Positions 1 to 64,000 of a stretch of 64,000 nt of DNA are shown piece after piece. Within the stretch, counting starts at the first letter, position 1; every line of letters starts with the position of its first letter. This stretch comes from Kosmotoga olearia TBF 19.5.1 (GTDB lineage Bacteria; Thermotogota; Thermotogae; Petrotogales; Kosmotogaceae). The translations under genes were made by a program, and so were the position numbers. The notes below the pieces were generated by a model. That model did no database searches and was not told where the DNA came from. It saw only the letters and a list, made by a program, of their open reading frames with translations. Location of the stretch: the NCBI RefSeq assembly GCF_000023325.1, contig NC_012785.1, positions 1,612,001 through 1,676,000 on the forward strand, given 5' to 3'.

Positions 1-214
1 TGTTAATCGTTCTCTCTATCTCCCAACGGTTTTTATACTTCTCCGCATATATTTGCCTCAATTGAATGCCCAGCCAACGAGCCTGACACTGTTTTTCCAG
101 TGATACACCTTTCCTTTTGTTTGTGTCTATTACTGGTATCATGCTACTACAATCGAATATATAACGGTATATCTGTTGCGAATCATATGCGCTGTCTGCG
201 AGGAAATATGTGTA
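1..214 (-). pseudogene. IS4-type DDE transposase, C-terminal fragment
   Basis: Reading the minus strand from 214 downwards gives an open frame (TAC at 214-212) that runs off the window edge. It contains ADSAYDS, which looks like the second catalytic Asp region, and YKNRWEIE, which fits the Y-x2-R-x3-E signature of IS4-superfamily transposases, so this is the back half of a DDE transposase. The frame begins abruptly at the left end of the IS21-family element (215). The matching front half lies at 4677-5171 on the same strand, so the gene was split by that element. The fragment has no start codon and cannot make an active enzyme. Assignment to the same IS copy as the front half is inferred from orientation and position. 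Confidence 0.75.
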
Positions 215-260
215 TGGCAAAATAAAAATACAGCAAGTGGCAGGATAAAAATCCAGCGGT
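215..260. repeat. Left terminal repeats of element A
   Basis: Two direct copies of a motif like GCAxxATAAAAATxCAGC (starting 217 and 242) form the left end. The outer copy matches the right end of the element (4656-4676) in inverted orientation. Multiple subterminal copies are the usual transposase-binding sites of IS21 elements. Confidence 0.8.
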
Positions 261-348
261 AAGGGAAAGAAAAAGATCATTGCCAGCACCCGGAAAATCA
301 ATTACCCTTTAATTGCACACCAAAACAGTTAAAGGGGGTTAGAAAGGA

Positions 349-1642
349 GTGCTGACAATGATCCAGGTACATCATATCAAATATCTACGTGAATTTAAAG
401 GGAAGTCGCTAAGAAATATAGCCAACGAAACTGGCCACGATTTCAGAACGGTGAAGAAATATGACGAAATGGATGATTTCAACGAGTATGTTCAACGTAG
501 AAAGAGGACTTCCAAGCTCGATCCGTACAAGCCCAAAATAGATGAATGGCTGGAAGAAGATAAAAAGGTAAAGGCAAAACAACGTCATACTGCTAGAAGG
601 ATTTACAAGAGACTATGTGAGGAATATCCGAATTTTCCGCTCAGCGAACGTACGGTAAGAGCATATGTGAGAAAGAAAAAGAAGGAATTGTATTCCAACG
701 AAGGTTATTTACCTCTTGACCATCCTGGTGGTGAAGCTCAAGCAGATTTTGGACAGGCTGAGTTCATTGAAAAGGGTAAGGGAACGACGCTGCATTATCT
801 GAATCTTTCTTTTCCATACAGCAACGGGGGATACTTTCAACTGTTTAGAGGGGAAAACCTTGAATGTTTGCTCGAGGGGCTGAAGAACATATTCGAACAT
901 ATTGGAAAGGTTCCTCGGCGTATATGGTTCGACAACCTATCTCCCGTGGTGAAAAAAATTCTGGATGGAGGGGAAAGGGAGGTAACGGAGAAGTTTTACA
1001 GATTCTGTCAACATTATGGTTTTGAACCTGTGTTTTGTAATCCTGGTTGTGGCAATGAAAAAGGCAATGTGGAAAACAAGGTTGGATATAACAGGCGGAA
1101 CTTCTTTGTTCCCATACCCAGGATAGAGAATCTTGAAGATTACAACAAAGAGCTCTTAATCCTCTCGGAGAAAGATATGGAAAGACCCCATTACCGAAAG
1201 GAAAAGAGCATTAAAGAACTGTTTTTAGAAGAAAAGAAAAAGATGCTCCTACTCAACGAAAAACCTCTGGATATTTCCAGGGTACAGAAAGCAAAGACAG
1301 ACAAGTATGGGATGCTTCGTTTTGAAAACAACAGATACTCCGTGTCACCAAAACATACTGAAACAGAAGTGTGGTTGAAGATAGGGGCATCGGAAATAGA
1401 GATACTGGATGAAGACTACAAAGTGCTCGTAAAACATCCCAGGTTATACGGACACAACCTCCAATCTCTGAATTGGTATCCATACCTTGAGACCTTGAGC
1501 AGGAGGCCACGTGCATTGAAATATACAGGATTTTACAGGGAATTATCTCCTATTTGGCAAGAATACTTTGAATCCTGTGATTACCAGGAAAAGAAAAACA
1601 GCTTGAAGTTGTTGGTCAAAATGCTACGTGAAACAGATATGG
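349..1642 (+). pseudogene. istA: istA of element A, 5' part (IS21 transposase), split by element B
   Basis: This is the DDE transposase of an IS21-family element. The start ATG at 349 could also be taken at 358 (MIQVHHIKYL), which has an AAGGAG-type ribosome site at 343-348. An N-terminal helix-turn-helix is followed by an rve-type core with QADFGQAEF, WFDNLSPVV and GNEKGNVENK, carrying the expected D, D and E. At codon 432 the frame runs into element B and reads seven foreign residues before a stop at 1663-1665. The missing C-terminal 62 residues lie at 3708-3898. Splicing 1642 to 3708 keeps the frame and gives a 494-residue protein, the usual IstA length, so this gene was intact before B inserted. 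Confidence 0.9.
1638..1642. repeat. Target-site duplication of element B, left copy (TATGG)
   Basis: TATGG directly precedes the terminal TGTCGACATCGA of element B and recurs directly after its right end at 3703-3707. A 5-bp duplication fits IS21-family transposition and shows that B inserted by transposition into istA of element A. Confidence 0.9.
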
Positions 1643-1735
1643 TGTCGACATCGATTATAAAATAGTAAAAACGTCGGTCAAAAATGAGCAAAAACATCGG
1701 TAAGAATTGAGTAGTAACATCTGAATATCTCAGAT
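1643..1735. repeat. Terminal repeat array of element B, left end
   Basis: The motif ACATCG or ACGTCGG recurs about every 22-25 bases (near 1648, 1670, 1694 and 1718), each followed by an A-rich stretch. The right end (about 3614-3702, minus strand) shows the same CATCG motif with similar spacing. Such subterminal arrays are the transposase-binding sites of IS21 elements. Confidence 0.75.
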
Positions 1736-1753
1736 AGAAAAGGAGGTATTCAG

Positions 1754-2857
1754 ATGTTAACGGAAAAGCAGGTCTTTGAAATCAGAATATTGTACAGAGA
1801 GGGGTTAAGCAAGCTAGCAATAGCCAGGCGCCTTGGCATTGCTCCCAACACCGTAAAGAAATATCTTGAAAAGGAGTGGTGTCAAATGGCAAAAAGAGGT
1901 TCGAAACTGGATCCTTTCAAGGATTACATCGAGAAAAGGCTCCAGGAGTATCCCGAACTTACAGCGACAGTGTTGTTTAAGGAATTGGTGGAGAGAGGTT
2001 ATACCGGTAAACTGACAATACTCCGGATGTATGTGTCCTCAATAAGACCCAAGGGGAAACCTGAAATTGTTGTCAGATTCGAAACAGAACCTGGTAGACA
2101 ATTTCAGGTTGATTGGGGAACGGGTACAACGGTTATTGCAGGCGAAAAGACGACCGTTAAGTTCTTCATTATGGTGTTGAGCTATTCACGGATGCTGTAC
2201 GCGGAGATAGTACCAGATGAAAAGCTTGAGACCTTGATCCAAGCTCATCTGCATGCCTTTGAGTACTTTGGTGGTTATCCCTCAGAAGGTCTGTACGACA
2301 ACATGAAAACCGTTGTAAAGAAGCTTCAGAAACAGAAGGAATACAACGCCAGATTCATGGATTTTGCAAACTTCTACGGCTTTAAAGTGATTACTCACAG
2401 GCCATATAATCCAAAAGCCAAAGGAAAGGTCGAGAGGTTGGTTCCTTACGTAAGGGAAAATATTCTTTACGGCCAGAGTTATTCGAGTCTAACGGAACTG
2501 AAGAATGTATTAAAAGATTGGTTAGCAGTAGCGAACCAGCGGCTTCATTCAGAATTAAAAGAAACCCCTCTCGAAAGATTCGAGAGGGAAAAGAATCACC
2601 TAAACAAACTAAGTAAATCGTATCCGATTCGCAGATTAAATACAAGACTCGTAAGAGACAAAGGCCAGATAGTCTACAAAGAAAGGGCATACCATGTTGG
2701 TAAAAAATACACAGGGGAAAGAGTCAATCTCCAGGTGGAAGGTTCACTACTGAAGATATACGATGGCGATGAACTCATTACAGTACATCCCTTGAAAGAC
2801 CAGGTAGAAAAAAGGTCTTTGAGAGAATACCAGGCTCTTGTGGGTGATGCGGTATGA
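1754..2857 (+). CDS. istA: IS21-family transposase IstA of element B
   Basis: A DDE transposase of 367 residues, one of the shorter IstA proteins. The N-terminus (about residues 1-40) is a helix-turn-helix of the resolvase or HTH_21 type (LAIARRLGIAPNTVKKYL). The catalytic core follows with FQVDWGTG near residue 118, LYDNMKTVVKK near 180 and NPKAKGKVERLV near 218, giving D, D and E. The start ATG at 1754 has AAAAGGAGG at 1739-1747. It overlaps istB by ATGA at 2854-2857, the usual translational coupling of this family. All key residues are visible and the frame is intact. Confidence 0.93.
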   Translation: MLTEKQVFEIRILYREGLSKLAIARRLGIAPNTVKKYLEKEWCQMAKRGSKLDPFKDYIEKRLQEYPELTATVLFKELVERGYTGKLTILRMYVSSIRPKGKPEIVVRFETEPGRQFQVDWGTGTTVIAGEKTTVKFFIMVLSYSRMLYAEIVPDEKLETLIQAHLHAFEYFGGYPSEGLYDNMKTVVKKLQKQKEYNARFMDFANFYGFKVITHRPYNPKAKGKVERLVPYVRENILYGQSYSSLTELKNVLKDWLAVANQRLHSELKETPLERFEREKNHLNKLSKSYPIRRLNTRLVRDKGQIVYKERAYHVGKKYTGERVNLQVEGSLLKIYDGDELITVHPLKDQVEKRSLREYQALVGDAV

Positions 2858-3651
2858 GCTACGAAAACGTACACAGCCTGTTGAAAGAACTGAAACTGGA
2901 AGGAATCTCCAGGGTACTGGATTCTTCTCTTCAAAACTGGAGTAAAGGGGATAAAGACGTTCTCGAATTGATTGAAGAACTACTAATAGCCCAGAAGAAA
3001 GAAAACGAGAACAAGAAATACATAACGGCTCTCAGATACAGCGGATTACCTTTCCACAAAACCCTGGAAGAATTCGATTTCAGTTTCCAACCCAGTATAG
3101 ACAGAAAACAGATAATGGAATTGAAGACCCTGAGATTCATGTACGAAAAAGAGAACGTGGTATTCCTTGGACCTCCTGGAGTAGGGAAAACACACCTGGC
3201 GGTAGGTCTTGGAATGGAAGCCCTAAGGGAAGGAAAGAAAATATACTTTGTTAACGCAATAACATTGGTGGATCGATTAAAGAAAGCTTTTATTGAAAGA
3301 CATCTGGAAAAAACCATTAGATTCTACAAATCCCTTGACCTCCTAATAATAGACGAACTGGGATACCTGCCACTGGATACAGAAGGAGCGAAGCTATTCT
3401 TTGAACTAGTAAGCCAGAAATACGAACAAGGAAGCATAATCCTGACATCCAACAGAAGCTTTACCGAATGGGACAAGATATTCGAAGACGAAGTATTAGC
3501 AACAGCGGTATTAGATAGACTCTTACATCATTGTACAATTGTCAACATTCGTGGAAAAAGCTACAGACTGAAAGAAAAACAGAAAACGGGGCTTGTTGGT
3601 ATACAGACGACGATTGATAGAAGTGACAAACTACGCAAATCTGATCGATGA
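2854..3651 (+). CDS. istB: IS21-family helper ATPase IstB of element B
   Basis: A DnaA/DnaC-like AAA+ ATPase of 265 residues that assists the IstA transposase in target choice and strand transfer. Walker A is GPPGVGKTH near residues 105-113 and Walker B is LLIIDELGY near 165-173; an arginine-rich sensor-2 region follows (ATAVLDRLLHH). The length is typical for IstB. It is translated from an ATG overlapping the istA stop. It shares only the family fold with the IstB at 3895-4617, so the two elements are distinct lineages. Confidence 0.93.
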   Translation: MSYENVHSLLKELKLEGISRVLDSSLQNWSKGDKDVLELIEELLIAQKKENENKKYITALRYSGLPFHKTLEEFDFSFQPSIDRKQIMELKTLRFMYEKENVVFLGPPGVGKTHLAVGLGMEALREGKKIYFVNAITLVDRLKKAFIERHLEKTIRFYKSLDLLIIDELGYLPLDTEGAKLFFELVSQKYEQGSIILTSNRSFTEWDKIFEDEVLATAVLDRLLHHCTIVNIRGKSYRLKEKQKTGLVGIQTTIDRSDKLRKSDR

Positions 3652-3702
3652 AACTACGCAATTTTGTTCGATGTTTTTATGCTTTTTTGGTCGATGTTGA
3701 CA
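3610..3702. repeat. Terminal repeat array of element B, right end
   Basis: On the minus strand, CATCG recurs near 3697, 3674, 3650 and following positions with 22-24 base spacing, ending in the tip TGTCAACATCGA. Two copies of CTACGCAA(A/T)T are embedded between them. This mirrors the left end and marks the transposase-binding sites. Confidence 0.72.
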
Positions 3703-3707
3703 TATGG
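3703..3707. repeat. Target-site duplication of element B, right copy (TATGG)
   Basis: This is the second TATGG, directly after the right tip of element B. One copy belongs to the original istA reading frame of element A (codons ATG GAA after removal). Confidence 0.9.
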
Positions 3708-3898
3708 AAACCGCAAGTCGTGCACTGGAGATAAGCCTGAAGAGCGAACGTTGCACTGCTGAAACAATATTCCTCTCATACCGACGGTTGATCCAGGAAG
3801 AACCATCACCCTTTGAAACAGGGAACGAAGTACCGAGATTACGAGCGTACGCAACCGATTTTAAGGAATACGATGCCCTGGTGGGTGAAAGGAAATGA
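3708..3898 (+). pseudogene. istA: istA of element A, 3' part
   Basis: This is the C-terminal tail of the split IstA, in frame with 349-1642 once element B and one TATGG are removed (...RETDM-ETASRALEIS...). The ending DALVGERK followed by a stop that overlaps the istB start by ATGA is typical of IstA C-termini. An ATG at 3704 could give a 64-residue peptide, but that codon exists only because of the target duplication and no ribosome site precedes it. Confidence 0.88.
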
Positions 3899-4617
3899 AA
3901 GAACTCATCGCTCAATACTGCAAAGAACTGAGATTGGGAAAAAGTATAGTGGAAAACTACCAAAAGATACAGGCAGAAACCAACGAGGAATTCCTGGTGA
4001 AACTACTGAAGCTGGAGATTGAAAACAGACGGGTATCACGTAAAAATCGTTATCTAAAACAGGCGAATTTCGAGGTAATGAAAACCTTTAAAGGCTACAG
4101 TTTTGAAAACGTACAGATACCCAAGAGTATAACGCTGGAAGAACTACAAGAAGGGAGGTTTCTGGAAAAGAAAGAGAACCTAATACTGTACGGTCCTGTA
4201 GGAACAGGAAAAACACACATGGCAACAGCCATAGGTATCGCAGCTTGTAACCGGGAAAAGAAAGTCAGATTTTACAGAACGGCCACACTGGTAAATGAAC
4301 TTGTGGAAGCAAAAAGCAACGGAACATTGAAGAGGTTCTTGAAGACACTCAGAAAGACAGATTTGCTCATATGCGACGAATGGGGTTACATACCTTTAGA
4401 CCGAGAAGGAGCGCAACTCTTGTTTCAAGTGATTGCGGAAAGATATGAGAGGAACAGCGTAATAATCACAACGAACCTTGAGTTCAGCAAATGGAATGGG
4501 ATATTCTACGATGAGAAACTCACCAGTGCCATAATAGACAGATTGATTCACCATTGCCATTTGTTGGTGTTTACAGGCAAGAGTTACCGATTGGAACATT
4601 CGAGTATTAAGACTTAA
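3895..4617 (+). CDS. istB: IS21-family helper ATPase IstB of element A
   Basis: An AAA+ ATPase of 240 residues, the target-selection partner of IstA. Walker A is GPVGTGKTH near residues 100-108 and Walker B is LLICDEWGY near 160-168, with the usual TSAIIDRLIHHCH motif near the C-terminus. The frame is intact, but its upstream partner istA is broken, so the element as a whole could move only with transposase supplied from another copy. It overlaps the istA stop by ATGA. Confidence 0.92.
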   Translation: MKELIAQYCKELRLGKSIVENYQKIQAETNEEFLVKLLKLEIENRRVSRKNRYLKQANFEVMKTFKGYSFENVQIPKSITLEELQEGRFLEKKENLILYGPVGTGKTHMATAIGIAACNREKKVRFYRTATLVNELVEAKSNGTLKRFLKTLRKTDLLICDEWGYIPLDREGAQLLFQVIAERYERNSVIITTNLEFSKWNGIFYDEKLTSAIIDRLIHHCHLLVFTGKSYRLEHSSIKT

Positions 4618-4650
4618 TTTTTTTACCCCGGGTGCTGGTTTTTTATTTTT

Positions 4651-4676
4651 CCAAACGCTGGATTTTTATATTGCCA
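4651..4676. repeat. Right terminal inverted repeat of element A
   Basis: Read on the minus strand from 4676 this is TGGCAATATAAAAATCCAGC, matching the left end at 215 with two differences. A further motif (CCAGCACCCGG on the minus strand, about 4627-4638) also occurs near the left end (about 281-292), supporting the assignment of both ends. Confidence 0.8.
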
Positions 4677-5171
4677 AAAACACTCATATGTACTTTTCTT
4701 CCATATTCCCAGCCTTTTGTCGTCTTTGTCCAACTGGATTGGGGGTCTTTGTATTTCCCTGTCCTTCTTCGTCTTTGTGCTGTATGGGCTTTACAAGTCT
4801 TGGTCACGAAAGGAATCCACCACCAACTCAATCCTTTCAAGTCCTTCTATATCCAAAAAGAGGTTTACAACATCTTTGTTTATCCTGTGAAGAGGCAATT
4901 CTCTTACTCTCCTGGATATAGTCTGGAATGGTGGTATGTTTTTCAAGTCCAAGAGTTCCATGTATTTGGGATTCTTTTCTAAAAAGTTCTTTGCCCCACG
5001 ATATGAGACATCGCATAGCTTCAATAAAATGGAAAGTTTCAAGATGCTCTTGTCAGAATAAGCCTTTCTTCTACCTCTGCCTTGTTTGTTAACGAAGTTA
5101 GAAGGCAAAAGCTTGTCTAACTGCTCAATAATCTTTACAATATCGCTTTTTGTGAGTTCTTGTGGTACCAT
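4677..5171 (-). pseudogene. IS4-type DDE transposase, N-terminal fragment with frameshift
   Basis: The gene starts with ATG at 5171 behind AGAAAGGAGG. It reads 120 or so residues to ELVVDSF, probably the first catalytic Asp region, and then stops at 4791-4793. The plus-one frame continues with VTKTC and a stretch ending WEYGRKVHMSV, the normal continuation of IS4/IS5-type transposases, up to the right end of element A at 4677. One extra base in TCCTTTCGTG (about 4806-4815) explains the shift. The C-terminal half is at 1-214. Between the two halves the segment from KVHMSV to the second Asp region is missing, so the gene is broken by a frameshift, an insertion and a deletion. Confidence 0.78.
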
Positions 5172-5406
5172 TTATTTGGGCCTCCTTTCTTGTTTTGGGC
5201 TATTTCAATGGTACCACCATTGGAACTTGGGAGGCCCGCTTTTTTTCGTGACACCCTATTTTTGAATGATATTGTTAGTGTGTAGCTATATTAGATCAAT
5301 CTGGATTTCTTTTGTTCTACTGTACTGAGTATTTTACGTTTACTGAGCATAATTTTCTTTATTTGGTCTTCTTTATCACTTTTTCTTTGGTTTCCTTTTC
5401 TGACTG
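5172..5406. other. Outer end of the IS4-type element and AT-rich spacer
   Basis: No gene is visible here. Inverted repeats GGGCCTCC (5178-5185) and GGAGGCCC (about 5230-5237), with CAATGG/CCATTG between them, form a hairpin over the upstream region of the transposase. The outer end of the IS4-type element is probably close to 5240. From there to 5406 the sequence is AT-rich, with no promoter or repeat that I can support. Confidence 0.45.
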
Positions 5407-5435
5407 TAAAAAGTGAGGTCCACAAGGGACCTCAC
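5407..5435 (-). terminator. Rho-independent terminator of the first opp operon
   Basis: On the minus strand GTGAGGTCC pairs perfectly with GGACCTCAC (9 bp, 5-base loop) and is followed by TTTTTA. It lies 65 bases after the oppC stop. Confidence 0.88.
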
Positions 5436-5499
5436 CAGATCATTATTAGTCTTTACTGTTGGAAGGTGGTGCTCTTCTCCTATCTTACATCTCCTTATA

Positions 5500-7155
5500 T
5501 CAGTAACCCAGAGATCTCGGGTCAAGCGCATCTCTCAGGGCGTCACCAAGCAGGTTGAACGCCATAACAACGATAAAGATGAAGATACCGGGTACGAGAA
5601 GCCACGGCGCTTCCGTCATAACCTTTATATTCTGAGCCTGACTCAGCATCAATCCCCAGCTGGCAGAAGGTTCCATGATCCCGAGCCCAAGGAAGCTGAG
5701 TCCAGCCTCACCGAGTATGTATCCGGGTATAGACAGGGTTGCAGATACGATGATGTAGGTTGCGGTATTCGGAATGATGTGTTTCCAGATGATCCGGCTT
5801 GATGGATATCCCATTGCGATTGCTGCCTGAACGAATTCCCTTTCTTTTAACGAAAGTACCATACCACGTATGACCCTGGACATACCGGGCCAACCAAGGA
5901 AACTGAGGATGACAACGATGAGCAGATAGGTTATGTGTGAGGGGAGATTGGTCGGCAGTATGGCTCTAAGGGATATCAACAGGTAGAATCCAGGGATTGA
6001 CATCAATATTTCCGTCATTCTCATGAGACTTTCATCAACCCATCCACCGTAGTATCCTGCAACTCCACCTATGAACAAACCGAGCGTGAAGGTTATCATG
6101 ATAGCCAAGAGACCGATAGACATGGAGATTCTCGAGCCGAATAGAATTCTCGAGAATACGTCTCGTCCGAATTTATCTCCACCGAAGAAATAGATTCTCG
6201 CCGGGTCATCAACTCCTATTAAATGGATATCCATGGGGATGAGCCAGAGGAGTTTGTATTCCCAGGAGCGAACGAAAAACTTTAGTGGGAATTTCCTCAT
6301 TTCGAAGTCCACTACTTTTGGGGTGACTACCACATCGAAAAGCTCAGGATCTATGTCCAGTTCGGCGAGAAATTCCTTTGCCAGTTCAAAATCCCCGCCT
6401 TCGACATCTATTATTTCATTAACCAGACTTATGGCTTCTGTTACCACGTCTCTTACTTCATCCTTTTTTACAGCATAGATCCTGTGAAGCCTTTTCTCAG
6501 TGACAACCTTTACGGGATCACCGATATTTCTGAGGGTTCTATATTTGTTTGGAGCCAGGGCGTTGAGAACATCTTCGCTGGTGTTTTCCTGGAACAAAGG
6601 TTCTTTCAGCATACCGATTTCCGATAGTTTGACTATTTCCAGGGTCTTATAGTCTGGATTCCCTAATATTGCTTTCTTACCTTTGGCGTCTTCAGCATAT
6701 CTAATGGTCTCCACCACAAGATATATAGATCTAACGTCATCATTTCCAATTGTGAAGACCTTCTTTTCACCTGTTGATTCATCAATCGCAGTAATACTTT
6801 GCAGAGATGACCCCTCTGCAAAGGTTGTTTTGTACGTCACTGGATCCCTTTCGAGAACGTAGGGATAAACATAGGGGCGGGTGAATTTCCCATCTTCATC
6901 CTTCCAGTGGATGTTGGAAGGGGGAGAATAGGACAAGCCCTGCCATTGTTCATACGGGTCGTGCGGAGAAAGGAAATCTGCGAATATGGCAACCAGGTAC
7001 ATGATTATGAGAACCCAAAGTGAGATCATACCAAGCTTATGGCGCCTTAGGACTCTCCAGGCGAGTTGCCAGCGGTTCATGTATTCAACTTCGAACAAAT
7101 CATCTTTTTTTACATCTTCTGTTTTTATAACTGCTTTTTGTTTTTTCAAGGCCAC
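5500..7155 (-). CDS. oppC: Opp/Dpp-type ABC permease, OppC class, with large extra domain
   Basis: This is the inner-membrane subunit of an ABC importer of the oligopeptide/dipeptide/nickel class. In Thermotogota such systems often import oligosaccharides, so the substrate is open. At 551 residues it is much longer than the usual 290-300. The first membrane segment is near residues 38-62. The conserved permease core with EAA-type loop (REFVQAAIAMGYP) lies after about residue 330. Between them is a soluble insert of roughly 250 residues, which the topology places outside the membrane. The start is GTG at 7155 behind CAGGAGTGAT. It is the last gene of its operon, 11 bases after oppB. Confidence 0.87.
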   Translation of the reverse strand: MALKKQKAVIKTEDVKKDDLFEVEYMNRWQLAWRVLRRHKLGMISLWVLIIMYLVAIFADFLSPHDPYEQWQGLSYSPPSNIHWKDEDGKFTRPYVYPYVLERDPVTYKTTFAEGSSLQSITAIDESTGEKKVFTIGNDDVRSIYLVVETIRYAEDAKGKKAILGNPDYKTLEIVKLSEIGMLKEPLFQENTSEDVLNALAPNKYRTLRNIGDPVKVVTEKRLHRIYAVKKDEVRDVVTEAISLVNEIIDVEGGDFELAKEFLAELDIDPELFDVVVTPKVVDFEMRKFPLKFFVRSWEYKLLWLIPMDIHLIGVDDPARIYFFGGDKFGRDVFSRILFGSRISMSIGLLAIMITFTLGLFIGGVAGYYGGWVDESLMRMTEILMSIPGFYLLISLRAILPTNLPSHITYLLIVVILSFLGWPGMSRVIRGMVLSLKEREFVQAAIAMGYPSSRIIWKHIIPNTATYIIVSATLSIPGYILGEAGLSFLGLGIMEPSASWGLMLSQAQNIKVMTEAPWLLVPGIFIFIVVMAFNLLGDALRDALDPRSLGY

Positions 7156-7166
7156 ATCACTCCTGA

Positions 7167-8138
7167 CTATCTCAATCTGAATCTGATTCTTGGATCTACC
7201 CAGGCAAGGAGAAGGTCTGCAACCAGGTTACCAGCTATCAGCAACAGCGAACTGAGTAATAGAGAAGCCATGACCATGAAAAGGTCCTGAGCAGTCAAGG
7301 CTTCTATAACTAACCTACCCATTCCAGGCCAGCCAAAAACGGTTTCTGTAAGGACAGCACCACCAAGCAACCCTGCGAGTGCGTATCCAAACATAGTGAC
7401 TATCGGGTTTATAGCGTTTCTAACCGCATGTTTGTAGATGACATTATCCTCAGGCATACCCTTGGCTCTGGCGAAGAGAACGTAGTCCTGCCGCAGCTGG
7501 TCGAGAAGCTGTCCCCTCATCTGTCTCATTAATCCAGCAAGTCCAGAGGTTCCAAGGGTTACAACCGGACCGATAACGTGCCATAGATAATCGAGAATCT
7601 TTTGCCACCATGTGAACTGGTCGTAATTATTGGATATGATCCCACCGATCGGGAACCAACCGGTCTTTGCGGACATGTACAACCATAGAAGAGCGAAGAA
7701 GAAATTAGGGATCGAAATACCAATGAACGCCAGGAATGAAAAGAGCTGATCATTGAAGGAATATTGATGGAGCGCTGAATAAATCCCAAGAGGAATGGCA
7801 ATTCCCCATATAAATATCATCGTCGAGATACTTAAGAGGAGTGTTGCGCCCAATCTTCTCCAGATGATACTAAAAACGGGAACATGATACACGAATGAAT
7901 AACCGAAATTGCCTTTTAAAACCTGTCCTAACCATTTGAAGTATTGAACGATGATTGGTTTATCAAAACCAAACTGTTTTTCAAGAAGTTTTACCTGCTC
8001 CGCACTTATAGAAGGATTGAGCCTGTAGTTATCGAGAAAGTCACCAGGCGCTAAAGAGATTATTATGAACGAAAGGATGGAAACACCTAACAAAACCGGT
8101 ACAGCGAGTATAAGTCTTCTAAGTATATATCTGAGCAC
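7167..8138 (-). CDS. oppB: Opp/Dpp-type ABC permease, OppB class
   Basis: This is the second membrane subunit of the importer, 323 residues, normal for the family. The N-terminus LRYILRRLILAVPVLLGV is the typical OppB first helix. A periplasmic loop is followed by five further helices and an EAA loop near DYVLFARAKGMPE that docks to the ATPases. It starts with GTG at 8138 behind AAGGAGGG. It follows the binding-protein gene across an 80-base gap that contains a strong hairpin (8174-8195), so its expression may be lower than that of the binding protein. Confidence 0.92.
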   Translation of the reverse strand: MLRYILRRLILAVPVLLGVSILSFIIISLAPGDFLDNYRLNPSISAEQVKLLEKQFGFDKPIIVQYFKWLGQVLKGNFGYSFVYHVPVFSIIWRRLGATLLLSISTMIFIWGIAIPLGIYSALHQYSFNDQLFSFLAFIGISIPNFFFALLWLYMSAKTGWFPIGGIISNNYDQFTWWQKILDYLWHVIGPVVTLGTSGLAGLMRQMRGQLLDQLRQDYVLFARAKGMPEDNVIYKHAVRNAINPIVTMFGYALAGLLGGAVLTETVFGWPGMGRLVIEALTAQDLFMVMASLLLSSLLLIAGNLVADLLLAWVDPRIRFRLR

Positions 8139-8173
8139 CTTCTTCCCTCCTTAAACCAGTAAAGACAATGAAA

Positions 8174-8195
8174 GCGGGAGGGATGACCCTCCCGC
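8174..8195 (-). terminator. Intercistronic hairpin between binding protein and oppB
   Basis: GCGGGAGGG pairs perfectly with CCCTCCCGC across a 4-base loop. On the minus strand it is followed only by TTTCATT, so it is more likely a partial terminator or a 3'-end protector of the binding-protein mRNA than a full stop. The second opp operon has a hairpin at the same place (49696-49725). Confidence 0.75.
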
Positions 8196-8218
8196 AAACA
8201 CGAGGTCACCCCCGTGGA

Positions 8219-9946
8219 TTATTCCCCTTCTTTCCAGATACCGTAAACCTTCCAGAGCATGCCAGCTGCTGGGTTGGGTTCAGGATTGGCGAGATGTATG
8301 TTGCCCTTAAGAGCGTAGAGGTAGTTCTGTGCAACGGTGTAAACCAGTGGCATATGCTCTGCACAGATCATCTGGAATTCGGCAAAGAGGTTGTATCTTT
8401 CCTGTTCGTCAACCGCGGATGTCTGGATCCTGAAGATTTCGTCGATTCTCTTTTCCCAGTCGGGGCTCCACCATATCTCTTCCGGAACTGTGTCGGGTCT
8501 GAGTTCAGGTGAGTAGTTCCAGAAGTGCAGACCACCGTCGAGTCTCCAGACGTTCCATCCGGATCCTGGATCGACAGAGCCGGTGAGACCAATGATGATA
8601 GCTTCATAGTCGGGTGTGAGGAGTTTCTGAACGAGTGTGTTGAACTGTATCGGGGTGAAGTTGATCTTCATACCGAGTTTCTTGGCGCTGTCAACGAGGA
8701 TGTTACCGATGGCTTCACGGACGTTGTTACCGGCATTGGTCATGAGGTTGAATTCAACAACGTTGCCATCTTTGTCGACAAGTTCACCGTTTGCATTCCA
8801 GCTGAATCCACCCTTCTTGAGTTCGAGCCTTGCCCTGATGATGGAGTACTTGTAGGCGAACTTCTCGATTTCGGGATAGTAGAATCCGCTGGATGGGCTA
8901 ACAGGTCCGTAAAGTGGTGAACCGAGACCATTGTAGAGGGTTTCGATCAGAGTGCCTCTGTCGAGCATGTAAACAAAGGCTTTTCTGAAGTGTTCATTTC
9001 TGAACCATTCTCTCTTAACAGGATCTTTGGTAACCCAGTTGAAGGCGATGAACTGGGAACCGAGTGCGGGTCCACCAACACCGACAACCCAGCCTTTTTC
9101 CTCGGCCTGTTCCTTGATTCTGGGGAAGTTTTCAGCTGTTGGACCGTAAAGGTCGATTTCGCCAGCCTCGAACTTCAACAGCTCGGTGTTGAGGTCGGGA
9201 ACTATGAGATAAACAACCTTGTCAAGGTAAGGCAGTCTTACGCCATTTTTGTCGAATCTGTAGTAGTTGGGGTTCCTTTCGAGGACGACCCTTACACCTT
9301 CGGTGTACTCAACGGGCAGGAATGGCCCCATACCGACGATCTTATCGATATCGGCAACGGTCCAGGCTTCGGAGAATTTACCGTTCTCGACGGCTTCTTC
9401 GAGAACGTGTTTGGGAAGAATGCCGGTGTAACCGACCCATTTGAATCCCCAGACGTTCGGGACGCTCCATGTAAAGGAAATCGTGTAGTCATCAACGATT
9501 TCAACCACAGGGAGCTGGTCATTGGCGTCCATGGCTCCACCAGGTCCATTGGCAGTCATGCCCTCGACGAGAGCGACCTTTGTGAAGGTCCAGTAAACGT
9601 CTTCGATGGTGAAAGGTTCACCATCTGACCATACGATTCCCTTCCTGATCTGGAAGAAAACCGTCTTACCGTCGTCGGAGAACCACCATTTGGTCGCGAG
9701 AGCCGGTACGGTGGGCATCCCTTTGTTATCAGAGTTGAACAGAGAATCGCTGAAATAGTCAATGATGTCTGAGGAGCTTGTTTCCTGAGACCAGAATGGA
9801 TTCAGAGTCTTGGGACCGGAAGTTGTAGAAAGATAGAGAGTGCCCCCGGGTTTCCCGTTAAAGTCCTCAATAGCGTACTCTGGCTCGACGGCGACAATCA
9901 TTGCGGCAACAAGGAACACCGCCAAGAGTACAAACAGTTTCTTCAT
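8219..9946 (-). CDS. ABC importer substrate-binding protein, family 5
   Basis: This is the periplasmic binding protein of the importer, SBP_bac_5 class, 575 residues. It has a signal peptide (MKKLFVLLAVFLVAAMIVA) without a lipobox cysteine, so a secreted or uncleaved anchored form is likely. Typical motifs follow: LNPFWSQE, VPALATKWWFSDDGKTVFFQIRKG-like signature (SBP family 5) near residues 85-110, and RKAFVYMLDRG near 310. It starts with ATG behind GGAGGGG and overlaps the oppF stop by ATGA. The family binds peptides, but Thermotogota members often bind sugars; the sequence does not decide this. Confidence 0.9.
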   Translation of the reverse strand: MKKLFVLLAVFLVAAMIVAVEPEYAIEDFNGKPGGTLYLSTTSGPKTLNPFWSQETSSSDIIDYFSDSLFNSDNKGMPTVPALATKWWFSDDGKTVFFQIRKGIVWSDGEPFTIEDVYWTFTKVALVEGMTANGPGGAMDANDQLPVVEIVDDYTISFTWSVPNVWGFKWVGYTGILPKHVLEEAVENGKFSEAWTVADIDKIVGMGPFLPVEYTEGVRVVLERNPNYYRFDKNGVRLPYLDKVVYLIVPDLNTELLKFEAGEIDLYGPTAENFPRIKEQAEEKGWVVGVGGPALGSQFIAFNWVTKDPVKREWFRNEHFRKAFVYMLDRGTLIETLYNGLGSPLYGPVSPSSGFYYPEIEKFAYKYSIIRARLELKKGGFSWNANGELVDKDGNVVEFNLMTNAGNNVREAIGNILVDSAKKLGMKINFTPIQFNTLVQKLLTPDYEAIIIGLTGSVDPGSGWNVWRLDGGLHFWNYSPELRPDTVPEEIWWSPDWEKRIDEIFRIQTSAVDEQERYNLFAEFQMICAEHMPLVYTVAQNYLYALKGNIHLANPEPNPAAGMLWKVYGIWKEGE

Positions 9947-11112
9947 GCTTTTTCCCCTCCTTCTTTAGAAGATGTGGAATAGAGATGACACGCAACATAA
10001 TGGTTATCTGAAACCTTGAATAGTGGTGGGTATTCTTTTGAACAGATTTCCATCTTATATTTACATCTTGGGTGGAAGAAACAGCCGCTTGGCCTATTAA
10101 TGGGACTCGGTACCTGTCCACCTATCAGTTCTTTCCTGTTCCTTTTTTTCCTTGGATCCGGAATCGGAGCAGCTGCTAGCAAAGCTTTCGTATATGGGTG
10201 CAAAGGATTGTCGAATACCTCTTCACTACCACCCTTTTCCACGATTTTTCCCAGATACATGACAGCAACTTCGTCGCTTATGAACCTGACCAGAGCCAGG
10301 TCATGGGAAATGAATACATAACCTGCGTTCAGTTTTTCCTGAAGTTCTTTTAATAGTTTAACAATCTGGGCCTGGACGGAAACATCCAGAGCTGATGTTG
10401 GTTCATCAAGAACTATCAATTCTGGATTGACACTGACAGCCCTCGCAATGGCGATTCTTTGCCTTTGCCCACCACTGAACTGGTGCGGATATCTATCGAT
10501 ATGATAAGGTTTCAAACCAACCTGGGTGAGAAGGTTTTTAACTATCTCAATAGCTTCGTCGATATTTTGAGCTATTCCATGGAACAAAAGCGGTTCCGAG
10601 AGCATTTGTCCCACGGTCATTCTTGGGTTCAAGGAGGACATTGGATCCTGGAAAACGATCTGGGCTTTTCTTCTTATCTCGAGAAGTTTTTCTTTGCGAT
10701 TAGCCGAAAGGATTTTAAGAACCTCTTTTGGATTTTCATTGGCTTTTTTATAGACGTCGTATATATGTTTTTCATGGGGTTGCAGATTCTTTCCACCATT
10801 GGAGAATTCTGGTCTTGAAAGGTATTTTTCTTTCAAATACTCCATGGCTTTTCTGGGTTTCATGAAATAGAAGGTGGTATCCTCACCATCGATGATAATT
10901 TCCCCGTCAGTCAGGTCGTGAAGCCTGAGGATAGTTTTTCCTATGGTTGTCTTACCGCAACCGGATTCACCAACAAGACCAATGGTTTTTCCTCTGTCAA
11001 GATCAAACGAGACATCATCTACCGCTTTAACATAACCAACCACCCTGTCAATGAGAAAACCCTGTTTTATGGGGAAGTATTTTTTTAAGTTCCTCACTTC
11101 TAACAATTTCAT
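9943..11112 (-). CDS. oppF: Opp/Dpp-type ABC ATPase, OppF class
   Basis: This is one of two cytoplasmic ATPases that drive the importer, 389 residues. Walker A is GESGCGKTT near residue 48, the signature is FSGGQRQR near 213, Walker B is LIVLDEPTSALD near 233, and the C-terminal oligopeptide motif has PSGCFFHPRCKYKMEIC. It carries an insert of about 60 residues between Walker A and the Q-loop (about residues 80-140) compared with the shortest family members; the OppF of the second operon has the same insert. It overlaps oppD by ATGA at 11109-11112. Confidence 0.92.
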   Translation of the reverse strand: MKLLEVRNLKKYFPIKQGFLIDRVVGYVKAVDDVSFDLDRGKTIGLVGESGCGKTTIGKTILRLHDLTDGEIIIDGEDTTFYFMKPRKAMEYLKEKYLSRPEFSNGGKNLQPHEKHIYDVYKKANENPKEVLKILSANRKEKLLEIRRKAQIVFQDPMSSLNPRMTVGQMLSEPLLFHGIAQNIDEAIEIVKNLLTQVGLKPYHIDRYPHQFSGGQRQRIAIARAVSVNPELIVLDEPTSALDVSVQAQIVKLLKELQEKLNAGYVFISHDLALVRFISDEVAVMYLGKIVEKGGSEEVFDNPLHPYTKALLAAAPIPDPRKKRNRKELIGGQVPSPINRPSGCFFHPRCKYKMEICSKEYPPLFKVSDNHYVACHLYSTSSKEGGEKA

Positions 11113-12146
11113 TTAATTTCCTCCTTGACAACAGATACTTTATTAACAACAGGATTGAAACATCTAACAAAATGACCGCTTTCCACTTCCTCCAAAGGTG
11201 GCAGTTCTTTCCTGCATTTTTCTGTAGCGCGTTCACAACGCGGCAGGAATGGACAAAGTTTAGGAGGATTCATCATTACAGGTGGCTGGCCGGGTATTGG
11301 TGCCAATTCTTCCTGTTTTATATCGAGTCTGGGAATACAATGCAAGAGAGCGTGCGTGTACGGGCTCATGGGTTTTTCGAATATCGTTTCTGAAGGTGCA
11401 ATTTCCATCTGGTAACTTCCGTACATGACGGAAACCTTTGTGGCAATCTCCGCAATTACCGCAAGGTCGTGGGTAATAAATATCATACCACTTTTGTATT
11501 GCTGTTGAAGATTTTTCATCAACTCGAGTATCTGTGTCTGAACGGTAACATCCAGAGCAGTTGTTGGCTCATCGGCAATAAGTATTTCTGGATTACAGGA
11601 TAACGCGATAGCGATGACGACTCTCTGCCTCTGTCCGCCGGAAAGCTGGAAGGGATAATCATCGATCCTTTCTTCAGGTTTAGGAATACCCACCTGTTCC
11701 AAAAGACGGATCGCTCTTTCCCTTGCTTCTTCTTCGGAAACCCCTTCATGATGAACGATGGTTTCTATCATCTGGTCACCAATGGTGTACATCGGATCCA
11801 GTGAAGTCATAGGGTCCTGGAAGATCATACCGATATGCTTTCCGCGAATCCTGGAAAAATCCTCTTTTTTTAGTTTGGCTAAGTCCATGTATTCGGGATT
11901 CCCGTCCTTTGAAAATTCATCAGTGTAGAATAAGATTTCGCCTCCGGCAATGTACCCCGGCTTATCGATAAGACCAGCGATACTCTTTACAGTAACACTC
12001 TTACCGGAACCGGTTTCTCCGACGATTCCAAGGACTTCATTGCGGTACAGGTCGAAAGAAACATCTTGAACAGCTTTAACTGTCCCTTCGGCCATGTCAA
12101 AGTATGTCCTCAGATTCTTGACTGAGAGTATTGGTTTGTCACCCAA
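11109..12146 (-). CDS. oppD: Opp/Dpp-type ABC ATPase, OppD class
   Basis: This is the other ATPase of the importer. Walker A is GETGSGKSV, the signature LSGGQRQR, Walker B ILIADEPTTALD, and a C-terminal cysteine region (CPFLPRCERATEKC) follows. The open frame reaches a TTG at 12197, but that overlaps the likely transcription start. I choose TTG at 12146 (MGDKPILSVKNL), which has GAGGTGAT at 12151-12158 and begins where the family begins, giving 345 residues. It is the first gene of a five-gene minus-strand operon, with the promoter at 12203-12231. Confidence 0.88.
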   Translation of the reverse strand: MGDKPILSVKNLRTYFDMAEGTVKAVQDVSFDLYRNEVLGIVGETGSGKSVTVKSIAGLIDKPGYIAGGEILFYTDEFSKDGNPEYMDLAKLKKEDFSRIRGKHIGMIFQDPMTSLDPMYTIGDQMIETIVHHEGVSEEEARERAIRLLEQVGIPKPEERIDDYPFQLSGGQRQRVVIAIALSCNPEILIADEPTTALDVTVQTQILELMKNLQQQYKSGMIFITHDLAVIAEIATKVSVMYGSYQMEIAPSETIFEKPMSPYTHALLHCIPRLDIKQEELAPIPGQPPVMMNPPKLCPFLPRCERATEKCRKELPPLEEVESGHFVRCFNPVVNKVSVVKEEIK

Positions 12147-12202
12147 TGGGATCACCTCATTACAGATTTTGGTTTGAAAAGAATTCCCCCGGAACAATTT
12201 AC

Positions 12203-12231
12203 AGTATAATTATTACATAGAAAGGCATCAA
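12203..12231 (-). promoter_or_regulatory. Promoter of the first opp operon
   Basis: On the minus strand TTGATG (12226-12231) and TATACT (12203-12208) are 17 bases apart, close to the sigma-70 consensus. Start of transcription near 12196 would leave a leader of about 50 bases before the chosen oppD start. On the plus strand TATAAT (12205-12210) overlaps it and may serve alaX, but no good -35 box is visible there. Confidence 0.7.
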
Positions 12232-12256
12232 ATATCAAGTGGTGGGGGCGAGATGA

Positions 12257-13390
12257 GTGAAACAAAGGATTCTGATGACGTTTGATAAAAAGGATTTTTC
12301 TTTGTTATGCTTCGAAAAAGGGACATTGTATGTCGATGGTGAAGGTGGACAACTGGGGGATAGGGGGAAAATAGATGGTAATAAAATCCTTCAGGTTAAG
12401 AGAGTAGATGGATATCCTTGTGCCGTGATAGAGAAGAAAAATAATTACAGTACTGGTGAATTTGTTGAATTAGAATTGGATTTAGAGAGAAGGGTCGATA
12501 TTGCTCAACAGCATACCGCACAACACCTGTTATCTGCAGTTGCACTTCGTGAACTTGATGCTGAAACAGTTGGGTTTCAAATGGGCGAAGAGTTTTCCAC
12601 AATAGATCTCACCATCGGTTTGCTGGAGGATAAGATGAAACGTTTACTCGAAGATGTTTCTAACGATTGCATTTTGAAACTTCTTCCAGTGACGGTAAAA
12701 GAGGTAGATCCTTCGGAGATCTTTCGATACAACCTTAGAAAATCTGTGAGTGATAAGATACTGGAAAAGGCTGAAAAAATCAGGCTGGTGAAGATTGAGG
12801 GAATTGACGTAAGTCCATGTGGCGGATTTCATGTGAAGAATACAGGCGAGGTCGGGTTGCTTAAAATCCTTAAGGTAGAAAAGGTAAAAGGAAATCTTAC
12901 GAGAGTATATTTTGTTGCCGGAAAGAGGGCTATCAGGGTTTTTCAAAATGAACATTCAATTCTAGGATCTCTTGGAAAACTTCTGACTTGTGGTTATCAT
13001 GAACTGGTATCACGGACTCAATCAATTCTTGAAGATCTGAAAATTATGAACAACAGGATAAAAGGATATGTAGAGAGGATCGCTAAAGAAACAGCTAATA
13101 ATTTATCAGAGAATAGTTCAGAACTTTTACTTTATGAAGACGATGAAGAGATACTTTCAATGATTCCACGTTTTCTCGATAAAGAGTGTTATATTTTCTT
13201 TGGTAAAGCAGGTGAAAAGATTATCTTAGCCTCAAAGGGTTACGACCTTACAATTCTTGTCAAAGAGTTAAAAAGCCGGTTTGATATAAAAGGCGGAGCT
13301 GGTAAAACCAGAGGGCAGTTTGTCTATTCGAAAGAGCTTGATGAGCTTATTGAATTTACCCTTCACTGGATGAAAGGAGAGAAATCATGA
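12257..13390 (+). CDS. alaX: Alanyl-tRNA editing protein, AlaX-L type
   Basis: A stand-alone editing enzyme that hydrolyses mischarged tRNA(Ala) (Ser- or Gly-tRNA). It has an AlaRS-like second additional domain with the zinc ligands HTAQH (H86, H90) and CGGFH (C188, H192), then a C-terminal DHHA1-like part ending in GGGAGK-like GGAGKTRG near residue 340, hence the long (377-residue) AlaX-L class. It starts with GTG at 12257; the ATG three bases upstream in another frame stops at once. Its stop overlaps the dnaB start by ATGA, so the two are co-translated. Confidence 0.85.
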   Translation: MKQRILMTFDKKDFSLLCFEKGTLYVDGEGGQLGDRGKIDGNKILQVKRVDGYPCAVIEKKNNYSTGEFVELELDLERRVDIAQQHTAQHLLSAVALRELDAETVGFQMGEEFSTIDLTIGLLEDKMKRLLEDVSNDCILKLLPVTVKEVDPSEIFRYNLRKSVSDKILEKAEKIRLVKIEGIDVSPCGGFHVKNTGEVGLLKILKVEKVKGNLTRVYFVAGKRAIRVFQNEHSILGSLGKLLTCGYHELVSRTQSILEDLKIMNNRIKGYVERIAKETANNLSENSSELLLYEDDEEILSMIPRFLDKECYIFFGKAGEKIILASKGYDLTILVKELKSRFDIKGGAGKTRGQFVYSKELDELIEFTLHWMKGEKS

Positions 13391-14742
13391 ATCCGAAGAT
13401 ACCACCACATAGCAACGAAGCAGAGGAGGCAGTTATAGGTAGCATACTCATAGACCCTGATGTCATTCCAGATGTTATGGAGATCCTCAGGAGCAATGAT
13501 TTTTATTCCATCAAACATCGCACCGTGTTTGCCGCAATAGAGGATCTCTTTGATCATGGAAATCCTGTGGATGTCGTCTCTATCATTGAAAAATTAAGGA
13601 GTCAGGGTTCTCTAGAAGATATTGGTGGAGAGGTTGAAATTATGAAGCTTGCCGATATCGTACCCACCGCAGCGAACGTTGTATATTATGCAAAGATAGT
13701 GAAGGAAAAGGCGTTGATGCGCGCCTTGATAAATGCTGGAAGTAAGATTGTAGAGGAAGCGTATCAAGCGGAGGATGTGGATCAGCTACTTGATGATGCT
13801 GAAAAGCGAATATTCAGGATAACGGAAAGTCATACATCCCGGACCTATGAAAACCTTGGAAAGGTTATGCATTCGGTTTTTGAGGATCTGGAAAAACTTA
13901 AAAATACAGCGGGAACGATAGAAGCTGGAGGCTTGATAACGGGGATTCCTACGGGATTCAGACAGCTTGACAAAATGACAACAGGTTTTCATCAATCTGA
14001 TTTGATAATTATTGCGGCGAGGCCTTCGATGGGAAAAACCGCTTTTGCGTTGAATATCACGAAAAATATGGCGTTGAAGCACGACATTCCCGTGGCTTTC
14101 TTCTGTCTTGAAATGACAAAGGAGCAGCTCGCCCAGAGGCTCCTGTGTTCGGAAGCCAGCGTCGATCTTCACAAGGTGAGGACGGGTTTTCTCAGCAAGC
14201 AGGAGTGGGAGCTCCTTACGAATGCTGCGTCGCGTTTGTATAAATCAAAGATAGTGGTAGATGATGAACCATCCCTCGATCCCAGAACTCTAAGGGCCAA
14301 GGCAAGGAGAATTAAATCGGAATACGGCGTACAGGTTATCTTTATAGATTATCTTCAGCTTATGCACCTGAAGGGCCGTTCTGAAAACAGGCAACAGGAA
14401 ATTTCAGAAATCTCCCGTTCTTTAAAGCTTCTGGCAAGAGAGCTCAATGTGGCGGTTGTTGCATTGTCGCAGCTTTCCCGTGCTGTCGAGCAGCGTGAAA
14501 ATAAGAGACCGCGATTGAGCGATCTTCGAGAATCGGGGGCCATCGAGCAGGATGCAGATATGGTTATGTTTCTCTATCGTGATGACTATTACAAGAGCAA
14601 ATCTGAGGTTCAGGATCAACCGCATGAGTCGGAGGTTATAATAGGAAAACAGAGAAATGGTCCTATAGGTACGGTGAAGCTGATATTCAATCCGAAAGTC
14701 GCGACATTTTTCGATGAAGTACCGAGTGAGTTTGTTGAGTGA
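13387..14742 (+). CDS. dnaB: Replicative DNA helicase DnaB
   Basis: This hexameric 5'-3' helicase unwinds DNA at the replication fork. The 451 residues cover the N-terminal domain (about 1-105), the linker, and a RecA-like core with Walker A ARPSMGKT near 211-218, Walker B VIFIDYLQLM near 315-324 and the SQLSRAVE and ESGAIEQDADM motifs that mark DnaB. No intein is present. The ATG at 13387 overlaps the alaX stop. The gene ends at 14742, directly against the hairpin-repeat block. Confidence 0.97.
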   Translation: MNPKIPPHSNEAEEAVIGSILIDPDVIPDVMEILRSNDFYSIKHRTVFAAIEDLFDHGNPVDVVSIIEKLRSQGSLEDIGGEVEIMKLADIVPTAANVVYYAKIVKEKALMRALINAGSKIVEEAYQAEDVDQLLDDAEKRIFRITESHTSRTYENLGKVMHSVFEDLEKLKNTAGTIEAGGLITGIPTGFRQLDKMTTGFHQSDLIIIAARPSMGKTAFALNITKNMALKHDIPVAFFCLEMTKEQLAQRLLCSEASVDLHKVRTGFLSKQEWELLTNAASRLYKSKIVVDDEPSLDPRTLRAKARRIKSEYGVQVIFIDYLQLMHLKGRSENRQQEISEISRSLKLLARELNVAVVALSQLSRAVEQRENKRPRLSDLRESGAIEQDADMVMFLYRDDYYKSKSEVQDQPHESEVIIGKQRNGPIGTVKLIFNPKVATFFDEVPSEFVE

Positions 14743-15332
14743 GACGAGAGTCGCTACGCGGCTGAAGTGCTGGGCTACGCCCAGGAGGCTCACGACGTTG
14801 ACGCTTGCGAGGCTGAGGCTTGCGGACGCTGATAAAAAAACGAGATTCGAGATCCGGGATCCGAGAACCGGTAGCCGCTGTGCGGCGGAAGTGCTGAGCT
14901 GCGCTCAGGAGGCTTGCAGACGCTGTGTTCGGCTTCGCCGGGGCTATGTGTGACTTTGTCACGGCCATGCGCAACTACGTTGCGGCCATAAAAATTGAGA
15001 TCAGGTAACCGAGATCCGAGAGGAAGTGCGGTTCGCTAACGCGAACGAAGTGAATGTGGCTACGCCACAGAAGTGAGGTTGACTGTGTCAACGAAGCGAA
15101 TGCATTTTGGTACTGATGATTTCCCGGATCTCGGGTTTTATTCAGCGTATGCAAGCCTCAATCTCGTGAGCGTCAGCCTCAGCAAGCGTCAGGAGCGAAG
15201 CTCCGCGCATTAATCAGTGAAACTCATTTCCAGCATCATTTGCGTCGGCAAATCCAAGCGTCAATGGTATTAGCCGTTCTCGGATCTCGGATCTCGAATT
15301 TCGACTCTCGGTTCTCGTCATTTAGAGAGGAG
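14743..15332. repeat. Non-coding array of small hairpins and inverted GAGATCCGAG repeats
   Basis: This 590-base gene-free stretch between dnaB and the next operon is visibly richer in G+C than its flanks. It holds many perfect mini-hairpins of 5-6 bp, most with 3-base loops: CTGGGC-TAC-GCCCAG (14770-14784), GCCGC-TGT-GCGGC (14874-14886), CTGAGC-TGC-GCTCAG (14894-14908), CGGC-TTC-GCCG (14930-14940), GTGAC-TTT-GTCAC (14950-14962), CGCAAC-TAC-GTTGCG (14970-14984), GTTCGC-TAAC-GCGAAC (15031-15046), TGTGGC-TAC-GCCACA (15055-15069), GTTGAC-TGT-GTCAAC (15078-15092) and GGAGC-GAA-GCTCC (15192-15204). GAAGTG or GAAGCG often follows a hairpin. A diverged long inverted repeat links 14795-14868 with the reverse of 15122-15299, and CGAGAGTCG (14745-14753) with 15302-15310. 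CCCGGATCTCGGGTTTT (15124-15140) could end dnaB transcription. I do not recognise the family. Confidence 0.8.
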
Positions 15333-15340
15333 GTTACACA

Positions 15341-16096
15341 ATGATTCACGCAAAGGATCTTACCAAGCGTTTTGGTGATCTTGTCGCTGTTGATCATGTT
15401 TCGCTGGATATTCCGGCCGGGCAGATATATGGTTTTCTTGGCCCTAATGGGGCTGGTAAAACGACAACGATAAAAATGTTAACAGGTATTTTGAGACCAA
15501 CCGAGGGAAAGATTCGGATTCTAGGAATGGATATGGATAAAGATGAACTTGAAATAAAGAGACAGATAGGGGTTGTACCAGATGAACCGAAGATGTACGA
15601 TAACCTTAAAGGATTCGAATTTGCGAGATTCATAATGGAGATATATCGTGTCCCAAAAGAAGAGACGGAAAGAAGATTTTACGAAATTTGCAAGGCCTTC
15701 AGCATCGACTACCTTGACAAATTTATAAGCGATTATTCTCATGGAATGAAACAAAAGCTCATGATGGCGGTAACTTTGATGAGACAACCCCGGGTCATCT
15801 TTCTCGATGAACCGACTGTGGGACTCGATGCCAGAAGTGCGAAGATTCTGAAACTGTGGCTCAAGAAGATGGCACAGACGGGTGCAACGATATTCTTGAC
15901 CACTCACGTTCTTGAGGTTGCGGAAAAAATGTGTGACAGGATTGGAATAATAGACAAAGGCAGGTTGATAGCGCAAGGTACTCTGGAAGAGTTGAGAGAA
16001 CTCTCCGGCGATAAAAAGTCAAGTCTGGAAGACCTTTTCCTGGAACTCACCGGTGGTAACGAATTCAAAGATATAATCGATCAGCTCGGAGAGTGA
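15341..16096 (+). CDS. ABC transporter ATP-binding protein (ABC-2 type)
   Basis: The ATPase of an export-type ABC transporter, 251 residues. Walker A is GPNGAGKTTT near residues 35-44, the signature YSHGMKQKL near 137, Walker B VIFLDEPTVGLD near 153, and the H-loop TTHVLEVAEK near 188. DrrA/CcmA-like proteins of this length pair with a membrane protein of the ABC-2 class, here the next gene. ATG at 15341 has AGAGAGGAGGTTACAC upstream, just beyond the repeat block. The substrate cannot be told from the sequence. Confidence 0.92.
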   Translation: MIHAKDLTKRFGDLVAVDHVSLDIPAGQIYGFLGPNGAGKTTTIKMLTGILRPTEGKIRILGMDMDKDELEIKRQIGVVPDEPKMYDNLKGFEFARFIMEIYRVPKEETERRFYEICKAFSIDYLDKFISDYSHGMKQKLMMAVTLMRQPRVIFLDEPTVGLDARSAKILKLWLKKMAQTGATIFLTTHVLEVAEKMCDRIGIIDKGRLIAQGTLEELRELSGDKKSSLEDLFLELTGGNEFKDIIDQLGE

Positions 16097-16102
16097 TATG
16101 AA

Positions 16103-17659
16103 ATGAACGATCTCTTGTTGCTTTTGAAATACAGGTTTCGAAACACCGGTTTCAGTAAGAATCGTGGAAAAAGGTCCGGAAAATTATGGGGCATCTGGTT
16201 CAACTTTATCATTCTTATAATGGCATTTGGTGTACCGCTTTTTCCTGTGGCACTGACAACTTTCGAAAAACTCTCAGCGTTTTCTGTTGCCTCTGGATTT
16301 AATATGGCCGATGTCTATTTTTCAGTTCTTTCTCTCGTGATGCTTACGATGGCAGCGATGAATTTTATTCCTTACCTATTGTACAGCTTTTACGATTGGG
16401 AAGAACTGCATTTTCTAATGGGATTACCGATCAGGCGCAGCACCATATTCTTTTATAAATGTACGGAAGCCTTCATAGGCACTTTTATGTCATTTGCCAT
16501 TTATCTTCCAATTGCTGCAGCCTATGGATATTCCCGGAGAACAGCTGGTCTTGTTCTCGCAATTCCGGCTGCATTTCTGGGATTTGCCTTTGTGTTAGGG
16601 ATTTCTCTCTTTATTTCGGCTCTGCTTACTTCAAGGATATCCAGAGCCATGGCAAAACGTATGAACGGGATCGTGATTCTTCTCAACGCGGGTGTTTTTC
16701 TTTTATTGTTGAATCTTCTCTCGGGAGAGGCTTTGAACGGAGAAACACTGTATAAGATGATAAATCTTGGACTCAATAGATTCCTTCCTTCAACATGGCT
16801 TATGAAAGCCACCAAAGGCGGGTTATTGGAATGGGTTTTCCTGTTTCTTTTTACTTTATGGTTATTCAGAATAGCAACGAGGATCTCTTCAGCGAATTTT
16901 TATGAACCATCGCATTCTAAGGTCAACAGCCAAAGAGCAGCTAAAGCACGAAAAATAGGGTTGTTGAAAAAAGAATGGCTCATTATGATGCGCAGTGAAC
17001 ACGCCGCTTTTTTTCTTCTATATCCGGTTGCTTTTTCTGCTATTATGCTGGTAACAACAAAGAACTTTTTGAGTGCCACTCTTTTCATGGTTATGATAGC
17101 TGCCTTTTATTCTTCACAGATGGTGATAATAAGCCTATCTTCCGAATTTCAAGCCTGGCCTTTGCCTTTTATACTGCCGGTGAACTTCAAAAAGGTCGTT
17201 AGAAGCAAGATATTCATCGTTTCCGGGATGTTCAGCGTACTTTACTCCATTATCGTTATTTTCTCGATTTTCTATATACAGCTTTCTATATTATTACTGT
17301 TCACGATTGTGGCTGCGATGACGACCTTTTACATCTCTTCCGCTCTTGGTGCAACGCTTTATATGACCTCGGGAGCATATCGATCCGGTGCACATAAAAG
17401 AAGGCTTGGCTTTTCTGCCACGCTTCTTCTTGAAATCTTAACCTTTGTTACCGGGGCTGGTAATATCATAGTTCTGGCGTTGTATATGCAATCACGCACA
17501 GACGCCATGATGAAAGAAACACTTTTGAGGTTTTTGAAAAGCGAGCTTTTGCTGAATACGCTTGGAGTTTCAATTCCTTTGGTTGTTTCTGTTATTGGTA
17601 TAATTTGGGTTACAAGGTGTATTAATAAAGAATTGGATAAGCTTAAAGAAGGGAAGTGA
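16103..17659 (+). CDS. ABC-2 type transporter membrane protein
   Basis: A multi-pass membrane protein of 518 residues that starts 6 bases after the ATPase gene. I count about 12 hydrophobic segments, grouped as six near residues 25-260 and six near 295-510, with a cytoplasmic stretch between (FYEPSHSKVNSQRAAKARK). That is a fused double ABC-2 permease. It would form the channel of the exporter. No substrate is suggested by the neighbours. Confidence 0.8.
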   Translation: MNDLLLLLKYRFRNTGFSKNRGKRSGKLWGIWFNFIILIMAFGVPLFPVALTTFEKLSAFSVASGFNMADVYFSVLSLVMLTMAAMNFIPYLLYSFYDWEELHFLMGLPIRRSTIFFYKCTEAFIGTFMSFAIYLPIAAAYGYSRRTAGLVLAIPAAFLGFAFVLGISLFISALLTSRISRAMAKRMNGIVILLNAGVFLLLLNLLSGEALNGETLYKMINLGLNRFLPSTWLMKATKGGLLEWVFLFLFTLWLFRIATRISSANFYEPSHSKVNSQRAAKARKIGLLKKEWLIMMRSEHAAFFLLYPVAFSAIMLVTTKNFLSATLFMVMIAAFYSSQMVIISLSSEFQAWPLPFILPVNFKKVVRSKIFIVSGMFSVLYSIIVIFSIFYIQLSILLLFTIVAAMTTFYISSALGATLYMTSGAYRSGAHKRRLGFSATLLLEILTFVTGAGNIIVLALYMQSRTDAMMKETLLRFLKSELLLNTLGVSIPLVVSVIGIIWVTRCINKELDKLKEGK

Positions 17660-18099
17660 GTAAAATGCAGGTTTCGCTTGAACAGTTACTTTCTGCTTTG
17701 ATAGCAAAGGTCGATGCCCTTGAAGCAAGTGTGGATGATTTAAGGGTTCGAACAAATATCACGCTCAGGCTTCTTAAAAATCTCGGAAAAGAAGAAATAG
17801 ATAGAGATACCGTGAAGAAGGCTGTGGAAGAGGAATTCAGAGTTTCAAAAGAAGCGGGGCTTATAGAAGATTCTGCAGATGTGGTGAAAATGATAGAGTC
17901 TTTTGCGGATGATATCTACAAATGGCTTACCGGTGACGTTAGAGAACTCAGAGAGAAGATGGATGAGTACAAAAGGAAACTTGAGGAAGCACTCATGTCC
18001 CAAAGCAAGGTAATCGATGTTGCTCCCGCTGACTTCGTCAAAAAGCTTAAGCCAAAAGGACCGAAAGATCCTGATGGTGGAGGGAAAATACTCTTTTAG
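17656..18099 (+). CDS. Small charged coiled-coil protein of unknown function
   Basis: I do not recognise this 147-residue protein. It is soluble and mostly helical. A hydrophobic-heptad segment at about 5-30 (LEQLLSALIAKVDALEASVDDL) suggests a coiled coil, a charged middle follows, and the tail is basic and glycine/proline rich (KPKGPKDPDGGGK). It starts with GTG at 17656, overlapping the permease stop, or with ATG at 17665. Co-transcription with the ABC exporter suggests an accessory or regulatory role, but this is only inference from position. Confidence 0.65.
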   Translation: MSKMQVSLEQLLSALIAKVDALEASVDDLRVRTNITLRLLKNLGKEEIDRDTVKKAVEEEFRVSKEAGLIEDSADVVKMIESFADDIYKWLTGDVRELREKMDEYKRKLEEALMSQSKVIDVAPADFVKKLKPKGPKDPDGGGKILF

Positions 18100-18107
18100 A
18101 GAAATGA

Positions 18108-18132
18108 GGGGGCTTGGAAGGCCCCTTTTTTT
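18108..18132 (+). terminator. Rho-independent terminator
   Basis: GGGGCTT pairs with AGGCCCC (one G-U) across GGA and is followed by seven T. It ends the ABC exporter operon. Confidence 0.9.
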
Positions 18133-18137
18133 GTTGA

Positions 18138-20948
18138 TTAATCTTCCACGCTTTTTTTGAGTATTTCGTATCTATTGACGAAGTCTTTCATCCTCGAGTA
18201 GATCTGTTCATATTTCTGACGATTAGGATTATTTTCTGGAATTTTCTCAATCCTTTCTTTGCGGAAGTTTTTAAGCTGTTCTCGGTTCCATTGGTATGCT
18301 TCTTCATAAAGTGAGAGTATCTTTCTTTTTAGTCTTAACGCTTCGTTTCCTTTCATTTCCTGAGATAGTATAAGTAAAAGATCGAACGTGTTATCAGGAA
18401 TACTCCAACGAGTTTCCTTCATATATCTACAAACGTAGAGTTCTTTTTCTACAATTTTGAGGATCTTATCTAAAGAGTCTTTGGGTCCATAGAGTAGAAC
18501 TAGTTCTCTCGCATAATCACTGTAAATGTATTCCCAGTTATTAAAATATCTCCATGCACCGGGAATAAGTGAGATAGTCCTATCATAGATGTATTCAAAT
18601 TCATCACGTAATTTCAAAGGAAGGTTTTTGATCCTCTCGATCAGTTCGTAAAGCTTTTTCCTGTCTTCTTTATTCAGGTAAGGTATCAGTTTTTTCAGTT
18701 CGGCGGTGACATCTTTTGCCTGAGTGAAAGCGTCAAAATATGTTCTGGCGGTATTTCGCATCACCTGGGCATCAGGTCCAAGCTGCATTGATAGTATGTA
18801 GTAATCGATAGCGTCCCACTTTGCCTGGAAAGAATACAAAATGCTGAAATTGATCTCGTTAAGTAATCGGGATAGATCAGCCCGGGTTAAAGCTTTGTTA
18901 AAGAGAATCGGGAATTCTTCGAGGAAAAGATGTCTCTGGGATCTTTTAAGCAAAGGTTGAACAATTTCTCTTGGTTTTTTGTATCCAGTCAAATATTCTG
19001 TATTCAAATCTTTGCCTGTAAAAGCGTCCTCTATCAGTTTTAGTTGAGCTTCGCGTGGTGAGTTCATCAATCTCAGTACGAAATCCTCTGTTCTATCTGA
19101 GGTTTTGAGGAAATCACCCATGAAGGCAGCTGATAGGTTGAATCCTCTGGAGAAGAACAGAGAGGAATCCAGGTTGGAGATCCCGCTATAATATCCTCTG
19201 ATTGCTGCGTGTTGAGCCATCATCAAAGTGTCTGCGGCGGTTTTGAGCTTGTCTTTTATCCTATTTTGTTTGGTTGAGAATTCACTTTTGTGGCTTTCGG
19301 TAGCTATGAGATATAACAGGGTATCAGGAGCTTTGGGGTACGTTTCTTTGAGTGAATCGAGTTTTTGATTAATGTAGGTATCCGTTGCGAGATAGCTGAA
19401 TTCCCCATCAAAGTTTTCGAGACTGTTTAAATCTCTTTTTATCTTTACAACTGAGTTCCTGAGATCAGGAATTTGGGCAGTGGCAGATATGTAGGTTTTA
19501 TATCCTATGTAACCTCTGGTGAAGAAGGCTTCTGTGAGGTAGTTGCGTGACATCAGAACAGCCGCTATCAGGGAGATGACGATCATTAGCATTCCCGTCC
19601 ATCTGTTGATAGAAATCTTTTTCAGTTGAAAACTGTTAGACCTAAATACCGGTGATAGCGCTGCTCCAGCAACCGTCACAGCCAGCAAAGCGTTCGGCAT
19701 AAAGTGAGCCGGAAAGGATACCACGCTGTGCAAAACGATTACGCTGAAAGAACCAGCGAGTACGGAAAAGAGTAAGAGGAGGTCAAAATCCTTCAAACGA
19801 AAGATGATTCTGAAGTAATAAAGTACCAGTGAACCAAGTGCAAGTAGAACAAGAGAAAGGCCGATCAATCCGGTTTCTGCCAGTTGCTGAAAATATTCTC
19901 CGTGTGCCCTGATACTGTTTAATCCGGCGATGTACATATATCGGGGTTCTTCGTTGAGCACTCTTCCCATGTTCTCTGAAGAGAAATACTTGTAGCTCCC
20001 GAACCCCGTGCCCAGAATCTTTGAATTCTCCCATTGTTTTATGGCTGTTTTCCATAAAAATGTTCGAAAATCCGCAGCGCTTTTATTTGCGCTAGATGAG
20101 AGCCTTTCGGAGATACTAAAAGTGCCACGTGTAAATATCGAATCGGTCGAATAGCCATAAATAAGGAAAATAGTGATAACCAAAAGCACAACCAGTGAAA
20201 GGGGCCTTATCTTCGGCTTTACTTTTTTTTGCATTCCGGCGAGTACCCCTAGAAGAACCACCAGAAAGGCACCGATGAGCGAATAGTAAACACCCCTGGT
20301 TTGTCCGGCCAGCACAACGCTCAGAAATAATGCATAGGTGATGGTATAAAAAAGTACTCTCGCTCGTTCGTTTCTCCAGAGTCTTCGTGTTATTATCGCC
20401 AGATACAAGACGATTGGCAGCAGCATTCCCATAAGGTCAGTGGTGAAGTTGACGTTTCCAACCACTGAAGAGATATTCCCGCGCATCAGCGGTTGGCCCA
20501 ATATGCCCCAGAAAATCGAGTTGCCGGTGTAAAAACCCAAAAGGGCATCAACAGCTATGATAACACCAAAAAGCACGAATATCTGAAGCAGCCACAAAAT
20601 ACCATTAACGGATTTTTCAGAGATATGTATTGAAAACAGGATAAGGACCAGGAGACTCAGTGAAAAACCCAGAGAGGTTGCAAAAGCTTCTGGAATGGTC
20701 CTTAAAAGCAAAAAACTCGATAGAATCCCATAAACAGCATACACGACCGCAAAAAAATGGGGAATAGATAAGGAAATACTTTGAGGTTGCTTAGAGAGCC
20801 GCATTCCTTTTGCGACGAAGAGGGCGGCTAAGAATACCGAGGCATAGAAAAACTTTGGAAGAGCCATATCCCAGGTTATGCCTTTAACAGCAAAAAGTGA
20901 AGATCCCGCGATGAAGAGCAAATAAAATAGCTTTTCCCCTTTTTTCAT
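18138..20948 (-). CDS. O-antigen ligase-like membrane protein with long soluble tail
   Basis: A large protein of 936 residues. The first 490 or so hold about 12 membrane segments, including a Wzy_C/O-antigen-ligase-like block with RTFLWKTAIKQWENS and GTGFGSYKYF near 290-315 and HGEYFQQLAETGLIG near 350, the usual conserved loop of that family. The last 440 residues are soluble and helical, with no motif I can name. Such proteins join or polymerise surface glycans. It is last in the minD-minE-yjbQ run, but the glycan link to CsaB (24881-25945) may be closer. ATG at 20948 follows GGGGGTGATT. Confidence 0.75.
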   Translation of the reverse strand: MKKGEKLFYLLFIAGSSLFAVKGITWDMALPKFFYASVFLAALFVAKGMRLSKQPQSISLSIPHFFAVVYAVYGILSSFLLLRTIPEAFATSLGFSLSLLVLILFSIHISEKSVNGILWLLQIFVLFGVIIAVDALLGFYTGNSIFWGILGQPLMRGNISSVVGNVNFTTDLMGMLLPIVLYLAIITRRLWRNERARVLFYTITYALFLSVVLAGQTRGVYYSLIGAFLVVLLGVLAGMQKKVKPKIRPLSLVVLLVITIFLIYGYSTDSIFTRGTFSISERLSSSANKSAADFRTFLWKTAIKQWENSKILGTGFGSYKYFSSENMGRVLNEEPRYMYIAGLNSIRAHGEYFQQLAETGLIGLSLVLLALGSLVLYYFRIIFRLKDFDLLLLFSVLAGSFSVIVLHSVVSFPAHFMPNALLAVTVAGAALSPVFRSNSFQLKKISINRWTGMLMIVISLIAAVLMSRNYLTEAFFTRGYIGYKTYISATAQIPDLRNSVVKIKRDLNSLENFDGEFSYLATDTYINQKLDSLKETYPKAPDTLLYLIATESHKSEFSTKQNRIKDKLKTAADTLMMAQHAAIRGYYSGISNLDSSLFFSRGFNLSAAFMGDFLKTSDRTEDFVLRLMNSPREAQLKLIEDAFTGKDLNTEYLTGYKKPREIVQPLLKRSQRHLFLEEFPILFNKALTRADLSRLLNEINFSILYSFQAKWDAIDYYILSMQLGPDAQVMRNTARTYFDAFTQAKDVTAELKKLIPYLNKEDRKKLYELIERIKNLPLKLRDEFEYIYDRTISLIPGAWRYFNNWEYIYSDYARELVLLYGPKDSLDKILKIVEKELYVCRYMKETRWSIPDNTFDLLLILSQEMKGNEALRLKRKILSLYEEAYQWNREQLKNFRKERIEKIPENNPNRQKYEQIYSRMKDFVNRYEILKKSVED

Positions 20949-20990
20949 CAAATCACCCCCGACAGTTTAGGGTTATGAGATTTGCAGTGC

Positions 20991-21410
20991 CTACTTTGGG
21001 TCGCAGGGGGTGGCTGTAACGATGAAACGTCTCGTCCTGGGACCATCAAATTCGCAGAAGAAAACGCCCTGCCAGGTGCCAAGGAGCAGTTTTTTGGATT
21101 CAAAGGGTATAGAAAGAGAAGCCCCAACAAGGCTTGCTTTTATATGAGCATCAGAATTACCTTCCAGATGTTTGTAATTTCCTCGATAAGGAACGAGTTT
21201 TTTGAGGTAAGTAAGGATATCTCTTACCACCGACGGATCGGCGTGTTCATTTATTGTAACGCCAGCAGTAGTATGGGGTATGAAGACGAGAAGCACCCCG
21301 TTTGTTATATCTATTTCATGGAGGTATTCCTGGAGATATTGAGTAATCTCCACAAAACATTCCCTTTCAGGTGTTCTTATCGTATAAACTTTGCTCTTCA
21401 CCATAGTCAT
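20991..21410 (-). CDS. yjbQ: UPF0047/YjbQ family protein
   Basis: A small single-domain protein of 139 residues of the YjbQ (UPF0047) family, for which a secondary thiamine-phosphate synthase activity has been described. The conserved FIPHTTAGVTINEHADPSV stretch near residues 45-62 and GTWQGVFFCEFDGPRTR near 112-128 identify it. It begins right at the minE stop (TGATG overlap) and is followed by the ligase-like gene after 42 bases. Whether it acts in thiamine metabolism here is unknown. Confidence 0.9.
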   Translation of the reverse strand: MTMVKSKVYTIRTPERECFVEITQYLQEYLHEIDITNGVLLVFIPHTTAGVTINEHADPSVVRDILTYLKKLVPYRGNYKHLEGNSDAHIKASLVGASLSIPFESKKLLLGTWQGVFFCEFDGPRTRRFIVTATPCDPK

Positions 21411-21688
21411 CAATGGAAAACAACGTTGGTAATTATAACAACATACCCGTTGTGTTCTTCGAGCTGAACCTTTACATTCTCTTCTTTAACCTTGAATCTT
21501 TCGGCGACATAGATTTTTATTTGTTCTATCATATCTCTTTCGTTGTTTTTCAACAATTCGGCGGGAATGACCTCCTGTACGGGGACAGAATGACGCCTGC
21601 TGGCCACAATGGCTTGCAATCTATCTTTAGCTTCTTTTCTGCTTCCAAATTCCTTCTTTTTCTTTCTTCTGAACAGTCCAAAGAACAT
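21410..21688 (-). CDS. minE: Cell-division topological factor MinE
   Basis: MinE drives MinD off the membrane and so sets the division site. The frame is open to 21718, but the family begins at MFFGLFRRKKKK, so I choose ATG at 21688 (92 residues), preceded by AAAAGGGG. The amphipathic, basic N-terminus is the membrane-targeting helix; KDRLQAIVASRRHSV is close to the MinD-contact region, and the C-terminal half is the dimer domain. It follows minD by 16 bases. Confidence 0.9.
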   Translation of the reverse strand: MFFGLFRRKKKKEFGSRKEAKDRLQAIVASRRHSVPVQEVIPAELLKNNERDMIEQIKIYVAERFKVKEENVKVQLEEHNGYVVIITNVVFH

Positions 21689-21704
21689 CCCTCTCAACCC
21701 CTTT

Positions 21705-22520
21705 TCAACTACGACCAAAGATTCGCTTTAACAGATCAAGAAATCCGAGACTCTGCTGACTGTGAAGATCCTTTTCTATGGAGATTAGTTCGCCTTTCAT
21801 TCGTAGGGCGATGTTTTCAAAAACCTTTGCTATGCCTTCTCCCTGATTTCCGTTCAACACAACGGGAATTCCGCGGTTTGTAGCGACGATTACATCTTCG
21901 CTGTCTGGAATTATCCCGAGCAGATCAATGGCAAGGTTCTCCTGAATGTCCTCCTTGGTCAGCATATCTCCACGTTTCACCATCTGCACCTTGAAACGAT
22001 TTATTACCAGCTTTATTCGGTCTTCCGTCATGCCAGCATTTTCAAGGAGACCGATTACTCTGTCTGCATCAGTAATGGCAGGGAGTTCAGGGGTGGTAAC
22101 GATTATGGCATTTTCCGCCGGTGCTACGGCATTCCTGAAGCCACGCTCAATACCTGCTGGAGAGTCTATGATTATGTAATCAAACTTTCCGTAAAGCTCT
22201 CCAACTATCCTTTTCATATCTTCTGGAGACAACATTTCTTTTGTGGCTATCTGTGAAGCGGCAAGAAGGTACAAACTTTTCATTTGTTTGTGCCTGACGA
22301 GGGCTTCTGAGGCTTTAACTTTTCCGTTGACCACGTCAAGAATTGTATGCACAACTCTGTTTTCAAGCCCAAGGGTTATGTCCAGGTTCTTTAACCCTAT
22401 GTCCGCGTCTATGAGGCACACCTTGTCCCCTTTTGCTGCTAACGCACAGCCTATATTGGCTGTGATGGTGGTCTTTCCGACCCCACCCTTTCCTGACGTA
22501 ACGACATAAACTTTGGCCAT
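21705..22520 (-). CDS. minD: Septum-site determining ATPase MinD
   Basis: A membrane-cycling ATPase of 271 residues that positions the division septum. The deviant Walker A KGGVGKTT is at residues 10-17, DADIGLKNLD near 38-47, IIDSPAGIE near 118-126, and the C-terminal membrane-targeting amphipathic helix SLGFLDLLKRIFG ends the protein. It leads the operon minD-minE-yjbQ-ligase-like. No minC lies in the window, so the inhibitor partner must be elsewhere. ATG at 22520 follows GGAGGTAGGTACCC. Confidence 0.95.
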   Translation of the reverse strand: MAKVYVVTSGKGGVGKTTITANIGCALAAKGDKVCLIDADIGLKNLDITLGLENRVVHTILDVVNGKVKASEALVRHKQMKSLYLLAASQIATKEMLSPEDMKRIVGELYGKFDYIIIDSPAGIERGFRNAVAPAENAIIVTTPELPAITDADRVIGLLENAGMTEDRIKLVINRFKVQMVKRGDMLTKEDIQENLAIDLLGIIPDSEDVIVATNRGIPVVLNGNQGEGIAKVFENIALRMKGELISIEKDLHSQQSLGFLDLLKRIFGRS

Positions 22521-22555
22521 GGGTACCTACCTCCAGAGAATAACTCTTTAATAGA

Positions 22556-22583
22556 ATTATACATCATTTGTAGCAAGGTAAAT
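22556..22583 (-). promoter_or_regulatory. Probable -10 box of the minD operon
   Basis: TATAAT on the minus strand (22556-22561) lies 35 bases before minD. The -35 region is poor (GATTTA at 17-base spacing), so this is a weak call. Confidence 0.4.
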
Positions 22584-23764
22584 CAAAATTCGCTAACACT
22601 GCTTACAATATAGCTTCTAAACTTTAGATAGTTTGATTCGTGCATACTTGTTAGAGCCGGATGATCGAAAGGTTGCCCGGCTGAAAACAGTAGTTTGCCA
22701 ATCTTTTTTGAATCTTTGAATGCTTCCGTTATCTTTTCGAGCCATTCGGATTCGCGAATGAGCTGTGTACAAGAGGATGTTGCAAGGATTCCTCCATCTT
22801 TCAACGAACGAATAGCTCTCAGGTTGAGTTCTTTATAGGCTCTTAGCGCGTTGTGCTTTGCGGTTGCTGATTTCAACATCGCTGGCGGGTCGATGACTAT
22901 CAACTCGAATTCCCCTATCTTCACATTTCTTATAAAATCAAAGGAATTTGCGTTTATCGTTCGAATTTTTTCTTTGAAGCTGTTTATCCTTGCTATCTCT
23001 TCAGCAACCGCTAATGCGCGTTCAGAATAATCAACGAGGATCGCTTCCCGTGCTCCACCTTTCAATAAATGGAATGCGAAGTTACCGGTGTATGAGAAAA
23101 GATCGAGAACCCTTCTGTCTGTGGAAAACTCTGACAGATTTTCAGCGTTGAATCTCTGATCGAGAAAAAACCCTGTTTTTTGTCCGTGTAGATCGGCAAG
23201 GAAGGTGATTTCATGTAGCTTAAAGGGTATTAAATTTGGCCCGTTTCCATAAAGCCATCCAGAATAGGGTTCTATTCCTTCTTTGGCAATGAAGCTGCCC
23301 TCAGATTTTTCGTAGATCCCTTTTGGATTAAAGAGTTCAATCAGGACGTTCACTATGGTTTCTTTGAATTTACTCATACCGAGGGTGGAGATCTGAACAA
23401 CGAAAAAATCGGCGAATTTATCCACTATAAGCCCGGGCAATCCATCAGCTTCACTGTAAATCAATCTGAAAGCTCCCTTTTCTTTGAGCCAGCGGGTTCT
23501 GAGTGAATAAGCCCTTTGTATCTTGTCTTTGAAAAACTTTCTGTCTATGTTTACATTCTTCCTGGTCAAAAGCCTGACGCGTATCAGAGAATTCCTGTTG
23601 TAATAACCTTTACCCACAAATTGACCGGAGTAAGTGAATACTTTGACCAGAGAACCGTTTTCACATGAAGGCTCTTCTGCTATCTCGTTTTCGTATATCC
23701 AGGGATGGCCGAAGGCAATTCGTCTTTTTATTTCTTTTTTTAGTTTTACTCTGTATTCTGGCAC
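22583..23764 (-). CDS. rlmI: 23S rRNA methyltransferase, RlmI-like
   Basis: A SAM-dependent class I methyltransferase of 393 residues, of the RlmI/RlmO type that makes m5C in 23S rRNA. An N-terminal PUA domain (RRIAFGHPWIYENEI, about 12-27) is followed by an EEHxx-like middle and the Rossmann core with LDLFSYTGNFAFH near 220-232, IVIDPPAMLK near 285-294 and SSCTQ near 335, the last two being the catalytic region. The start is GTG at 23764 behind AAAAGGTGAG; it overlaps the upstream dehydrogenase by 19 bases. Confidence 0.88.
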   Translation of the reverse strand: MPEYRVKLKKEIKRRIAFGHPWIYENEIAEEPSCENGSLVKVFTYSGQFVGKGYYNRNSLIRVRLLTRKNVNIDRKFFKDKIQRAYSLRTRWLKEKGAFRLIYSEADGLPGLIVDKFADFFVVQISTLGMSKFKETIVNVLIELFNPKGIYEKSEGSFIAKEGIEPYSGWLYGNGPNLIPFKLHEITFLADLHGQKTGFFLDQRFNAENLSEFSTDRRVLDLFSYTGNFAFHLLKGGAREAILVDYSERALAVAEEIARINSFKEKIRTINANSFDFIRNVKIGEFELIVIDPPAMLKSATAKHNALRAYKELNLRAIRSLKDGGILATSSCTQLIRESEWLEKITEAFKDSKKIGKLLFSAGQPFDHPALTSMHESNYLKFRSYIVSSVSEF

Positions 23765-24861
23765 TTTCTCACCTTTTTATAGAGGTTTCTATAAAACTCG
23801 ACATCGAACTCACCCGGGGTTCTTGCATTGTGTGGAGCTCTGGCAGCTTTTTCCGCCCAGCTTTCCAGTTCATCGTCTGAGAGTTCTATCTTATATTCGT
23901 TTACCCCGAAAGAGTTCAAGAAAGCTTCGAGTTCGTTCAGCGACTCAAAGGGGTCAATGGCATTTTTGACTCTATCCGGATCTGATTCTTCGACTTTTCG
24001 AAGCACTTCTACCAGAAAAACGGCATTCGCTATGCCGTGTTTTATCCCTCTTTTACTGGATAAAGGGTATCCTGCGGCGTGAACCACTGTTGTCCCTGTG
24101 TGAGCTATTACTATTCCTGCAAGCATCGCGGCATATTGCAATAAAGACCTTACAGGGATATCTTCCGGGGTGATTGTTGCATTTTTCAGATTGTTTTTGA
24201 TGAGTTCATTTGTGACCCTGGAATGGTTTTTAACGATAGGGTTAACGGCGTTGTTCAACAGTTCGCCTTCAATAGAATGGGACAGGGCATCTAGAGCGGT
24301 AGCTATGGTAGTTTCTTCGGTCATTGTTATCGTGTAGCGGGGGTCGAGGAAGGAATACATCGGGAAGGCATGAGGTGTGGCAAAGCCTTTCTTATTGCCT
24401 TCGTCGTCCGTTAGAACAGAATACTGGGTGACTTCACTTCCTGTACCAGAGGTTGTAGGGATTGCGACAACAGGCAGTGAGAAAAGATAACTCTCGCGAT
24501 CGTAAAGATCTTCCACTTTAAGATCAGGATCGGTACCCATTATGGCCATAGCTTTCCCGGCATCTAATGGGCTTCCGCCACCAATGGCGATGACAAAATC
24601 ACAATTTTCTTTTCTCAGAAGTTCGGTGCCCTTTCTCACCGTTTCAAAGGACGGGTTTTCTTCCACCCTATCAAAATGTATGTAAGGGATCTTCAATTCA
24701 GTCAAAACCTTTATAATGTCGTGCAACGCTCCTGATAACCTTGCAGAACGCCTTCCGGTAACTATGAGAGCTTTTGCTCCGCATTCCTGCACCACTTTTC
24801 CATGTTTCTCAACAACTGTTTCACCGAAAAAAACATGTGTTGGTAAATAATAATGCCACAT
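23746..24861 (-). CDS. Iron-containing alcohol dehydrogenase
   Basis: A metal-dependent NAD(P)H alcohol dehydrogenase of the Fe-ADH family (371 residues), cytoplasmic. Features are the nucleotide-binding IAIGGGSPLDAGKAMA near 92-107, the TTSGTGSEVTQY loop near 140, metal ligands in DALSHSIEG and HGIANAVFL, and a further histidine in APHNARTP near the end. ATG at 24861 is chosen because GGAGGTGAG stands 5 bases before it. Substrates of this family range from butanol to lactaldehyde; nothing here decides. It sits between csaB and rlmI in one operon. Confidence 0.9.
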   Translation of the reverse strand: MWHYYLPTHVFFGETVVEKHGKVVQECGAKALIVTGRRSARLSGALHDIIKVLTELKIPYIHFDRVEENPSFETVRKGTELLRKENCDFVIAIGGGSPLDAGKAMAIMGTDPDLKVEDLYDRESYLFSLPVVAIPTTSGTGSEVTQYSVLTDDEGNKKGFATPHAFPMYSFLDPRYTITMTEETTIATALDALSHSIEGELLNNAVNPIVKNHSRVTNELIKNNLKNATITPEDIPVRSLLQYAAMLAGIVIAHTGTTVVHAAGYPLSSKRGIKHGIANAVFLVEVLRKVEESDPDRVKNAIDPFESLNELEAFLNSFGVNEYKIELSDDELESWAEKAARAPHNARTPGEFDVEFYRNLYKKVRKCQNTE

Positions 24862-24880
24862 CGAACTCACCTCCCCCGGT

Positions 24881-25945
24881 TCAATCCAGGATTTTATTTA
24901 TGAGTTTTATTGATCTGTCAACGGTTTCATCTAATTTCTCTAGATAGGTAGCCCTTAACTTATCAAAATCATACCTCAAAGCGCCGTTTATTGCGAGGAC
25001 GATACTCTCAAGACTGTTGTTAAAACTAAAACAATAATCATTTACCAGAGAACTCACAAAACGGTTGGTTTTTCTGTTCTTTTTCCAGACAAAGGGTGTT
25101 CCCTGCACTGTGGCCAGTATGGCTCCGTGGAGCCTTTCGGTCACAACGATTGAGGCTTTAGACAGTAGCTCCATAACCCCATCTATATTCTGAGGTGGCC
25201 TTATAATCTCCATTCCGTTGTTAACAGCATAATCTTCAAGTTCCATCTGCTTTTGCGAATCGTGGCTATTGTGAAATCCCACCGCACATAGCTTTCTGTA
25301 CCCGAGATATTTTAGCGCTTCAACAACCTCTGAAGCAGAGGTTCCTGATTTCAAGACTGTGAATGCCAGTTCAGGATCTTTCTCGTGATTGGGAGTTATC
25401 AGTTTTTTCTTTAAAAGGTAGTAAGGCCCGTAATCGGTTCCCATCTGATAATTCTTTGAAAATCTTCTTGCGTAACGGTAAGAGACCTTATCGCGAATCA
25501 CGCCATAGCTTCTCTCATTGCCTAAGATTTTTTTCAGGTGTTTTCTATTGCGCTGCTTGTGAATAGGGCCAAACCCCTGTGATAAAAACGCAAGCGAATT
25601 TTTTCTTTTTAAGGTACGCTTCGCAATGAAATGATAATAGAGAAAACTTCTGGTACTCGTTTCATCCTGAAAAAGATTACCCCCCCCAAATATAGTACAG
25701 CAGGAGCGGTGAAAATAACGTTCCAGGGTATAAGGGTTATACCTTGGAATCACCTTGATTTTCAATTCTTTCGGAAAGCTTTTTCTTAACTTTTCTATAT
25801 TTTTCGGTGCCGGAATATAGATTTCATTTTTGACATTAGCCTCTTTCAGGATCATCAGGGTAGAAAGTAATAAAAGATCATCACCAAGGTTGTCATGACC
25901 GTAATAACCCATCAGAATTATCCCGCTTCGTTCTAAAGTATTCAC
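24881..25945 (-). CDS. csaB: Polysaccharide pyruvyl transferase, CsaB type
   Basis: It transfers pyruvate ketals onto a cell-surface polymer, as CsaB does for S-layer anchoring in Gram-positives. The 354 residues show GYYGHDNLGDDLLL near 15-28, the pyruvyl-transferase signature, FGGGNLFQD near 88 and the second-domain TERLHGAILA near 262, typical of the family. I choose GTG at 25945, with TTGGAGGG 5 bases upstream, over the frame opening at 25972. It is the first gene of the operon. Target polymer in this organism is unknown. Confidence 0.86.
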   Translation of the reverse strand: MNTLERSGIILMGYYGHDNLGDDLLLLSTLMILKEANVKNEIYIPAPKNIEKLRKSFPKELKIKVIPRYNPYTLERYFHRSCCTIFGGGNLFQDETSTRSFLYYHFIAKRTLKRKNSLAFLSQGFGPIHKQRNRKHLKKILGNERSYGVIRDKVSYRYARRFSKNYQMGTDYGPYYLLKKKLITPNHEKDPELAFTVLKSGTSASEVVEALKYLGYRKLCAVGFHNSHDSQKQMELEDYAVNNGMEIIRPPQNIDGVMELLSKASIVVTERLHGAILATVQGTPFVWKKNRKTNRFVSSLVNDYCFSFNNSLESIVLAINGALRYDFDKLRATYLEKLDETVDRSIKLINKILD

Positions 25946-26045
25946 GCTCAACCCTCCAAGAGTTAACGTCAATATTTTAACATAGAGAAAGAAGACCGTA
26001 TGCTGTGCTAAAATTTATTTGACAGCAAAAAAAGGAGGAGATACG

Positions 26046-27248
26046 ATGGATAGACAGGAGTTTATCAGCAAACTGGTAACCAGGAACGATACAAAAATAG
26101 TTTTGCTCGTTATGGATGGTGTTGGAGATTTACCTGTGAACGGTAGGACACCTCTTCAGGCTGCTCGTACACCAAATCTCGATGCGCTGGCGAAGAAATC
26201 TGAACTTGGACAGGCCGTTCCGGTAATTCCAGGTGTTACACCAGGGAGTGGACCGGGACATCTCGGACTTTTTGGATATGATCCGATAAAGTATCAGATT
26301 GGAAGGGGCATTCTTGAAGCACTTGGTTCTGACGTCGAAGTTGGTGAAAAGGATCTTGTGGCACGTGCTAACTTTGCTACCATCGATGGGGATACCGTTG
26401 TTGATAGAAGAGCGGGAAGGCCGGCAACGGAAGAAAGTGCAAAGGTTGTAGAAAAACTTGCGGAAGAAATAAAGAAAATAGAGGATATAGAGATATCGCT
26501 TTATCCCGGTAAGGAACACAGATTTGTTGTTAAGTTCACTGGTGAGGGGCTGGATGAAAGGATTTGCGATGCGGACCCACAAAAGACGGGACTTCCAATA
26601 GTGTGGGCTGAAGCCCTCGTACCGGAAGCAGAAAAAACCGCCAGAGTTGTCAATGAATTTCTCAGGAGGGTAAAGGAGATTTTGAAGGATGAAGAAAAAA
26701 TGAATTTTGCTCTTTTGAGAGGATTCTCAAAGTACCCGCAGATCCCCAATTTTGAGGAGGTTTACAAGTTAAGGGCTGCTGCTATAGCTACATACCCAAT
26801 GTACAGAGGGCTGGCAAAACTTGTCGGCATGAACGTTGTTGCGACAGGTACAACGATTAAAGATGAGGTAGAAACCCTCAAAGAGATCTGGAACGATTAT
26901 GATTTCTTCTTCTTTCATGTAAAGAAGACAGATTCTTACGGTGAAGACGGTAACTTTGAATCGAAGGTTCACGTTATTGAAGAGGTTGATGATCTGCTTC
27001 CAGAAATTCTGGCTCTGAATCCTGATGTTCTTGTTGTAACGGGTGACCATTCGACACCCGTACCCATGAAAGCACACAGCTGGCATCCCGTTCCATTTAT
27101 GGTTTATTCCGGATACGTTCGTGCGGGTGCCAGTGAAAAGTTCGATGAGTTTGAGTGTGCGCGTGGGGTTATCGGTACCATATATGCGGTTGATGAGATT
27201 CCATTGATGCTTGCCCATGCCATGAGACTTGAAAAATACGGAGCGTAA
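26046..27248 (+). CDS. apgM: 2,3-bisphosphoglycerate-independent phosphoglycerate mutase, ApgM type
   Basis: A glycolytic enzyme that interconverts 3- and 2-phosphoglycerate, of the archaeal-type ApgM class in the alkaline phosphatase superfamily (400 residues). Metal ligands are seen in LVMDGVGDLP near 22-31, the catalytic Ser region PGSGPGHLGLFGY near 66-78, and TGDHSTPVPMKAHSWHPVP near 328-346. ATG at 26046 follows AAAGGAGGAGATAC. TAAAAT at 26009-26014 may be its -10 box. A terminator-like hairpin follows its stop directly. Confidence 0.95.
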   Translation: MDRQEFISKLVTRNDTKIVLLVMDGVGDLPVNGRTPLQAARTPNLDALAKKSELGQAVPVIPGVTPGSGPGHLGLFGYDPIKYQIGRGILEALGSDVEVGEKDLVARANFATIDGDTVVDRRAGRPATEESAKVVEKLAEEIKKIEDIEISLYPGKEHRFVVKFTGEGLDERICDADPQKTGLPIVWAEALVPEAEKTARVVNEFLRRVKEILKDEEKMNFALLRGFSKYPQIPNFEEVYKLRAAAIATYPMYRGLAKLVGMNVVATGTTIKDEVETLKEIWNDYDFFFFHVKKTDSYGEDGNFESKVHVIEEVDDLLPEILALNPDVLVVTGDHSTPVPMKAHSWHPVPFMVYSGYVRAGASEKFDEFECARGVIGTIYAVDEIPLMLAHAMRLEKYGA

Positions 27249-27280
27249 GGGAGGAGGTATCCTCCCTTGCCTCTTTTTTT
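27247..27280 (+). terminator. Terminator-like hairpin over the ComEC start region
   Basis: AAGGGAGG pairs perfectly with CCTCCCTT around AGGTAT; a run of seven T follows after five bases. The left arm holds the GGAGGAGG ribosome site and the right arm ends in the TTG that opens the next frame (27267). Confidence 0.65.
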
Positions 27281-28628
27281 CCTTTTTCTTTCACTTGCTT
27301 TTGGGGTATCTTCTGGAATTTCGATGCATTTTACGCTCTGGAGTACCACAGCGCTCTTTTTTCTTTTTGTAGCTTTTCTTTTTATTACCCGAAAAAATAG
27401 GCTGGTTGTTTTTATTTCCGTGTTTTGGTTATTTGGTATACTTCTTGGATACAGTACTTTCCCGGTTTTAGAGAATTCGCAGGTTGAATACGTTGGAATC
27501 GTGGAGAAGGTTGAATGGGAGAGAAGTGTCGTAGCCTCTTCTGGATATATGCTCGAAGAAGGTTCATGGAAGAAACTTCGCATACCTGTAAAAATAAAAT
27601 TGCCGAAGTTGAGAAATTATCAAAAAGCACCGGAAGACAGGCAGGTTATCTGGGTTGCCGGAGAGCTTCGTAAGGTCAATAGGTATCCTTTCTATGAAAT
27701 CACCGCTGAGATTTTCGGAGTTGCACCTTCGTTTGGGCCTGTGGATAGACTTGCCGGTAACACCAGAGAATACTTTGAACGCAGACTAACAGGGGCAGGG
27801 ATTAATTCGGCGATTCCTTTCGCTTTGTTTCTTGGGAATAAGAGCAAGCTCTCCTATGGTCTAAGGAAGGCTATAAATGATCTCGGTCTCTCGCATATTT
27901 TTGCCGTCTCGGGAATGCATGTGGGAATTTTTTATCTTATAACGGAAATGCTTCTTGCAGTGTTTTTGTTGCCAAAAAGGTTTAGGCTACTTACCGTTGT
28001 GCTCCTGCTTTTACTTTATATATTGTCAACAGGACCATCGATTTCAGCGACAAGGGCATTCCTTGTTTTCGCACTGTACAGTTTTTTTGCCTGTTTGGAT
28101 TATCCTCAACATCCCTTGAACATTCTCGGATTTGCTGGTATTCTGATGCTGGTTCATTCTCCAATAATAATAGCTTCGGTCGCTTTTCAACTTAGTTTTG
28201 TAGCTACCGCCGGGATTCTCATTTTGCTTCCCATACTTATGGCAGGGAATTCGGGGCTCTTTAAGGGGATGGTATCGGTAAGCATTGCCGCACAAATAGC
28301 AGTATTTCCTTTGACTGTGGTGACTTTTGAAGCTGTACCTCTTTTGACTATTCCATTAACAATCGTCATGGTACCTTTTTTTGTTTTCCCAATATTCGTC
28401 GGTCTGATTTTGACCATCGTTTTTTCATCACTAAAAATAATCCCCCTTGCAATCATAACAGCAAAGGGGGTAAATTTTCTGTCTTTGTTTTTTGAAAAAG
28501 GGCTTCACAAAATTTCAGAGCTTGGACTGATAGTAACTGTACCTTTTCCGTGGTCTTATTTTGTGGCGTTGTTAGTCTCTTATTCTTTGTTTGCAATACT
28601 CTTCTGGCATTCAGAGCAAAGCCCGTAA
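27267..28628 (+). CDS. ComEC/Rec2-type membrane protein, competence domain only
   Basis: A protein of about 453 residues with roughly ten membrane segments and the competence-domain motif HIFAVSGMHVGIFY near 210-223 and GPSISATRAF near 255. That domain forms the DNA-uptake channel in ComEC. An N-terminal DUF4131/OB-like part (about 70-150) is present, but the C-terminal metallo-beta-lactamase domain of full ComEC is absent. The start is uncertain: TTG at 27267 has GGAGGAGG 9 bases upstream, but both sit in a hairpin; ATG at 27324 would drop the first helix. It overlaps the 3' end of the convergent fur gene by 49 bases. Confidence 0.82.
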   Translation: MPLFFLFLSLAFGVSSGISMHFTLWSTTALFFLFVAFLFITRKNRLVVFISVFWLFGILLGYSTFPVLENSQVEYVGIVEKVEWERSVVASSGYMLEEGSWKKLRIPVKIKLPKLRNYQKAPEDRQVIWVAGELRKVNRYPFYEITAEIFGVAPSFGPVDRLAGNTREYFERRLTGAGINSAIPFALFLGNKSKLSYGLRKAINDLGLSHIFAVSGMHVGIFYLITEMLLAVFLLPKRFRLLTVVLLLLLYILSTGPSISATRAFLVFALYSFFACLDYPQHPLNILGFAGILMLVHSPIIIASVAFQLSFVATAGILILLPILMAGNSGLFKGMVSVSIAAQIAVFPLTVVTFEAVPLLTIPLTIVMVPFFVFPIFVGLILTIVFSSLKIIPLAIITAKGVNFLSLFFEKGLHKISELGLIVTVPFPWSYFVALLVSYSLFAILFWHSEQSP

Positions 28629-29026
28629 AACTTAAGTTGGTGGTCGGTTATTTTGAAACCGGTTTTTTCCTCTATGAGATTCTCAAGACCATCGAGAAGA
28701 TCTTCCGGAAATTCGATAACCTTACCGCAGCTGTTACATACCAGGTGGTGGTGATGATGTTCACCTTTATCGACGAGCTCGTAACGAACCACACCATCAC
28801 GAAAAACGATTTTTCTGAGAAGGCCTACCTCCGTTAAAAGTTCCACCGTTCTGTAAACCGTAGCCTTACTTATTCGAAGCCTTCTTTCAAGCACCTTTCT
28901 GTAGACTTCCTCGGCGCTCATATGTTCTTCTCCGGATTCCATGAAAGCTTTCAATATCAACTCTCTTTGGGCGGTCATTCTTTGTTTTCTCTTGCGCAAC
29001 TCACTTCTAAGAATGTCTTGCTTCAC
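28580..29026 (-). CDS. Fur-family transcriptional regulator
   Basis: A metal- or peroxide-sensing repressor of 148 residues. An N-terminal winged helix (RMTAQRELILKAF, KATVYRTVELL near 58) is followed by HHHHHLVCNSCGKVIEF near 92-108 and CSECQ at the end, forming the CxxC...CxxC structural zinc site. Fur, PerR and Zur cannot be separated from the sequence alone. GTG at 29026 is chosen because GGGAGG lies 8 bases before it. Its 3' end overlaps the convergent ComEC-like gene. Confidence 0.88.
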   Translation of the reverse strand: MKQDILRSELRKRKQRMTAQRELILKAFMESGEEHMSAEEVYRKVLERRLRISKATVYRTVELLTEVGLLRKIVFRDGVVRYELVDKGEHHHHHLVCNSCGKVIEFPEDLLDGLENLIEEKTGFKITDHQLKFYGLCSECQKSIANKE

Positions 29027-29125
29027 TTTCAAAACCTCCCTGCCAAAACTGTTGGTGAATAAGGATCATCAGATTCATTTTACATGAGTTCATTTACAGA
29101 GAGTAGGTAATATGTTACAAAATAT

Positions 29126-30154
29126 CTACATCAAAGGTTTGATGTCAACCTTCCAGCCGGTTAATTTTGCTGCAAGCCTGGCATTTTGACCACCTTTTCC
29201 AATTGCGAGTGAGAGCTGTGTGGGAGAAACATAGACAACGGCCTCACGGTTTGCGGAACTGACTATTTTAACCTCCACGGCTGTGGCTGGAGCTATTGCA
29301 TTACCGACGAATTCTGCCGGATCGTCGCTCCATTTTAATATGTCAACCTTCTCAGGCCTTATTTCGCGCAGAACCTCTGCGATTCTGACCCCGCCTTCAC
29401 CAATGCAGGCTCCTATGGGATCTACTTTGGGATTGGTAGATGCAACGGCAACCTTTGTCCTGATACCTTCTTCCCTTGCGACGGCTTTAACCACCACATC
29501 ACCGCTCTCGATTTCTGGAACCTGGAGTTTTAACAACTCCACTACGAACTCTGTCCCTTTTCTGGTAACGAGAATCTTTGGACCTTTCGTTGTTCTGACG
29601 ACATCTACTACGAATACCTTTATAAAACTGCCTGCCCTGAGCCTCTCGCCGGGAATCATTTCGCGGGTAGGAAGCCTTGATTCAAGTTTTCCTATTCTTA
29701 TGTCAGCCCAGTTTTCGGTTACTCTGAGTATTTCTGCTGTGGTGACGGAACCTTTAAGTGCAGAATACGTCTGGAAAAGATTTTCCTTCTCCATTTCCCG
29801 AATTTTCTGAATCAAAACCTGTCTGGCCGTTTGAGCGGCTATTCTCTTGAATTTCTTTATATTGAGCTTTCTGTAGACATAACCATCGATCTCAGCATCA
29901 GAATCTATCTTCTTAGCTTCTGAAAGAGTGATCTCACGATAAGGGTTCTCAACTTCGTCAACAACCTTTAATTTTTCATATATGGCGATATCACCGGTGA
30001 GACGGTCTATCCTAACTTCAACCTCATTTTCGGTGCCAAAGTTTTTTCTATAAGCGCTCTGGAGTGCTTTTTCAAGAATACTGATAACTTCGTCTTTTTT
30101 AATATTTTTTTCTTCTTCAAGTTGTTCCAGCGCTTCCAGAAGATTGAGATTCAT
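29126..30154 (-). CDS. nusA: Transcription termination/antitermination factor NusA
   Basis: NusA binds RNA polymerase and RNA and modulates pausing, termination and antitermination. The 342 residues hold the N-terminal RNAP-binding domain (1-125), S1 (about 130-200) and two KH domains with GACIGEGGVRI near 248 and LAIGKGGQNARLAAKLTGW near 316; the C-terminal acidic repeats of E. coli NusA are absent, as in many bacteria. ATG at 30154 is supported by GGGAGGTG. It follows rimP by 18 bases. The usual downstream ylxR and infB are not adjacent here. Confidence 0.95.
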   Translation of the reverse strand: MNLNLLEALEQLEEEKNIKKDEVISILEKALQSAYRKNFGTENEVEVRIDRLTGDIAIYEKLKVVDEVENPYREITLSEAKKIDSDAEIDGYVYRKLNIKKFKRIAAQTARQVLIQKIREMEKENLFQTYSALKGSVTTAEILRVTENWADIRIGKLESRLPTREMIPGERLRAGSFIKVFVVDVVRTTKGPKILVTRKGTEFVVELLKLQVPEIESGDVVVKAVAREEGIRTKVAVASTNPKVDPIGACIGEGGVRIAEVLREIRPEKVDILKWSDDPAEFVGNAIAPATAVEVKIVSSANREAVVYVSPTQLSLAIGKGGQNARLAAKLTGWKVDIKPLM

Positions 30155-30172
30155 CTTCTGCACCTCCCAAGA

Positions 30173-30637
30173 TTACCGTTCAAGTCTCAAATTTGCTTTC
30201 TTTATCATTCTGTATTCAACTTCAAATGTCCTGTTGCTGTCAGCCTCGATTATGGTCACGAGGTCTTCATTGGCATTAATTAGCTGGCCTACAAGCACAG
30301 AACGGTTTTCCAGAGGTTCTTTTAACACGATCTTTACGGATTTACCGGTGAATCTCATGAAATCCCCGGGTTTTCTGAGTTCCCTTTCAGCACCTGGTGA
30401 TTCAATCACCAGATTGTAAGAAGAGCTTATTATTTCGGTTTCGTCAAGCTTCTTTTCGAATGCGCGAGAGAAATTTTCGCAATCTGAGATCGAAATATAA
30501 CCGTCTTCTTTATCTATCGCAACTGTCAGAACCGCTCTTCTTCTTCCCTTACCAAAGGTCAGTTTGTATATCTCGTATCCCAACTCTTCTGCCACTTCTT
30601 CAGCTAGCTTCCTCAATTTTTCCGTTAGCTCATACAT
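30173..30637 (-). CDS. rimP: Ribosome maturation factor RimP
   Basis: RimP helps assemble the 30S subunit. The family N-domain (LAEEVAEELGYEIYKL near 12-27, VIDKEDG-like AIDKEDGYISISDCENFSRAF) and the C-terminal SH3-like domain are complete at 154 residues. I choose ATG at 30637 (MYELTEKL), with GGTGG 5 bases upstream, over longer options at 30655 or 30676 that lack a ribosome site. The gene stands directly before nusA, the classical arrangement, behind a promoter and an attenuator-like hairpin. Confidence 0.92.
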   Translation of the reverse strand: MYELTEKLRKLAEEVAEELGYEIYKLTFGKGRRRAVLTVAIDKEDGYISISDCENFSRAFEKKLDETEIISSSYNLVIESPGAERELRKPGDFMRFTGKSVKIVLKEPLENRSVLVGQLINANEDLVTIIEADSNRTFEVEYRMIKKANLRLER

Positions 30638-30656
30638 CCCATCCACCACTTCCATA

Positions 30657-30704
30657 CTAATAAAAATAGAGGGCACAAACAGCCCTCTCCCTTAGGGAGT
30701 ATTC
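30657..30704 (-). promoter_or_regulatory. Attenuator-like hairpin in the rimP-nusA leader
   Basis: On the minus strand AGAGGGC pairs perfectly with GCCCTCT (30668-30688, 7-base loop) and is followed by ATTTTTATTAG, a U-rich tail. Just upstream CTCCC-TAA-GGGAG (about 30687-30699) can form a small stem that shares two bases with it. The hairpin lies between the promoter and rimP, so it may terminate part of the transcripts. Control by NusA itself is inference. Confidence 0.68.
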
Positions 30705-30713
30705 ACTAATTTA

Positions 30714-30742
30714 ATTATATACATTTCCTGGTTATCAGTCAA
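30714..30742 (-). promoter_or_regulatory. Sigma-70-type promoter of rimP-nusA
   Basis: TTGACT (30737-30742) and TATAAT (30714-30719) on the minus strand are exactly 17 bases apart. It is the best promoter match in the window. The leader to the rimP start would be about 70 bases. Confidence 0.85.
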
Positions 30743-30771
30743 GCGAAATGTATCTGAATTTATAGATAGTT

Positions 30772-30820
30772 GTTAGAGCTTATCCTCCGGCTGCTTTTCC
30801 CGGGATAATCCGCAGCTAAC
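30772..30820 (+). promoter_or_regulatory. Long imperfect hairpin upstream of the ABC importer
   Basis: GTTAG (30772-30776) pairs with CTAAC (30816-30820), and inside it TTATCC (30780-30785) with GGATAA (30803-30808). The loop is GC-rich. It lies just upstream of the likely promoter (TATAAT 30848-30853). It could be an operator, or a leader structure if a promoter lies further up. I cannot match it to a riboswitch class. Confidence 0.4.
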
Positions 30821-30847
30821 ACGGTGTGATGGTTTTCCTTTCTGGTG

Positions 30848-30853
30848 TATAAT
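30848..30853 (+). promoter_or_regulatory. Probable -10 box of the SsuA-like importer operon
   Basis: A perfect TATAAT preceded by TGG TG lies 22 bases before the start codon at 30875. The -35 region (TGTGAT, 30825-30830, 17-base spacing) is weak. This would leave a very short leader that still contains the GAAGGAGGTGG ribosome site. Confidence 0.5.
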
Positions 30854-30874
30854 TTATTTGAAGGAGGTGGTACG

Positions 30875-31810
30875 ATGAAACAACTGATGGTGACGCTTCT
30901 GGTTATTGTGATGGTTGTTATAGGCTTTGGTAACTATCTCTATATAAACCCTATTGGACCAACGCTCGTTCCAATAGCACGTTTGATACATGATTCTCCA
31001 GACGGAAAGACGATCGCTGAAGGCTTTTCCATTGAGTTCTGGAAAACCGTTGATCAGGCTTTAGCACTCGTGATAAGTGGAAAAGCCGATTTTGCTCTTC
31101 TTCCCGTCACTATCGGTGCAAAACTTGCTGCAGAGGGTGTTCCGATAAAACTCGCGGCAGTTTCCATGTGGGGCGGTTTTTATTTTGTTTCCCGTAATGA
31201 GCCTATTGAAGGTGTTGAAGATCTATTGGGAAAGGCTGTTTACACGCTTCATGCCCCCGGACAAACGGCGGATGTTATACTGCGTGGTGTACTTGAAAAA
31301 CTGGGGTATGAGGTGAATAAGGACATTAGGATCGTTTATGTGGCGGGACCAGAAGCGTTGCAATTATTCGCTGCCGGAAAAGCCGATATACTTTTGCTTC
31401 CTGAACCTTTCGCTTCTTTAGCCCAGGCCAAGGTGAAGGGGTCTATTAAATCCATGAGTATCGATGAATTGTGGAGAATTCTGAGCCCTGGAAATGGTCC
31501 GATACCGAGTTCCGGGATCTTTGTTAGAAAAGATGTGGACCCAACCGTTGTTGATCTATTCCTTCTTCTTTATAAACAATCTTTGACCCTTTCTCTTCAG
31601 GATCTGGAGCTCACCGCGTCGATTGTTTCCGAAGCGATGGGTGGATTTCCCGTTCCAATATTGAAGAAGTCCTTTTCAGGAATAGACTACGAATTCAAAG
31701 CAGCTTCTGAAATAAAAGATGAAGTGGTTTCCTATCTGGAAACGTTAAGAGAACTTGATGAATCTTTAGTTGGTGATTTAAATTTTGACGAGTTTTTCTA
31801 TGAGAAATAG
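30875..31810 (+). CDS. ABC importer substrate-binding protein, SsuA/ThiY/NMT1-like
   Basis: A 311-residue binding protein with an N-terminal signal or anchor helix (MKQLMVTLLVIVMVVIGFG) and no lipobox. The GKADFALLPVTIGAKLA and LLGKAVYTLHAPGQT stretches are typical of the SsuA/TauA/THI5 fold, which binds sulfonates, pyrimidine precursors and similar small molecules. ATG at 30875 is chosen for the GAAGGAGGTGG before it. The gene overlaps the permease start by 11 bases. No riboswitch or enzyme neighbour names the substrate. Confidence 0.82.
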   Translation: MKQLMVTLLVIVMVVIGFGNYLYINPIGPTLVPIARLIHDSPDGKTIAEGFSIEFWKTVDQALALVISGKADFALLPVTIGAKLAAEGVPIKLAAVSMWGGFYFVSRNEPIEGVEDLLGKAVYTLHAPGQTADVILRGVLEKLGYEVNKDIRIVYVAGPEALQLFAAGKADILLLPEPFASLAQAKVKGSIKSMSIDELWRILSPGNGPIPSSGIFVRKDVDPTVVDLFLLLYKQSLTLSLQDLELTASIVSEAMGGFPVPILKKSFSGIDYEFKAASEIKDEVVSYLETLRELDESLVGDLNFDEFFYEK

Positions 31811-32549
31811 TCAACTTGGCCTGTTTGCAGCTATATTGATAATTCTTGGGATCTGGGAGCTTGCATACCTCGCGGTAGGCAATTCCCTTTTGCTTCCAGG
31901 ACCAATTACAACCTTCAAAAGGCTGGGAGAACTGTGCACGAACCTTGAGTTTTATCTCACGGTTTTCACAACCTTTTCAAAGGCAGTTCTTGGTTTGGCT
32001 CTAGCTCTTATCGCTGGCGTGCTCGCTGGTTTTTCCATGGGGCTCTCCAGGACGATATATACGCTTTTTAGGCCCCTGGTGATTGTCATGCAGTCTGTTC
32101 CAATCGTATCGTGGCTGGCTTTAGCGGTGTTGTGGTGGGGTATTGGTTTCAGGTCACCTGTGTACATAGTTTTTCTCACACTTTTTCCGATTATCACATT
32201 GAATATTGTTGAGGGTGTACGTAACGTAGATGTCAAGCTCGTTGAAATGGCAAAGGTTTTTTCGGTCAGTAAATCACGTATTTTTAAGGACATTTATTTC
32301 GGGTCGACCTTACCGTTTATAGCTTCGTCTTTGAGAATAAGTGTTGGTGTTATGTGGAAATCCGTTGCTGTGGCTGAATTTATGGTAGGAACTACCGGTA
32401 TAGGAAGGAAAATATTCGACGCTAAATCGTACCTTGAAACCACTGATGTCTTTGCTTATACCCTTGTTCTGGTGATTCTCGGGATATTGAGCGAGAAGAT
32501 GCTCGATCAGTTTGCGAAAAGGACTTTTAGGTATGTTGATAAAAGCTGA
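31800..32549 (+). CDS. ABC importer permease, SsuC/TauC-like
   Basis: A 249-residue inner-membrane subunit with about six helices. The start is ATG at 31800 inside the end of the binding-protein gene. The C-terminal half carries the EAA loop (EMAKVFSVSKSRIFKDIYFG, read in two parts near 150-170), and LPFIASSLRISVGVMWKSVAVAEFM is typical of the SsuC/ThiX class. It forms the channel for the substrate delivered by the upstream protein. The ATPase gene overlaps its 3' end by 17 bases. Confidence 0.88.
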   Translation: MRNSQLGLFAAILIILGIWELAYLAVGNSLLLPGPITTFKRLGELCTNLEFYLTVFTTFSKAVLGLALALIAGVLAGFSMGLSRTIYTLFRPLVIVMQSVPIVSWLALAVLWWGIGFRSPVYIVFLTLFPIITLNIVEGVRNVDVKLVEMAKVFSVSKSRIFKDIYFGSTLPFIASSLRISVGVMWKSVAVAEFMVGTTGIGRKIFDAKSYLETTDVFAYTLVLVILGILSEKMLDQFAKRTFRYVDKS

Positions 32550-33222
32550 AGGTGTATCAAAGTCTTTCGGGAATAATCAAGTGATTCAGAATTTGTACCT
32601 CTCCGTTACTGAGGGGGAATTTTTATCCGTACTAGGGAGCTCGGGATGCGGTAAAACGACCCTCTTGAGGTTACTGGCCGGGATTCTAAAGCCTGATTCC
32701 GGGAGGATTGCAACGAATCGCTCGAGGATAGGTTTTGTTTTTCAGGATGATAGGCTGATTCCGTGGAAAAATGTTTTGTACAATGTTTCTCTGGTGTCTT
32801 CCGAAGAAAGAGCGAAAAAGATGTTGAAAAGGGTTGAGCTTGCAGATGCGCTGTACAAGTATCCCGGCGAATTGAGCGGTGGAATGGCAAAGAGGGTTAA
32901 TCTTGCGCGTGCCCTGAGCTATAATCCTGAAATTTTGTTTCTGGATGAACCTTTTTCTTCTTTAGATGTGGTAACCAGGGAAAAGATGATGGAATTAATT
33001 GCCTCGCTCTGGAAGGAAGTGAATTTAACAATAATCATGGTTACCCACGACCCGCTTGAAGCTGCTGAGCTGTCCACCAGGGTTGTGGTATCTTCGAAGG
33101 GGTTCAAAAGGCTTCAAGAATTTGAACTCGGGGATCCAGGTGGAAGAACCTTTGAAGAAAATGCCAGAATTTCAAAGAAACTGCTCGATTCGCTAAGGAA
33201 AGTGTCGGATTTTGTTCAATAA
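32533..33222 (+). CDS. ABC importer ATPase, SsuB/TauB-like
   Basis: A 229-residue ATPase. Walker A is GSSGCGKTT near 37-45, the Q-loop FVFQDDRLIPW near 74-84 (DxRLxPW is typical of SsuB/TauB/ThiZ), signature LSGGMAKR near 118, and Walker B ILFLDEPFSSLD near 137. ATG at 32533 (MLIKAEGVSKSFG) overlaps the permease gene and is preferred to 32512. It completes a three-gene importer. Confidence 0.9.
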   Translation: MLIKAEGVSKSFGNNQVIQNLYLSVTEGEFLSVLGSSGCGKTTLLRLLAGILKPDSGRIATNRSRIGFVFQDDRLIPWKNVLYNVSLVSSEERAKKMLKRVELADALYKYPGELSGGMAKRVNLARALSYNPEILFLDEPFSSLDVVTREKMMELIASLWKEVNLTIIMVTHDPLEAAELSTRVVVSSKGFKRLQEFELGDPGGRTFEENARISKKLLDSLRKVSDFVQ

Positions 33223-33293
33223 AACGTCTAATAAACGCAACCCCGTTGTTGTAGCATTGCAACGCTGAAGATTTGAAAAGAGGGAGAAAGACA

Positions 33294-33851
33294 ATGGTGA
33301 AAGTGACGGAACTTTTAATAGACTTGAATTCCTTTGAATCGAGAAAAGAGATCGATGTGGCTTTTGATAATCCTTTTGCTGAAATCAAATGTAGCACGCA
33401 GATAGTGGTGCATGCAGTTCTTTATAAGACCAGGGATTCAGTTGTACTGACTGGTGATATCCAAACAGTGGTGATTGACAAGTGCGCACGGTGCTTGAAG
33501 GATGTCGAAGTACCAATAAATGGAACACTTGAAGCGGTATATATACCTTTTAATAAGTACATAAAAGAAATAAAAGATGGCCCGGTAGATAATCTTGAAA
33601 ACACTTTGCCGTTAAAAGAGGAAGTATTAGACTTGTCAGATCGAGTCATTGAGGCTATAATAGTGGAGATACCGCAGAAGGTTCTTTGTGTGGAAGACTG
33701 TAGAGGGCTCTGCCCAGTTTGTGGAGTTGATTTGAACGAAAATCCGGATCATTTCTGTGAAGGTAAGGAAGAACCGAGTGATAAGTGGCACTCGCTTCTT
33801 GGTGAATTGAAAAAGAATATTGTTGATAATAATTCTGACTGGGAGGGATAA
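33294..33851 (+). CDS. yceD: YceD/DUF177 family protein
   Basis: A 185-residue protein of the YceD (DUF177) family that is nearly always encoded before rpmF and is linked to 23S rRNA or large-subunit formation. It has a CARCLKD motif near residue 63 and a C-terminal CRGLCPVCG...HFC group, consistent with zinc binding. ATG at 33294 follows AGAGGGAG. It is followed by rpmF after 2 bases, the conserved order. Confidence 0.9.
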   Translation: MVKVTELLIDLNSFESRKEIDVAFDNPFAEIKCSTQIVVHAVLYKTRDSVVLTGDIQTVVIDKCARCLKDVEVPINGTLEAVYIPFNKYIKEIKDGPVDNLENTLPLKEEVLDLSDRVIEAIIVEIPQKVLCVEDCRGLCPVCGVDLNENPDHFCEGKEEPSDKWHSLLGELKKNIVDNNSDWEG

Positions 33852-33853
33852 AA

Positions 33854-34036
33854 GTGGCTGTACCCAAGCAAAAGCGTTCGCGCTCCAGGACACATCATAA
33901 GCGTGTGAAGATCTATAGGCCTATAAAGGTCGCTGTTTCTGTTTGCCCGAATTGTGGCGAACCAAAGGAACCTCATAGAGTTTGTCTGCACTGCGGATAC
34001 TATGGAGGCAAACAAATACTTGAAATAGGTGAATGA
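33854..34036 (+). CDS. rpmF: 50S ribosomal protein L32
   Basis: A 60-residue ribosomal protein. AVPKQKRSRSRTHHKR is the classic N-terminus, and CPNCG...CLHCG is the zinc-binding form. GTG start at 33854 behind GGGAGGGATAAAA. The stop overlaps plsX by ATGA. Confidence 0.97.
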   Translation: MAVPKQKRSRSRTHHKRVKIYRPIKVAVSVCPNCGEPKEPHRVCLHCGYYGGKQILEIGE

Positions 34037-35040
34037 ATATGTCAGGGATAAAAATAGCCCTGGATGTATATGGTGGAGATCTGGCGCCCGATGTAAACAT
34101 CGATGGCGCCATTTTAGCTTTGAAGGGGCTGAAAGATCTTGAGATTACGCTGGTAGGCAAAAAAGATGAGATTAATAGATTGTTGGAGAAAAGAGGTTTT
34201 GCCAGCGAACGCTTGAGTATCTATGATGCTCCGGACGTTTTTGGAATGGCCGAAAAACCATCCCAATTGTTGAGAAAGAGGAATTCATCACTTTTCAAAA
34301 CTGCTGAACTTGTCAAGAAGAACGAAGTCGATGCCATGGTATCCGCTGGAAACACCGGTGGGGTTCTTGTGGCCGGCCTTTTTGTTGTGGGCAGGATTAA
34401 GGGAATCGAGAGAGGGGCCATTGCTGTTCCCATATCCAGCAAAAGAGGTTTTACTGTGCTCCTGGATTGTGGCGCGAATCTTGAGGTTCGACCGGGGCAT
34501 CTGAGAGATTTTGCTAAGATGGGGTTCGAATATGCAAGAATTCTCGGGAAGGAGTCCCCACTGGTAGGGTTATTGAACGTTGGTGAGGAAGAGGAAAAGG
34601 GCACGGAGTTAGTAAAAGAAGCCTTTGGAATGATAAAAGAAGCTTTAGGTGAAACCTTCGTTGGAAACGTTGAAGGAAGAGACATCCTTTATGGTAATGT
34701 GGATGTTGTGGTAACCGATGGGTTTAAGGGAAATGTTGCTATGAAGACCATAGAAGGAACCGCCAAATTCATAGGGGATCTTCTTAAGATGCATATAAAA
34801 CAGGCTGGAATATTGGGGCTGCTTGGAGGATTGCTTCTGAAGGGGGCTTTCAATAATTTGAAGAAGAGCCTGGATCCGAGGATCTATGGGGGAGCATTTA
34901 TTCTCGGGGTCAAGGGTGTTGTGGTAAAAGCACACGGGAATTCTGATGCGCTGGCGATTTCAAATGCCATAAAAGTGGCTTGTAACGGTGTCAAAGGCAG
35001 ACTCGTGGAGAAGTTGGAAGCACGATTTGGGAGTGAATAG
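34033..35040 (+). CDS. plsX: Phosphate acyltransferase PlsX
   Basis: PlsX makes acyl-phosphate from acyl-ACP, the first step of phospholipid formation with PlsY. The 335 residues show IALDVYGGDLAPD near 6-18, SAGNTGG near 100-106 and TDGFKGNVAMKT near 233-244, all family marks. ATG at 34033 overlaps the rpmF stop; ATG at 34039 is an alternative. In many bacteria fab genes follow; here glmS follows after 2 bases. Confidence 0.96.
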   Translation: MNMSGIKIALDVYGGDLAPDVNIDGAILALKGLKDLEITLVGKKDEINRLLEKRGFASERLSIYDAPDVFGMAEKPSQLLRKRNSSLFKTAELVKKNEVDAMVSAGNTGGVLVAGLFVVGRIKGIERGAIAVPISSKRGFTVLLDCGANLEVRPGHLRDFAKMGFEYARILGKESPLVGLLNVGEEEEKGTELVKEAFGMIKEALGETFVGNVEGRDILYGNVDVVVTDGFKGNVAMKTIEGTAKFIGDLLKMHIKQAGILGLLGGLLLKGAFNNLKKSLDPRIYGGAFILGVKGVVVKAHGNSDALAISNAIKVACNGVKGRLVEKLEARFGSE

Positions 35041-35042
35041 GT

Positions 35043-36869
35043 GTGTGCGGGATAGTTGGGATAGTTGGTAGAGAGTTCTACCTGGAGCAACTCATGAAGG
35101 GGCTTAAGAAACTCGAATACAGAGGATACGATTCTTCAGGTGTGGCTTATGTTGAAAACGGGGAACTTATTATAAGGAAAGCCGTTGGAAGGATAGCTGC
35201 TCTTGAGGAGAAACTTGGAAAGGAAAACAAAAATAAGATACCTATTGGGATAGCACATACGCGCTGGGCCACACACGGGATCCCATCTGATGTAAACGCT
35301 CATCCACATATAGACTGCTCCGGCAAACTTGCTGTGGTTCATAATGGGATTATAGAAAATCATACGGAATTAAAAGCAAGGCTTCAGAGAAAAGGGCACG
35401 TTTTCAAATCTGATACGGATACGGAGGTTATTGCACACCTTATAGAGGAGCATTTTAATGGGTCTCTCCTTGATGCCGTCAGACATGCGCTTGTGGACCT
35501 TGAGGGTGCTTATGCCATAGCGGTGGTTCATGTGGACGTTCCGGATAGAATTGTTGCCGCACGAAAGGGAAGTCCTCTTGTTGTTGGTGCGAATGGCGAT
35601 GGTGCATACCTCGCATCCGATGTTACTCCATTGCTACATTACATACGGGATGTTTATTTCATAGAGGATGGAGATGTGGCACTTCTGAGTGCAGGCGAGG
35701 TCAAAATTTTCAGGACTGATGGCACACGTGTTTCCAGACCTTTAACTCATATAAATTGGACGGAGGATGCTGCGGAGAAAGGCGGATATCCTCATTTTAT
35801 GTTGAAAGAGATCTTTGAAGAACCACAGGTTATCAGAAATGCCATAACCGGAAGAGTAAAGAACGGGAAAACAATTATAGCGGAACTGGAATCGATAGCC
35901 GATAAACTCAAAACCACCCGTAATGTGCAGGTAGTTGCCTGTGGCACCAGTTATCATGCCGGGCTCGTTTTCAAGAGATTTCTTGAAGAATATGCGGCGT
36001 TGAATGTTGAGATCGATGTGGCTTCAGAGTTCAGATATAGAAAGATAAAATTCGATGAAGATACCATCGTTGTCGCTATATCCCAATCGGGAGAAACAGC
36101 TGATACCCTTGAAGGGATTAGAATCGCAAAGGCTAGAGGTGCTACGATAATCGCGGTGACGAATGTTGTTGGTTCAACGATTTCTCGTGAAAGTCATGCT
36201 GTTGTTTATCTCAACGCGGGACCTGAAATAGGCGTCGCCGCAACGAAAACCTATGTTTCTCAATTGACAGTTTTGTTATTGATAGCCAGTTATATCGCCC
36301 AGCTCCGAGGTTTCGGGGATAAAAAGCTGATGCAGATAGTAAATGAAATCGAAGGTATGCCAACGATATTTGAAAGCATTCTCGCTACTTCAAATGACCT
36401 GACCCGGGAACTGGCGAAGGAGTACTTCGATTACATTCATTTCATGTACATAGGGCGTGGATACGGTTATCCGAGTGCACTTGAAGGCGCGTTGAAACTC
36501 AAAGAGATAAGTTACATCCATGCATCAGCTTATCAGGCTGGTGAGCTGAAACACGGGCCTATCGCGCTTTTAGATAGGAAGTTTCCGGTGTTTGCAATTG
36601 TTCCTGATGATTCGTTGAAAACTAAAACCCTTTCAAACATAATGGAGACCCGTGCGCGCGACGCCAAAGTGGTAGCGATTTGTACTGAAGGCGACCAGGC
36701 GGTTGCGCGTATAGTTAATAGCAGAATTGAGGTTCCGAAGGTATCAGAGCCGTTGTATCCGCTTGTTATGTCGCCCTATCTACAGTTGTTTGCTTATCAT
36801 GTTGCTGTTATGCGCGGCCATGATCCGGATAAGCCGAGGAATCTCGCGAAAAGCGTAACCGTTGAATAA
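35043..36869 (+). CDS. glmS: Glutamine-fructose-6-phosphate aminotransferase GlmS
   Basis: It makes glucosamine-6-phosphate for peptidoglycan and glycans. The 608 residues comprise an N-terminal glutaminase domain with the nucleophile Cys2 (CGIVGIVG) and two SIS domains (CGTSYHAG near 300, SQSGETADT near 345, SALEGALKLKE near 480), ending in KSVTVE. GTG at 35043 places Cys at position 2, which fixes the start. No glmS ribozyme is visible upstream; only 2 bases separate it from plsX. Confidence 0.97.
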   Translation: MCGIVGIVGREFYLEQLMKGLKKLEYRGYDSSGVAYVENGELIIRKAVGRIAALEEKLGKENKNKIPIGIAHTRWATHGIPSDVNAHPHIDCSGKLAVVHNGIIENHTELKARLQRKGHVFKSDTDTEVIAHLIEEHFNGSLLDAVRHALVDLEGAYAIAVVHVDVPDRIVAARKGSPLVVGANGDGAYLASDVTPLLHYIRDVYFIEDGDVALLSAGEVKIFRTDGTRVSRPLTHINWTEDAAEKGGYPHFMLKEIFEEPQVIRNAITGRVKNGKTIIAELESIADKLKTTRNVQVVACGTSYHAGLVFKRFLEEYAALNVEIDVASEFRYRKIKFDEDTIVVAISQSGETADTLEGIRIAKARGATIIAVTNVVGSTISRESHAVVYLNAGPEIGVAATKTYVSQLTVLLLIASYIAQLRGFGDKKLMQIVNEIEGMPTIFESILATSNDLTRELAKEYFDYIHFMYIGRGYGYPSALEGALKLKEISYIHASAYQAGELKHGPIALLDRKFPVFAIVPDDSLKTKTLSNIMETRARDAKVVAICTEGDQAVARIVNSRIEVPKVSEPLYPLVMSPYLQLFAYHVAVMRGHDPDKPRNLAKSVTVE

Positions 36870-36902
36870 AAAACATAACCCAACAAATCGGGAGGTGACC
36901 TT

Positions 36903-37253
36903 TTGGACGGGAATATAAGAGAGATTGTAAAGATTCTTTATGACAAGGAGGCAGCGGATATCGTTCTTTTGGACGTTTCTGAAGTCTCTAACCTTACGAG
37001 TTATTTTGTAATAGCGACCGCTAACTCCGATCCGCATATGGAAGCGTTGAGAGATGGAATACTCGATTTCTTAGAAAAACATAACGTTCCTGTAATTTAT
37101 TACGATAAGGGTAAAGGCTATGATTGGATGGTAATAGATTGTGGTTATTTTATCGTGCACATCTTTAGCAATAGAGGAAGGGAATTTTACGCACTTGAAG
37201 ATCTCTGGTTGAATGCTAAACGGTATGATGTTGAAGAAATAATCTCTTTGTGA
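36903..37253 (+). CDS. rsfS: Ribosome silencing factor RsfS
   Basis: A 116-residue RsfS (DUF143) protein that binds L14 and blocks joining of the ribosomal subunits. Family marks are DKEAADIVLLDVSEVS near 14-29, TSYFVIATANSD near 32-43 and WMVIDCGYFIVHIF near 73-86. The start is TTG at 36903, the first in-frame codon after GGGAGGTGACC. It lies between glmS and rpsB. Confidence 0.93.
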   Translation: MDGNIREIVKILYDKEAADIVLLDVSEVSNLTSYFVIATANSDPHMEALRDGILDFLEKHNVPVIYYDKGKGYDWMVIDCGYFIVHIFSNRGREFYALEDLWLNAKRYDVEEIISL

Positions 37254-37266
37254 GTTTCAATTCACA

Positions 37267-37317
37267 CGACCGATAATTGGCTGGTCTCGGTGCCTAAGGG
37301 TCGATCAGCCGGGGTCG
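37267..37317 (+). promoter_or_regulatory. Structured leader upstream of rpsB
   Basis: CGACC (37267-37271) pairs with GGTCG (37313-37317), and inside it GGCTGGTC (37279-37286) with GATCAGCC (37303-37310, one G-U). The nested stem lies in the 95-base gap before rpsB. Ribosomal protein mRNAs often carry such leaders for feedback by the protein; that S2 binds here is inference. Confidence 0.55.
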
Positions 37318-37348
37318 GAGGGAGAAAACCAAAAGTGGAGGTGTTTTT

Positions 37349-38176
37349 GTGGCAGTTGTAACGATGAAACAGCTTCTGGAAGCAGGTGTCCATTTTGGGC
37401 ACAGGACCAGAAGATGGAATCCGAAGATGAAACCCTACATCTATGGCGAGAGAAAGGGCATTTATATCATTGACTTGCAGAAAACCCTGAAGCTTCTCGA
37501 CCAGACTTATGACTACGTTAGAGAAAGAGCCCGTGAAGGGGCTACGTTTATGTTTGTTGGAACCAAGCGCCAGGCTCAGCAGATCATCGAGAATGAAGCC
37601 AAACGTTGTGGTGCGGCGTACGTAAACAACCGCTGGCTCGGTGGGCTTCTCACCAATTTCACAACCATAAGAAAGAGAATAGAGGTTTTGAAGCAGTACG
37701 AAGAGATGGAAATTAGCGGAGAACTTGATGCACTTCCCAAAAAGGAGCAAAGCAGGATCAGGAAGAAGTTAGAAAAACTGAGAAAGAATCTTAATGGTGT
37801 CAAAGATATGGAACGAATTCCTGACGTTATCTATGTTGTTGACCCGAAAAAAGAGGAAATCGCTGTCGCTGAGGCCAACAAGCTTGGGATAACAGTAATC
37901 GGGATAGCTGATACCAACTGCGACCCGGATGTTCTTGATTATCTGGTGCCAGGCAACGATGACGCTATCAGGGCTATTCAGCTTATCACCCGAACCATAG
38001 CCGATGCGATTCTTGAAGGCCGGGAAGGTATGAACCTCTCAGAGGAAGCTGCCGAGGTTGTCGAAGAGACAAAAGAAGAACCAGAAGAAAAAAGCGTTGA
38101 AGAAGAAAAGGTCGTTGAGGTCGAGGTTTCGGAGGCTTCCGATGATGAAACGCAAAATAGCAAAGAAGAACTCTGA
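37349..38176 (+). CDS. rpsB: 30S ribosomal protein S2
   Basis: Ribosomal protein S2, 275 residues. [24 protein letters not shown] near the start, [14 protein letters not shown] near 91-104 and [10 protein letters not shown] near 185-195 are family marks. The last 45 or so residues are a strongly acidic tail (rich in E, V, S) not present in E. coli S2. GTG at 37349 follows GTGGAGGTG. tsf, its usual neighbour, is not next; a terminator follows. Confidence 0.97.
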
Positions 38177-38193
38177 GGATTTCTGAAGATGGT

Positions 38194-38227
38194 AAAAGCG
38201 ACGGCGTGGATGCCGTCGCTTTTTTGT
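38194..38227 (+). terminator. Rho-independent terminator after rpsB
   Basis: AAAGCGACGGC pairs perfectly with GCCGTCGCTTT around GTGGAT, followed by a T run. It ends the yceD-to-rpsB run. Confidence 0.95.
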
Positions 38228-38261
38228 AACGGTTGAAAAAACACATAGAGGTGATATCACG

Positions 38262-39584
38262 ATGAAAATAGCTTTCAGAACCTTTGGATGCCAAATGAAT
38301 GTGAACGATACGGAAACTATGGCCGGCATTCTCAAATCGAATGGGTATGTGATTGTCGATAATGAAGAAGAAGCTGATGTTGTTATCGTTAACACCTGTG
38401 CGGTTAGAGAGAAGGCCGAGAAAAAACTTTATGGAAAACTTGGAAGACTGAGATCCCTGAAGAAGAAAAACAGGAACCTGATAATCGGCGTTTCCGGTTG
38501 TGTGGCCGAGAAAGAAAAAGAGGCCCTTTTGAAGCGCGAAGAGGTGAACTTTGTCTTCGGGACTCGAAGTATATCAAGGGTTAATGAATTTTTGGAGAGA
38601 GCTATTAAGGGAGAGCGCTTTGTCGAGTTATCGGATTTCATAGACGAAATTAATTCAAGCACCCCACGATTAAGAACTAGTCGTCATCATGCTTGGGTGA
38701 CGATAATCTATGGCTGCAACAAATTTTGTTCGTATTGTATCGTTCCTTATACTAGAGGGAGAGAAAAAAGCAGGTCCATGGAAGACATACTCAATGAAGT
38801 CAAAAGGCTCGCCTCAAAGGGCTATAGAGAGGTAACATATCTAGGGCAAAATGTGGATTCTTACGGCAAAGATCTTGCTGATGGCAGCACCCTTGCGAAG
38901 TTGATAAGAGAGACCCTCAAGATAGAGCAGATAGAAAGAATCTGGTATCTGACATCTTACCCGAAAGATTTCAGCGACGAGTTGATCGATGTTATAGCAA
39001 CCTCCAAACGTGTCTCGCGTTCTATTCATTTACCAATACAATCCGGGAGTAATAGAATACTGAAAGCAATGAATAGAGGTTACACACGTGAAGAGTATCT
39101 AGATCTTATCCGCAGGATCAGGACAAAGGTACCCGATGCTTCAATAAGCACCGATATCATTGTCGGCTTTCCGGGCGAAAGTGAAGACGATTATCTCCAG
39201 ACCAAATCGCTGCTTGAAGAGGTTATTTTCGAAAGGGTTAACCTGGCAATCTATTCCCCACGGGAGGGAACGATATCAGCGAAGTATATGAAAGATGACG
39301 TTCCTCATGAAATTAAGGTGAGAAGACTTCAGGAGCTTCTGGAGCTTCAAAAATGTTTGAATAGAAAAATCAATTCGGAGTATATCGGGAAAACAGTCGA
39401 AATAATCGTCGAAGCCAAACACAAAGATGGGATGCTTTATGGTAGAACGATCAACAACAAAATCGTTTTCTTCCACGGTTCTGAAGAGTTGATAGGTTCA
39501 AAAGCGAAAATAACCATTGAAAAGACAACAGCCGGCCCTCTTTATGGCCAGCTTGTTGAAAATGAGCTCATAACTAAAAAATAA
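38262..39584 (+). CDS. miaB: tRNA-2-methylthio-N6-dimethylallyladenosine synthase MiaB
   Basis: A radical-SAM methylthiotransferase that modifies A37 of tRNAs. The N-terminal UPF0004 domain has FGCQMN (C10), NTCAVREK (about C46) and SGCVAEKE (about C80) for the second cluster. The radical-SAM motif CNKFCSYC gives C151, C155 and C158, and a TRAM domain ends the 440 residues. It is distinct from the RimO at 61092. ATG at 38262 follows AGAGGTGATATCACG. Confidence 0.95.
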
Positions 39585-39599
39585 CAAAAGTAAATAGAT

Positions 39600-39887
39600 T
39601 TATCCGTTCATGAGATCGTGGTATTTCTTATCGATCTCAGCTTTTTTGTTTTGTACCACAGCAAGTTTTTCCCTGCAGAGCATTAAAAGTTCCATTCCCC
39701 TTTCATAGAGCTCAATGGCGTCTTCTATATCTATCTCATCACGCATTGAGTCAAAAAGGTCGGAGATTTTTTCAACCAGAAGCATGGCTTCTGAGAAGCG
39801 AAGTTCTTTCATTTCTTCTTCCGTGAGGGTTTCCAGAAAATCTTTGAATCCTTTCAGGTCAAGTTCATTTATATCCTGCGGAAGCAT
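39600..39887 (-). CDS. xseB: Exodeoxyribonuclease VII small subunit XseB
   Basis: The small subunit of ExoVII, which degrades single-stranded DNA. At 95 residues it has the two-helix fold with IEDAIELYERGMELLMLCREKL near 55-76, the family core (LExAIxLYExGxxL). It follows xseA by 7 bases on the minus strand. ATG at 39887 follows GGAGTG. Confidence 0.92.
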   Translation of the reverse strand: MLPQDINELDLKGFKDFLETLTEEEMKELRFSEAMLLVEKISDLFDSMRDEIDIEDAIELYERGMELLMLCREKLAVVQNKKAEIDKKYHDLMNG

Positions 39888-39894
39888 GTTATTT

Positions 39895-41424
39895 TCACTC
39901 CTTTACTAAATTTTTTTTCTTTGTGGTGATCTTTTCGAGGATTTCGGAACGCAGAGAACCATCTGAAAGTCTTATAAGAACCTCATCGCCTATTTTAACA
40001 TCTTCAATGGATACGATAGCCTTTCCTTCTTCGTCCATTACAATGGCGCCGCCTTTTACTAAAGCGTATATTGGGTTTATTGATCGAATCTCGGCTATGT
40101 ATCGCTGCAATCTTTCGCGTTGCCAGCGGTAAAAGCTTTTGGCATTGCTGCTGAAGTATCCGGTGAGTTTCTTGAAATCCCTGCTTTTTTCCATCAAAAA
40201 CCTCTCGAGATCGATGATTTCCGGTGTGATCCTTTCTTCGAAGTTTTTAATCCTGCTTGATAGTTCGTTTTCATGGCGTCTGAATTCTTTTAAATTGAGC
40301 CAGAACCATTTTGTTTTTTCGTTCATGATATTCGCGGAATTTGAAATTAAATTCTTACGTGAACGGTTCAAAGCTTCTTTCATATTGTCTGTCAGAAAAT
40401 CTATCCTGTTCAACCTACGAACAAAGGATAGAAGTTTTTGGTGGTCGAATTTTATCATTCTCTCGATACTGTAAGCACTAAGAATCCTTGAACGGGACTG
40501 GATATTGCTAACAAAAGAAGATAAGAGTTCCGAAAAAACTGAATCCAGCTTTTCTTCCAGTTCAGATAGGGAGTGAATATAATCCCGGTTGATCTGCGAT
40601 ATCTCTCTTCCGACCGCTGTCGGGGTTTCAAAGGACATACTTGCGACATAGTCGAGCAGGGTTTTATCTTCAGAATGACCGATCCCTACAATTACCGGGA
40701 GTTTTGAGGAAGCGACGGCTCTTGCTAGTGATTCGTCATCGAGATAAAGTAACCCTCCCTGAGCGCCACCGCCCCTGACGATGACGATCAGTTGATGGGC
40801 CCTATTGTTGGCCTTACCAAGAGCTGAAACGAGTTCTTTTGCTGCGCTTGCCCCCTCAATTGAAATTGGGTAATATGTAAAATCAGGGATTAAAGGGGAA
40901 TCCTGGAGCATTCTTAGAAAATCGGAAAGCCCCCGGGTGTTTGGCGAAGCCAGGATGGCTATGTCAAGTATGGGTTCGCCAAGTTCAAGGAGAGAGGACA
41001 GTTGTTTTACCGGATAGAGCCCTTCGGATCTCAGTTTCTCGAGGATCTTTTGCCTGCGTTTTTCGATGGCACCTTTTCCGTAGGGTTCAATCTTGATGAC
41101 TTCCACAACGTACCGATTTTGAGTAACACGAAAAACGAGCTTTCCAATGACACTGTAAAGCTCACCCTCCATTTCTTTATAACTTTCAATGCCAAGTTCA
41201 TCGAGGATACTCTCCGGGTAATCTATCTGACATGGGATCTGGTACGTAAAGCTTCCGCTTCTGTATCCTTTAACAGTTTCCACCACTTCTATGTTCAAAA
41301 CATTTCTTCTGTTTACTCTTGCATCGCGTACTTCCCCAAAAAACTCAACGGGTTCAGAGAAGTACTCCTCTGAAAAATCCCGTATCCATCTCATTAATTC
41401 AGAGACGCCCTTAAATCTCTTCAT
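39895..41424 (-). CDS. xseA: Exodeoxyribonuclease VII large subunit XseA
   Basis: The catalytic subunit of ExoVII, 509 residues: an N-terminal OB fold (about 1-120), the catalytic core with IVRGGGAQGG, LDDESLARAVA and GIGHSEDKTLLDYVA near 235-270, then a long coiled coil and a C-terminal segment LVKGGAIV that ends the family. I choose ATG at 41424 (MKRFKGVSEL), preceded by GGAGGTTCG, rather than the frame opening at 41454. It forms an operon with xseB. Confidence 0.95.
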   Translation of the reverse strand: MKRFKGVSELMRWIRDFSEEYFSEPVEFFGEVRDARVNRRNVLNIEVVETVKGYRSGSFTYQIPCQIDYPESILDELGIESYKEMEGELYSVIGKLVFRVTQNRYVVEVIKIEPYGKGAIEKRRQKILEKLRSEGLYPVKQLSSLLELGEPILDIAILASPNTRGLSDFLRMLQDSPLIPDFTYYPISIEGASAAKELVSALGKANNRAHQLIVIVRGGGAQGGLLYLDDESLARAVASSKLPVIVGIGHSEDKTLLDYVASMSFETPTAVGREISQINRDYIHSLSELEEKLDSVFSELLSSFVSNIQSRSRILSAYSIERMIKFDHQKLLSFVRRLNRIDFLTDNMKEALNRSRKNLISNSANIMNEKTKWFWLNLKEFRRHENELSSRIKNFEERITPEIIDLERFLMEKSRDFKKLTGYFSSNAKSFYRWQRERLQRYIAEIRSINPIYALVKGGAIVMDEEGKAIVSIEDVKIGDEVLIRLSDGSLRSEILEKITTKKKNLVKE

Positions 41425-41510
41425 GTCATCGAACCTCCAAAACAATGTTATCACATAAGGAGGTTGAGTGATGTAAAATATCCTTAGAAGAAGATATGGA
41501 GGTGTTTGGT

Positions 41511-41858
41511 GTGTTCAGGATTATGCAAAAATCAAAGATACATAGGGCTACTGTTACAGACAAGAACCTCAATTATGAGGGAAGCATAACCATAGATTAC
41601 CGGCTTATGAAATTGGCGGATATAAGGGAAAACGAGCTGGTGCAGGTCGTTAATATAAACAACGGTGAAAGATTTGAAACCTATGTCATTAAGGGTGAAG
41701 AAGGGTCTGGCGTTATCGCGTTAAATGGTGCTGCTGCCAGATTGGCGGAGATCGGTGACAGGGTTATTATAATTTCTTACGCTATTTATAACGATGATGA
41801 GTATAAACCTCCGAAGATTGTGAAGGTTACTGAGAAAAACGAACCGATCGAGAAGTAA
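41511..41858 (+). CDS. panD: Aspartate 1-decarboxylase PanD
   Basis: A pyruvoyl enzyme that makes beta-alanine for pantothenate. Self-cleavage takes place at Gly24-Ser25 in the motif YEGS. I choose GTG at 41511 because GGAGGTG lies 5 bases upstream and it puts the cleavage site at the canonical position 24/25; ATG at 41496 lies within the ribosome site. The 115-residue length is normal. No panB or panC lies nearby; tmcAL follows after 1 base. Confidence 0.95.
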
Positions 41859-41859
41859 C

Positions 41860-43140
41860 ATGAGTATCCTCGGGATAGTTGTTGAATACAATCCTTTCCA
41901 CAATGGGCATCTTTTCCATTTGAAAAAGGCGAAAGAGCTCATAAACCCAGACCTGACAATTGCCGTTATGAGCGGCAACTTTGTTCAGCGTGGGGAACCA
42001 GCTATAATGGACAACTATTCCCGGGCTGAAATCGCATTAAAGGCTGGCATTGACATTGTGGTACAGCTTCCTGTTGTTTATTCCGTTCAGGATGCAGGTG
42101 GGTTTGCCCTAGGTTCTGTATGGACGTTGTCCCTTTTAGGTGTTACTGACATCGTTTTTGGCAGCGAAACGGGAAACATGAAACTTCTAGATGTTCTTTC
42201 CGATATTTTGATAGAAGAACCAACCGTATACGTGAAGTTGTTGAAGCAGCATCTGAAAACAGGTTTGTCTTTTCCAAATGCGAGGAAGGCAGCACTAAAG
42301 GACTATCTAAAGCTTCATCTTAGTGATTTTGCCGAAAGTATCCAAGAGATAGAAAGATCTAACAATATCCTGGGGCTCGAATATTTGCGTGCTATCAAAC
42401 AGATCAGAAGTGATATTACGCCGCACAGCATAGTGAGAACGGGTGCTGATTACAACGACCCTTACTTTAAAGGCAGGTTTTCGAGCGCTACTGCCATCAG
42501 GAAGTTAATCATAACCGGGCAGTGGGAGAAGGTCAAACAAGCTGTTCCGGATTATTCTTACGCCATTATAAAAAGAGAGTGTGCATTGAAGAAATGCCCC
42601 GTACACCTTGAAAAAATGGGACGATTCATTCTTGGCCTGTTGAGACGGCTGGATAGGGAAGATTTCAAGAATTACTACGGGTTTACTGAAGGGCTTGATG
42701 CAAGGTTCGTTCGTTGTTCTAGACAATGTGGAGAAATATCCGAATTTCTTGAATGTGTGAAGGCCAAACGCTTTACCTTTACAAGGTTGAAGAGGCTGTT
42801 GATGAACGTGATTCTCAAACTTTCCCCGAAGCTGATAGAGCAGTCAAACAAACAGGGGCCACAGTATATTAGAGTACTTGGATTCAATGAAAATGGAAGA
42901 TCGCACCTTTCAAGAATAAAGAAAAAACTGAAAGTTCCATTATTGACTACCCCATCCACATGGAAGCGGGTTATGTATAAAGCGATATCCGGTGATTTTG
43001 AGATAGACCAGGATCTTTTCCAGTTACAGATGAAGAGAGACATAATGGCAGCGGATATTTATTCTCTCTTTTTTGATGATGTTAAGGTTATAAAAGCCTC
43101 GAATGAAATGAAAAGAAGGATAATCTATATCAGGGGTTGA
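41860..43140 (+). CDS. tmcAL: tRNA(Met) cytidine acetate ligase TmcAL
   Basis: An ATP-dependent enzyme (YlbM family) that acetylates the wobble cytidine of elongator tRNA(Met) with acetate. The 426 residues open with a nucleotidyltransferase domain: VEYNPFHNGHLFHL near 8-21 and VMSGNFVQRGEPAIM near 36-50, both diagnostic, then DIVVQLPVVYSVQDAGGFA near 66-84. The C-terminal half is helical and basic. ATG at 41860 follows the panD stop by one base and priA follows at 43157. Confidence 0.92.
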   Translation: MSILGIVVEYNPFHNGHLFHLKKAKELINPDLTIAVMSGNFVQRGEPAIMDNYSRAEIALKAGIDIVVQLPVVYSVQDAGGFALGSVWTLSLLGVTDIVFGSETGNMKLLDVLSDILIEEPTVYVKLLKQHLKTGLSFPNARKAALKDYLKLHLSDFAESIQEIERSNNILGLEYLRAIKQIRSDITPHSIVRTGADYNDPYFKGRFSSATAIRKLIITGQWEKVKQAVPDYSYAIIKRECALKKCPVHLEKMGRFILGLLRRLDREDFKNYYGFTEGLDARFVRCSRQCGEISEFLECVKAKRFTFTRLKRLLMNVILKLSPKLIEQSNKQGPQYIRVLGFNENGRSHLSRIKKKLKVPLLTTPSTWKRVMYKAISGDFEIDQDLFQLQMKRDIMAADIYSLFFDDVKVIKASNEMKRRIIYIRG

Positions 43141-43156
43141 TATTATCTTTGTAAAA

Positions 43157-45436
43157 GTGGCCATATCGGGTTCCCCTCTTCTCGATACTTTCACCTATCA
43201 TACTGATTTCCCATTAACTCCGGGAGAAAGAGTTGTTGTTGATTTCGCAAATAGAAGTGTTGTGGCTTACGTGGTCGAGATCACAGATGAGCTTCCGGAA
43301 TTCGCCACAAAACCCGTTCTTCAAAAACTCGATGAGAAGCCCTTTCTAACTTCTAAAGACGTAGAATTGGCATTGAGGATAAGTGAGCGGTTTCTTTGTC
43401 CTGTTGGTAAGATCTTCGATCTTTTCTTTCCGCCAGGGAAGGTTATGAATGTAAAAAGTTTCGTCGTTCCGCAGTCTCAGGAGCTTCCCATAAAGGACAT
43501 AATACCGTTGACCGCGGCAAGGGAAAAATTTGGTGCTGTTACTATTGAAAACTGGAAAAAATCAAGGAAAATAAGGATAGTACACAGTTACGAGCAAAAA
43601 AAGACAAGAGTCCAAAAGAAGAAGTTCGTTAGGTTGCGTCTGTCTATTAAAGACTTAGAGAAAATAAAACTAACGGATCTTCAAAGGAAGGTCGTAGAGC
43701 ATCTGTTTTCCTTTGATGTTATTGAGGTTCGCGAACTGATTAAGAATCTTGACTTAAAGAGCATCTCACCCATTCAAACGTTGGAGAAGAAAGGCATTTT
43801 AGAGGTCTTTGAAGATGAGACTTACGAATTCAGTGACTGGACAATAGCTCCGATAGATGAATTAACCTCCGAACAAAGAAGGGTTTTAAATTCCATTGTG
43901 TACGATTTTAAAGGTGTTCATCTCATATATGGGCTTACGGGAACGGGAAAAACAGAAGTTTATTTCAAAGCAATGGAAAAGGTGTTAACTGAAGGTGCTC
44001 AGGTGCTTTATCTCGTTCCTGAAGTATCTCTGACACCGCAGCTTTTGGCCAGAGTTAAGGGAACATTTCCCGGTCGGGAGGTAAGGGTATACCACAGTTA
44101 TCTCAGTAAGGCTAAACGGCAGGGTATCTGGCTGGACGCTCACGAAGGTAACGTCGATATAATAATCGGTACGCGTAGCTCTATCTGGATACCTATGAGA
44201 AAGCTTGGACTGATAATTGTCGACGAGGAGCACGATGCCAGCTTCTATCAGCAGAGTTCGCCTCATTACGATGCCGTTGAAGTGGCTGTGGAAAAGGGGA
44301 AGCTTCACAACATCCCTATTATACTCGGTTCTGCAACCCCGAGAGTTACCCATTATTTTAGGGCCATCGAAGGCGAATACAAGCTGCATAAGCTCAAGCA
44401 CAGACCGGTTGGTAAATTACCATCACTTGAATTGATAGATATGAGAAAATCTAAAGGCTTTTATGTACTTTCTAAAAAAGCTCTGGAAGAGATAAAAGAA
44501 CTTCTCAAAGATGAGAAGCAGATTTTTGTTTTCGTTCATCGGAAAGGCTTTTCAAATTACGTGGTGTGTACCAATTGCGGAACGGTTATAAAATGCCCAA
44601 ATTGTGATATATCACTGACGTATCACCGCCACGGGAATATTCTCAAATGCCATTATTGTGGGTTTACTACCCCACCTTTCTCAAACTGCCCCAATTGTGG
44701 AAGTGCGGCATTATCAGCACGTGGTTTCGGAACCGAAAGGGTAGAGTATGAACTTAGGAATTTCTTTCCTTCGGTGAAGATTATAAGACTCGACAAAGAG
44801 ACGATAGAGAGTCCTTCGGATTATGAGAAAGCGCTTCGGATGATAGAACAGGAAGATGCTCAGGTGGTTGTTGGTACCAAGATGATCGCGAAGGGACTCG
44901 ATTTTCCAAAGGTGGGTTGTGTCATTGTAGTTGATTCAGACAGACTTATAAATCTTCCCAGGTACGATGCCACTGAAAACGCTTTTCAGTTGATTACACA
45001 GGCATCTGGAAGATCCGGCAGGGGTACCTTTGGGAAGACGCTCATACAATCTTTCAATCCAGATCATCCCGTCATACAAAACGCTGTAGAAAACGACTTT
45101 GAAAGGTTCTTTGAAACAGAAATAAAAACAAGGGAACTTTTGAAATATCCACCATTCTCGTATTTTGTAGAAATGATAGTCGAGCATGTAGACGAGAAAC
45201 GGTGCCAGAAAAAAGCGGAAGAAATCGCTGAACTTATTGGAAAAGAATTTTCTGAACAATTCTTCGAGATACATGGGCCTGTAGTACCGGTGATAAAGAA
45301 GTTCAAAGGACGCTTCAGAATGAAGATATTCCTTAAACTGAAACCTGAGGCATCAATGAAGGAACTCAGGGAATTGATAAAAAAACATTCCGCCCAGATC
45401 GACCTTGTCGTCGATGGTATAGGCGGAATGCTCTAG
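43157..45436 (+). CDS. priA: Primosomal replication restart helicase PriA
   Basis: A 3'-5' helicase that reloads DnaB at stalled forks. It has an N-terminal DNA-binding domain, Walker A GLTGTGKTE near 259-267, DEEHD near 355-359, and the paired zinc fingers CTNCG...CPNC...CHYCG...CPNCG near 471-515, ending in the C-terminal domain; 759 residues. The first standard start is GTG at 43157, but it has no ribosome site. The sequence upstream (IIFVKVAISG) resembles the normal PriA N-terminus and AGGGG at 43133-43137 fits an ATT or ATC start near 43142. Confidence 0.95.
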   Translation: MAISGSPLLDTFTYHTDFPLTPGERVVVDFANRSVVAYVVEITDELPEFATKPVLQKLDEKPFLTSKDVELALRISERFLCPVGKIFDLFFPPGKVMNVKSFVVPQSQELPIKDIIPLTAAREKFGAVTIENWKKSRKIRIVHSYEQKKTRVQKKKFVRLRLSIKDLEKIKLTDLQRKVVEHLFSFDVIEVRELIKNLDLKSISPIQTLEKKGILEVFEDETYEFSDWTIAPIDELTSEQRRVLNSIVYDFKGVHLIYGLTGTGKTEVYFKAMEKVLTEGAQVLYLVPEVSLTPQLLARVKGTFPGREVRVYHSYLSKAKRQGIWLDAHEGNVDIIIGTRSSIWIPMRKLGLIIVDEEHDASFYQQSSPHYDAVEVAVEKGKLHNIPIILGSATPRVTHYFRAIEGEYKLHKLKHRPVGKLPSLELIDMRKSKGFYVLSKKALEEIKELLKDEKQIFVFVHRKGFSNYVVCTNCGTVIKCPNCDISLTYHRHGNILKCHYCGFTTPPFSNCPNCGSAALSARGFGTERVEYELRNFFPSVKIIRLDKETIESPSDYEKALRMIEQEDAQVVVGTKMIAKGLDFPKVGCVIVVDSDRLINLPRYDATENAFQLITQASGRSGRGTFGKTLIQSFNPDHPVIQNAVENDFERFFETEIKTRELLKYPPFSYFVEMIVEHVDEKRCQKKAEEIAELIGKEFSEQFFEIHGPVVPVIKKFKGRFRMKIFLKLKPEASMKELRELIKKHSAQIDLVVDGIGGML

Positions 45437-45453
45437 AGAAAACCAGACTTCTA

Positions 45454-46659
45454 TTATCTTTTCAGTTCTCCAGGGAAGAAACAGGCGACCTTGTGGCCGT
45501 TTCCGACATCCTTCAATGGCGGTTCTTCCTTCGAACAAACTTCTTTTGCTATTGGACAGCGTGGGTGGAAACGGCAGCCACTGGGTGGATTTATAGGACT
45601 GGGGACATCGCCTTTGAGAATGATTCTCTTGCTCTTTTTCTCTGGATCGGGGATCGGTATTGCTGACATCAATGCTACAGTGTAAGGGTGCAAAGGATTT
45701 TCAAAGAGCTCTTTTTTGTCGGCGATCTCGACGATCTTTCCAAGGTACATAACAGCAACCCTTTTACTGACATGTTTAACAACAGCGAGATCGTGGGCGA
45801 TGAACAGATACGTCAAACCAAATTCTTTCTGCAAATCATTAAGCAGATTCAATATCTGAGCCTGTATTGAGACGTCAAGAGCGGAAACGGCCTCGTCTGC
45901 TACGATGAGCTTCGGATTGAGTATCAAGGCTCTAGCAATACCTATTCTTTGCCTTTGTCCTCCGCTGAATTCGTGAGGGAATCTTCCCATATGATCTGCT
46001 GAAAGCCCTACTTTTTTCAATATATCGGCAACTTTGTCCATGACTTCTGAGCGTGTCGCAAGGTGGTGAATGAGAGCGCCTTCGGCTATGATGTTCTTGA
46101 CTCTCATCCTGGGATTGAGTGAAGAAAATGGATCCTGAAAGATCATCTGGGCCTGGCGTCTGAATTTTTTTCGTTTCGCTTCCCTGGCACTCATCATGTC
46201 ACGAATGAAGGCCGAAGCGGATCCGTTGTGAACCTCGAAAAAAAGTTTAGCCATCTTGCGATCAAAGTCGTCTTCAATACTCTTGATAGCGGACTCAACT
46301 GAACCCGCGGCGTTTTTAAGGTCAAGAAAACGTTCCACATACATGCGTTTGAGATATGCCCTTGCTTTCATTATCGGAAGAAAATAATGGGTAGTATCCT
46401 CATCGTTCAGGATAATTCTTCCGGATGTGGGTTCGTAGAGCCTTAGAACGGTCATACCCGCTGTCGTCTTACCACATCCAGATTCGCCGACGAGCCCGAG
46501 GGTTTCCCGTTCATAAACCTCGAAACTAACATCATCAACAGCCTTAACCTGAGCAACCACACGTCGGAAAACACCCGCTTTTACCGGGAAATATTTGACT
46601 AGATTATCTATCCTGAGCAACGGTTTGGGGGTGTTTTTTGGGTTTGTCTGGTTATTCAT
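45454..46659 (-). CDS. oppF: Opp/Dpp-type ABC ATPase, OppF class (second operon)
   Basis: An importer ATPase of 401 residues, last gene of the second opp operon. Walker A is GESGCGKTT near 55, signature FSGGQRQR near 225, Walker B LIVADEAVSALD near 245 (DEA instead of the more common DEP), and the C-terminal CRFHPRCPIAKEVC. As in the first operon, a helical insert of about 70 residues lies between Walker A and the Q-loop (YLKRMYVERFLDLKN onward). It overlaps oppD by ATGA and ends 17 bases from the convergent priA. Confidence 0.92.
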   Translation of the reverse strand: MNNQTNPKNTPKPLLRIDNLVKYFPVKAGVFRRVVAQVKAVDDVSFEVYERETLGLVGESGCGKTTAGMTVLRLYEPTSGRIILNDEDTTHYFLPIMKARAYLKRMYVERFLDLKNAAGSVESAIKSIEDDFDRKMAKLFFEVHNGSASAFIRDMMSAREAKRKKFRRQAQMIFQDPFSSLNPRMRVKNIIAEGALIHHLATRSEVMDKVADILKKVGLSADHMGRFPHEFSGGQRQRIGIARALILNPKLIVADEAVSALDVSIQAQILNLLNDLQKEFGLTYLFIAHDLAVVKHVSKRVAVMYLGKIVEIADKKELFENPLHPYTVALMSAIPIPDPEKKSKRIILKGDVPSPINPPSGCRFHPRCPIAKEVCSKEEPPLKDVGNGHKVACFFPGELKR

Positions 46660-47669
46660 GCACCTTCACCTGCCCTTGCCACTTTGATCATTTCTTCGAG
46701 TTTATCTACGTGCCAGCAAGCTACTTTGTGACTGGATTCAATCTCTTCCAGTGGTGGTTCTTCTGTTCTACATTTTTCAGTAGCCAGTGCACAGCGGGTA
46801 TGGAATCTACATCCTTTGGGGAAATCCAGAGGATCCGGAACCACACCAGGAATATTGTAGAGAACCTCTTTATCTTCATCGAGTCTCGGTATTGCGTTCA
46901 TTAATCCCCATGTATATGGGTGCTTTGGATCTTTGAAGAGGGTGCGGATATCAGCGTATTCGACGACCTTTCCGGCGTACATAACAACGACTCTATCTGC
47001 CATTTCTGCGATAACACCGAGGTCATGGGTTATCATGATTATGGACATACCGTATTCTTTTTGCAGCTCTAGCATTAGCTCCAGTATCTGGGCTTGTATT
47101 GTAACATCAAGGGCGGTTGTTGGTTCATCGGCGAAAAGGATCGTAGGATTACAGGAAAGCGCCATGGCTATCATTGCCCTCTGTCTCATTCCACCAGACA
47201 GTTCATGGGGATATTCATCAACGCGTTTTTCCGGTTCGGGAATACCAACTTTTTTCAACATTTCGATGGCCATTTCTCTGGCCTTTTCCTTGTCGACGTC
47301 CTGGTGGAGTAGAATGGCTTCCATTATCTGGTCACCAACCGTGTACACAGGGTTCAAAGCGGTCATGGGTTCCTGGAAGATCATGGCCATATCGTTACCC
47401 CTGATCTTCCTCATTTCCTCTTCTGAAAGGTTCAGGAGGTTTTTGCCCTTAAAGTAGATCTCCCCACCGGCGATTTCGCCCTTTTCATCCAGTAGCCTCA
47501 TTATTGAAAGGGATGTGACGCTTTTACCGCAACCTGATTCGCCGACGATACCGAGTGTTTCACCCTGATACACCTCAAAACTGACTCCGTCAACGGCTTT
47601 AACGATACCGTCATCTGTATGGAAATAGGTTCTTAGATTTTTCACTTCGAGAACAGGTTTTTTCTCCAC
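46656..47669 (-). CDS. oppD: Opp/Dpp-type ABC ATPase, OppD class (second operon)
   Basis: The partner ATPase, 337 residues. Walker A is GESGCGKSV near 43, signature LSGGMRQR near 156, Walker B ILFADEPTTALD near 174, and the C-terminal CRFHTRCALATEKC motif contacts substrate-class permeases. GTG start at 47669 behind GGGGG. It follows oppC by 12 bases. Confidence 0.93.
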   Translation of the reverse strand: MEKKPVLEVKNLRTYFHTDDGIVKAVDGVSFEVYQGETLGIVGESGCGKSVTSLSIMRLLDEKGEIAGGEIYFKGKNLLNLSEEEMRKIRGNDMAMIFQEPMTALNPVYTVGDQIMEAILLHQDVDKEKAREMAIEMLKKVGIPEPEKRVDEYPHELSGGMRQRAMIAMALSCNPTILFADEPTTALDVTIQAQILELMLELQKEYGMSIIMITHDLGVIAEMADRVVVMYAGKVVEYADIRTLFKDPKHPYTWGLMNAIPRLDEDKEVLYNIPGVVPDPLDFPKGCRFHTRCALATEKCRTEEPPLEEIESSHKVACWHVDKLEEMIKVARAGEGA

Positions 47670-47681
47670 TTTTGAACCCCC

Positions 47682-48566
47682 TTAACTTCTCAATCTCGGG
47701 TCGAAGATGTCTCTCAAAGCATCGCCAACAAGGTTCCACGCGAGAACGAATAAGACCATGGCGATACCGGGGAACACAATTGCAAACCATGATTGGTCTA
47801 ACATGGTCATCCAGTTTCTGGAATAACTCAGTATGGTACCCCAATCTGCGTAGCCAGGTTCAGCACCAACACCAAGGAAGCTGAGTGCAGCGGCAGTAAT
47901 AACGTATGATCCCATTCTCATTGACATCTGAACGACGACCGGAAAAATAGTATTCGGGAGAATATGTTTAACGATAATCAGCCAATCCTTTTGGCCGAGA
48001 GCGCGTGCGGCAAGGACATATTGTTCTTCACGTGCCTGAAGGATGTTACCCCTTATGAGCCTGGCGGTGGCCATCCAACCAAAAGCGACAAGTGCTACCA
48101 TCACTTTATCCAGACCTTTTCCGAGTATAGTTGTCAGAACCATTGCGGCAACCAGGAAGGGGATTGACATGAATATATCAACGATTCTCATCAATATTTC
48201 ATCAACCCAGCCTCCAAAATATGCTGAAATCGAACCAACGAAGATACCGATAAGGGTTGCCAGACCGGCAACGGTGAGGCCGAGTCTAAAAGCAGTGCGC
48301 GTTCCCCAGACGACTCCATAGAAAATATCTCTTCCACCGATCACCCCGAAGGGATGTTCGGAACTTGGTGCGATGGGTCGCGATGTCCACGCAACCCGGG
48401 GCATCTGGTAATTATCACCTGTTGGATTGGTCCCAGCGATTTTGGGAGCGAAGATAGCCACGATTATGAAGAATATGAGCAGAGATGCGCCAAGAACGGC
48501 TGTCCCGTTGGTCCAGAATTTCTTCATCATCTTTTGAAAATCACTTTTTCTCTTTCTTTCAGACAT
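47682..48566 (-). CDS. oppC: Opp/Dpp-type ABC permease, OppC class (second operon)
   Basis: A membrane subunit of normal size (294 residues), with the OppC N-terminus (KMMKKFWTNGTAVLGASLLIFF) and the EAA loop QYVLAARALGQ near 185-195. It lacks the extra domain of the OppC in the first operon. ATG at 48566 is preferred to GTG at 48572 for spacing to GAGGGGG. It follows oppB by 13 bases. Confidence 0.92.
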   Translation of the reverse strand: MSERKRKSDFQKMMKKFWTNGTAVLGASLLIFFIIVAIFAPKIAGTNPTGDNYQMPRVAWTSRPIAPSSEHPFGVIGGRDIFYGVVWGTRTAFRLGLTVAGLATLIGIFVGSISAYFGGWVDEILMRIVDIFMSIPFLVAAMVLTTILGKGLDKVMVALVAFGWMATARLIRGNILQAREEQYVLAARALGQKDWLIIVKHILPNTIFPVVVQMSMRMGSYVITAAALSFLGVGAEPGYADWGTILSYSRNWMTMLDQSWFAIVFPGIAMVLFVLAWNLVGDALRDIFDPRLRS

Positions 48567-48579
48567 CAGCACAACCCCC

Positions 48580-49614
48580 TCACTGTAACCTGATTCTGGG
48601 ATCGATGATTGCGTAGCTTACGTCGACGATTAAGTTACCGATGACTAGCAAGAATGAGAAGAACAACGCACCACCGATGATAGACCAGTAATCCAATTGA
48701 GTAGCTGCATCAGCGAGGAAGCGGCCGATTCCGGATCTGCTGTAAACTGACTCTATGATAACAGTTCCGGAAAGTAATCCTATGACTGTACCTCCCGCGA
48801 CGGTAACAACGGGAATGAGGGCGTTTCTTTTGGCGTGCTTGTTTATGACTATTTTTTCTGGAACCCCCTTTGCCCTTGCAGTTCTTATGTAATCCTTTCT
48901 CAGTACCTCAAGCATACTGGAACGGGTTATTCTCAACAGATACGCCCACCAGAGATATGCCAGGGTGATCACCGGAAGGATCATATGCCTCAGAGCATCC
49001 AAAAAGACGTCAAAACGCCCATTGAGCAGTGCATCAAAGGTTGGCATATGGGTTATTGTGTGCCATTCGGCGCTTCGCATAACAAGGTCATATTCCGGGC
49101 TTACCATGCCTGGTGGGAACCACCCCAGTTTCGCATAGAAAATCCACAGTAGCAGCAACCCGAAAACAAAATCCGGGAGAGACCAACCTATAAGGGCGAA
49201 TACCCTTATAAATTGGTCTATGAATTTGTTGTGGTTTACTGCTGAAATCACCCCCAGAGAGATTGCTACAAGGACTACCGGAATAAAGGCGTATATAGCC
49301 AGTTCAAAGGTGTAAGTGAATCTTTCAGCTATCGCTTTTGCAACCGGTTCTTTCCCGACAAGGGAATAGCCCATATCGCCTCTTACAACATTCCAGAGCC
49401 ATTTAGCGTACATTACAGGCATTGGCTGATCGAGCCCGTATTTGCGGATTAACCTCTGGGCGGCATCAGGGGTTTTTAAGGCTTCTGGGCTCTTAACGTA
49501 AGATGCGAGAAGACGTTCGGGGCCCAGGGCCCAGATCATCGCGAAAATGATGAGTGTTACACCAATTAGAATCAAAGGAAGCAAAAGCAACCTTCTTATG
49601 ATGTACGCGGTCAC
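48580..49614 (-). CDS. oppB: Opp/Dpp-type ABC permease, OppB class (second operon)
   Basis: A membrane subunit of 344 residues, starting MTAYIIRRLLLLPLILIGV, the typical OppB first helix. The EAA loop is DYIRTARAKGVPE near 240. GTG at 49614. It is separated from the binding-protein gene by 139 bases with a strong hairpin. In sequence it is only distantly like the OppB at 7167, so the two operons are not a recent duplication. Confidence 0.92.
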   Translation of the reverse strand: MTAYIIRRLLLLPLILIGVTLIIFAMIWALGPERLLASYVKSPEALKTPDAAQRLIRKYGLDQPMPVMYAKWLWNVVRGDMGYSLVGKEPVAKAIAERFTYTFELAIYAFIPVVLVAISLGVISAVNHNKFIDQFIRVFALIGWSLPDFVFGLLLLWIFYAKLGWFPPGMVSPEYDLVMRSAEWHTITHMPTFDALLNGRFDVFLDALRHMILPVITLAYLWWAYLLRITRSSMLEVLRKDYIRTARAKGVPEKIVINKHAKRNALIPVVTVAGGTVIGLLSGTVIIESVYSRSGIGRFLADAATQLDYWSIIGGALFFSFLLVIGNLIVDVSYAIIDPRIRLQ

Positions 49615-49695
49615 CTGTGTATCACTCCTTCGGCATAAAAAAATTTGAGATTTAAGAAACTAATTAAATTATACATGAGGAAAGAAAAAGATAAA

Positions 49696-49725
49696 AGAGG
49701 CCAGGGTTAACAAACCCTGGCCTCT
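49696..49725 (-). terminator. Intercistronic terminator between binding protein and oppB
   Basis: AGAGGCCAGGGTT pairs perfectly with AACCCTGGCCTCT (13 bp, 4-base loop); on the minus strand TTTTATCTTTTTC follows. It is strong enough to end most transcripts after the binding-protein gene, with read-through feeding the permease genes. Confidence 0.85.
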
Positions 49726-49753
49726 AAAGTGAAATTACTTGAAGATTTGCTTA

Positions 49754-51592
49754 TTATTCTTCCTTGGAGAGTTCGTAGTAATTGGCACCAGATCTCAACG
49801 GATGTGGATACCAGCCTTTGACCCAGGTTCTCTCTACGTGGAATCCGAGAGGCATGTAGAGAGGAACACCAACAGCATTTTCGATAACGATCTTCTGAAC
49901 TTTTATGTAGAGTTCTTCACGTTTCTTCGGATCGATCTCCTTAACAGCCTGGAATATGAGAGGATCCAGGTATTTTTCAGCGAATTCAAGGAAGGGTTTA
50001 CCCTGTCTGGAAGCGTAAACACCCTTCGTGGAGTAGTAGGTCGCTATGAAGTTGTGTGGATCAGGATAGTCGGCAAGCCATCCGATTATGAATGCAGGCA
50101 TGTAACCCGCTCTCTGAGCCTTCAGGTAGGTCGGCCACTGGACACCCTGAACCTCAATCTTGAACTTAGGATTGATGGATTCGATGAAGAATTTCAGCAT
50201 TTCAGCGGCTGTTTGTCTGGCTTCGTTACCGGTGTTGTAAAGAAGTGTGAGTTTGAACCCTTTCTTCCAGAGTTCTCCGTTGAAGGCTTTCTTGAATTCT
50301 TCAGTGGCTTTTTGCAAGTTGAACTCGGGCACCGGAAGCGTAGGATCGAATCCTAAGTAGCCTTCGGGGAGGTCGGTCGGAACAAGCTTACCGAGTCCAT
50401 TGAGAACCTCGTTTATGAATACTTCACCATTGTAACAGTATGCAAATGCCTTTCTAACATGCACATCGCTGAAGAAGTTAAGCGGTATACCATTTCCGTC
50501 GAGTTTTCCGCTTCCGACGTATTCACTGCCTTCCCTGACTTCCCAGTTAAAGTGGAGGGAAGCGATGACGGATGTTGGGTATCCTTCAATAACCCTGACA
50601 CCGGGGAGATTTATAACCTGATCCCTGTATTGTGCAGGGACATAGACCATATCAGCGTCTCCAGCCTCAAGCATGGCTTTTCTGGTGGAGTATTCGTCGA
50701 TACCCCAGATGATGACTGTCTTTAGCTTGGCGGGACCTCTCCAGTATTCGTCATATCTTTCGAGGATAACCTTCTGTTGTGCACGATCCCATTCGACGAG
50801 CTTGAATGGACCGGAACCGGCTTCAGCAGAATGCAGTGGGGTTTCTTCAGGCTGGAGGTCATGCCATTTCCACCAACCGTCGGCATTTCCGTCCCAGGTA
50901 CCGTTGGCCTTTGCCCATTCAGAATCAAGAACGGCGCTCCAACCGGCATAGTGGGAGATTATCCACATGAACGGTGCAAATGGAGCGTGAAGTGTAAATA
51001 TAACGTTATCGCCTTCGACCTCAACCAGAGGATCGATGACTTCGTTGTAGAAAGCGATGAGCTTTGCCTTTGCCTCTTCAGAGGTTGGTTCTCTATTCTC
51101 ATCTACAGCCTCGGAGTAGGGCATGCCAGCGTAAGCCTCGAACCAGTCTTCGAGACACTGGTAATCCCCACCGGAAAGGGCCTCGATGATCATCCACATT
51201 GGTCCTCCAGCAGGATCAAAGAGGATACCTCTTTCAAAACTGTACTCGACATCGTAAGGTGTGAGTTCTCTACCTGTGTGGAACTTGATGCCTTTTCTTA
51301 TCGGGAATATGTACTTTGTACCGCCATCCTGAATGAGACCGTTTTCGATAGACGGTACTTCCGTGGCGATCATGGGTTCAAATTCAGTAACTGAGTCACC
51401 TTTGTACTTTATAAGGTTATCATAAACGTTAAGGATGACTCCTCCGCCAGCGGTTTCATAACAATAATGTGGATCGAGCGTTTCAGGCTCACCGATGGTC
51501 AGTGTAATGAATGTGTCGGGATTCTTGACTTCGGCGAGACCGACGATCGCAACCAAAAGAACTGCGAGTGTAAGCAAAAATGCTTTCCTCAC
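49754..51592 (-). CDS. ABC importer substrate-binding protein, family 5 (second operon)
   Basis: A family 5 binding protein of 612 residues, first gene of the second opp operon. The signal peptide MRKAFLLTLAVLLVAIVGLA has no lipobox. LTIGEPETLDPHYCYE near 31-46, FPIRKGIKFHTGRELTPYDVEYSFERG near 95-120 (read in parts) and VRKAFAYCYNGEVF near 370 are family features. GTG start at 51592 behind AGGGGGTG. Peptide or sugar binding cannot be decided from the sequence. Confidence 0.92.
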   Translation of the reverse strand: MRKAFLLTLAVLLVAIVGLAEVKNPDTFITLTIGEPETLDPHYCYETAGGGVILNVYDNLIKYKGDSVTEFEPMIATEVPSIENGLIQDGGTKYIFPIRKGIKFHTGRELTPYDVEYSFERGILFDPAGGPMWMIIEALSGGDYQCLEDWFEAYAGMPYSEAVDENREPTSEEAKAKLIAFYNEVIDPLVEVEGDNVIFTLHAPFAPFMWIISHYAGWSAVLDSEWAKANGTWDGNADGWWKWHDLQPEETPLHSAEAGSGPFKLVEWDRAQQKVILERYDEYWRGPAKLKTVIIWGIDEYSTRKAMLEAGDADMVYVPAQYRDQVINLPGVRVIEGYPTSVIASLHFNWEVREGSEYVGSGKLDGNGIPLNFFSDVHVRKAFAYCYNGEVFINEVLNGLGKLVPTDLPEGYLGFDPTLPVPEFNLQKATEEFKKAFNGELWKKGFKLTLLYNTGNEARQTAAEMLKFFIESINPKFKIEVQGVQWPTYLKAQRAGYMPAFIIGWLADYPDPHNFIATYYSTKGVYASRQGKPFLEFAEKYLDPLIFQAVKEIDPKKREELYIKVQKIVIENAVGVPLYMPLGFHVERTWVKGWYPHPLRSGANYYELSKEE

Positions 51593-51632
51593 AACAACAC
51601 CCCCTTATACAAAGTTGATTGACACCATAGGT

Positions 51633-51660
51633 ATTATATCGCATTGTCCTTCAAATTCAA
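51633..51660 (-). promoter_or_regulatory. Promoter of the second opp operon
   Basis: On the minus strand TTGAAT (51655-51660) and TATAAT (51633-51638) are 16 bases apart, 41 bases before the binding-protein start. Confidence 0.7.
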
Positions 51661-51719
51661 AACTTCATGATGATGATCATCTTGCTCTTTACGTCGTGCG
51701 GTTGAAAGGCTCAAAAACC

Positions 51720-52697
51720 TCAGGATCCTTTTTCGTAAGGAATACCATCGGCTGCAGGCGGGCGGGTCTTACCGATGAATCCGCCTACCACAATGAGCGT
51801 AACCACAAAGGGAATCATGTTGAAAAGAGGTTTCACAGTCGCGGAAACGGAAACGATTGAACTACTCTGAAGCTGGAGGTTCATGGCTTCAGCAGCACCG
51901 AAGAGAAGAGAAGCTCCGAGTGCTCCCAGAGGATTCCAGTTTCCGAGAATCATCGCCGCCAGAGCTATAAAACCACGACCACGAACCATGTTTTCGCCAA
52001 AGCTTCCAACATCTCCAATAGATAGGAAAGCTCCACCCAAACTTGCAAACAGACCGCTCATCAAAACACCAAAATATCTTATGCCGTACACGTTTATACC
52101 CAGAGTATCCGCTGCTTCGGGATTCTCACCAACGGCTCTCATCCTCAATCCAAGAGGAGTACGGTACATGATGAACCAGCTAACAAAAACGGAGAGCAAA
52201 GCAATGTAAACAAAGGGGCTGAGTTCACCAAAGATTTCACCGAGGAAGGTTCCCTTTTTGAAAAAGGGAATGGAAAATTCACTTATTTTAGCTACCGGGT
52301 CAGTTCGTCCTTCATGTCCAAAAATAGGTTTCATTAGGAATGAGGTTAATCCCTGGGCGATTATTATCAGAGCGGTTGCACTGACTATCTGGTTTGCTGC
52401 CCAGCGAATACTGGCCCACGCATGCAACCACGCAAAGCCAAGGCCAACAATTGCAGCTGCGAGAACGCCTATCCAGGGCAGCGTAACACCAAAAGCCTGT
52501 TGTATAACATAGGTTACCGTTATGGAAGTAAAGGCTCCCATTAACATGATACCTTCAAGTGCTATGTTGGTAACGCCGGTTGATTCGCTGTAAACCCCTC
52601 CCAGAGAAGCAAATATCAATGGGGTAGCAGACAATAACGTAAGCTTGTAGAAAAGTGGATTTATCAGAATCGCGAATATAGCTTCAAGCCAACTCAT
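51720..52697 (-). CDS. Nucleoside ABC transporter permease, YufQ/NupQ-like
   Basis: A multi-pass membrane subunit of 325 residues of the BmpA-type (CUT2-like) nucleoside importer. GVYSESTGVTNIALEGIMLMGAF near 31-53 (read in parts), LRMRAVGENPEAADTLGIN near 180-198 and GDVGSFGENMVRGRGFIALAAMI near 230 are diagnostic of this permease group. It overlaps the preceding permease by ATGA and is the last gene of the run that starts with rex. Confidence 0.9.
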   Translation of the reverse strand: MSWLEAIFAILINPLFYKLTLLSATPLIFASLGGVYSESTGVTNIALEGIMLMGAFTSITVTYVIQQAFGVTLPWIGVLAAAIVGLGFAWLHAWASIRWAANQIVSATALIIIAQGLTSFLMKPIFGHEGRTDPVAKISEFSIPFFKKGTFLGEIFGELSPFVYIALLSVFVSWFIMYRTPLGLRMRAVGENPEAADTLGINVYGIRYFGVLMSGLFASLGGAFLSIGDVGSFGENMVRGRGFIALAAMILGNWNPLGALGASLLFGAAEAMNLQLQSSSIVSVSATVKPLFNMIPFVVTLIVVGGFIGKTRPPAADGIPYEKGS

Positions 52698-53749
52698 GCC
52701 GCCTCACTCCTTTTCTTTCTCCAGTAAATAATCGTAGCCACGATTCGTTCAGCTGCCACGAGGAAGATAACGATACCCTGGATGATGATGACAATATCGT
52801 CCGGGATTTGAGCGTTAATCTGCATCGCATTTGATCCGGTTCTAAGAGCTGCGATGAGGAGAGCGGCGAATATGATTCCAATGGGATTGTTTCTTCCTAT
52901 CAGAGCTATGGTAATACCATCAAAACCTCTCCCACCGGTTAACTCCCCAACAAATCTGTGAGGAGGAACTCCGAGGATATCTACTATACCGGCCATTCCA
53001 GCGAGGGCACCACTTATGGCCATCGTGAGTATAATATTTTTCCTGATACTTATTCCACCGTATTCTGCGGCATATGGATTAAACCCAACGCCTTTTAACT
53101 CGTAACCCATCGTGGTTTTTTCGAGAATTATATACATGACTATTGCCGCTACTACCGCTATGAAAATCCCTATACTCAGCTCTGTTGCTTGCACCTTGAG
53201 AATAACAGGCAGTTTTGCGGAATCAGCTATCTCAGGGCTTTTTGGGGTTCCAGATCCGACAGCCAGCGGGCCAACCGCCATGAAAGAAGCGAGATTGGCA
53301 GCTATCCAGTTAAGCATAATGGTGGAGATAACCTCATGGGCACCGGTGTAGGCTTTCAAAAAACCTGCTATTGACGCCCAAATCGCGCCTGCGAACATTC
53401 CAGCGATTATGGATAGCGGTATCGCTAAAACAGGAGGTACCGCTCCTACATTCATTGCCACTATTGAACCCAGAAGTGCACCTATGGCCATCTGACCTTC
53501 GGCACCGATGTTGAAAACGCCGGCTCTAAAACCAAATCCCACGGCAAGACCGGTGAGCACCAATGGTGTCATTTTAACGATAGTGTTAGCGAGCTGCTCA
53601 CTGCCACCGAAAGCACCTTTTAACATGATTCCGTATGCTGTTATAGGATTTTTGCCGATTGCGTAGATAATTATGGACGCTATAAGAAGTGCAATAATAA
53701 CAGCAACAGTGGGAACTAAAAAAGCGTATATTTTACCCTGTCGGTTCAT
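52694..53749 (-). CDS. Nucleoside ABC transporter permease, YufP/NupP-like
   Basis: The second channel subunit, 351 residues and about ten helices. VGFGFRAGVFNIGAEGQMAIGALLG near 65-88, KGVGFNPYAAEYGGIS near 213-228 and GRGFDGITIALIGRNNPIG near 270-288 are typical. Both ends overlap their neighbours by ATGA, so the complex is translated together. Confidence 0.9.
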   Translation of the reverse strand: MNRQGKIYAFLVPTVAVIIALLIASIIIYAIGKNPITAYGIMLKGAFGGSEQLANTIVKMTPLVLTGLAVGFGFRAGVFNIGAEGQMAIGALLGSIVAMNVGAVPPVLAIPLSIIAGMFAGAIWASIAGFLKAYTGAHEVISTIMLNWIAANLASFMAVGPLAVGSGTPKSPEIADSAKLPVILKVQATELSIGIFIAVVAAIVMYIILEKTTMGYELKGVGFNPYAAEYGGISIRKNIILTMAISGALAGMAGIVDILGVPPHRFVGELTGGRGFDGITIALIGRNNPIGIIFAALLIAALRTGSNAMQINAQIPDDIVIIIQGIVIFLVAAERIVATIIYWRKKRSEAA

Positions 53750-55332
53750 TTAGCATCACCCCGTACTAAGACTTCGGCTTTTCTTTGACCTGCCATCATT
53801 AAACCGATTTCCTCCCTGGTGATTTCGTCTGGAAGGACCTCGCCCATTATTTCTCCTTCATACATTACCAGTATTCTGTCAGAAAGAGAGAATATTTCAT
53901 CGAGTTCCATGGATACGAGTAATATACCGATGCCTTTATCTCTCATAGATATTATTGTTTTGTGAATGAACTCAATAGCACCAATATCGAGTCCTCTGGT
54001 TGGTTGAGCTATAATGATAGCTTTCGGGGATATGGGTACAGTATCGAGTTCACGAGCCACGATTACTTTTTGCTGGTTTCCACCCGAGAGATTTCCGGCA
54101 AGCATATTGATGTTTCTTGGCCTGACGTCAAATCTTTCAACCAATTCTTCGCTATATTTTTTGATCACCTTGTGATCTAAGAAACCGTTCTTTGAAAAGG
54201 GTTCATTCTGATGTTTTCCGAGAATCATGTTGTAAAAGACAGGATAATCCGTAATCAATCCGCGTTTTAGCCTGTCTTCTGGAATATGGGTTAATGCAGA
54301 TTCTCGAATTTCGAGAGGCGAACTGTGAGTAATATCCTTTCCTAATAGGGTTATCTGCCCCTTTTCTGGTTTTCTTAAGCCGGTTATCGCTTCAACAAGC
54401 TCACTCTGTCCGTTACCGGCCACACCAGCTATTCCAACAACTTCGCCCTCACGAACTTCGAGAGATACGCCTCTAACCGCATCCAGCCCTCTGTTATCTT
54501 TAACCCAGAGGTCTTCAACTTTGAGAACCACATTGCCGGGTTTGTGGGGGCCTTTTTCAACTCTGAGGAGTACATCTCTACCAACCATCATTCTTGCGAT
54601 CTCTCTAGGGTTAGTTTTTTCTGTATCAACATTACCCGTGACCTTTCCTAACCTCATGACCGTGACCCTGTCCGTTATCGCCATGACCTCATTCAGTTTG
54701 TGGGTAATAAAAATAATGGTTTTGCCGCTTTCTTTCAAGCGTCTCATTACGTTAAAGAGCTCCTCGGTTTCCTGAGGCGTTAAAACCGCTGTTGGTTCGT
54801 CGAATATCAAGATATCAGCACCGCGGTACAGGATCTTGAGGATCTCCACGCGTTGTTGCATACCAACCGGTATGTCTTCTATCTTGGCATCTACGTCAAC
54901 AGCTAAACCGTATCGTTCAGAAAGCTCTTTTACTTCTCTGCGGCTGCGTTCTCTGTCGAAAACAAGCCCAAAGCTTTTTGGTTCACTTCCTAAAACAACA
55001 TTTTCTGCAACTGTCTGATTATCCACCAGCATAAAATGCTGGTGAACCATGCCGATTCCAGTAGCAATGGCGTCTTTAGGTCCCTTAAAGTGTTTTTTGG
55101 TACCGTTTATGTAGATTTCTCCTTCATCTGGAATCAAGAGACCGTAGAGTTGCTTCATCAACGTAGACTTACCTGCTCCATTTTCTCCAACGAGTGCGTG
55201 TATTTCACCTTTTTTTACGTAGAGGTCAACATGATCATTTGCCAGAACAGAGGGAAATTTTTTTACTATTCCCTTCATGACGACAGCGTATTCCGAGAAA
55301 TCTTGAGCTTGCATTTTTGCTTCAGCGCTCAC
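53746..55332 (-). CDS. Nucleoside ABC transporter ATPase, YufO/NupO-like, double ABC
   Basis: A fused ATPase with two ABC domains, 528 residues from the chosen start. The first domain has Walker A GENGAGKST and ILIFDEPTAVLTPQE; the second has a GVAGNGQSE variant of Walker A and IIIAQPTRGLDIG, the degenerate form usual in this family. GTG at 55332 follows GGAGGTGAG directly; the frame is open to 55431, but the extra residues (MRLAHPLVLNR...) cross two hairpins and are not conserved-looking. Confidence 0.9.
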   Translation of the reverse strand: MSAEAKMQAQDFSEYAVVMKGIVKKFPSVLANDHVDLYVKKGEIHALVGENGAGKSTLMKQLYGLLIPDEGEIYINGTKKHFKGPKDAIATGIGMVHQHFMLVDNQTVAENVVLGSEPKSFGLVFDRERSRREVKELSERYGLAVDVDAKIEDIPVGMQQRVEILKILYRGADILIFDEPTAVLTPQETEELFNVMRRLKESGKTIIFITHKLNEVMAITDRVTVMRLGKVTGNVDTEKTNPREIARMMVGRDVLLRVEKGPHKPGNVVLKVEDLWVKDNRGLDAVRGVSLEVREGEVVGIAGVAGNGQSELVEAITGLRKPEKGQITLLGKDITHSSPLEIRESALTHIPEDRLKRGLITDYPVFYNMILGKHQNEPFSKNGFLDHKVIKKYSEELVERFDVRPRNINMLAGNLSGGNQQKVIVARELDTVPISPKAIIIAQPTRGLDIGAIEFIHKTIISMRDKGIGILLVSMELDEIFSLSDRILVMYEGEIMGEVLPDEITREEIGLMMAGQRKAEVLVRGDAK

Positions 55333-55363
55333 GTACTCACCTCCATCGCTAACGATACCAAAA

Positions 55364-55434
55364 CTCGGGAGATTACTCTCCCGAGCTTTGGCAAGGTAAC
55401 GATTCAGAACAAGGGGGTGCGCTAAACGCACCCC
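55364..55434 (-). terminator. Two hairpins between bmpA and the ATPase gene
   Basis: CTCGGGAGA-TTAC-TCTCCCGAG (55364-55385) and GGGGTGCG-CTAAA-CGCACCCC (55414-55434) are perfect stems of 9 and 8 bp. On the minus strand the first is followed by TTTTGG, the second by CCTTGTT. They probably reduce read-through and protect the bmpA message. Confidence 0.75.
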
Positions 55435-55453
55435 TGATTAAACCTTACCTCAA

Positions 55454-56479
55454 TCACGGAAGAGTAATAGCGGGAACTTCAAAGGCATCAAGAGCTTCCT
55501 GGGTATCTGGAACAACCAGAATACCTTTCTTTATCTCTTCCTTGAGGAAATCAAGTTCCTTCAAGACCTGAGGTGGAACGAGGTGCTTCGTGTATGTCAT
55601 CGGACTTATACCCACACCTTCATCCTTGATGCCAAGAATGTGGAGACCGGGTGTGAATGTACCGAGTGCAACGCTGAGGACCGCCTGATAAGCGGCAACA
55701 TCGACTCTCTTCATTGAACTTGTCAGGACTCTTCCAGGGGCCATGTAATCCTGGTCAGCGTCAACACCGATAGCGAAGTAACCTTCACCTTTTTCTGCGG
55801 CAGCTTCAATGACGCCGTTTCCACATGCACCGGAAGCGTGGAAAACAATATCTGCGCCTTCTGCAAACTGTGCAAGAGCGAGGTCTTTACCTTTCTTAGG
55901 ATCGTTGAAGTCCATGGTGTAGCCTCTGAGGATTTCTATTGTTTTACCGTGGAGTTCTTCGTAGACCCTTATACCGGCTTCGTACCCGTAGCGGAATCTT
56001 TCAACGGGTGGTATCGGAATTCCACCAATGAAACCTACGATATTTGTTTTGGTCATTGCAGCGGCGAGATATCCAACGAGGAAAGCACCTTCCTGTTCTT
56101 TGAAGATGTAACAAGCAACGTTATCGGCTTCTACACCCTCCGGCGGAACGATGTCTATACCTATAAAGTAGGTATCCGGGAACTGGGGTGCTACCTTGAA
56201 GAGAGCGTCGGTCATCATGAATCCAACAGCAAAGACGATATCCGCTTCTTTAGCTGCATTGGAGAGATTGGAAATGTAGTCAGCCATTTCATGTGATTGA
56301 ACAACTTCAGCTTCGATGCCAAGGAATTCGGCAGCTTGCTGGATACCGGCCCATGTACCATCGTTAAAGGACTTATCACCAAGACCTCCTACGTCAGTAA
56401 CCATGATGACTTTCATGGCAAAAACTGGTAGTGCAACAAGCAAAACTAACGAGAGAACAAGCAGAGTTCTCATTTTCAT
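55454..56479 (-). CDS. bmpA: BmpA-family nucleoside-binding protein
   Basis: A periplasmic binding protein of the BMP/PnrA family that binds purine nucleosides; 341 residues with signal peptide MKMRTLLVLSLVLLVALPVFA. VTDVGGLGDKSFNDGTWAG near 27-45 is the family hallmark, and VIGVDADQDYMAPGRVLTSSMKR (read in parts near 230-255) includes the usual ligand-site Asp. ATG at 56479 follows GGGGAGGG and overlaps the upstream stop by ATGA-like spacing. No lipobox cysteine is present, unlike PnrA lipoproteins. Confidence 0.92.
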   Translation of the reverse strand: MKMRTLLVLSLVLLVALPVFAMKVIMVTDVGGLGDKSFNDGTWAGIQQAAEFLGIEAEVVQSHEMADYISNLSNAAKEADIVFAVGFMMTDALFKVAPQFPDTYFIGIDIVPPEGVEADNVACYIFKEQEGAFLVGYLAAAMTKTNIVGFIGGIPIPPVERFRYGYEAGIRVYEELHGKTIEILRGYTMDFNDPKKGKDLALAQFAEGADIVFHASGACGNGVIEAAAEKGEGYFAIGVDADQDYMAPGRVLTSSMKRVDVAAYQAVLSVALGTFTPGLHILGIKDEGVGISPMTYTKHLVPPQVLKELDFLKEEIKKGILVVPDTQEALDAFEVPAITLP

Positions 56480-57108
56480 ACTCTTTCCCTCCCCTTCATG
56501 TAAGATGAAATAACGGTAAAGATTGACAGTACAATTATACCGACAAAGACGATTAAAAACCAAACGTTCAGTCCAGTGCTTACGTTCACGTTCAAGGCGG
56601 GAGAGCCCGAATGCACGAAGATATTCAGCGTATCGGAGTTTGTAACGGAAATAATCAGCCCAGTAAGCAATATTATAGAACCTATGAGTATGCTTATTGC
56701 GCGTCTGGAAATGGTTGCTATGGATACGAGTAACATGAGTCCAAGAATTAACGCCATAAAGCTTGAAACTCTGTAAGGTCTGATGATAGCTGGCATGGGT
56801 TCTGATGATAATTCATCGGATATTGCTTTCTCTATATTATCCAGTGCAACTGCATACTCGGGTTTTGCCGATAGCTTAGTTTGCAGGAAGTTTTCGAAAT
56901 CAACTCTGAGTTTTTCCCCACCAAAGGTGACTATTTCTTCCGACATCTTGCCTATGGTTTTTAGTTCGGAGAGATAGCGGGAATAATTTCTTCTGCTGGA
57001 TCGTGTGAAATTCTTAAGTCCTTTCTGGAGATCTTCGAAGGCCTGTATGTATTGAGGATTATTCTCAATTGAGAAATATTCATCGAAAGAAGGCAGGTTA
57101 ACCCTCAA
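56476..57108 (-). CDS. Unknown membrane protein in the nucleoside transport operon
   Basis: I do not recognise this 210-residue protein. The first 110 residues are soluble, charged and helical. Three hydrophobic segments follow near 113-132, 137-156 and 178-203, and the last residues are basic (KGREV-like end), so the C-terminus is probably inside. It starts with TTG at 57108, overlapping the stop of the upstream unknown gene, with AAGGAG in front. Its stop overlaps bmpA. Tight coupling to bmpA suggests a role in nucleoside uptake or its control. Confidence 0.7.
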   Translation of the reverse strand: MRVNLPSFDEYFSIENNPQYIQAFEDLQKGLKNFTRSSRRNYSRYLSELKTIGKMSEEIVTFGGEKLRVDFENFLQTKLSAKPEYAVALDNIEKAISDELSSEPMPAIIRPYRVSSFMALILGLMLLVSIATISRRAISILIGSIILLTGLIISVTNSDTLNIFVHSGSPALNVNVSTGLNVWFLIVFVGIIVLSIFTVISSYMKGRERV

Positions 57109-58802
57109 ACGATCTCCTTCAGCAGAAAAGGTGCCCCGCTTTCTTTTGCCATACTGTTTAATTGGTTAGGTAACACCACCCTTATCATTCGTTTCAGATC
57201 AGTTAATTCGCTGGATATGAGAGAAGTGAACTTTCTGATCTCAATATTGAGCAAGGAATCTGGAGATTCATAAAGGTCGGATTTCAGGATTTCGTAATAA
57301 GGTGAGTCGTAGAATTCCGGGAAATTATCCATCCTGATTTCCGGTACTTCGCTGTAAAGCCTTATGACAGGTAGGATAAACGTCAGGACTACGGCGATTA
57401 GCATGATCACATCGAGAAGATTTCTTTTCTTCGGTTTTAATAATCTTGATATCAGAATGATGGTGGCAAAAGTCAGGACAGGAAACACTGTTATCGCGTA
57501 GATGGATAGATCAAAGATATCGTAATTGAAATTAGAGAAGAAAACAAGATATCCCATTTCAAGGATTAATAGAATATCCAGAATGAACTTTTTCCACGAA
57601 GGAAGGAAGAACCATATAAGGAGTGCCAGGCCTGCGTAAACCAGAAGGCGCAGCCAGCTTAAATGGATTTCCTTTAGCGTATTTTTCACAAAAACCGCTG
57701 AGTACTCGTTTTTTAATTCCCCAAGAGCCTTCATCAATGGAGCAACGAGTTCACTCACAGCACGGTGAATATCGGCTTCTACGAGTTTGACTGGCGAAAA
57801 ATCTTTACCATCAATTATTCTCTTACCAAATGTCAGGTTCAATATCAACCTGCTTCTAAGCCCCGGAGTGGAATCGATAATTTCTACGATTTTCTTGTAG
57901 TTATCATCCTGTAAGGGTATGGGATTTGTAAATCCGGGGACAGTTTTTGTACTGATGGGAAGTTCCTGAGGATAGAAAGGAGCTTCATCTATGATTGATA
58001 AGGACCTGAGGATCCAGAGTTCAAAGAGATTCTTTGCTGATTCTTTCAAAGATTGCTCTAAATCCTTCGGGAGCAGCCTGAGAGCCACTGAAGCGCGTTC
58101 TTCGAGTTCAGAAAGCAACTGCTGGGAAACATTGTATTCCTTCTTAGAAATCTCCTCAATTTGTTGAGCGAGCGTGGCTATGATTTGATCGTTAATGAGG
58201 GAGGCTATCTCTTTTTGTGCGAGATCGTCGATTGTTATATCCAGACTGTACACGCCTTTGTAAGTCATGGGTTCCGGAAGTTTCCCTTTCGGAAATCCAG
58301 AAGGCTCAACATCGATCAATCCAAGAGAATACAATATCCAGCTCTTAAATACGTTGTTTGCAACCTTCCTGACGCTACTTGTATATTCATTGAAAGCAGC
58401 GGAATATGCAGGCATTTCATTGAGCACACCGAGCTGGTATCCTTTCCCCGTTAGATGGGAATAAACCCATGCTAGAAAGGCACTGTAGGCTATTTTGTCT
58501 TCGTAGCTTTCAAAGTAACGGTCATCGAGGGCTTTCATGTGGACGGTTAATAAGTCGCCCATTGTGGTAGCGCTTTCCTTTTTTTCCACGCTACCAACTA
58601 TCTGAAGTTTGTAAAGCCTGTAAAGAGCAAGATCCTCAAGATCGACTTTTAGTTGAATAATTTTTGGAGACTGAGCATTTTCTGATTCATACTCGGTGAT
58701 GTAGTTCTTAAAGAACTGAATTGTTTTGTCCTGATCTAACGCAAAGAAAAGAGTCGAGAGAAGGAGTAGTAAAACTACGAGAAAAGTGGGACGTTTTGTC
58801 AC
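57105..58802 (-). CDS. Unknown exported/membrane protein in the nucleoside transport operon
   Basis: An unrecognised 565-residue protein. It opens with a signal-like helix (TKRPTFLVVLLLLLSTLFFAL), then has some 350 residues of soluble helical sequence that topology puts outside the membrane, four hydrophobic segments near 381-400, 405-425, 433-455 and 463-487, and a soluble C-terminal part of about 75 residues. GTG at 58802 follows GGAGGTGAAGTT. It sits 26 bases after udk and overlaps the next unknown gene by 4 bases. The pair may form a membrane complex. Confidence 0.72.
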   Translation of the reverse strand: MTKRPTFLVVLLLLLSTLFFALDQDKTIQFFKNYITEYESENAQSPKIIQLKVDLEDLALYRLYKLQIVGSVEKKESATTMGDLLTVHMKALDDRYFESYEDKIAYSAFLAWVYSHLTGKGYQLGVLNEMPAYSAAFNEYTSSVRKVANNVFKSWILYSLGLIDVEPSGFPKGKLPEPMTYKGVYSLDITIDDLAQKEIASLINDQIIATLAQQIEEISKKEYNVSQQLLSELEERASVALRLLPKDLEQSLKESAKNLFELWILRSLSIIDEAPFYPQELPISTKTVPGFTNPIPLQDDNYKKIVEIIDSTPGLRSRLILNLTFGKRIIDGKDFSPVKLVEADIHRAVSELVAPLMKALGELKNEYSAVFVKNTLKEIHLSWLRLLVYAGLALLIWFFLPSWKKFILDILLILEMGYLVFFSNFNYDIFDLSIYAITVFPVLTFATIILISRLLKPKKRNLLDVIMLIAVVLTFILPVIRLYSEVPEIRMDNFPEFYDSPYYEILKSDLYESPDSLLNIEIRKFTSLISSELTDLKRMIRVVLPNQLNSMAKESGAPFLLKEIV

Positions 58803-58828
58803 AACTTCACCTCCGGAAACTTCTAAAA

Positions 58829-59452
58829 TTAATTTTTATCAATTTTCAGCATATTCTCGATGGCATTTATTATGACTTTCAATCCAACTGTATTATGAGC
58901 ACCGTCTGGCAAAACTATATCACAAAAATATTTCTGAGGTTCTATAAAACTTTTAAAAGCGGGAGCAACGAATTGCCTATACTGAGTAATTATACTATCA
59001 ATAGATCTTCCACGCTCCCGGGTATCCCTCTCTATACGCCTTATCAATCTTTCGTCAGCGGGGGCGTCGATGTACACCGAAAAGTCGAATAGATTTCTTA
59101 AATTCTTGCTGTACAACACAAGGATTCCTTCAACAATTACAAGATGGCCAGGTTTGAAAGAGCGGGAAATCCCGGATTCTCTTCTGTAAGTAACCATGTT
59201 ATATACGGGTACCTCTATGCTTTCTCCTTTTTTCAGGGTTTTGAGGTGTTCTATAAAAAGTTCAAAGTCGAAAGCTTTAGGGGTATCAAAATTGTAATTT
59301 CGTGGATCCACACCGGGTTCAAGGTTTTTGTAATAATCATCCATTGAAAGAATATCTGCGCAATCGCTGAAATGTTCCTTTATTTTCATTGCTACAGAGG
59401 TTTTTCCAGCTCCGCTCCCACCTACGAGAGCGACGAGAATCGGGCGTTTCAT
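58829..59452 (-). CDS. udk: Uridine kinase Udk
   Basis: It phosphorylates uridine and cytidine in pyrimidine salvage. The 207 residues carry Walker A GGSGAGKTS near 9-17, DDYYKN near 39-44, NFDTPKAFD near 55-63 and RRIERDTRERGRS near 138-150, all Udk marks. I choose ATG at 59452, overlapping the rex stop (TGATG), with AGGGAG upstream. It lies in one run with a nucleoside importer, which would supply its substrate. Confidence 0.94.
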   Translation of the reverse strand: MKRPILVALVGGSGAGKTSVAMKIKEHFSDCADILSMDDYYKNLEPGVDPRNYNFDTPKAFDFELFIEHLKTLKKGESIEVPVYNMVTYRRESGISRSFKPGHLVIVEGILVLYSKNLRNLFDFSVYIDAPADERLIRRIERDTRERGRSIDSIITQYRQFVAPAFKSFIEPQKYFCDIVLPDGAHNTVGLKVIINAIENMLKIDKN

Positions 59453-60096
59453 CACCATTCTCCCTTCTGTAACATATTTACATGAAACGCGAGAGATCTA
59501 AAAACGACCGATATATCGATCTCTTCAACCCGGACATTTTTGGGGACACTTATCTTGGTCGGTGCAAAATTAACTATACCTAGAATCCCGGCGTCAACAA
59601 GTGCATCAGCAACTTTCTGTGCCTCAGAAGCGGGTACGGTTATAACTCCAATGGTTATATTTCTCTTTTTGATGACTTCCGGCATGCTCTGGATATCATC
59701 GATTATTATGCCGCTTGCCAGTACCGAACCGATTTTCTTTGGATCATTATCAAAAACGGCTTTGACAAAAAAACCGCTTTTGGTTAATCCCGGATAATTA
59801 GCAATGGCAACACCCAGATTACCTGCTCCGACGATACAGGTGTCCCATTCCTTCTTTATTCCCAGTATCTCACCGATACCTTCCAAGAGTTTTTTAGTGT
59901 CGTATCCTACCCCACGTTTCCCGAACTCTCCAAAATAAGAGAGATCTTTTCTGACCTGACTTGCTTTTATTCCAAGGAGTTCACCTATCTCTTTCGAAGA
60001 AATGCTATTTTTTTCCTGTAAAAGTTGTTTTTCAAGGCACCTGTAATAAATTGCGAGTCTTTTTATAGTAGGGCGAGGGATTTTTTCTTCTGGCAC
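59452..60096 (-). CDS. rex: Redox-sensing transcriptional repressor Rex
   Basis: A repressor that senses the NADH/NAD+ ratio. The 214 residues have an N-terminal winged helix ([32 protein letters not shown] near 33-64, read in parts, the Rex signature) and a Rossmann domain with [10 protein letters not shown] near 92-101, then a swapped C-terminal helix. GTG start at 60096 behind GAGGAGGGAATTTT. It leads the run rex-udk-unknown-unknown-bmpA-ABC and has a Rex-like site over its own promoter. Confidence 0.95.
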
Positions 60097-60145
60097 AAAA
60101 TTCCCTCCTCAAAAAATTTTATACGGTGTTGGTGAAGATACGTGT

Positions 60146-60180
60146 TTGTGAAATTATATCACGAAATGTGCAGTTGTCAC
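60146..60180 (-). promoter_or_regulatory. rex promoter with overlapping Rex-like operator
   Basis: On the minus strand GTGACA (60175-60180) and TATAAT (60153-60158) are 16 bases apart. The quasi-palindrome TTGTGA-AATTATA-TCACGAA (60146-60165) covers the -10 box; Rex operators are of the form TTGTGA-N6-TCACAA, so this is one base longer and has one arm mismatch. Autoregulation by Rex is a likely but unproven reading. Confidence 0.62.
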
Positions 60181-60223
60181 TGTGGCTTTGAATTTTTTTC
60201 AGGTAACACCTCTCTAACCATGA

Positions 60224-60229
60224 TATAAT
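60224..60229 (+). promoter_or_regulatory. -10 box 6 bases before the gene at 60236
   Basis: A perfect TATAAT ends six bases before the ATG at 60236. The -35 region is T-rich (TTTTTC, 60195-60200), not a good match. If real, the transcript would be leaderless. Confidence 0.5.
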
Positions 60230-60235
60230 TTTTTC

Positions 60236-60568
60236 ATGCGAAGTAAGCTATTTTTATTGTTTTTTCTCGTATTTTTGGGGATATGTTTAACTTTACTTTT
60301 CTTTGAATTGATATCTGAGGTTCGAAGTTTGAAGAACTCTATCAACGCCTTTGAAATCTACGGCAGCACGAGCCCTTTAACCGTAAACGTTGGAGATAAA
60401 ATTCGGATAATAGAGACAAAAAAGAAGGTTAGAATAGAGTTATCGAAAGAAAAAGAAATCGAAATCCTTCAACTCCCCGGGAACAGTTATTATGTAAGAA
60501 GAGGAGATACGGTTTACAAAATTTATATCCCGAGAGTAAAGGTGAGGATCGAAGAATGGGAGCATTGA
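60236..60568 (+). CDS. Small membrane-anchored protein of unknown function
   Basis: I do not recognise this 110-residue protein. An N-terminal membrane anchor (about 4-24, LFLLFFLVFLGICLTLLFF) is followed by about 85 residues of soluble beta-rich sequence. ATG at 60236 has no ribosome site and lies six bases after a TATAAT. The gene overlaps the DUF4416 gene by 13 bases and precedes rimO, so it is probably the first gene of that operon. Confidence 0.65.
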   Translation: MRSKLFLLFFLVFLGICLTLLFFELISEVRSLKNSINAFEIYGSTSPLTVNVGDKIRIIETKKKVRIELSKEKEIEILQLPGNSYYVRRGDTVYKIYIPRVKVRIEEWEH

Positions 60569-61095
60569 GAAGAGTTGAACTTGTTAATCTGGTGATGTTT
60601 GTTTTTTCATCTTATATAGATTATAGGTTTTCTGAGGTCCAACCATTGCTTGAAGAGAGGTTTGGCCCTGTTGACTATATCTCGAAAAATCTGGATTTTG
60701 ATAAATACACCTATTTCTATAATAATGAGATGGGCTACAAACTCCAGGGGAAGCTGATAAGCTTCAAAAATCTTATTCATCCTTCGGAACTTGCGGAAAT
60801 AAAGTTAACCACCAATAAAATCGAAGAGCTGTTTAAGGTCGATGGAAAACGCAAGATAAATCTTGATCCAGGATATATTCATCATACGCAGTTTGTTCTT
60901 GCGTCCACGAAGCACTGGGCCAATCGGATATATATAGGTAGAGGCATATACGCTGAAATAACACTCATGTACGTTAACGGGAAGTTCATGCCATTGGATT
61001 ATACCTACCCGAATTACAAAGATCAGGAATATATTCAGGAATTGACCGGTATCAGAGAAATTTATCTGAAAAAGAGAAAGGAATTTTATAGATGA
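60556..61095 (+). CDS. DUF4416 family protein
   Basis: A 179-residue cytoplasmic protein of the DUF4416 family, of unknown function and often found near rimO in thermophilic bacteria. Family-like features are FGPVDYISKNLDFDKYTYFYNNEMG (near 37-60, read in parts), NLDPGYI near 102-108 and the TKHWANRIYIGRGIYAEITLMY stretch near 117-138. ATG at 60556 overlaps the upstream gene; its stop overlaps rimO by ATGA. The end WxxYIQELTGIREIYLKK is near the C-terminus. Confidence 0.82.
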   Translation: MGALRRVELVNLVMFVFSSYIDYRFSEVQPLLEERFGPVDYISKNLDFDKYTYFYNNEMGYKLQGKLISFKNLIHPSELAEIKLTTNKIEELFKVDGKRKINLDPGYIHHTQFVLASTKHWANRIYIGRGIYAEITLMYVNGKFMPLDYTYPNYKDQEYIQELTGIREIYLKKRKEFYR

Positions 61096-62393
61096 GAATA
61101 GGAACACTCGTACTTGGTTGTCCCAAAAACATCGCCGATATGGATAATTTCAAAGGAATAATGCTCAAAAGAGGCCACGAATTCGCTAATGGCGTGGAAA
61201 GTGCTGGTATTGTCGTTATCGATACCTGTGGGTTCATAGATGAAGCAAAAAAAGAAAGCATAGAAGAAATCCTGAGGCTCTGCTCATTCAAAGAAGAAAA
61301 ACCAGATCTTAAGGTAATCGCTGTTGGGTGCCTTGTTCAGAGATACTATCGGGAATTAAAGGAAGGAATCCCTGAAATCGATGGGTTGATAGGAGTTACA
61401 TCTCCGGAAAAATTGGCCGATCTTATTGAGGCAGGGAATTTTTTCTTTATTGAAAAACCGTCAACAGTTTATGATTTCAAATTTCGAACGTATGGCAAAC
61501 CTTATTCTTATGTGAAGATTGGCGATGGTTGTGATCGTGGCTGTGCCTTTTGTTCTATCCCATCGTTCAAGGGTTCATCACGGAGCAGACCTATTGAAGA
61601 AATAGAGAAAGAGGTTTGTTTTCTCGTTTCTGAAGGGATAAGAGAGATTGTACTGGTTTCACAGGATACCACACAATATGGAGTGGATATATACGGCAAG
61701 CAGGCTTTGCCGGATCTGTTGAAATCTTTGAACGAGATCCCTGGAGATTTCTGGATCCGGGTAATGTATTTGCATCCTGACCATCTTACTGAAGGAATCA
61801 TTAATTCAATTTTGAAACTTGAAAAAGTAGTGAATTATTTCGATGTACCAGTACAAAGCGGTTCTGACTATATTCTTAAACGCATGGGAAGAACAAAAAA
61901 AGCTGGAGAATTGAAAGCCATGTTTGAAAAGATAAGGGCGAAAGAATCCGATGTGACTTTGCGAACCACGATAATGGTGGGATTTCCCGGGGAGACACGA
62001 AGGACTTTCGAAGAGACGTTGGAGTTTGTGAATGATGTTAAGTTTGATAAGCTTGGTGGATTTGTATATTCTCCTGAGGAAGGAACACCAGCATATTCAT
62101 TTAAAATGACTATTGATGAAAATATGGCCCGTCAATACCTTGATGAACTCCTGGATTTGCAGGATGAGATATCCTATGAACTCAATCAACGACACTTTGG
62201 TAAGGTACTCAAGGTTCTTATAGAGGAAAATACTGAAGAAGTCATGATTGGCAGGAGCCCGCACTTTGCTCCCGAAATCGACGGCAGCATCTTTCTCAAA
62301 AGAGCCGATGAAGCGGGAGAGTTTGTGATGTGTCGTATAACCGGGGTTTACGAGCATGACCTGGAAGGTGTGATTGTGGATGAATCTGCCTAA
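61092..62393 (+). CDS. rimO: Ribosomal protein S12 methylthiotransferase RimO
   Basis: A radical-SAM enzyme that methylthiolates an Asp of ribosomal protein S12. The N-terminal UPF0004 domain has LGCPKN (about C9), DTCGFIDEAK near 45 and VGCLVQRY near 80; LGCPKN-x2-D and CGFI are RimO, not MiaB, marks. The radical-SAM motif CDRGCAFC gives C147, C151 and C154, and a C-terminal TRAM domain ends the 433 residues. It overlaps DUF4416 by ATGA and pgsA by 14 bases. Confidence 0.95.
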   Translation: MRIGTLVLGCPKNIADMDNFKGIMLKRGHEFANGVESAGIVVIDTCGFIDEAKKESIEEILRLCSFKEEKPDLKVIAVGCLVQRYYRELKEGIPEIDGLIGVTSPEKLADLIEAGNFFFIEKPSTVYDFKFRTYGKPYSYVKIGDGCDRGCAFCSIPSFKGSSRSRPIEEIEKEVCFLVSEGIREIVLVSQDTTQYGVDIYGKQALPDLLKSLNEIPGDFWIRVMYLHPDHLTEGIINSILKLEKVVNYFDVPVQSGSDYILKRMGRTKKAGELKAMFEKIRAKESDVTLRTTIMVGFPGETRRTFEETLEFVNDVKFDKLGGFVYSPEEGTPAYSFKMTIDENMARQYLDELLDLQDEISYELNQRHFGKVLKVLIEENTEEVMIGRSPHFAPEIDGSIFLKRADEAGEFVMCRITGVYEHDLEGVIVDESA

Positions 62394-62919
62394 TATATTG
62401 ACGTTTTCAAGAATGTTATTGACATTTCCTGTGGTAGCATTACTTACAGTAGAAAATAGGGTTTCGGTTATTATTTCCGTTCTTTTATTTACGATAGCTG
62501 CGTCAACGGATTTCTTTGATGGATATCTGGCGCGGAAGCTGAATCAGGTTACAGATCTCGGAAAGTTCATGGACCAGATATCGGATAAGATCCTGATAAC
62601 TTCGCTGTTTCTCGTGTTTTTGAGTCTGGGAATGATCAATTTGTGGCTTGTTGTTGTCATAGTTGTGAGAGATATATTTGTTTCCGGGTTGAGGATGGCT
62701 GCTGCGTCCAAAGGAGTTGTAATTCCTGCTAATTATTTTGGAAAAGCGAAAACGATATCCCAGATTGTCCTAATTGGTTGCCTTTATCTGATTTTATTGA
62801 CTGGAGTTGATTTTCAGTTATTGTTAGATGCTTTGCAATGGATCGTTGGAGTGCTCACCGTTGCCAGTGGTGGTAGTTATTTCAGGATTTCTGGTAAGAT
62901 CTTTGAAGGGGGGAAGTAA
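62380..62919 (+). CDS. pgsA: CDP-diacylglycerol-glycerol-3-phosphate 3-phosphatidyltransferase PgsA
   Basis: An inner-membrane enzyme for phosphatidylglycerol-phosphate synthesis, 179 residues and several helices. The CDP-alcohol phosphotransferase signature DG-x2-AR-x8-G-x3-D-x3-D is complete (DGYLARKLNQVTDLGKFMDQ then ISD). ATG at 62380 (MNLPNILTFSR), with GGAAGGTG upstream, is preferred to TTG at 62374. It overlaps the rimO end. Confidence 0.93.
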   Translation: MNLPNILTFSRMLLTFPVVALLTVENRVSVIISVLLFTIAASTDFFDGYLARKLNQVTDLGKFMDQISDKILITSLFLVFLSLGMINLWLVVVIVVRDIFVSGLRMAAASKGVVIPANYFGKAKTISQIVLIGCLYLILLTGVDFQLLLDALQWIVGVLTVASGGSYFRISGKIFEGGK

Positions 62920-62920
62920 A

Positions 62921-63487
62921 TTGAGGACCTTTATAGCCATAGATACTGGTAAAGGTGTTGCTTCGGTTGTTGATATGGTTGTCGATAAACTGAAAAGGAT
63001 GGGTTTTAAAGCTTCATGGGTACCGGGAAGCAACGCTCATTTAACGCTTTCATTTTTGGGTGAGATAGAGTTTAGTAAAGTTGAAATTCTTGCTTCTATG
63101 CTTTCAAAGAGGTTAAGAGGTTTTCCTTCTTTCACTTTTTCTACGAAACAGCTCGGCTTTTTTAGACACAACAATCTGCCAAGGGTAATATGGATAGGCG
63201 TGGAAAACACTCCTTTCTTGAACAATCTACATCGTGAAGTACGGGTGGCTCTTGGAAGTTTGGGACTGGCAGCAGAAGACAAGTTTCATCCCCATATTAC
63301 CGTTGGACGAATGAAGTACAGTCCCCCATACTGGAAAAAATTATTAGCGACGATCGAACTCGAGGAAATTGTGGTACCTGTAAATGGAGTTCACATCTAT
63401 GAATCGGAACTTTTGAGCGAAGGTGCTAATTACAGGAAAATCTTCAGTTGTAATTTTGAAGGAGGCCTGGTTAAACATGAATTCTAG
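62921..63487 (+). CDS. thpR: RNA 2',3'-cyclic phosphodiesterase ThpR (2H family)
   Basis: A 2H-superfamily phosphodiesterase of 188 residues, once called 2'-5' RNA ligase. The two catalytic motifs are HLTLSFLG near 41 and HPHITVGR near 125. I choose TTG at 62921 ([10 protein letters not shown]), which stands after GAAGGGGGGAAG and matches the family N-terminus (RxFIAI); the longer frame from 62828 overlaps pgsA. It overlaps recA by 11 bases. Confidence 0.92.
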
Positions 63488-64000
63488 GGAAGACAAAGCG
63501 AAAAAAATCGCTCTTGAAAAAGCCATTAAGGAAATCGAAAAACAATTTGGTAAGGGAGCGGTAATGCTCCTTGGTGATCAGGAAGCAAGGGCAAATATCG
63601 ATGTCGTTCCAACCGGGTCACTGTCTCTGGACATAGCTCTTGGTGTAGGAGGTTATCCAAGAGGCAGGGTTGTGGAAATCTACGGATCTGAATCCAGCGG
63701 AAAGACCACTGTTGCTCTCCATGCTATAGCGGAGGTTCAGAAAATGGGAGGAACGGCGGCTTTTGTTGATGCGGAACATGCTCTGGATATAAGCTATGCG
63801 AGGGCTCTCGGTGTCGATGTGGACAATCTGCTCATTTCGCAACCCGACTATGGCGAGCAGGCTCTCGAGATAGTTGAGAGTCTTGTAAGATCCAATGCTG
63901 TCGATCTGGTTGTGGTTGACTCTGTTGCTGCCCTGGTTCCCAGAGCGGAGATTGAAGGCTCGATGGGAGATATGCAGGTAGGCCTTCAGGCGCGGCTCAT
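63477..64000 (+). CDS. recA: Recombinase RecA (partial, runs off the window)
   Basis: The strand-exchange recombinase and SOS co-protease. The 174 codons present include [11 protein letters not shown] near 20-30, Walker [10 protein letters not shown] near 70-78, DAEHALD near 100-106 and Walker [13 protein letters not shown] near 143-154. No intein or insertion is seen in this part. ATG at 63477 follows GAAGGAGG and overlaps thpR. The C-terminal half lies outside the window. Confidence 0.97.

Follow-up and report, generated by a model that had tools for sequence, protein, structure and literature searches.

Dispersed mini-hairpin arrays in Kosmotoga olearia: a probable REP/BIME-like mobile repeat with one copy next to dnaB

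The window analysed here is a stretch of 64,000 nucleotides (G000:1612001-1676000) from the single-contig, 2,302,126-bp genome of Kosmotoga olearia (G000). Within it, the replicative helicase gene dnaB and an ABC transporter ATPase gene are separated by an intergenic gap of 598 bp (14743-15340), of which about 577 bp, starting directly past the dnaB stop and ending at an approximate right boundary (15319), constitute the block studied. The parts of the block are listed below together with the flanking genes; bit scores are those of R1, a covariance model of two hairpins.

13387..14742, + strand: dnaB (replicative helicase), left neighbour, outside the element; ORF of 451 aa
14743..15319, no strand assigned: whole insert, delimited from the direct adjacency of dnaB and the ABC gene in nine relatives and from a comparison of the ends
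14749..14784, - strand: two-hairpin unit CTGGGC-gta-GCCCAG / CACTTC / AGCCGC-gta-GCGACT, with one mismatch in the second stem; R1 match, 38.3 bits
14785..14832, + strand: accessory module GAGGCTCACGACGTTGACGCTTGC..., a neighbour of many arrays, present again in part at 14909-14925 and in reverse at about 15139-15192
14839..14872, + strand: CGAGATCC-type tract (inverted repeats I2, I3, I6, and I14); reversed copies at 15121-15137 and 15271-15319
14873..14908, - strand: two-hairpin unit CTGAGC-gca-GCTCAG / CACTTC / CGCCGC-aca-GCGGCT; R1 match, 37.0 bits
14928..14984, - strand: three units in 21-nt register, CGCAAC-gta-GTTGCG / CATGGC / CGTGAC-aaa-GTCACA / CATAGC / CCCGGC-gaa-GCCGAA, the third read straight off the sequence and decayed; R1 match at 14949-14984, 36.2 bits
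15031..15092, - strand: variant group with a spacing of 23-24 nt and longer linkers, GTTGAC-aca-GTCAAC, TGTGGC-gta-GCCACA, GTTCGC-gtta-GCGAAC; weak R1 match, 15.1 bits
15192..15204, + strand: hairpin GGAGC-gaa-GCTCC, within the half of the block that is reversed (hairpin scan)
15238..15253, + strand: hairpin ATTTGC-gtcg-GCAAAT (hairpin scan)
15341..16096, + strand: ABC transporter ATPase gene, right neighbour, outside the element; ORF of 251 aa

The block is a mosaic in which opposed CGAGATCC tracts and an opposed GAGGCTCACGACG module flank three hairpin groups in 21-nt register and the variant group; two kinds of module that are not hairpins, which the original prediction had not set apart, are present in both orientations, namely, tracts of CGAGATCC type and a module of GAGGCTCACGACGTTGACGC type. 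A scan of the block found ten hairpins with perfectly paired 5-6 bp stems within 14770-15253, including eight with 3-nt loops (TAC three times, TGT twice, TGC, TTT, and GAA) and two with 4-nt loops. Triloop stems of at least 5 bp numbered 8, against a mean of 0.7 and a maximum of 4 in 1000 dinucleotide shuffles of the 590 bases, and those of at least 6 bp numbered 5, against 0.2 in such shuffles. Hairpin density across the window peaked at the block (7 per 590-base slice versus a window mean of 0.77). The original prediction, which had counted at least ten such stems, mostly closed by triloops, was thus borne out far beyond the shuffles. Its statement that the stem sequences all differ held inside the block but not genome-wide, where a small set of stems recurs. 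The hexamers GAAGTG and GAAGCG, which had been noticed behind many stems, follow about half of the hairpins and correspond to a 6-nt linker on the opposite strand (CACTTC or a related sequence). The true repeat period is 21 nt, which is clearest in other copies and in the minus-strand pairs of the block at 14749-14784, 14873-14908, and 14949-14984.

Orthologues of dnaB were found in all 16 relatives searched. The ABC ATPase gene lies within a few tens of bases 3' of dnaB in G001, G002, G003, G005, G006, G007, G008, G009, and G010; a different gene is next to dnaB in G004. Since the nine relatives have dnaB and the ABC ATPase gene side by side, the block reads as an insertion into a conserved gene junction, the one locus at which an empty site was read. 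The termini of the insert are inverted copies of GACGAGA (one site compared).

Copies elsewhere, whose number the original prediction had proposed to establish, proved to be abundant. A similarity search of the block against its own genome gave 105 matches at dozens of places, and R1 gave 199 matches. In total, 87 intergenic array clusters (about 90 copies) were catalogued in K. olearia; these clusters are not fully independent and part of the loci were picked by similarity to the block, although the R1 search covered the whole genome. About 0.51 Mb of stretches was analysed in detail, the genome-wide counts coming from genome searches. Since dnaB is the neighbour at just one of the approximately 87 places, the suggested replication-related site tied to dnaB found no support. 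Arrays were also present in other Thermotogota: R1 matched 34 times in G002, 58 times in G006, 12 times in G008, and a few times each in G003, G007, and G009. Across 103 Thermotogota genomes, R1 matches occurred in 11, and many relatives had no arrays by this model. A pattern scan of GTDB with the AACTCC unit gave eleven matches, three of which were arrays in Thermotogota metagenome-assembled contigs; among the rest, the five that were read were single hairpins in unrelated DNA, in about the number expected by chance, and were set aside. The block had no match among plasmids and phages. A side observation concerns R1 matches at identical coordinates on G004:C111 and G042:C46 (also L124 and L131), in genomes of two families. 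The two sequences may represent a shared or misbinned contig, and a binning error in G004 is likely because its matches are on a single contig and their coordinates repeat in G042, which belongs to the other family.

The array unit consists of a 15-nt mini-hairpin (a 6-bp stem and a triloop, nearly always C-GNA-G) and a linker, with an exact period of 21 nt. On one strand, it reads N5-C, GNA (or ANA), and G-N5, followed by a 6-nt linker that begins and ends in C (CGNNNC, CACTTC, CATAGC, and similar). In the first 128 kb of array loci analysed, perfect stems of at least 6 bp with 3-nt loops numbered 244 versus a uniform expectation of about 31, and loops of 4-8 nt were modestly raised (48-71). 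Neighbouring loops in the same loci were exactly 21 nt apart in 87 cases, and other short spacings were almost absent.

So as not to favour paired units, pairing was assessed in the unit next in register after a perfect hairpin, where pairing was not required: 66 of 157 such units were paired at six of six positions, versus 2 of 1413 out-of-register controls, and 28 of 157 were paired at five of six, versus 15 of 1413. In 144 distinct units picked on loop and register only, pairing was far above independence at every stem position and weaker at the outermost one; these units included 28 different perfect stems, the inner positions of which use several Watson-Crick types. Both-sided switches also occurred within homologous slots with the rest of the unit fixed, AC[C/T]GGC...GCC[G/A]GT pairing in 23 of 26 cases, AACTC[C/T/A]...GAGTT in 78 of 82, and GC[N]GC...GC[N]GC in 92 of 99, counted over copies and not over independent events. 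In alignment A1, the covariation score was 0.95 versus 0.20 after shuffling, a difference that is partly built in, A1 having been chosen on pairing. The 28 perfect stems and the both-sided changes in homologous units agree with the earlier view that the block is more than a decayed gene and that its stems keep pairing as their sequence changes.

The stems also follow an order. In the first catalogue, about 120 adjacent transitions contained no stem pair in both orders, and the main array type ran ATCGAC > AACTGC > AACCAC > AACTCC > ACCGGC > AATCCC > CGCCGC, with units missing. The fuller catalogue held a few exceptions, for example a repeated AACCAC at 2138503 and ACCGGC before AACTGC, AACTCC, or AACCGC at 876988, 1503082, and 215461; the order is therefore strong but not absolute. 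Because the stems keep one order with units missing, the copies appear to descend from ordered master arrays by the loss of whole units. Arrays in G008 (L106) have similar stems (AACCGC, AACTCC, and AATTGC) but the linkers CAGGGC, CAGAGC, and CATAGC in place of CGNNNC, and linkers therefore seem, by this sequence comparison, to diverge faster than stems between species. At L033 (G000:97500-99000), there is a 1.4-kb tandem duplication of an array and accessory-module composite, in three near-identical rounds.

K. olearia has two genes, at 1.342 and 1.356 Mb, that scored above the Pfam cut-off for Y1_Tnp; their best NCBIfam match was REP_Tyr_transpos (E of about 1e-18; 67-68 bits, below the curated cut-off of 80). 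An HVH motif and one invariant tyrosine (Y131), which we take to be catalytic, are common to seven members of this RAYT-like family, and a search of the protein against PDB sequences returned nothing at 1e-3. The two K. olearia copies have 839 nt in common at 95% identity, including 79 array-derived nucleotides past the stop; the 250-nt 3' flank of one copy (L062) matches arrays across the genome, and an R1 array flanks both copies at the 3' side only. Both copies (L061, G000:1354079-1357414; L062, G000:1340480-1343815) resemble a mobile unit of about 840 nt with an array-derived 3' end. The copy at 1.342 Mb is near an ORF that resembles, by eye, a CRISPR RAMP protein. Array clusters were concentrated in the same region, 32 of the 87 falling within 1.25-1.45 Mb, where 7.6 were expected. 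In G002, 8 of 19 array loci lay within 178-248 kb, with a RAYT gene at 222 kb; the three R1 matches of G007 were each 1.2-1.7 kb from a RAYT gene. The array nearest to the RAYT gene of K. pacifica was about 1.4 kb away, and none adjoined it; RAYT-like genes occurred with no R1 match in G010 and G016, and arrays occurred with no RAYT match in G008 (83% complete). The rise in clusters around 1.35 Mb could have a cause other than the transposase.

These features are largely those of REP/BIME elements and their RAYT (TnpA-REP) proteins (PMC2817692, PMC3733652, PMC6006769). Such elements, too, are present in many copies between genes, form short, small-looped hairpins whose stems change in a compensatory way, cluster as mosaics, and share their genome with RAYT-like genes that have a flank derived from the repeat. 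The number of copies exceeds the more than 100 intergenic palindromes of the classical REP definition. That definition also calls for a tetranucleotide, GTAG/GTGG (or GYRG), at the hairpin's 5' foot (PMC3733652, PMC2817692), whereas the array hairpins have no GT(A/G)G foot: their 5' neighbours are the CGNNNC/CACTTC linkers or, on the other strand, GNNNCG/GAAGTG. The arrays differ further in their strict 21-nt register with 6-nt linkers, in their near-universal C-GNA-G loops, in having different stems in order instead of one repeated palindrome, and in flanking the RAYT gene on one side only. They work like REP/BIME elements but lack two classical marks, the GTAG foot and two inverted repeats flanking the RAYT gene. 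Judged from the open literature searched, the dispersed-repeat behaviour is itself known, and the anatomy appears to be new relative to known REP/BIME repeats.

K. olearia is reported to carry CGTC-3 REPs and to have no CGTC repeats flanking its tyrosine transposase genes (PMC3733652). The CGTC-3 REPs are likewise intergenic and palindromic and are often near arrays, but they have a different sequence, with a single longer hairpin, a CGTC tag at its foot, a loop of 4-5 nt, and no 21-nt array; the array units have 3-nt loops and no CGTC. Elements of CGTC REP-like type (GTCATTCTGGARATG...TCCAGAAT; GAGATCCTGAATCAAGTTCAGGATGAC) were observed close to many arrays (L043, L044, L058, and others), the GTCATTCTGGARATG...TCCAGAAT elements being assigned to CGTC-3 by eye. 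The claim that the block belongs to no recognised family accordingly stood with respect to Rfam 15, whose covariance models gave no match at the gathering threshold or at E up to 1, but the literature does contain this related, different repeat of the same organism. No description of the arrays themselves was found in the open literature, subscription papers lying outside the search. MITEs are characterised by terminal inverted repeats, a target-site duplication, and a parent transposon. Resemblance to them extends to a non-coding insert, inverted ends, and internal inverted modules; no target-site duplication was seen by eye at the dnaB site, and no parent transposon with matching terminal repeats came to light. 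CRISPR arrays likewise have regularly spaced short palindromic units but consist of identical direct repeats and unique, similarly long spacers and are confined to one or a few loci, whereas the mini-hairpin arrays have varying stems, 6-nt linkers as spacers, and about 87 dispersed loci.

The block is probably a copy of a mobile repeat of Kosmotogaceae that is dispersed, non-coding, mosaic, and REP/BIME-like, has a core of mini-hairpins in 21-nt register, and is mobilised by RAYT-like proteins. A REP-like or MITE-like element had been among the original suggestions, and it is favoured by the many copies, the insertion at a conserved junction, and the adjoining RAYT-like transposase genes. The copies, the one-site insertion, the anatomy (register, loop class, and order), the compensatory stem changes, and the RAYT association are established by the analysis; the proposed mechanism goes further in assuming single-strand action, protein contact, and a direction of causation. 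When the GNA strand became single-stranded, at a replication fork or in an excised intermediate, its hairpins would fold and be bound by a RAYT-like HUH protein, which would copy or move array segments into intergenic DNA, mostly near its own gene. The array repeat would be non-autonomous; arrays would lose whole units by deletion between similar linkers and would accumulate as modules, and template-switch correction may help keep the stems perfect. Any benefit of the arrays to the cell would be secondary or absent.

A role of the hairpins in RNA, whether as stabilisers of mRNA 3' ends, as a transcription attenuator between dnaB and the ABC gene, or as a small RNA, is unlikely. The block folds strongly as RNA (z of -7), arrays in TNC sense tend to lie nearer gene 3' ends than those in GNA sense, and read-through at the block is likely because both neighbours are on the + strand. 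The z-score, however, largely reflects long inverted repeats, and against an RNA role stand the lack of an Rfam match and the mixed gene contexts (24 ++, 24 +-, 18 --, and 16 -+); that gene strand sets array orientation was rejected as an explanation, the bias being weak (26:16; p = 0.16). Wobble pairs show no sign of retention on either strand, since among 576 unselected inner-pair cells G-T (14) was not favoured over A-C (23), which argues against an RNA role. The structured non-coding RNA of the original prediction was disfavoured on these grounds. DNA hairpins closed by GNA triloops are reported to be extraordinarily stable (PMC4686876), and a role in DNA is favoured because the loop class is DNA-stable, wobble pairs are not kept, and gene context and orientation are mixed. 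In DNA folding, the GNA strand of one four-unit array reached -20.3 versus -16.4 kcal/mol for the TNC strand, with minimum-energy folds that were not a plain row of hairpins; a two-unit piece of the block gave the reversed order (GNA, -10.0; TNC, -10.9), so that this energy model shows no general difference between the strands. Transcript-level effects at particular sites may occur.

The second alternative is mutational self-correction, in which template switching at forks (quasi-palindrome correction) keeps the stems, covariation arises without selection, and the arrays are junk. Stems that are Watson-Crick paired with few wobble or single-mismatch intermediates, and decayed units standing beside perfect ones, are consistent with it. 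Such correction is compatible with the mobile-repeat reading, but alone it leaves the C-GNA-G loop class, the 21-nt register, the linkers, the fixed order, and the copy number unexplained, and we consider it rather improbable.

There is also a slim chance that the arrays are domesticated chromosome-architecture sites, bound by a nucleoid or replication protein and maintained together with their polarity. Their spacing of 21 nt is close to two helical turns of DNA, and all 13 arrays in 1.28-1.345 Mb were on the + strand, whereas all 15 in 1.365-1.435 Mb were on the - strand (L045-L054 and L175-L180). Elsewhere, however, orientation was mixed (23 +, 31 -, and 5 mixed), so polarity does not follow whole replichores, and many relatives do without arrays. 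An origin or terminus at the orientation switch found no support: dnaA (at 1 kb), the 16S genes (at 1.206 and 1.771 Mb, both +), the GC skew (ambiguous), and parS (uninformative) agreed on no single position. The complete switch, at about 1.345-1.365 Mb, is the site of the two RAYT-like genes; coding strand offered no obvious explanation for it, and it may stem from local, directional spread. Remains of a repetitive protein-coding gene, suggested by a period that is a multiple of three and by short open frames overlapping some arrays, were rejected because the arrays are intergenic in both orientations and, within the block, the frame is interrupted by linkers and other modules, and an assembly artefact, which the original prediction had named as grounds for dismissing the block, conflicts with the recurrence of the architecture in several separately sequenced genomes; either is very improbable.

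The arrays provide a testable candidate partner, of unusually regular architecture, for the K. olearia tyrosine transposases without CGTC flanks (PMC3733652). We also consider, as a tentative extension, that the arrays may form a distinct class of mobile or domesticated DNA with single-stranded DNA as its working form, recognised as a multi-hairpin register instead of a tagged single hairpin and spreading outward from a transposase gene with fixed polarity. With hundreds of units showing compensatory changes and few intermediates, selection on DNA structure should be separable from template-switch correction. The C-GNA-G triloop class is shared with GNA-loop DNA mini-hairpins that were studied as designed oligonucleotides (PMC4686876), whereas in K. 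olearia it is natural and occurs by the hundred. A natural genome, of an organism that grows up to 79 C, is enriched in a class of DNA hairpins that chemists know for extraordinary heat stability. The intergenic content is 0.13 in K. olearia versus 0.06 in Thermotoga maritima (PMC5674127), and arrays can account for part of the high K. olearia value because the array-holding gaps total about 62 kb. Lastly, long perfect hairpins with stems of 17-18 bp and loops of 3-4 nt were observed beside arrays at L061 (1039-1076) and at L054 (near G000:1429650), and one of them ends in a terminator-like T run.
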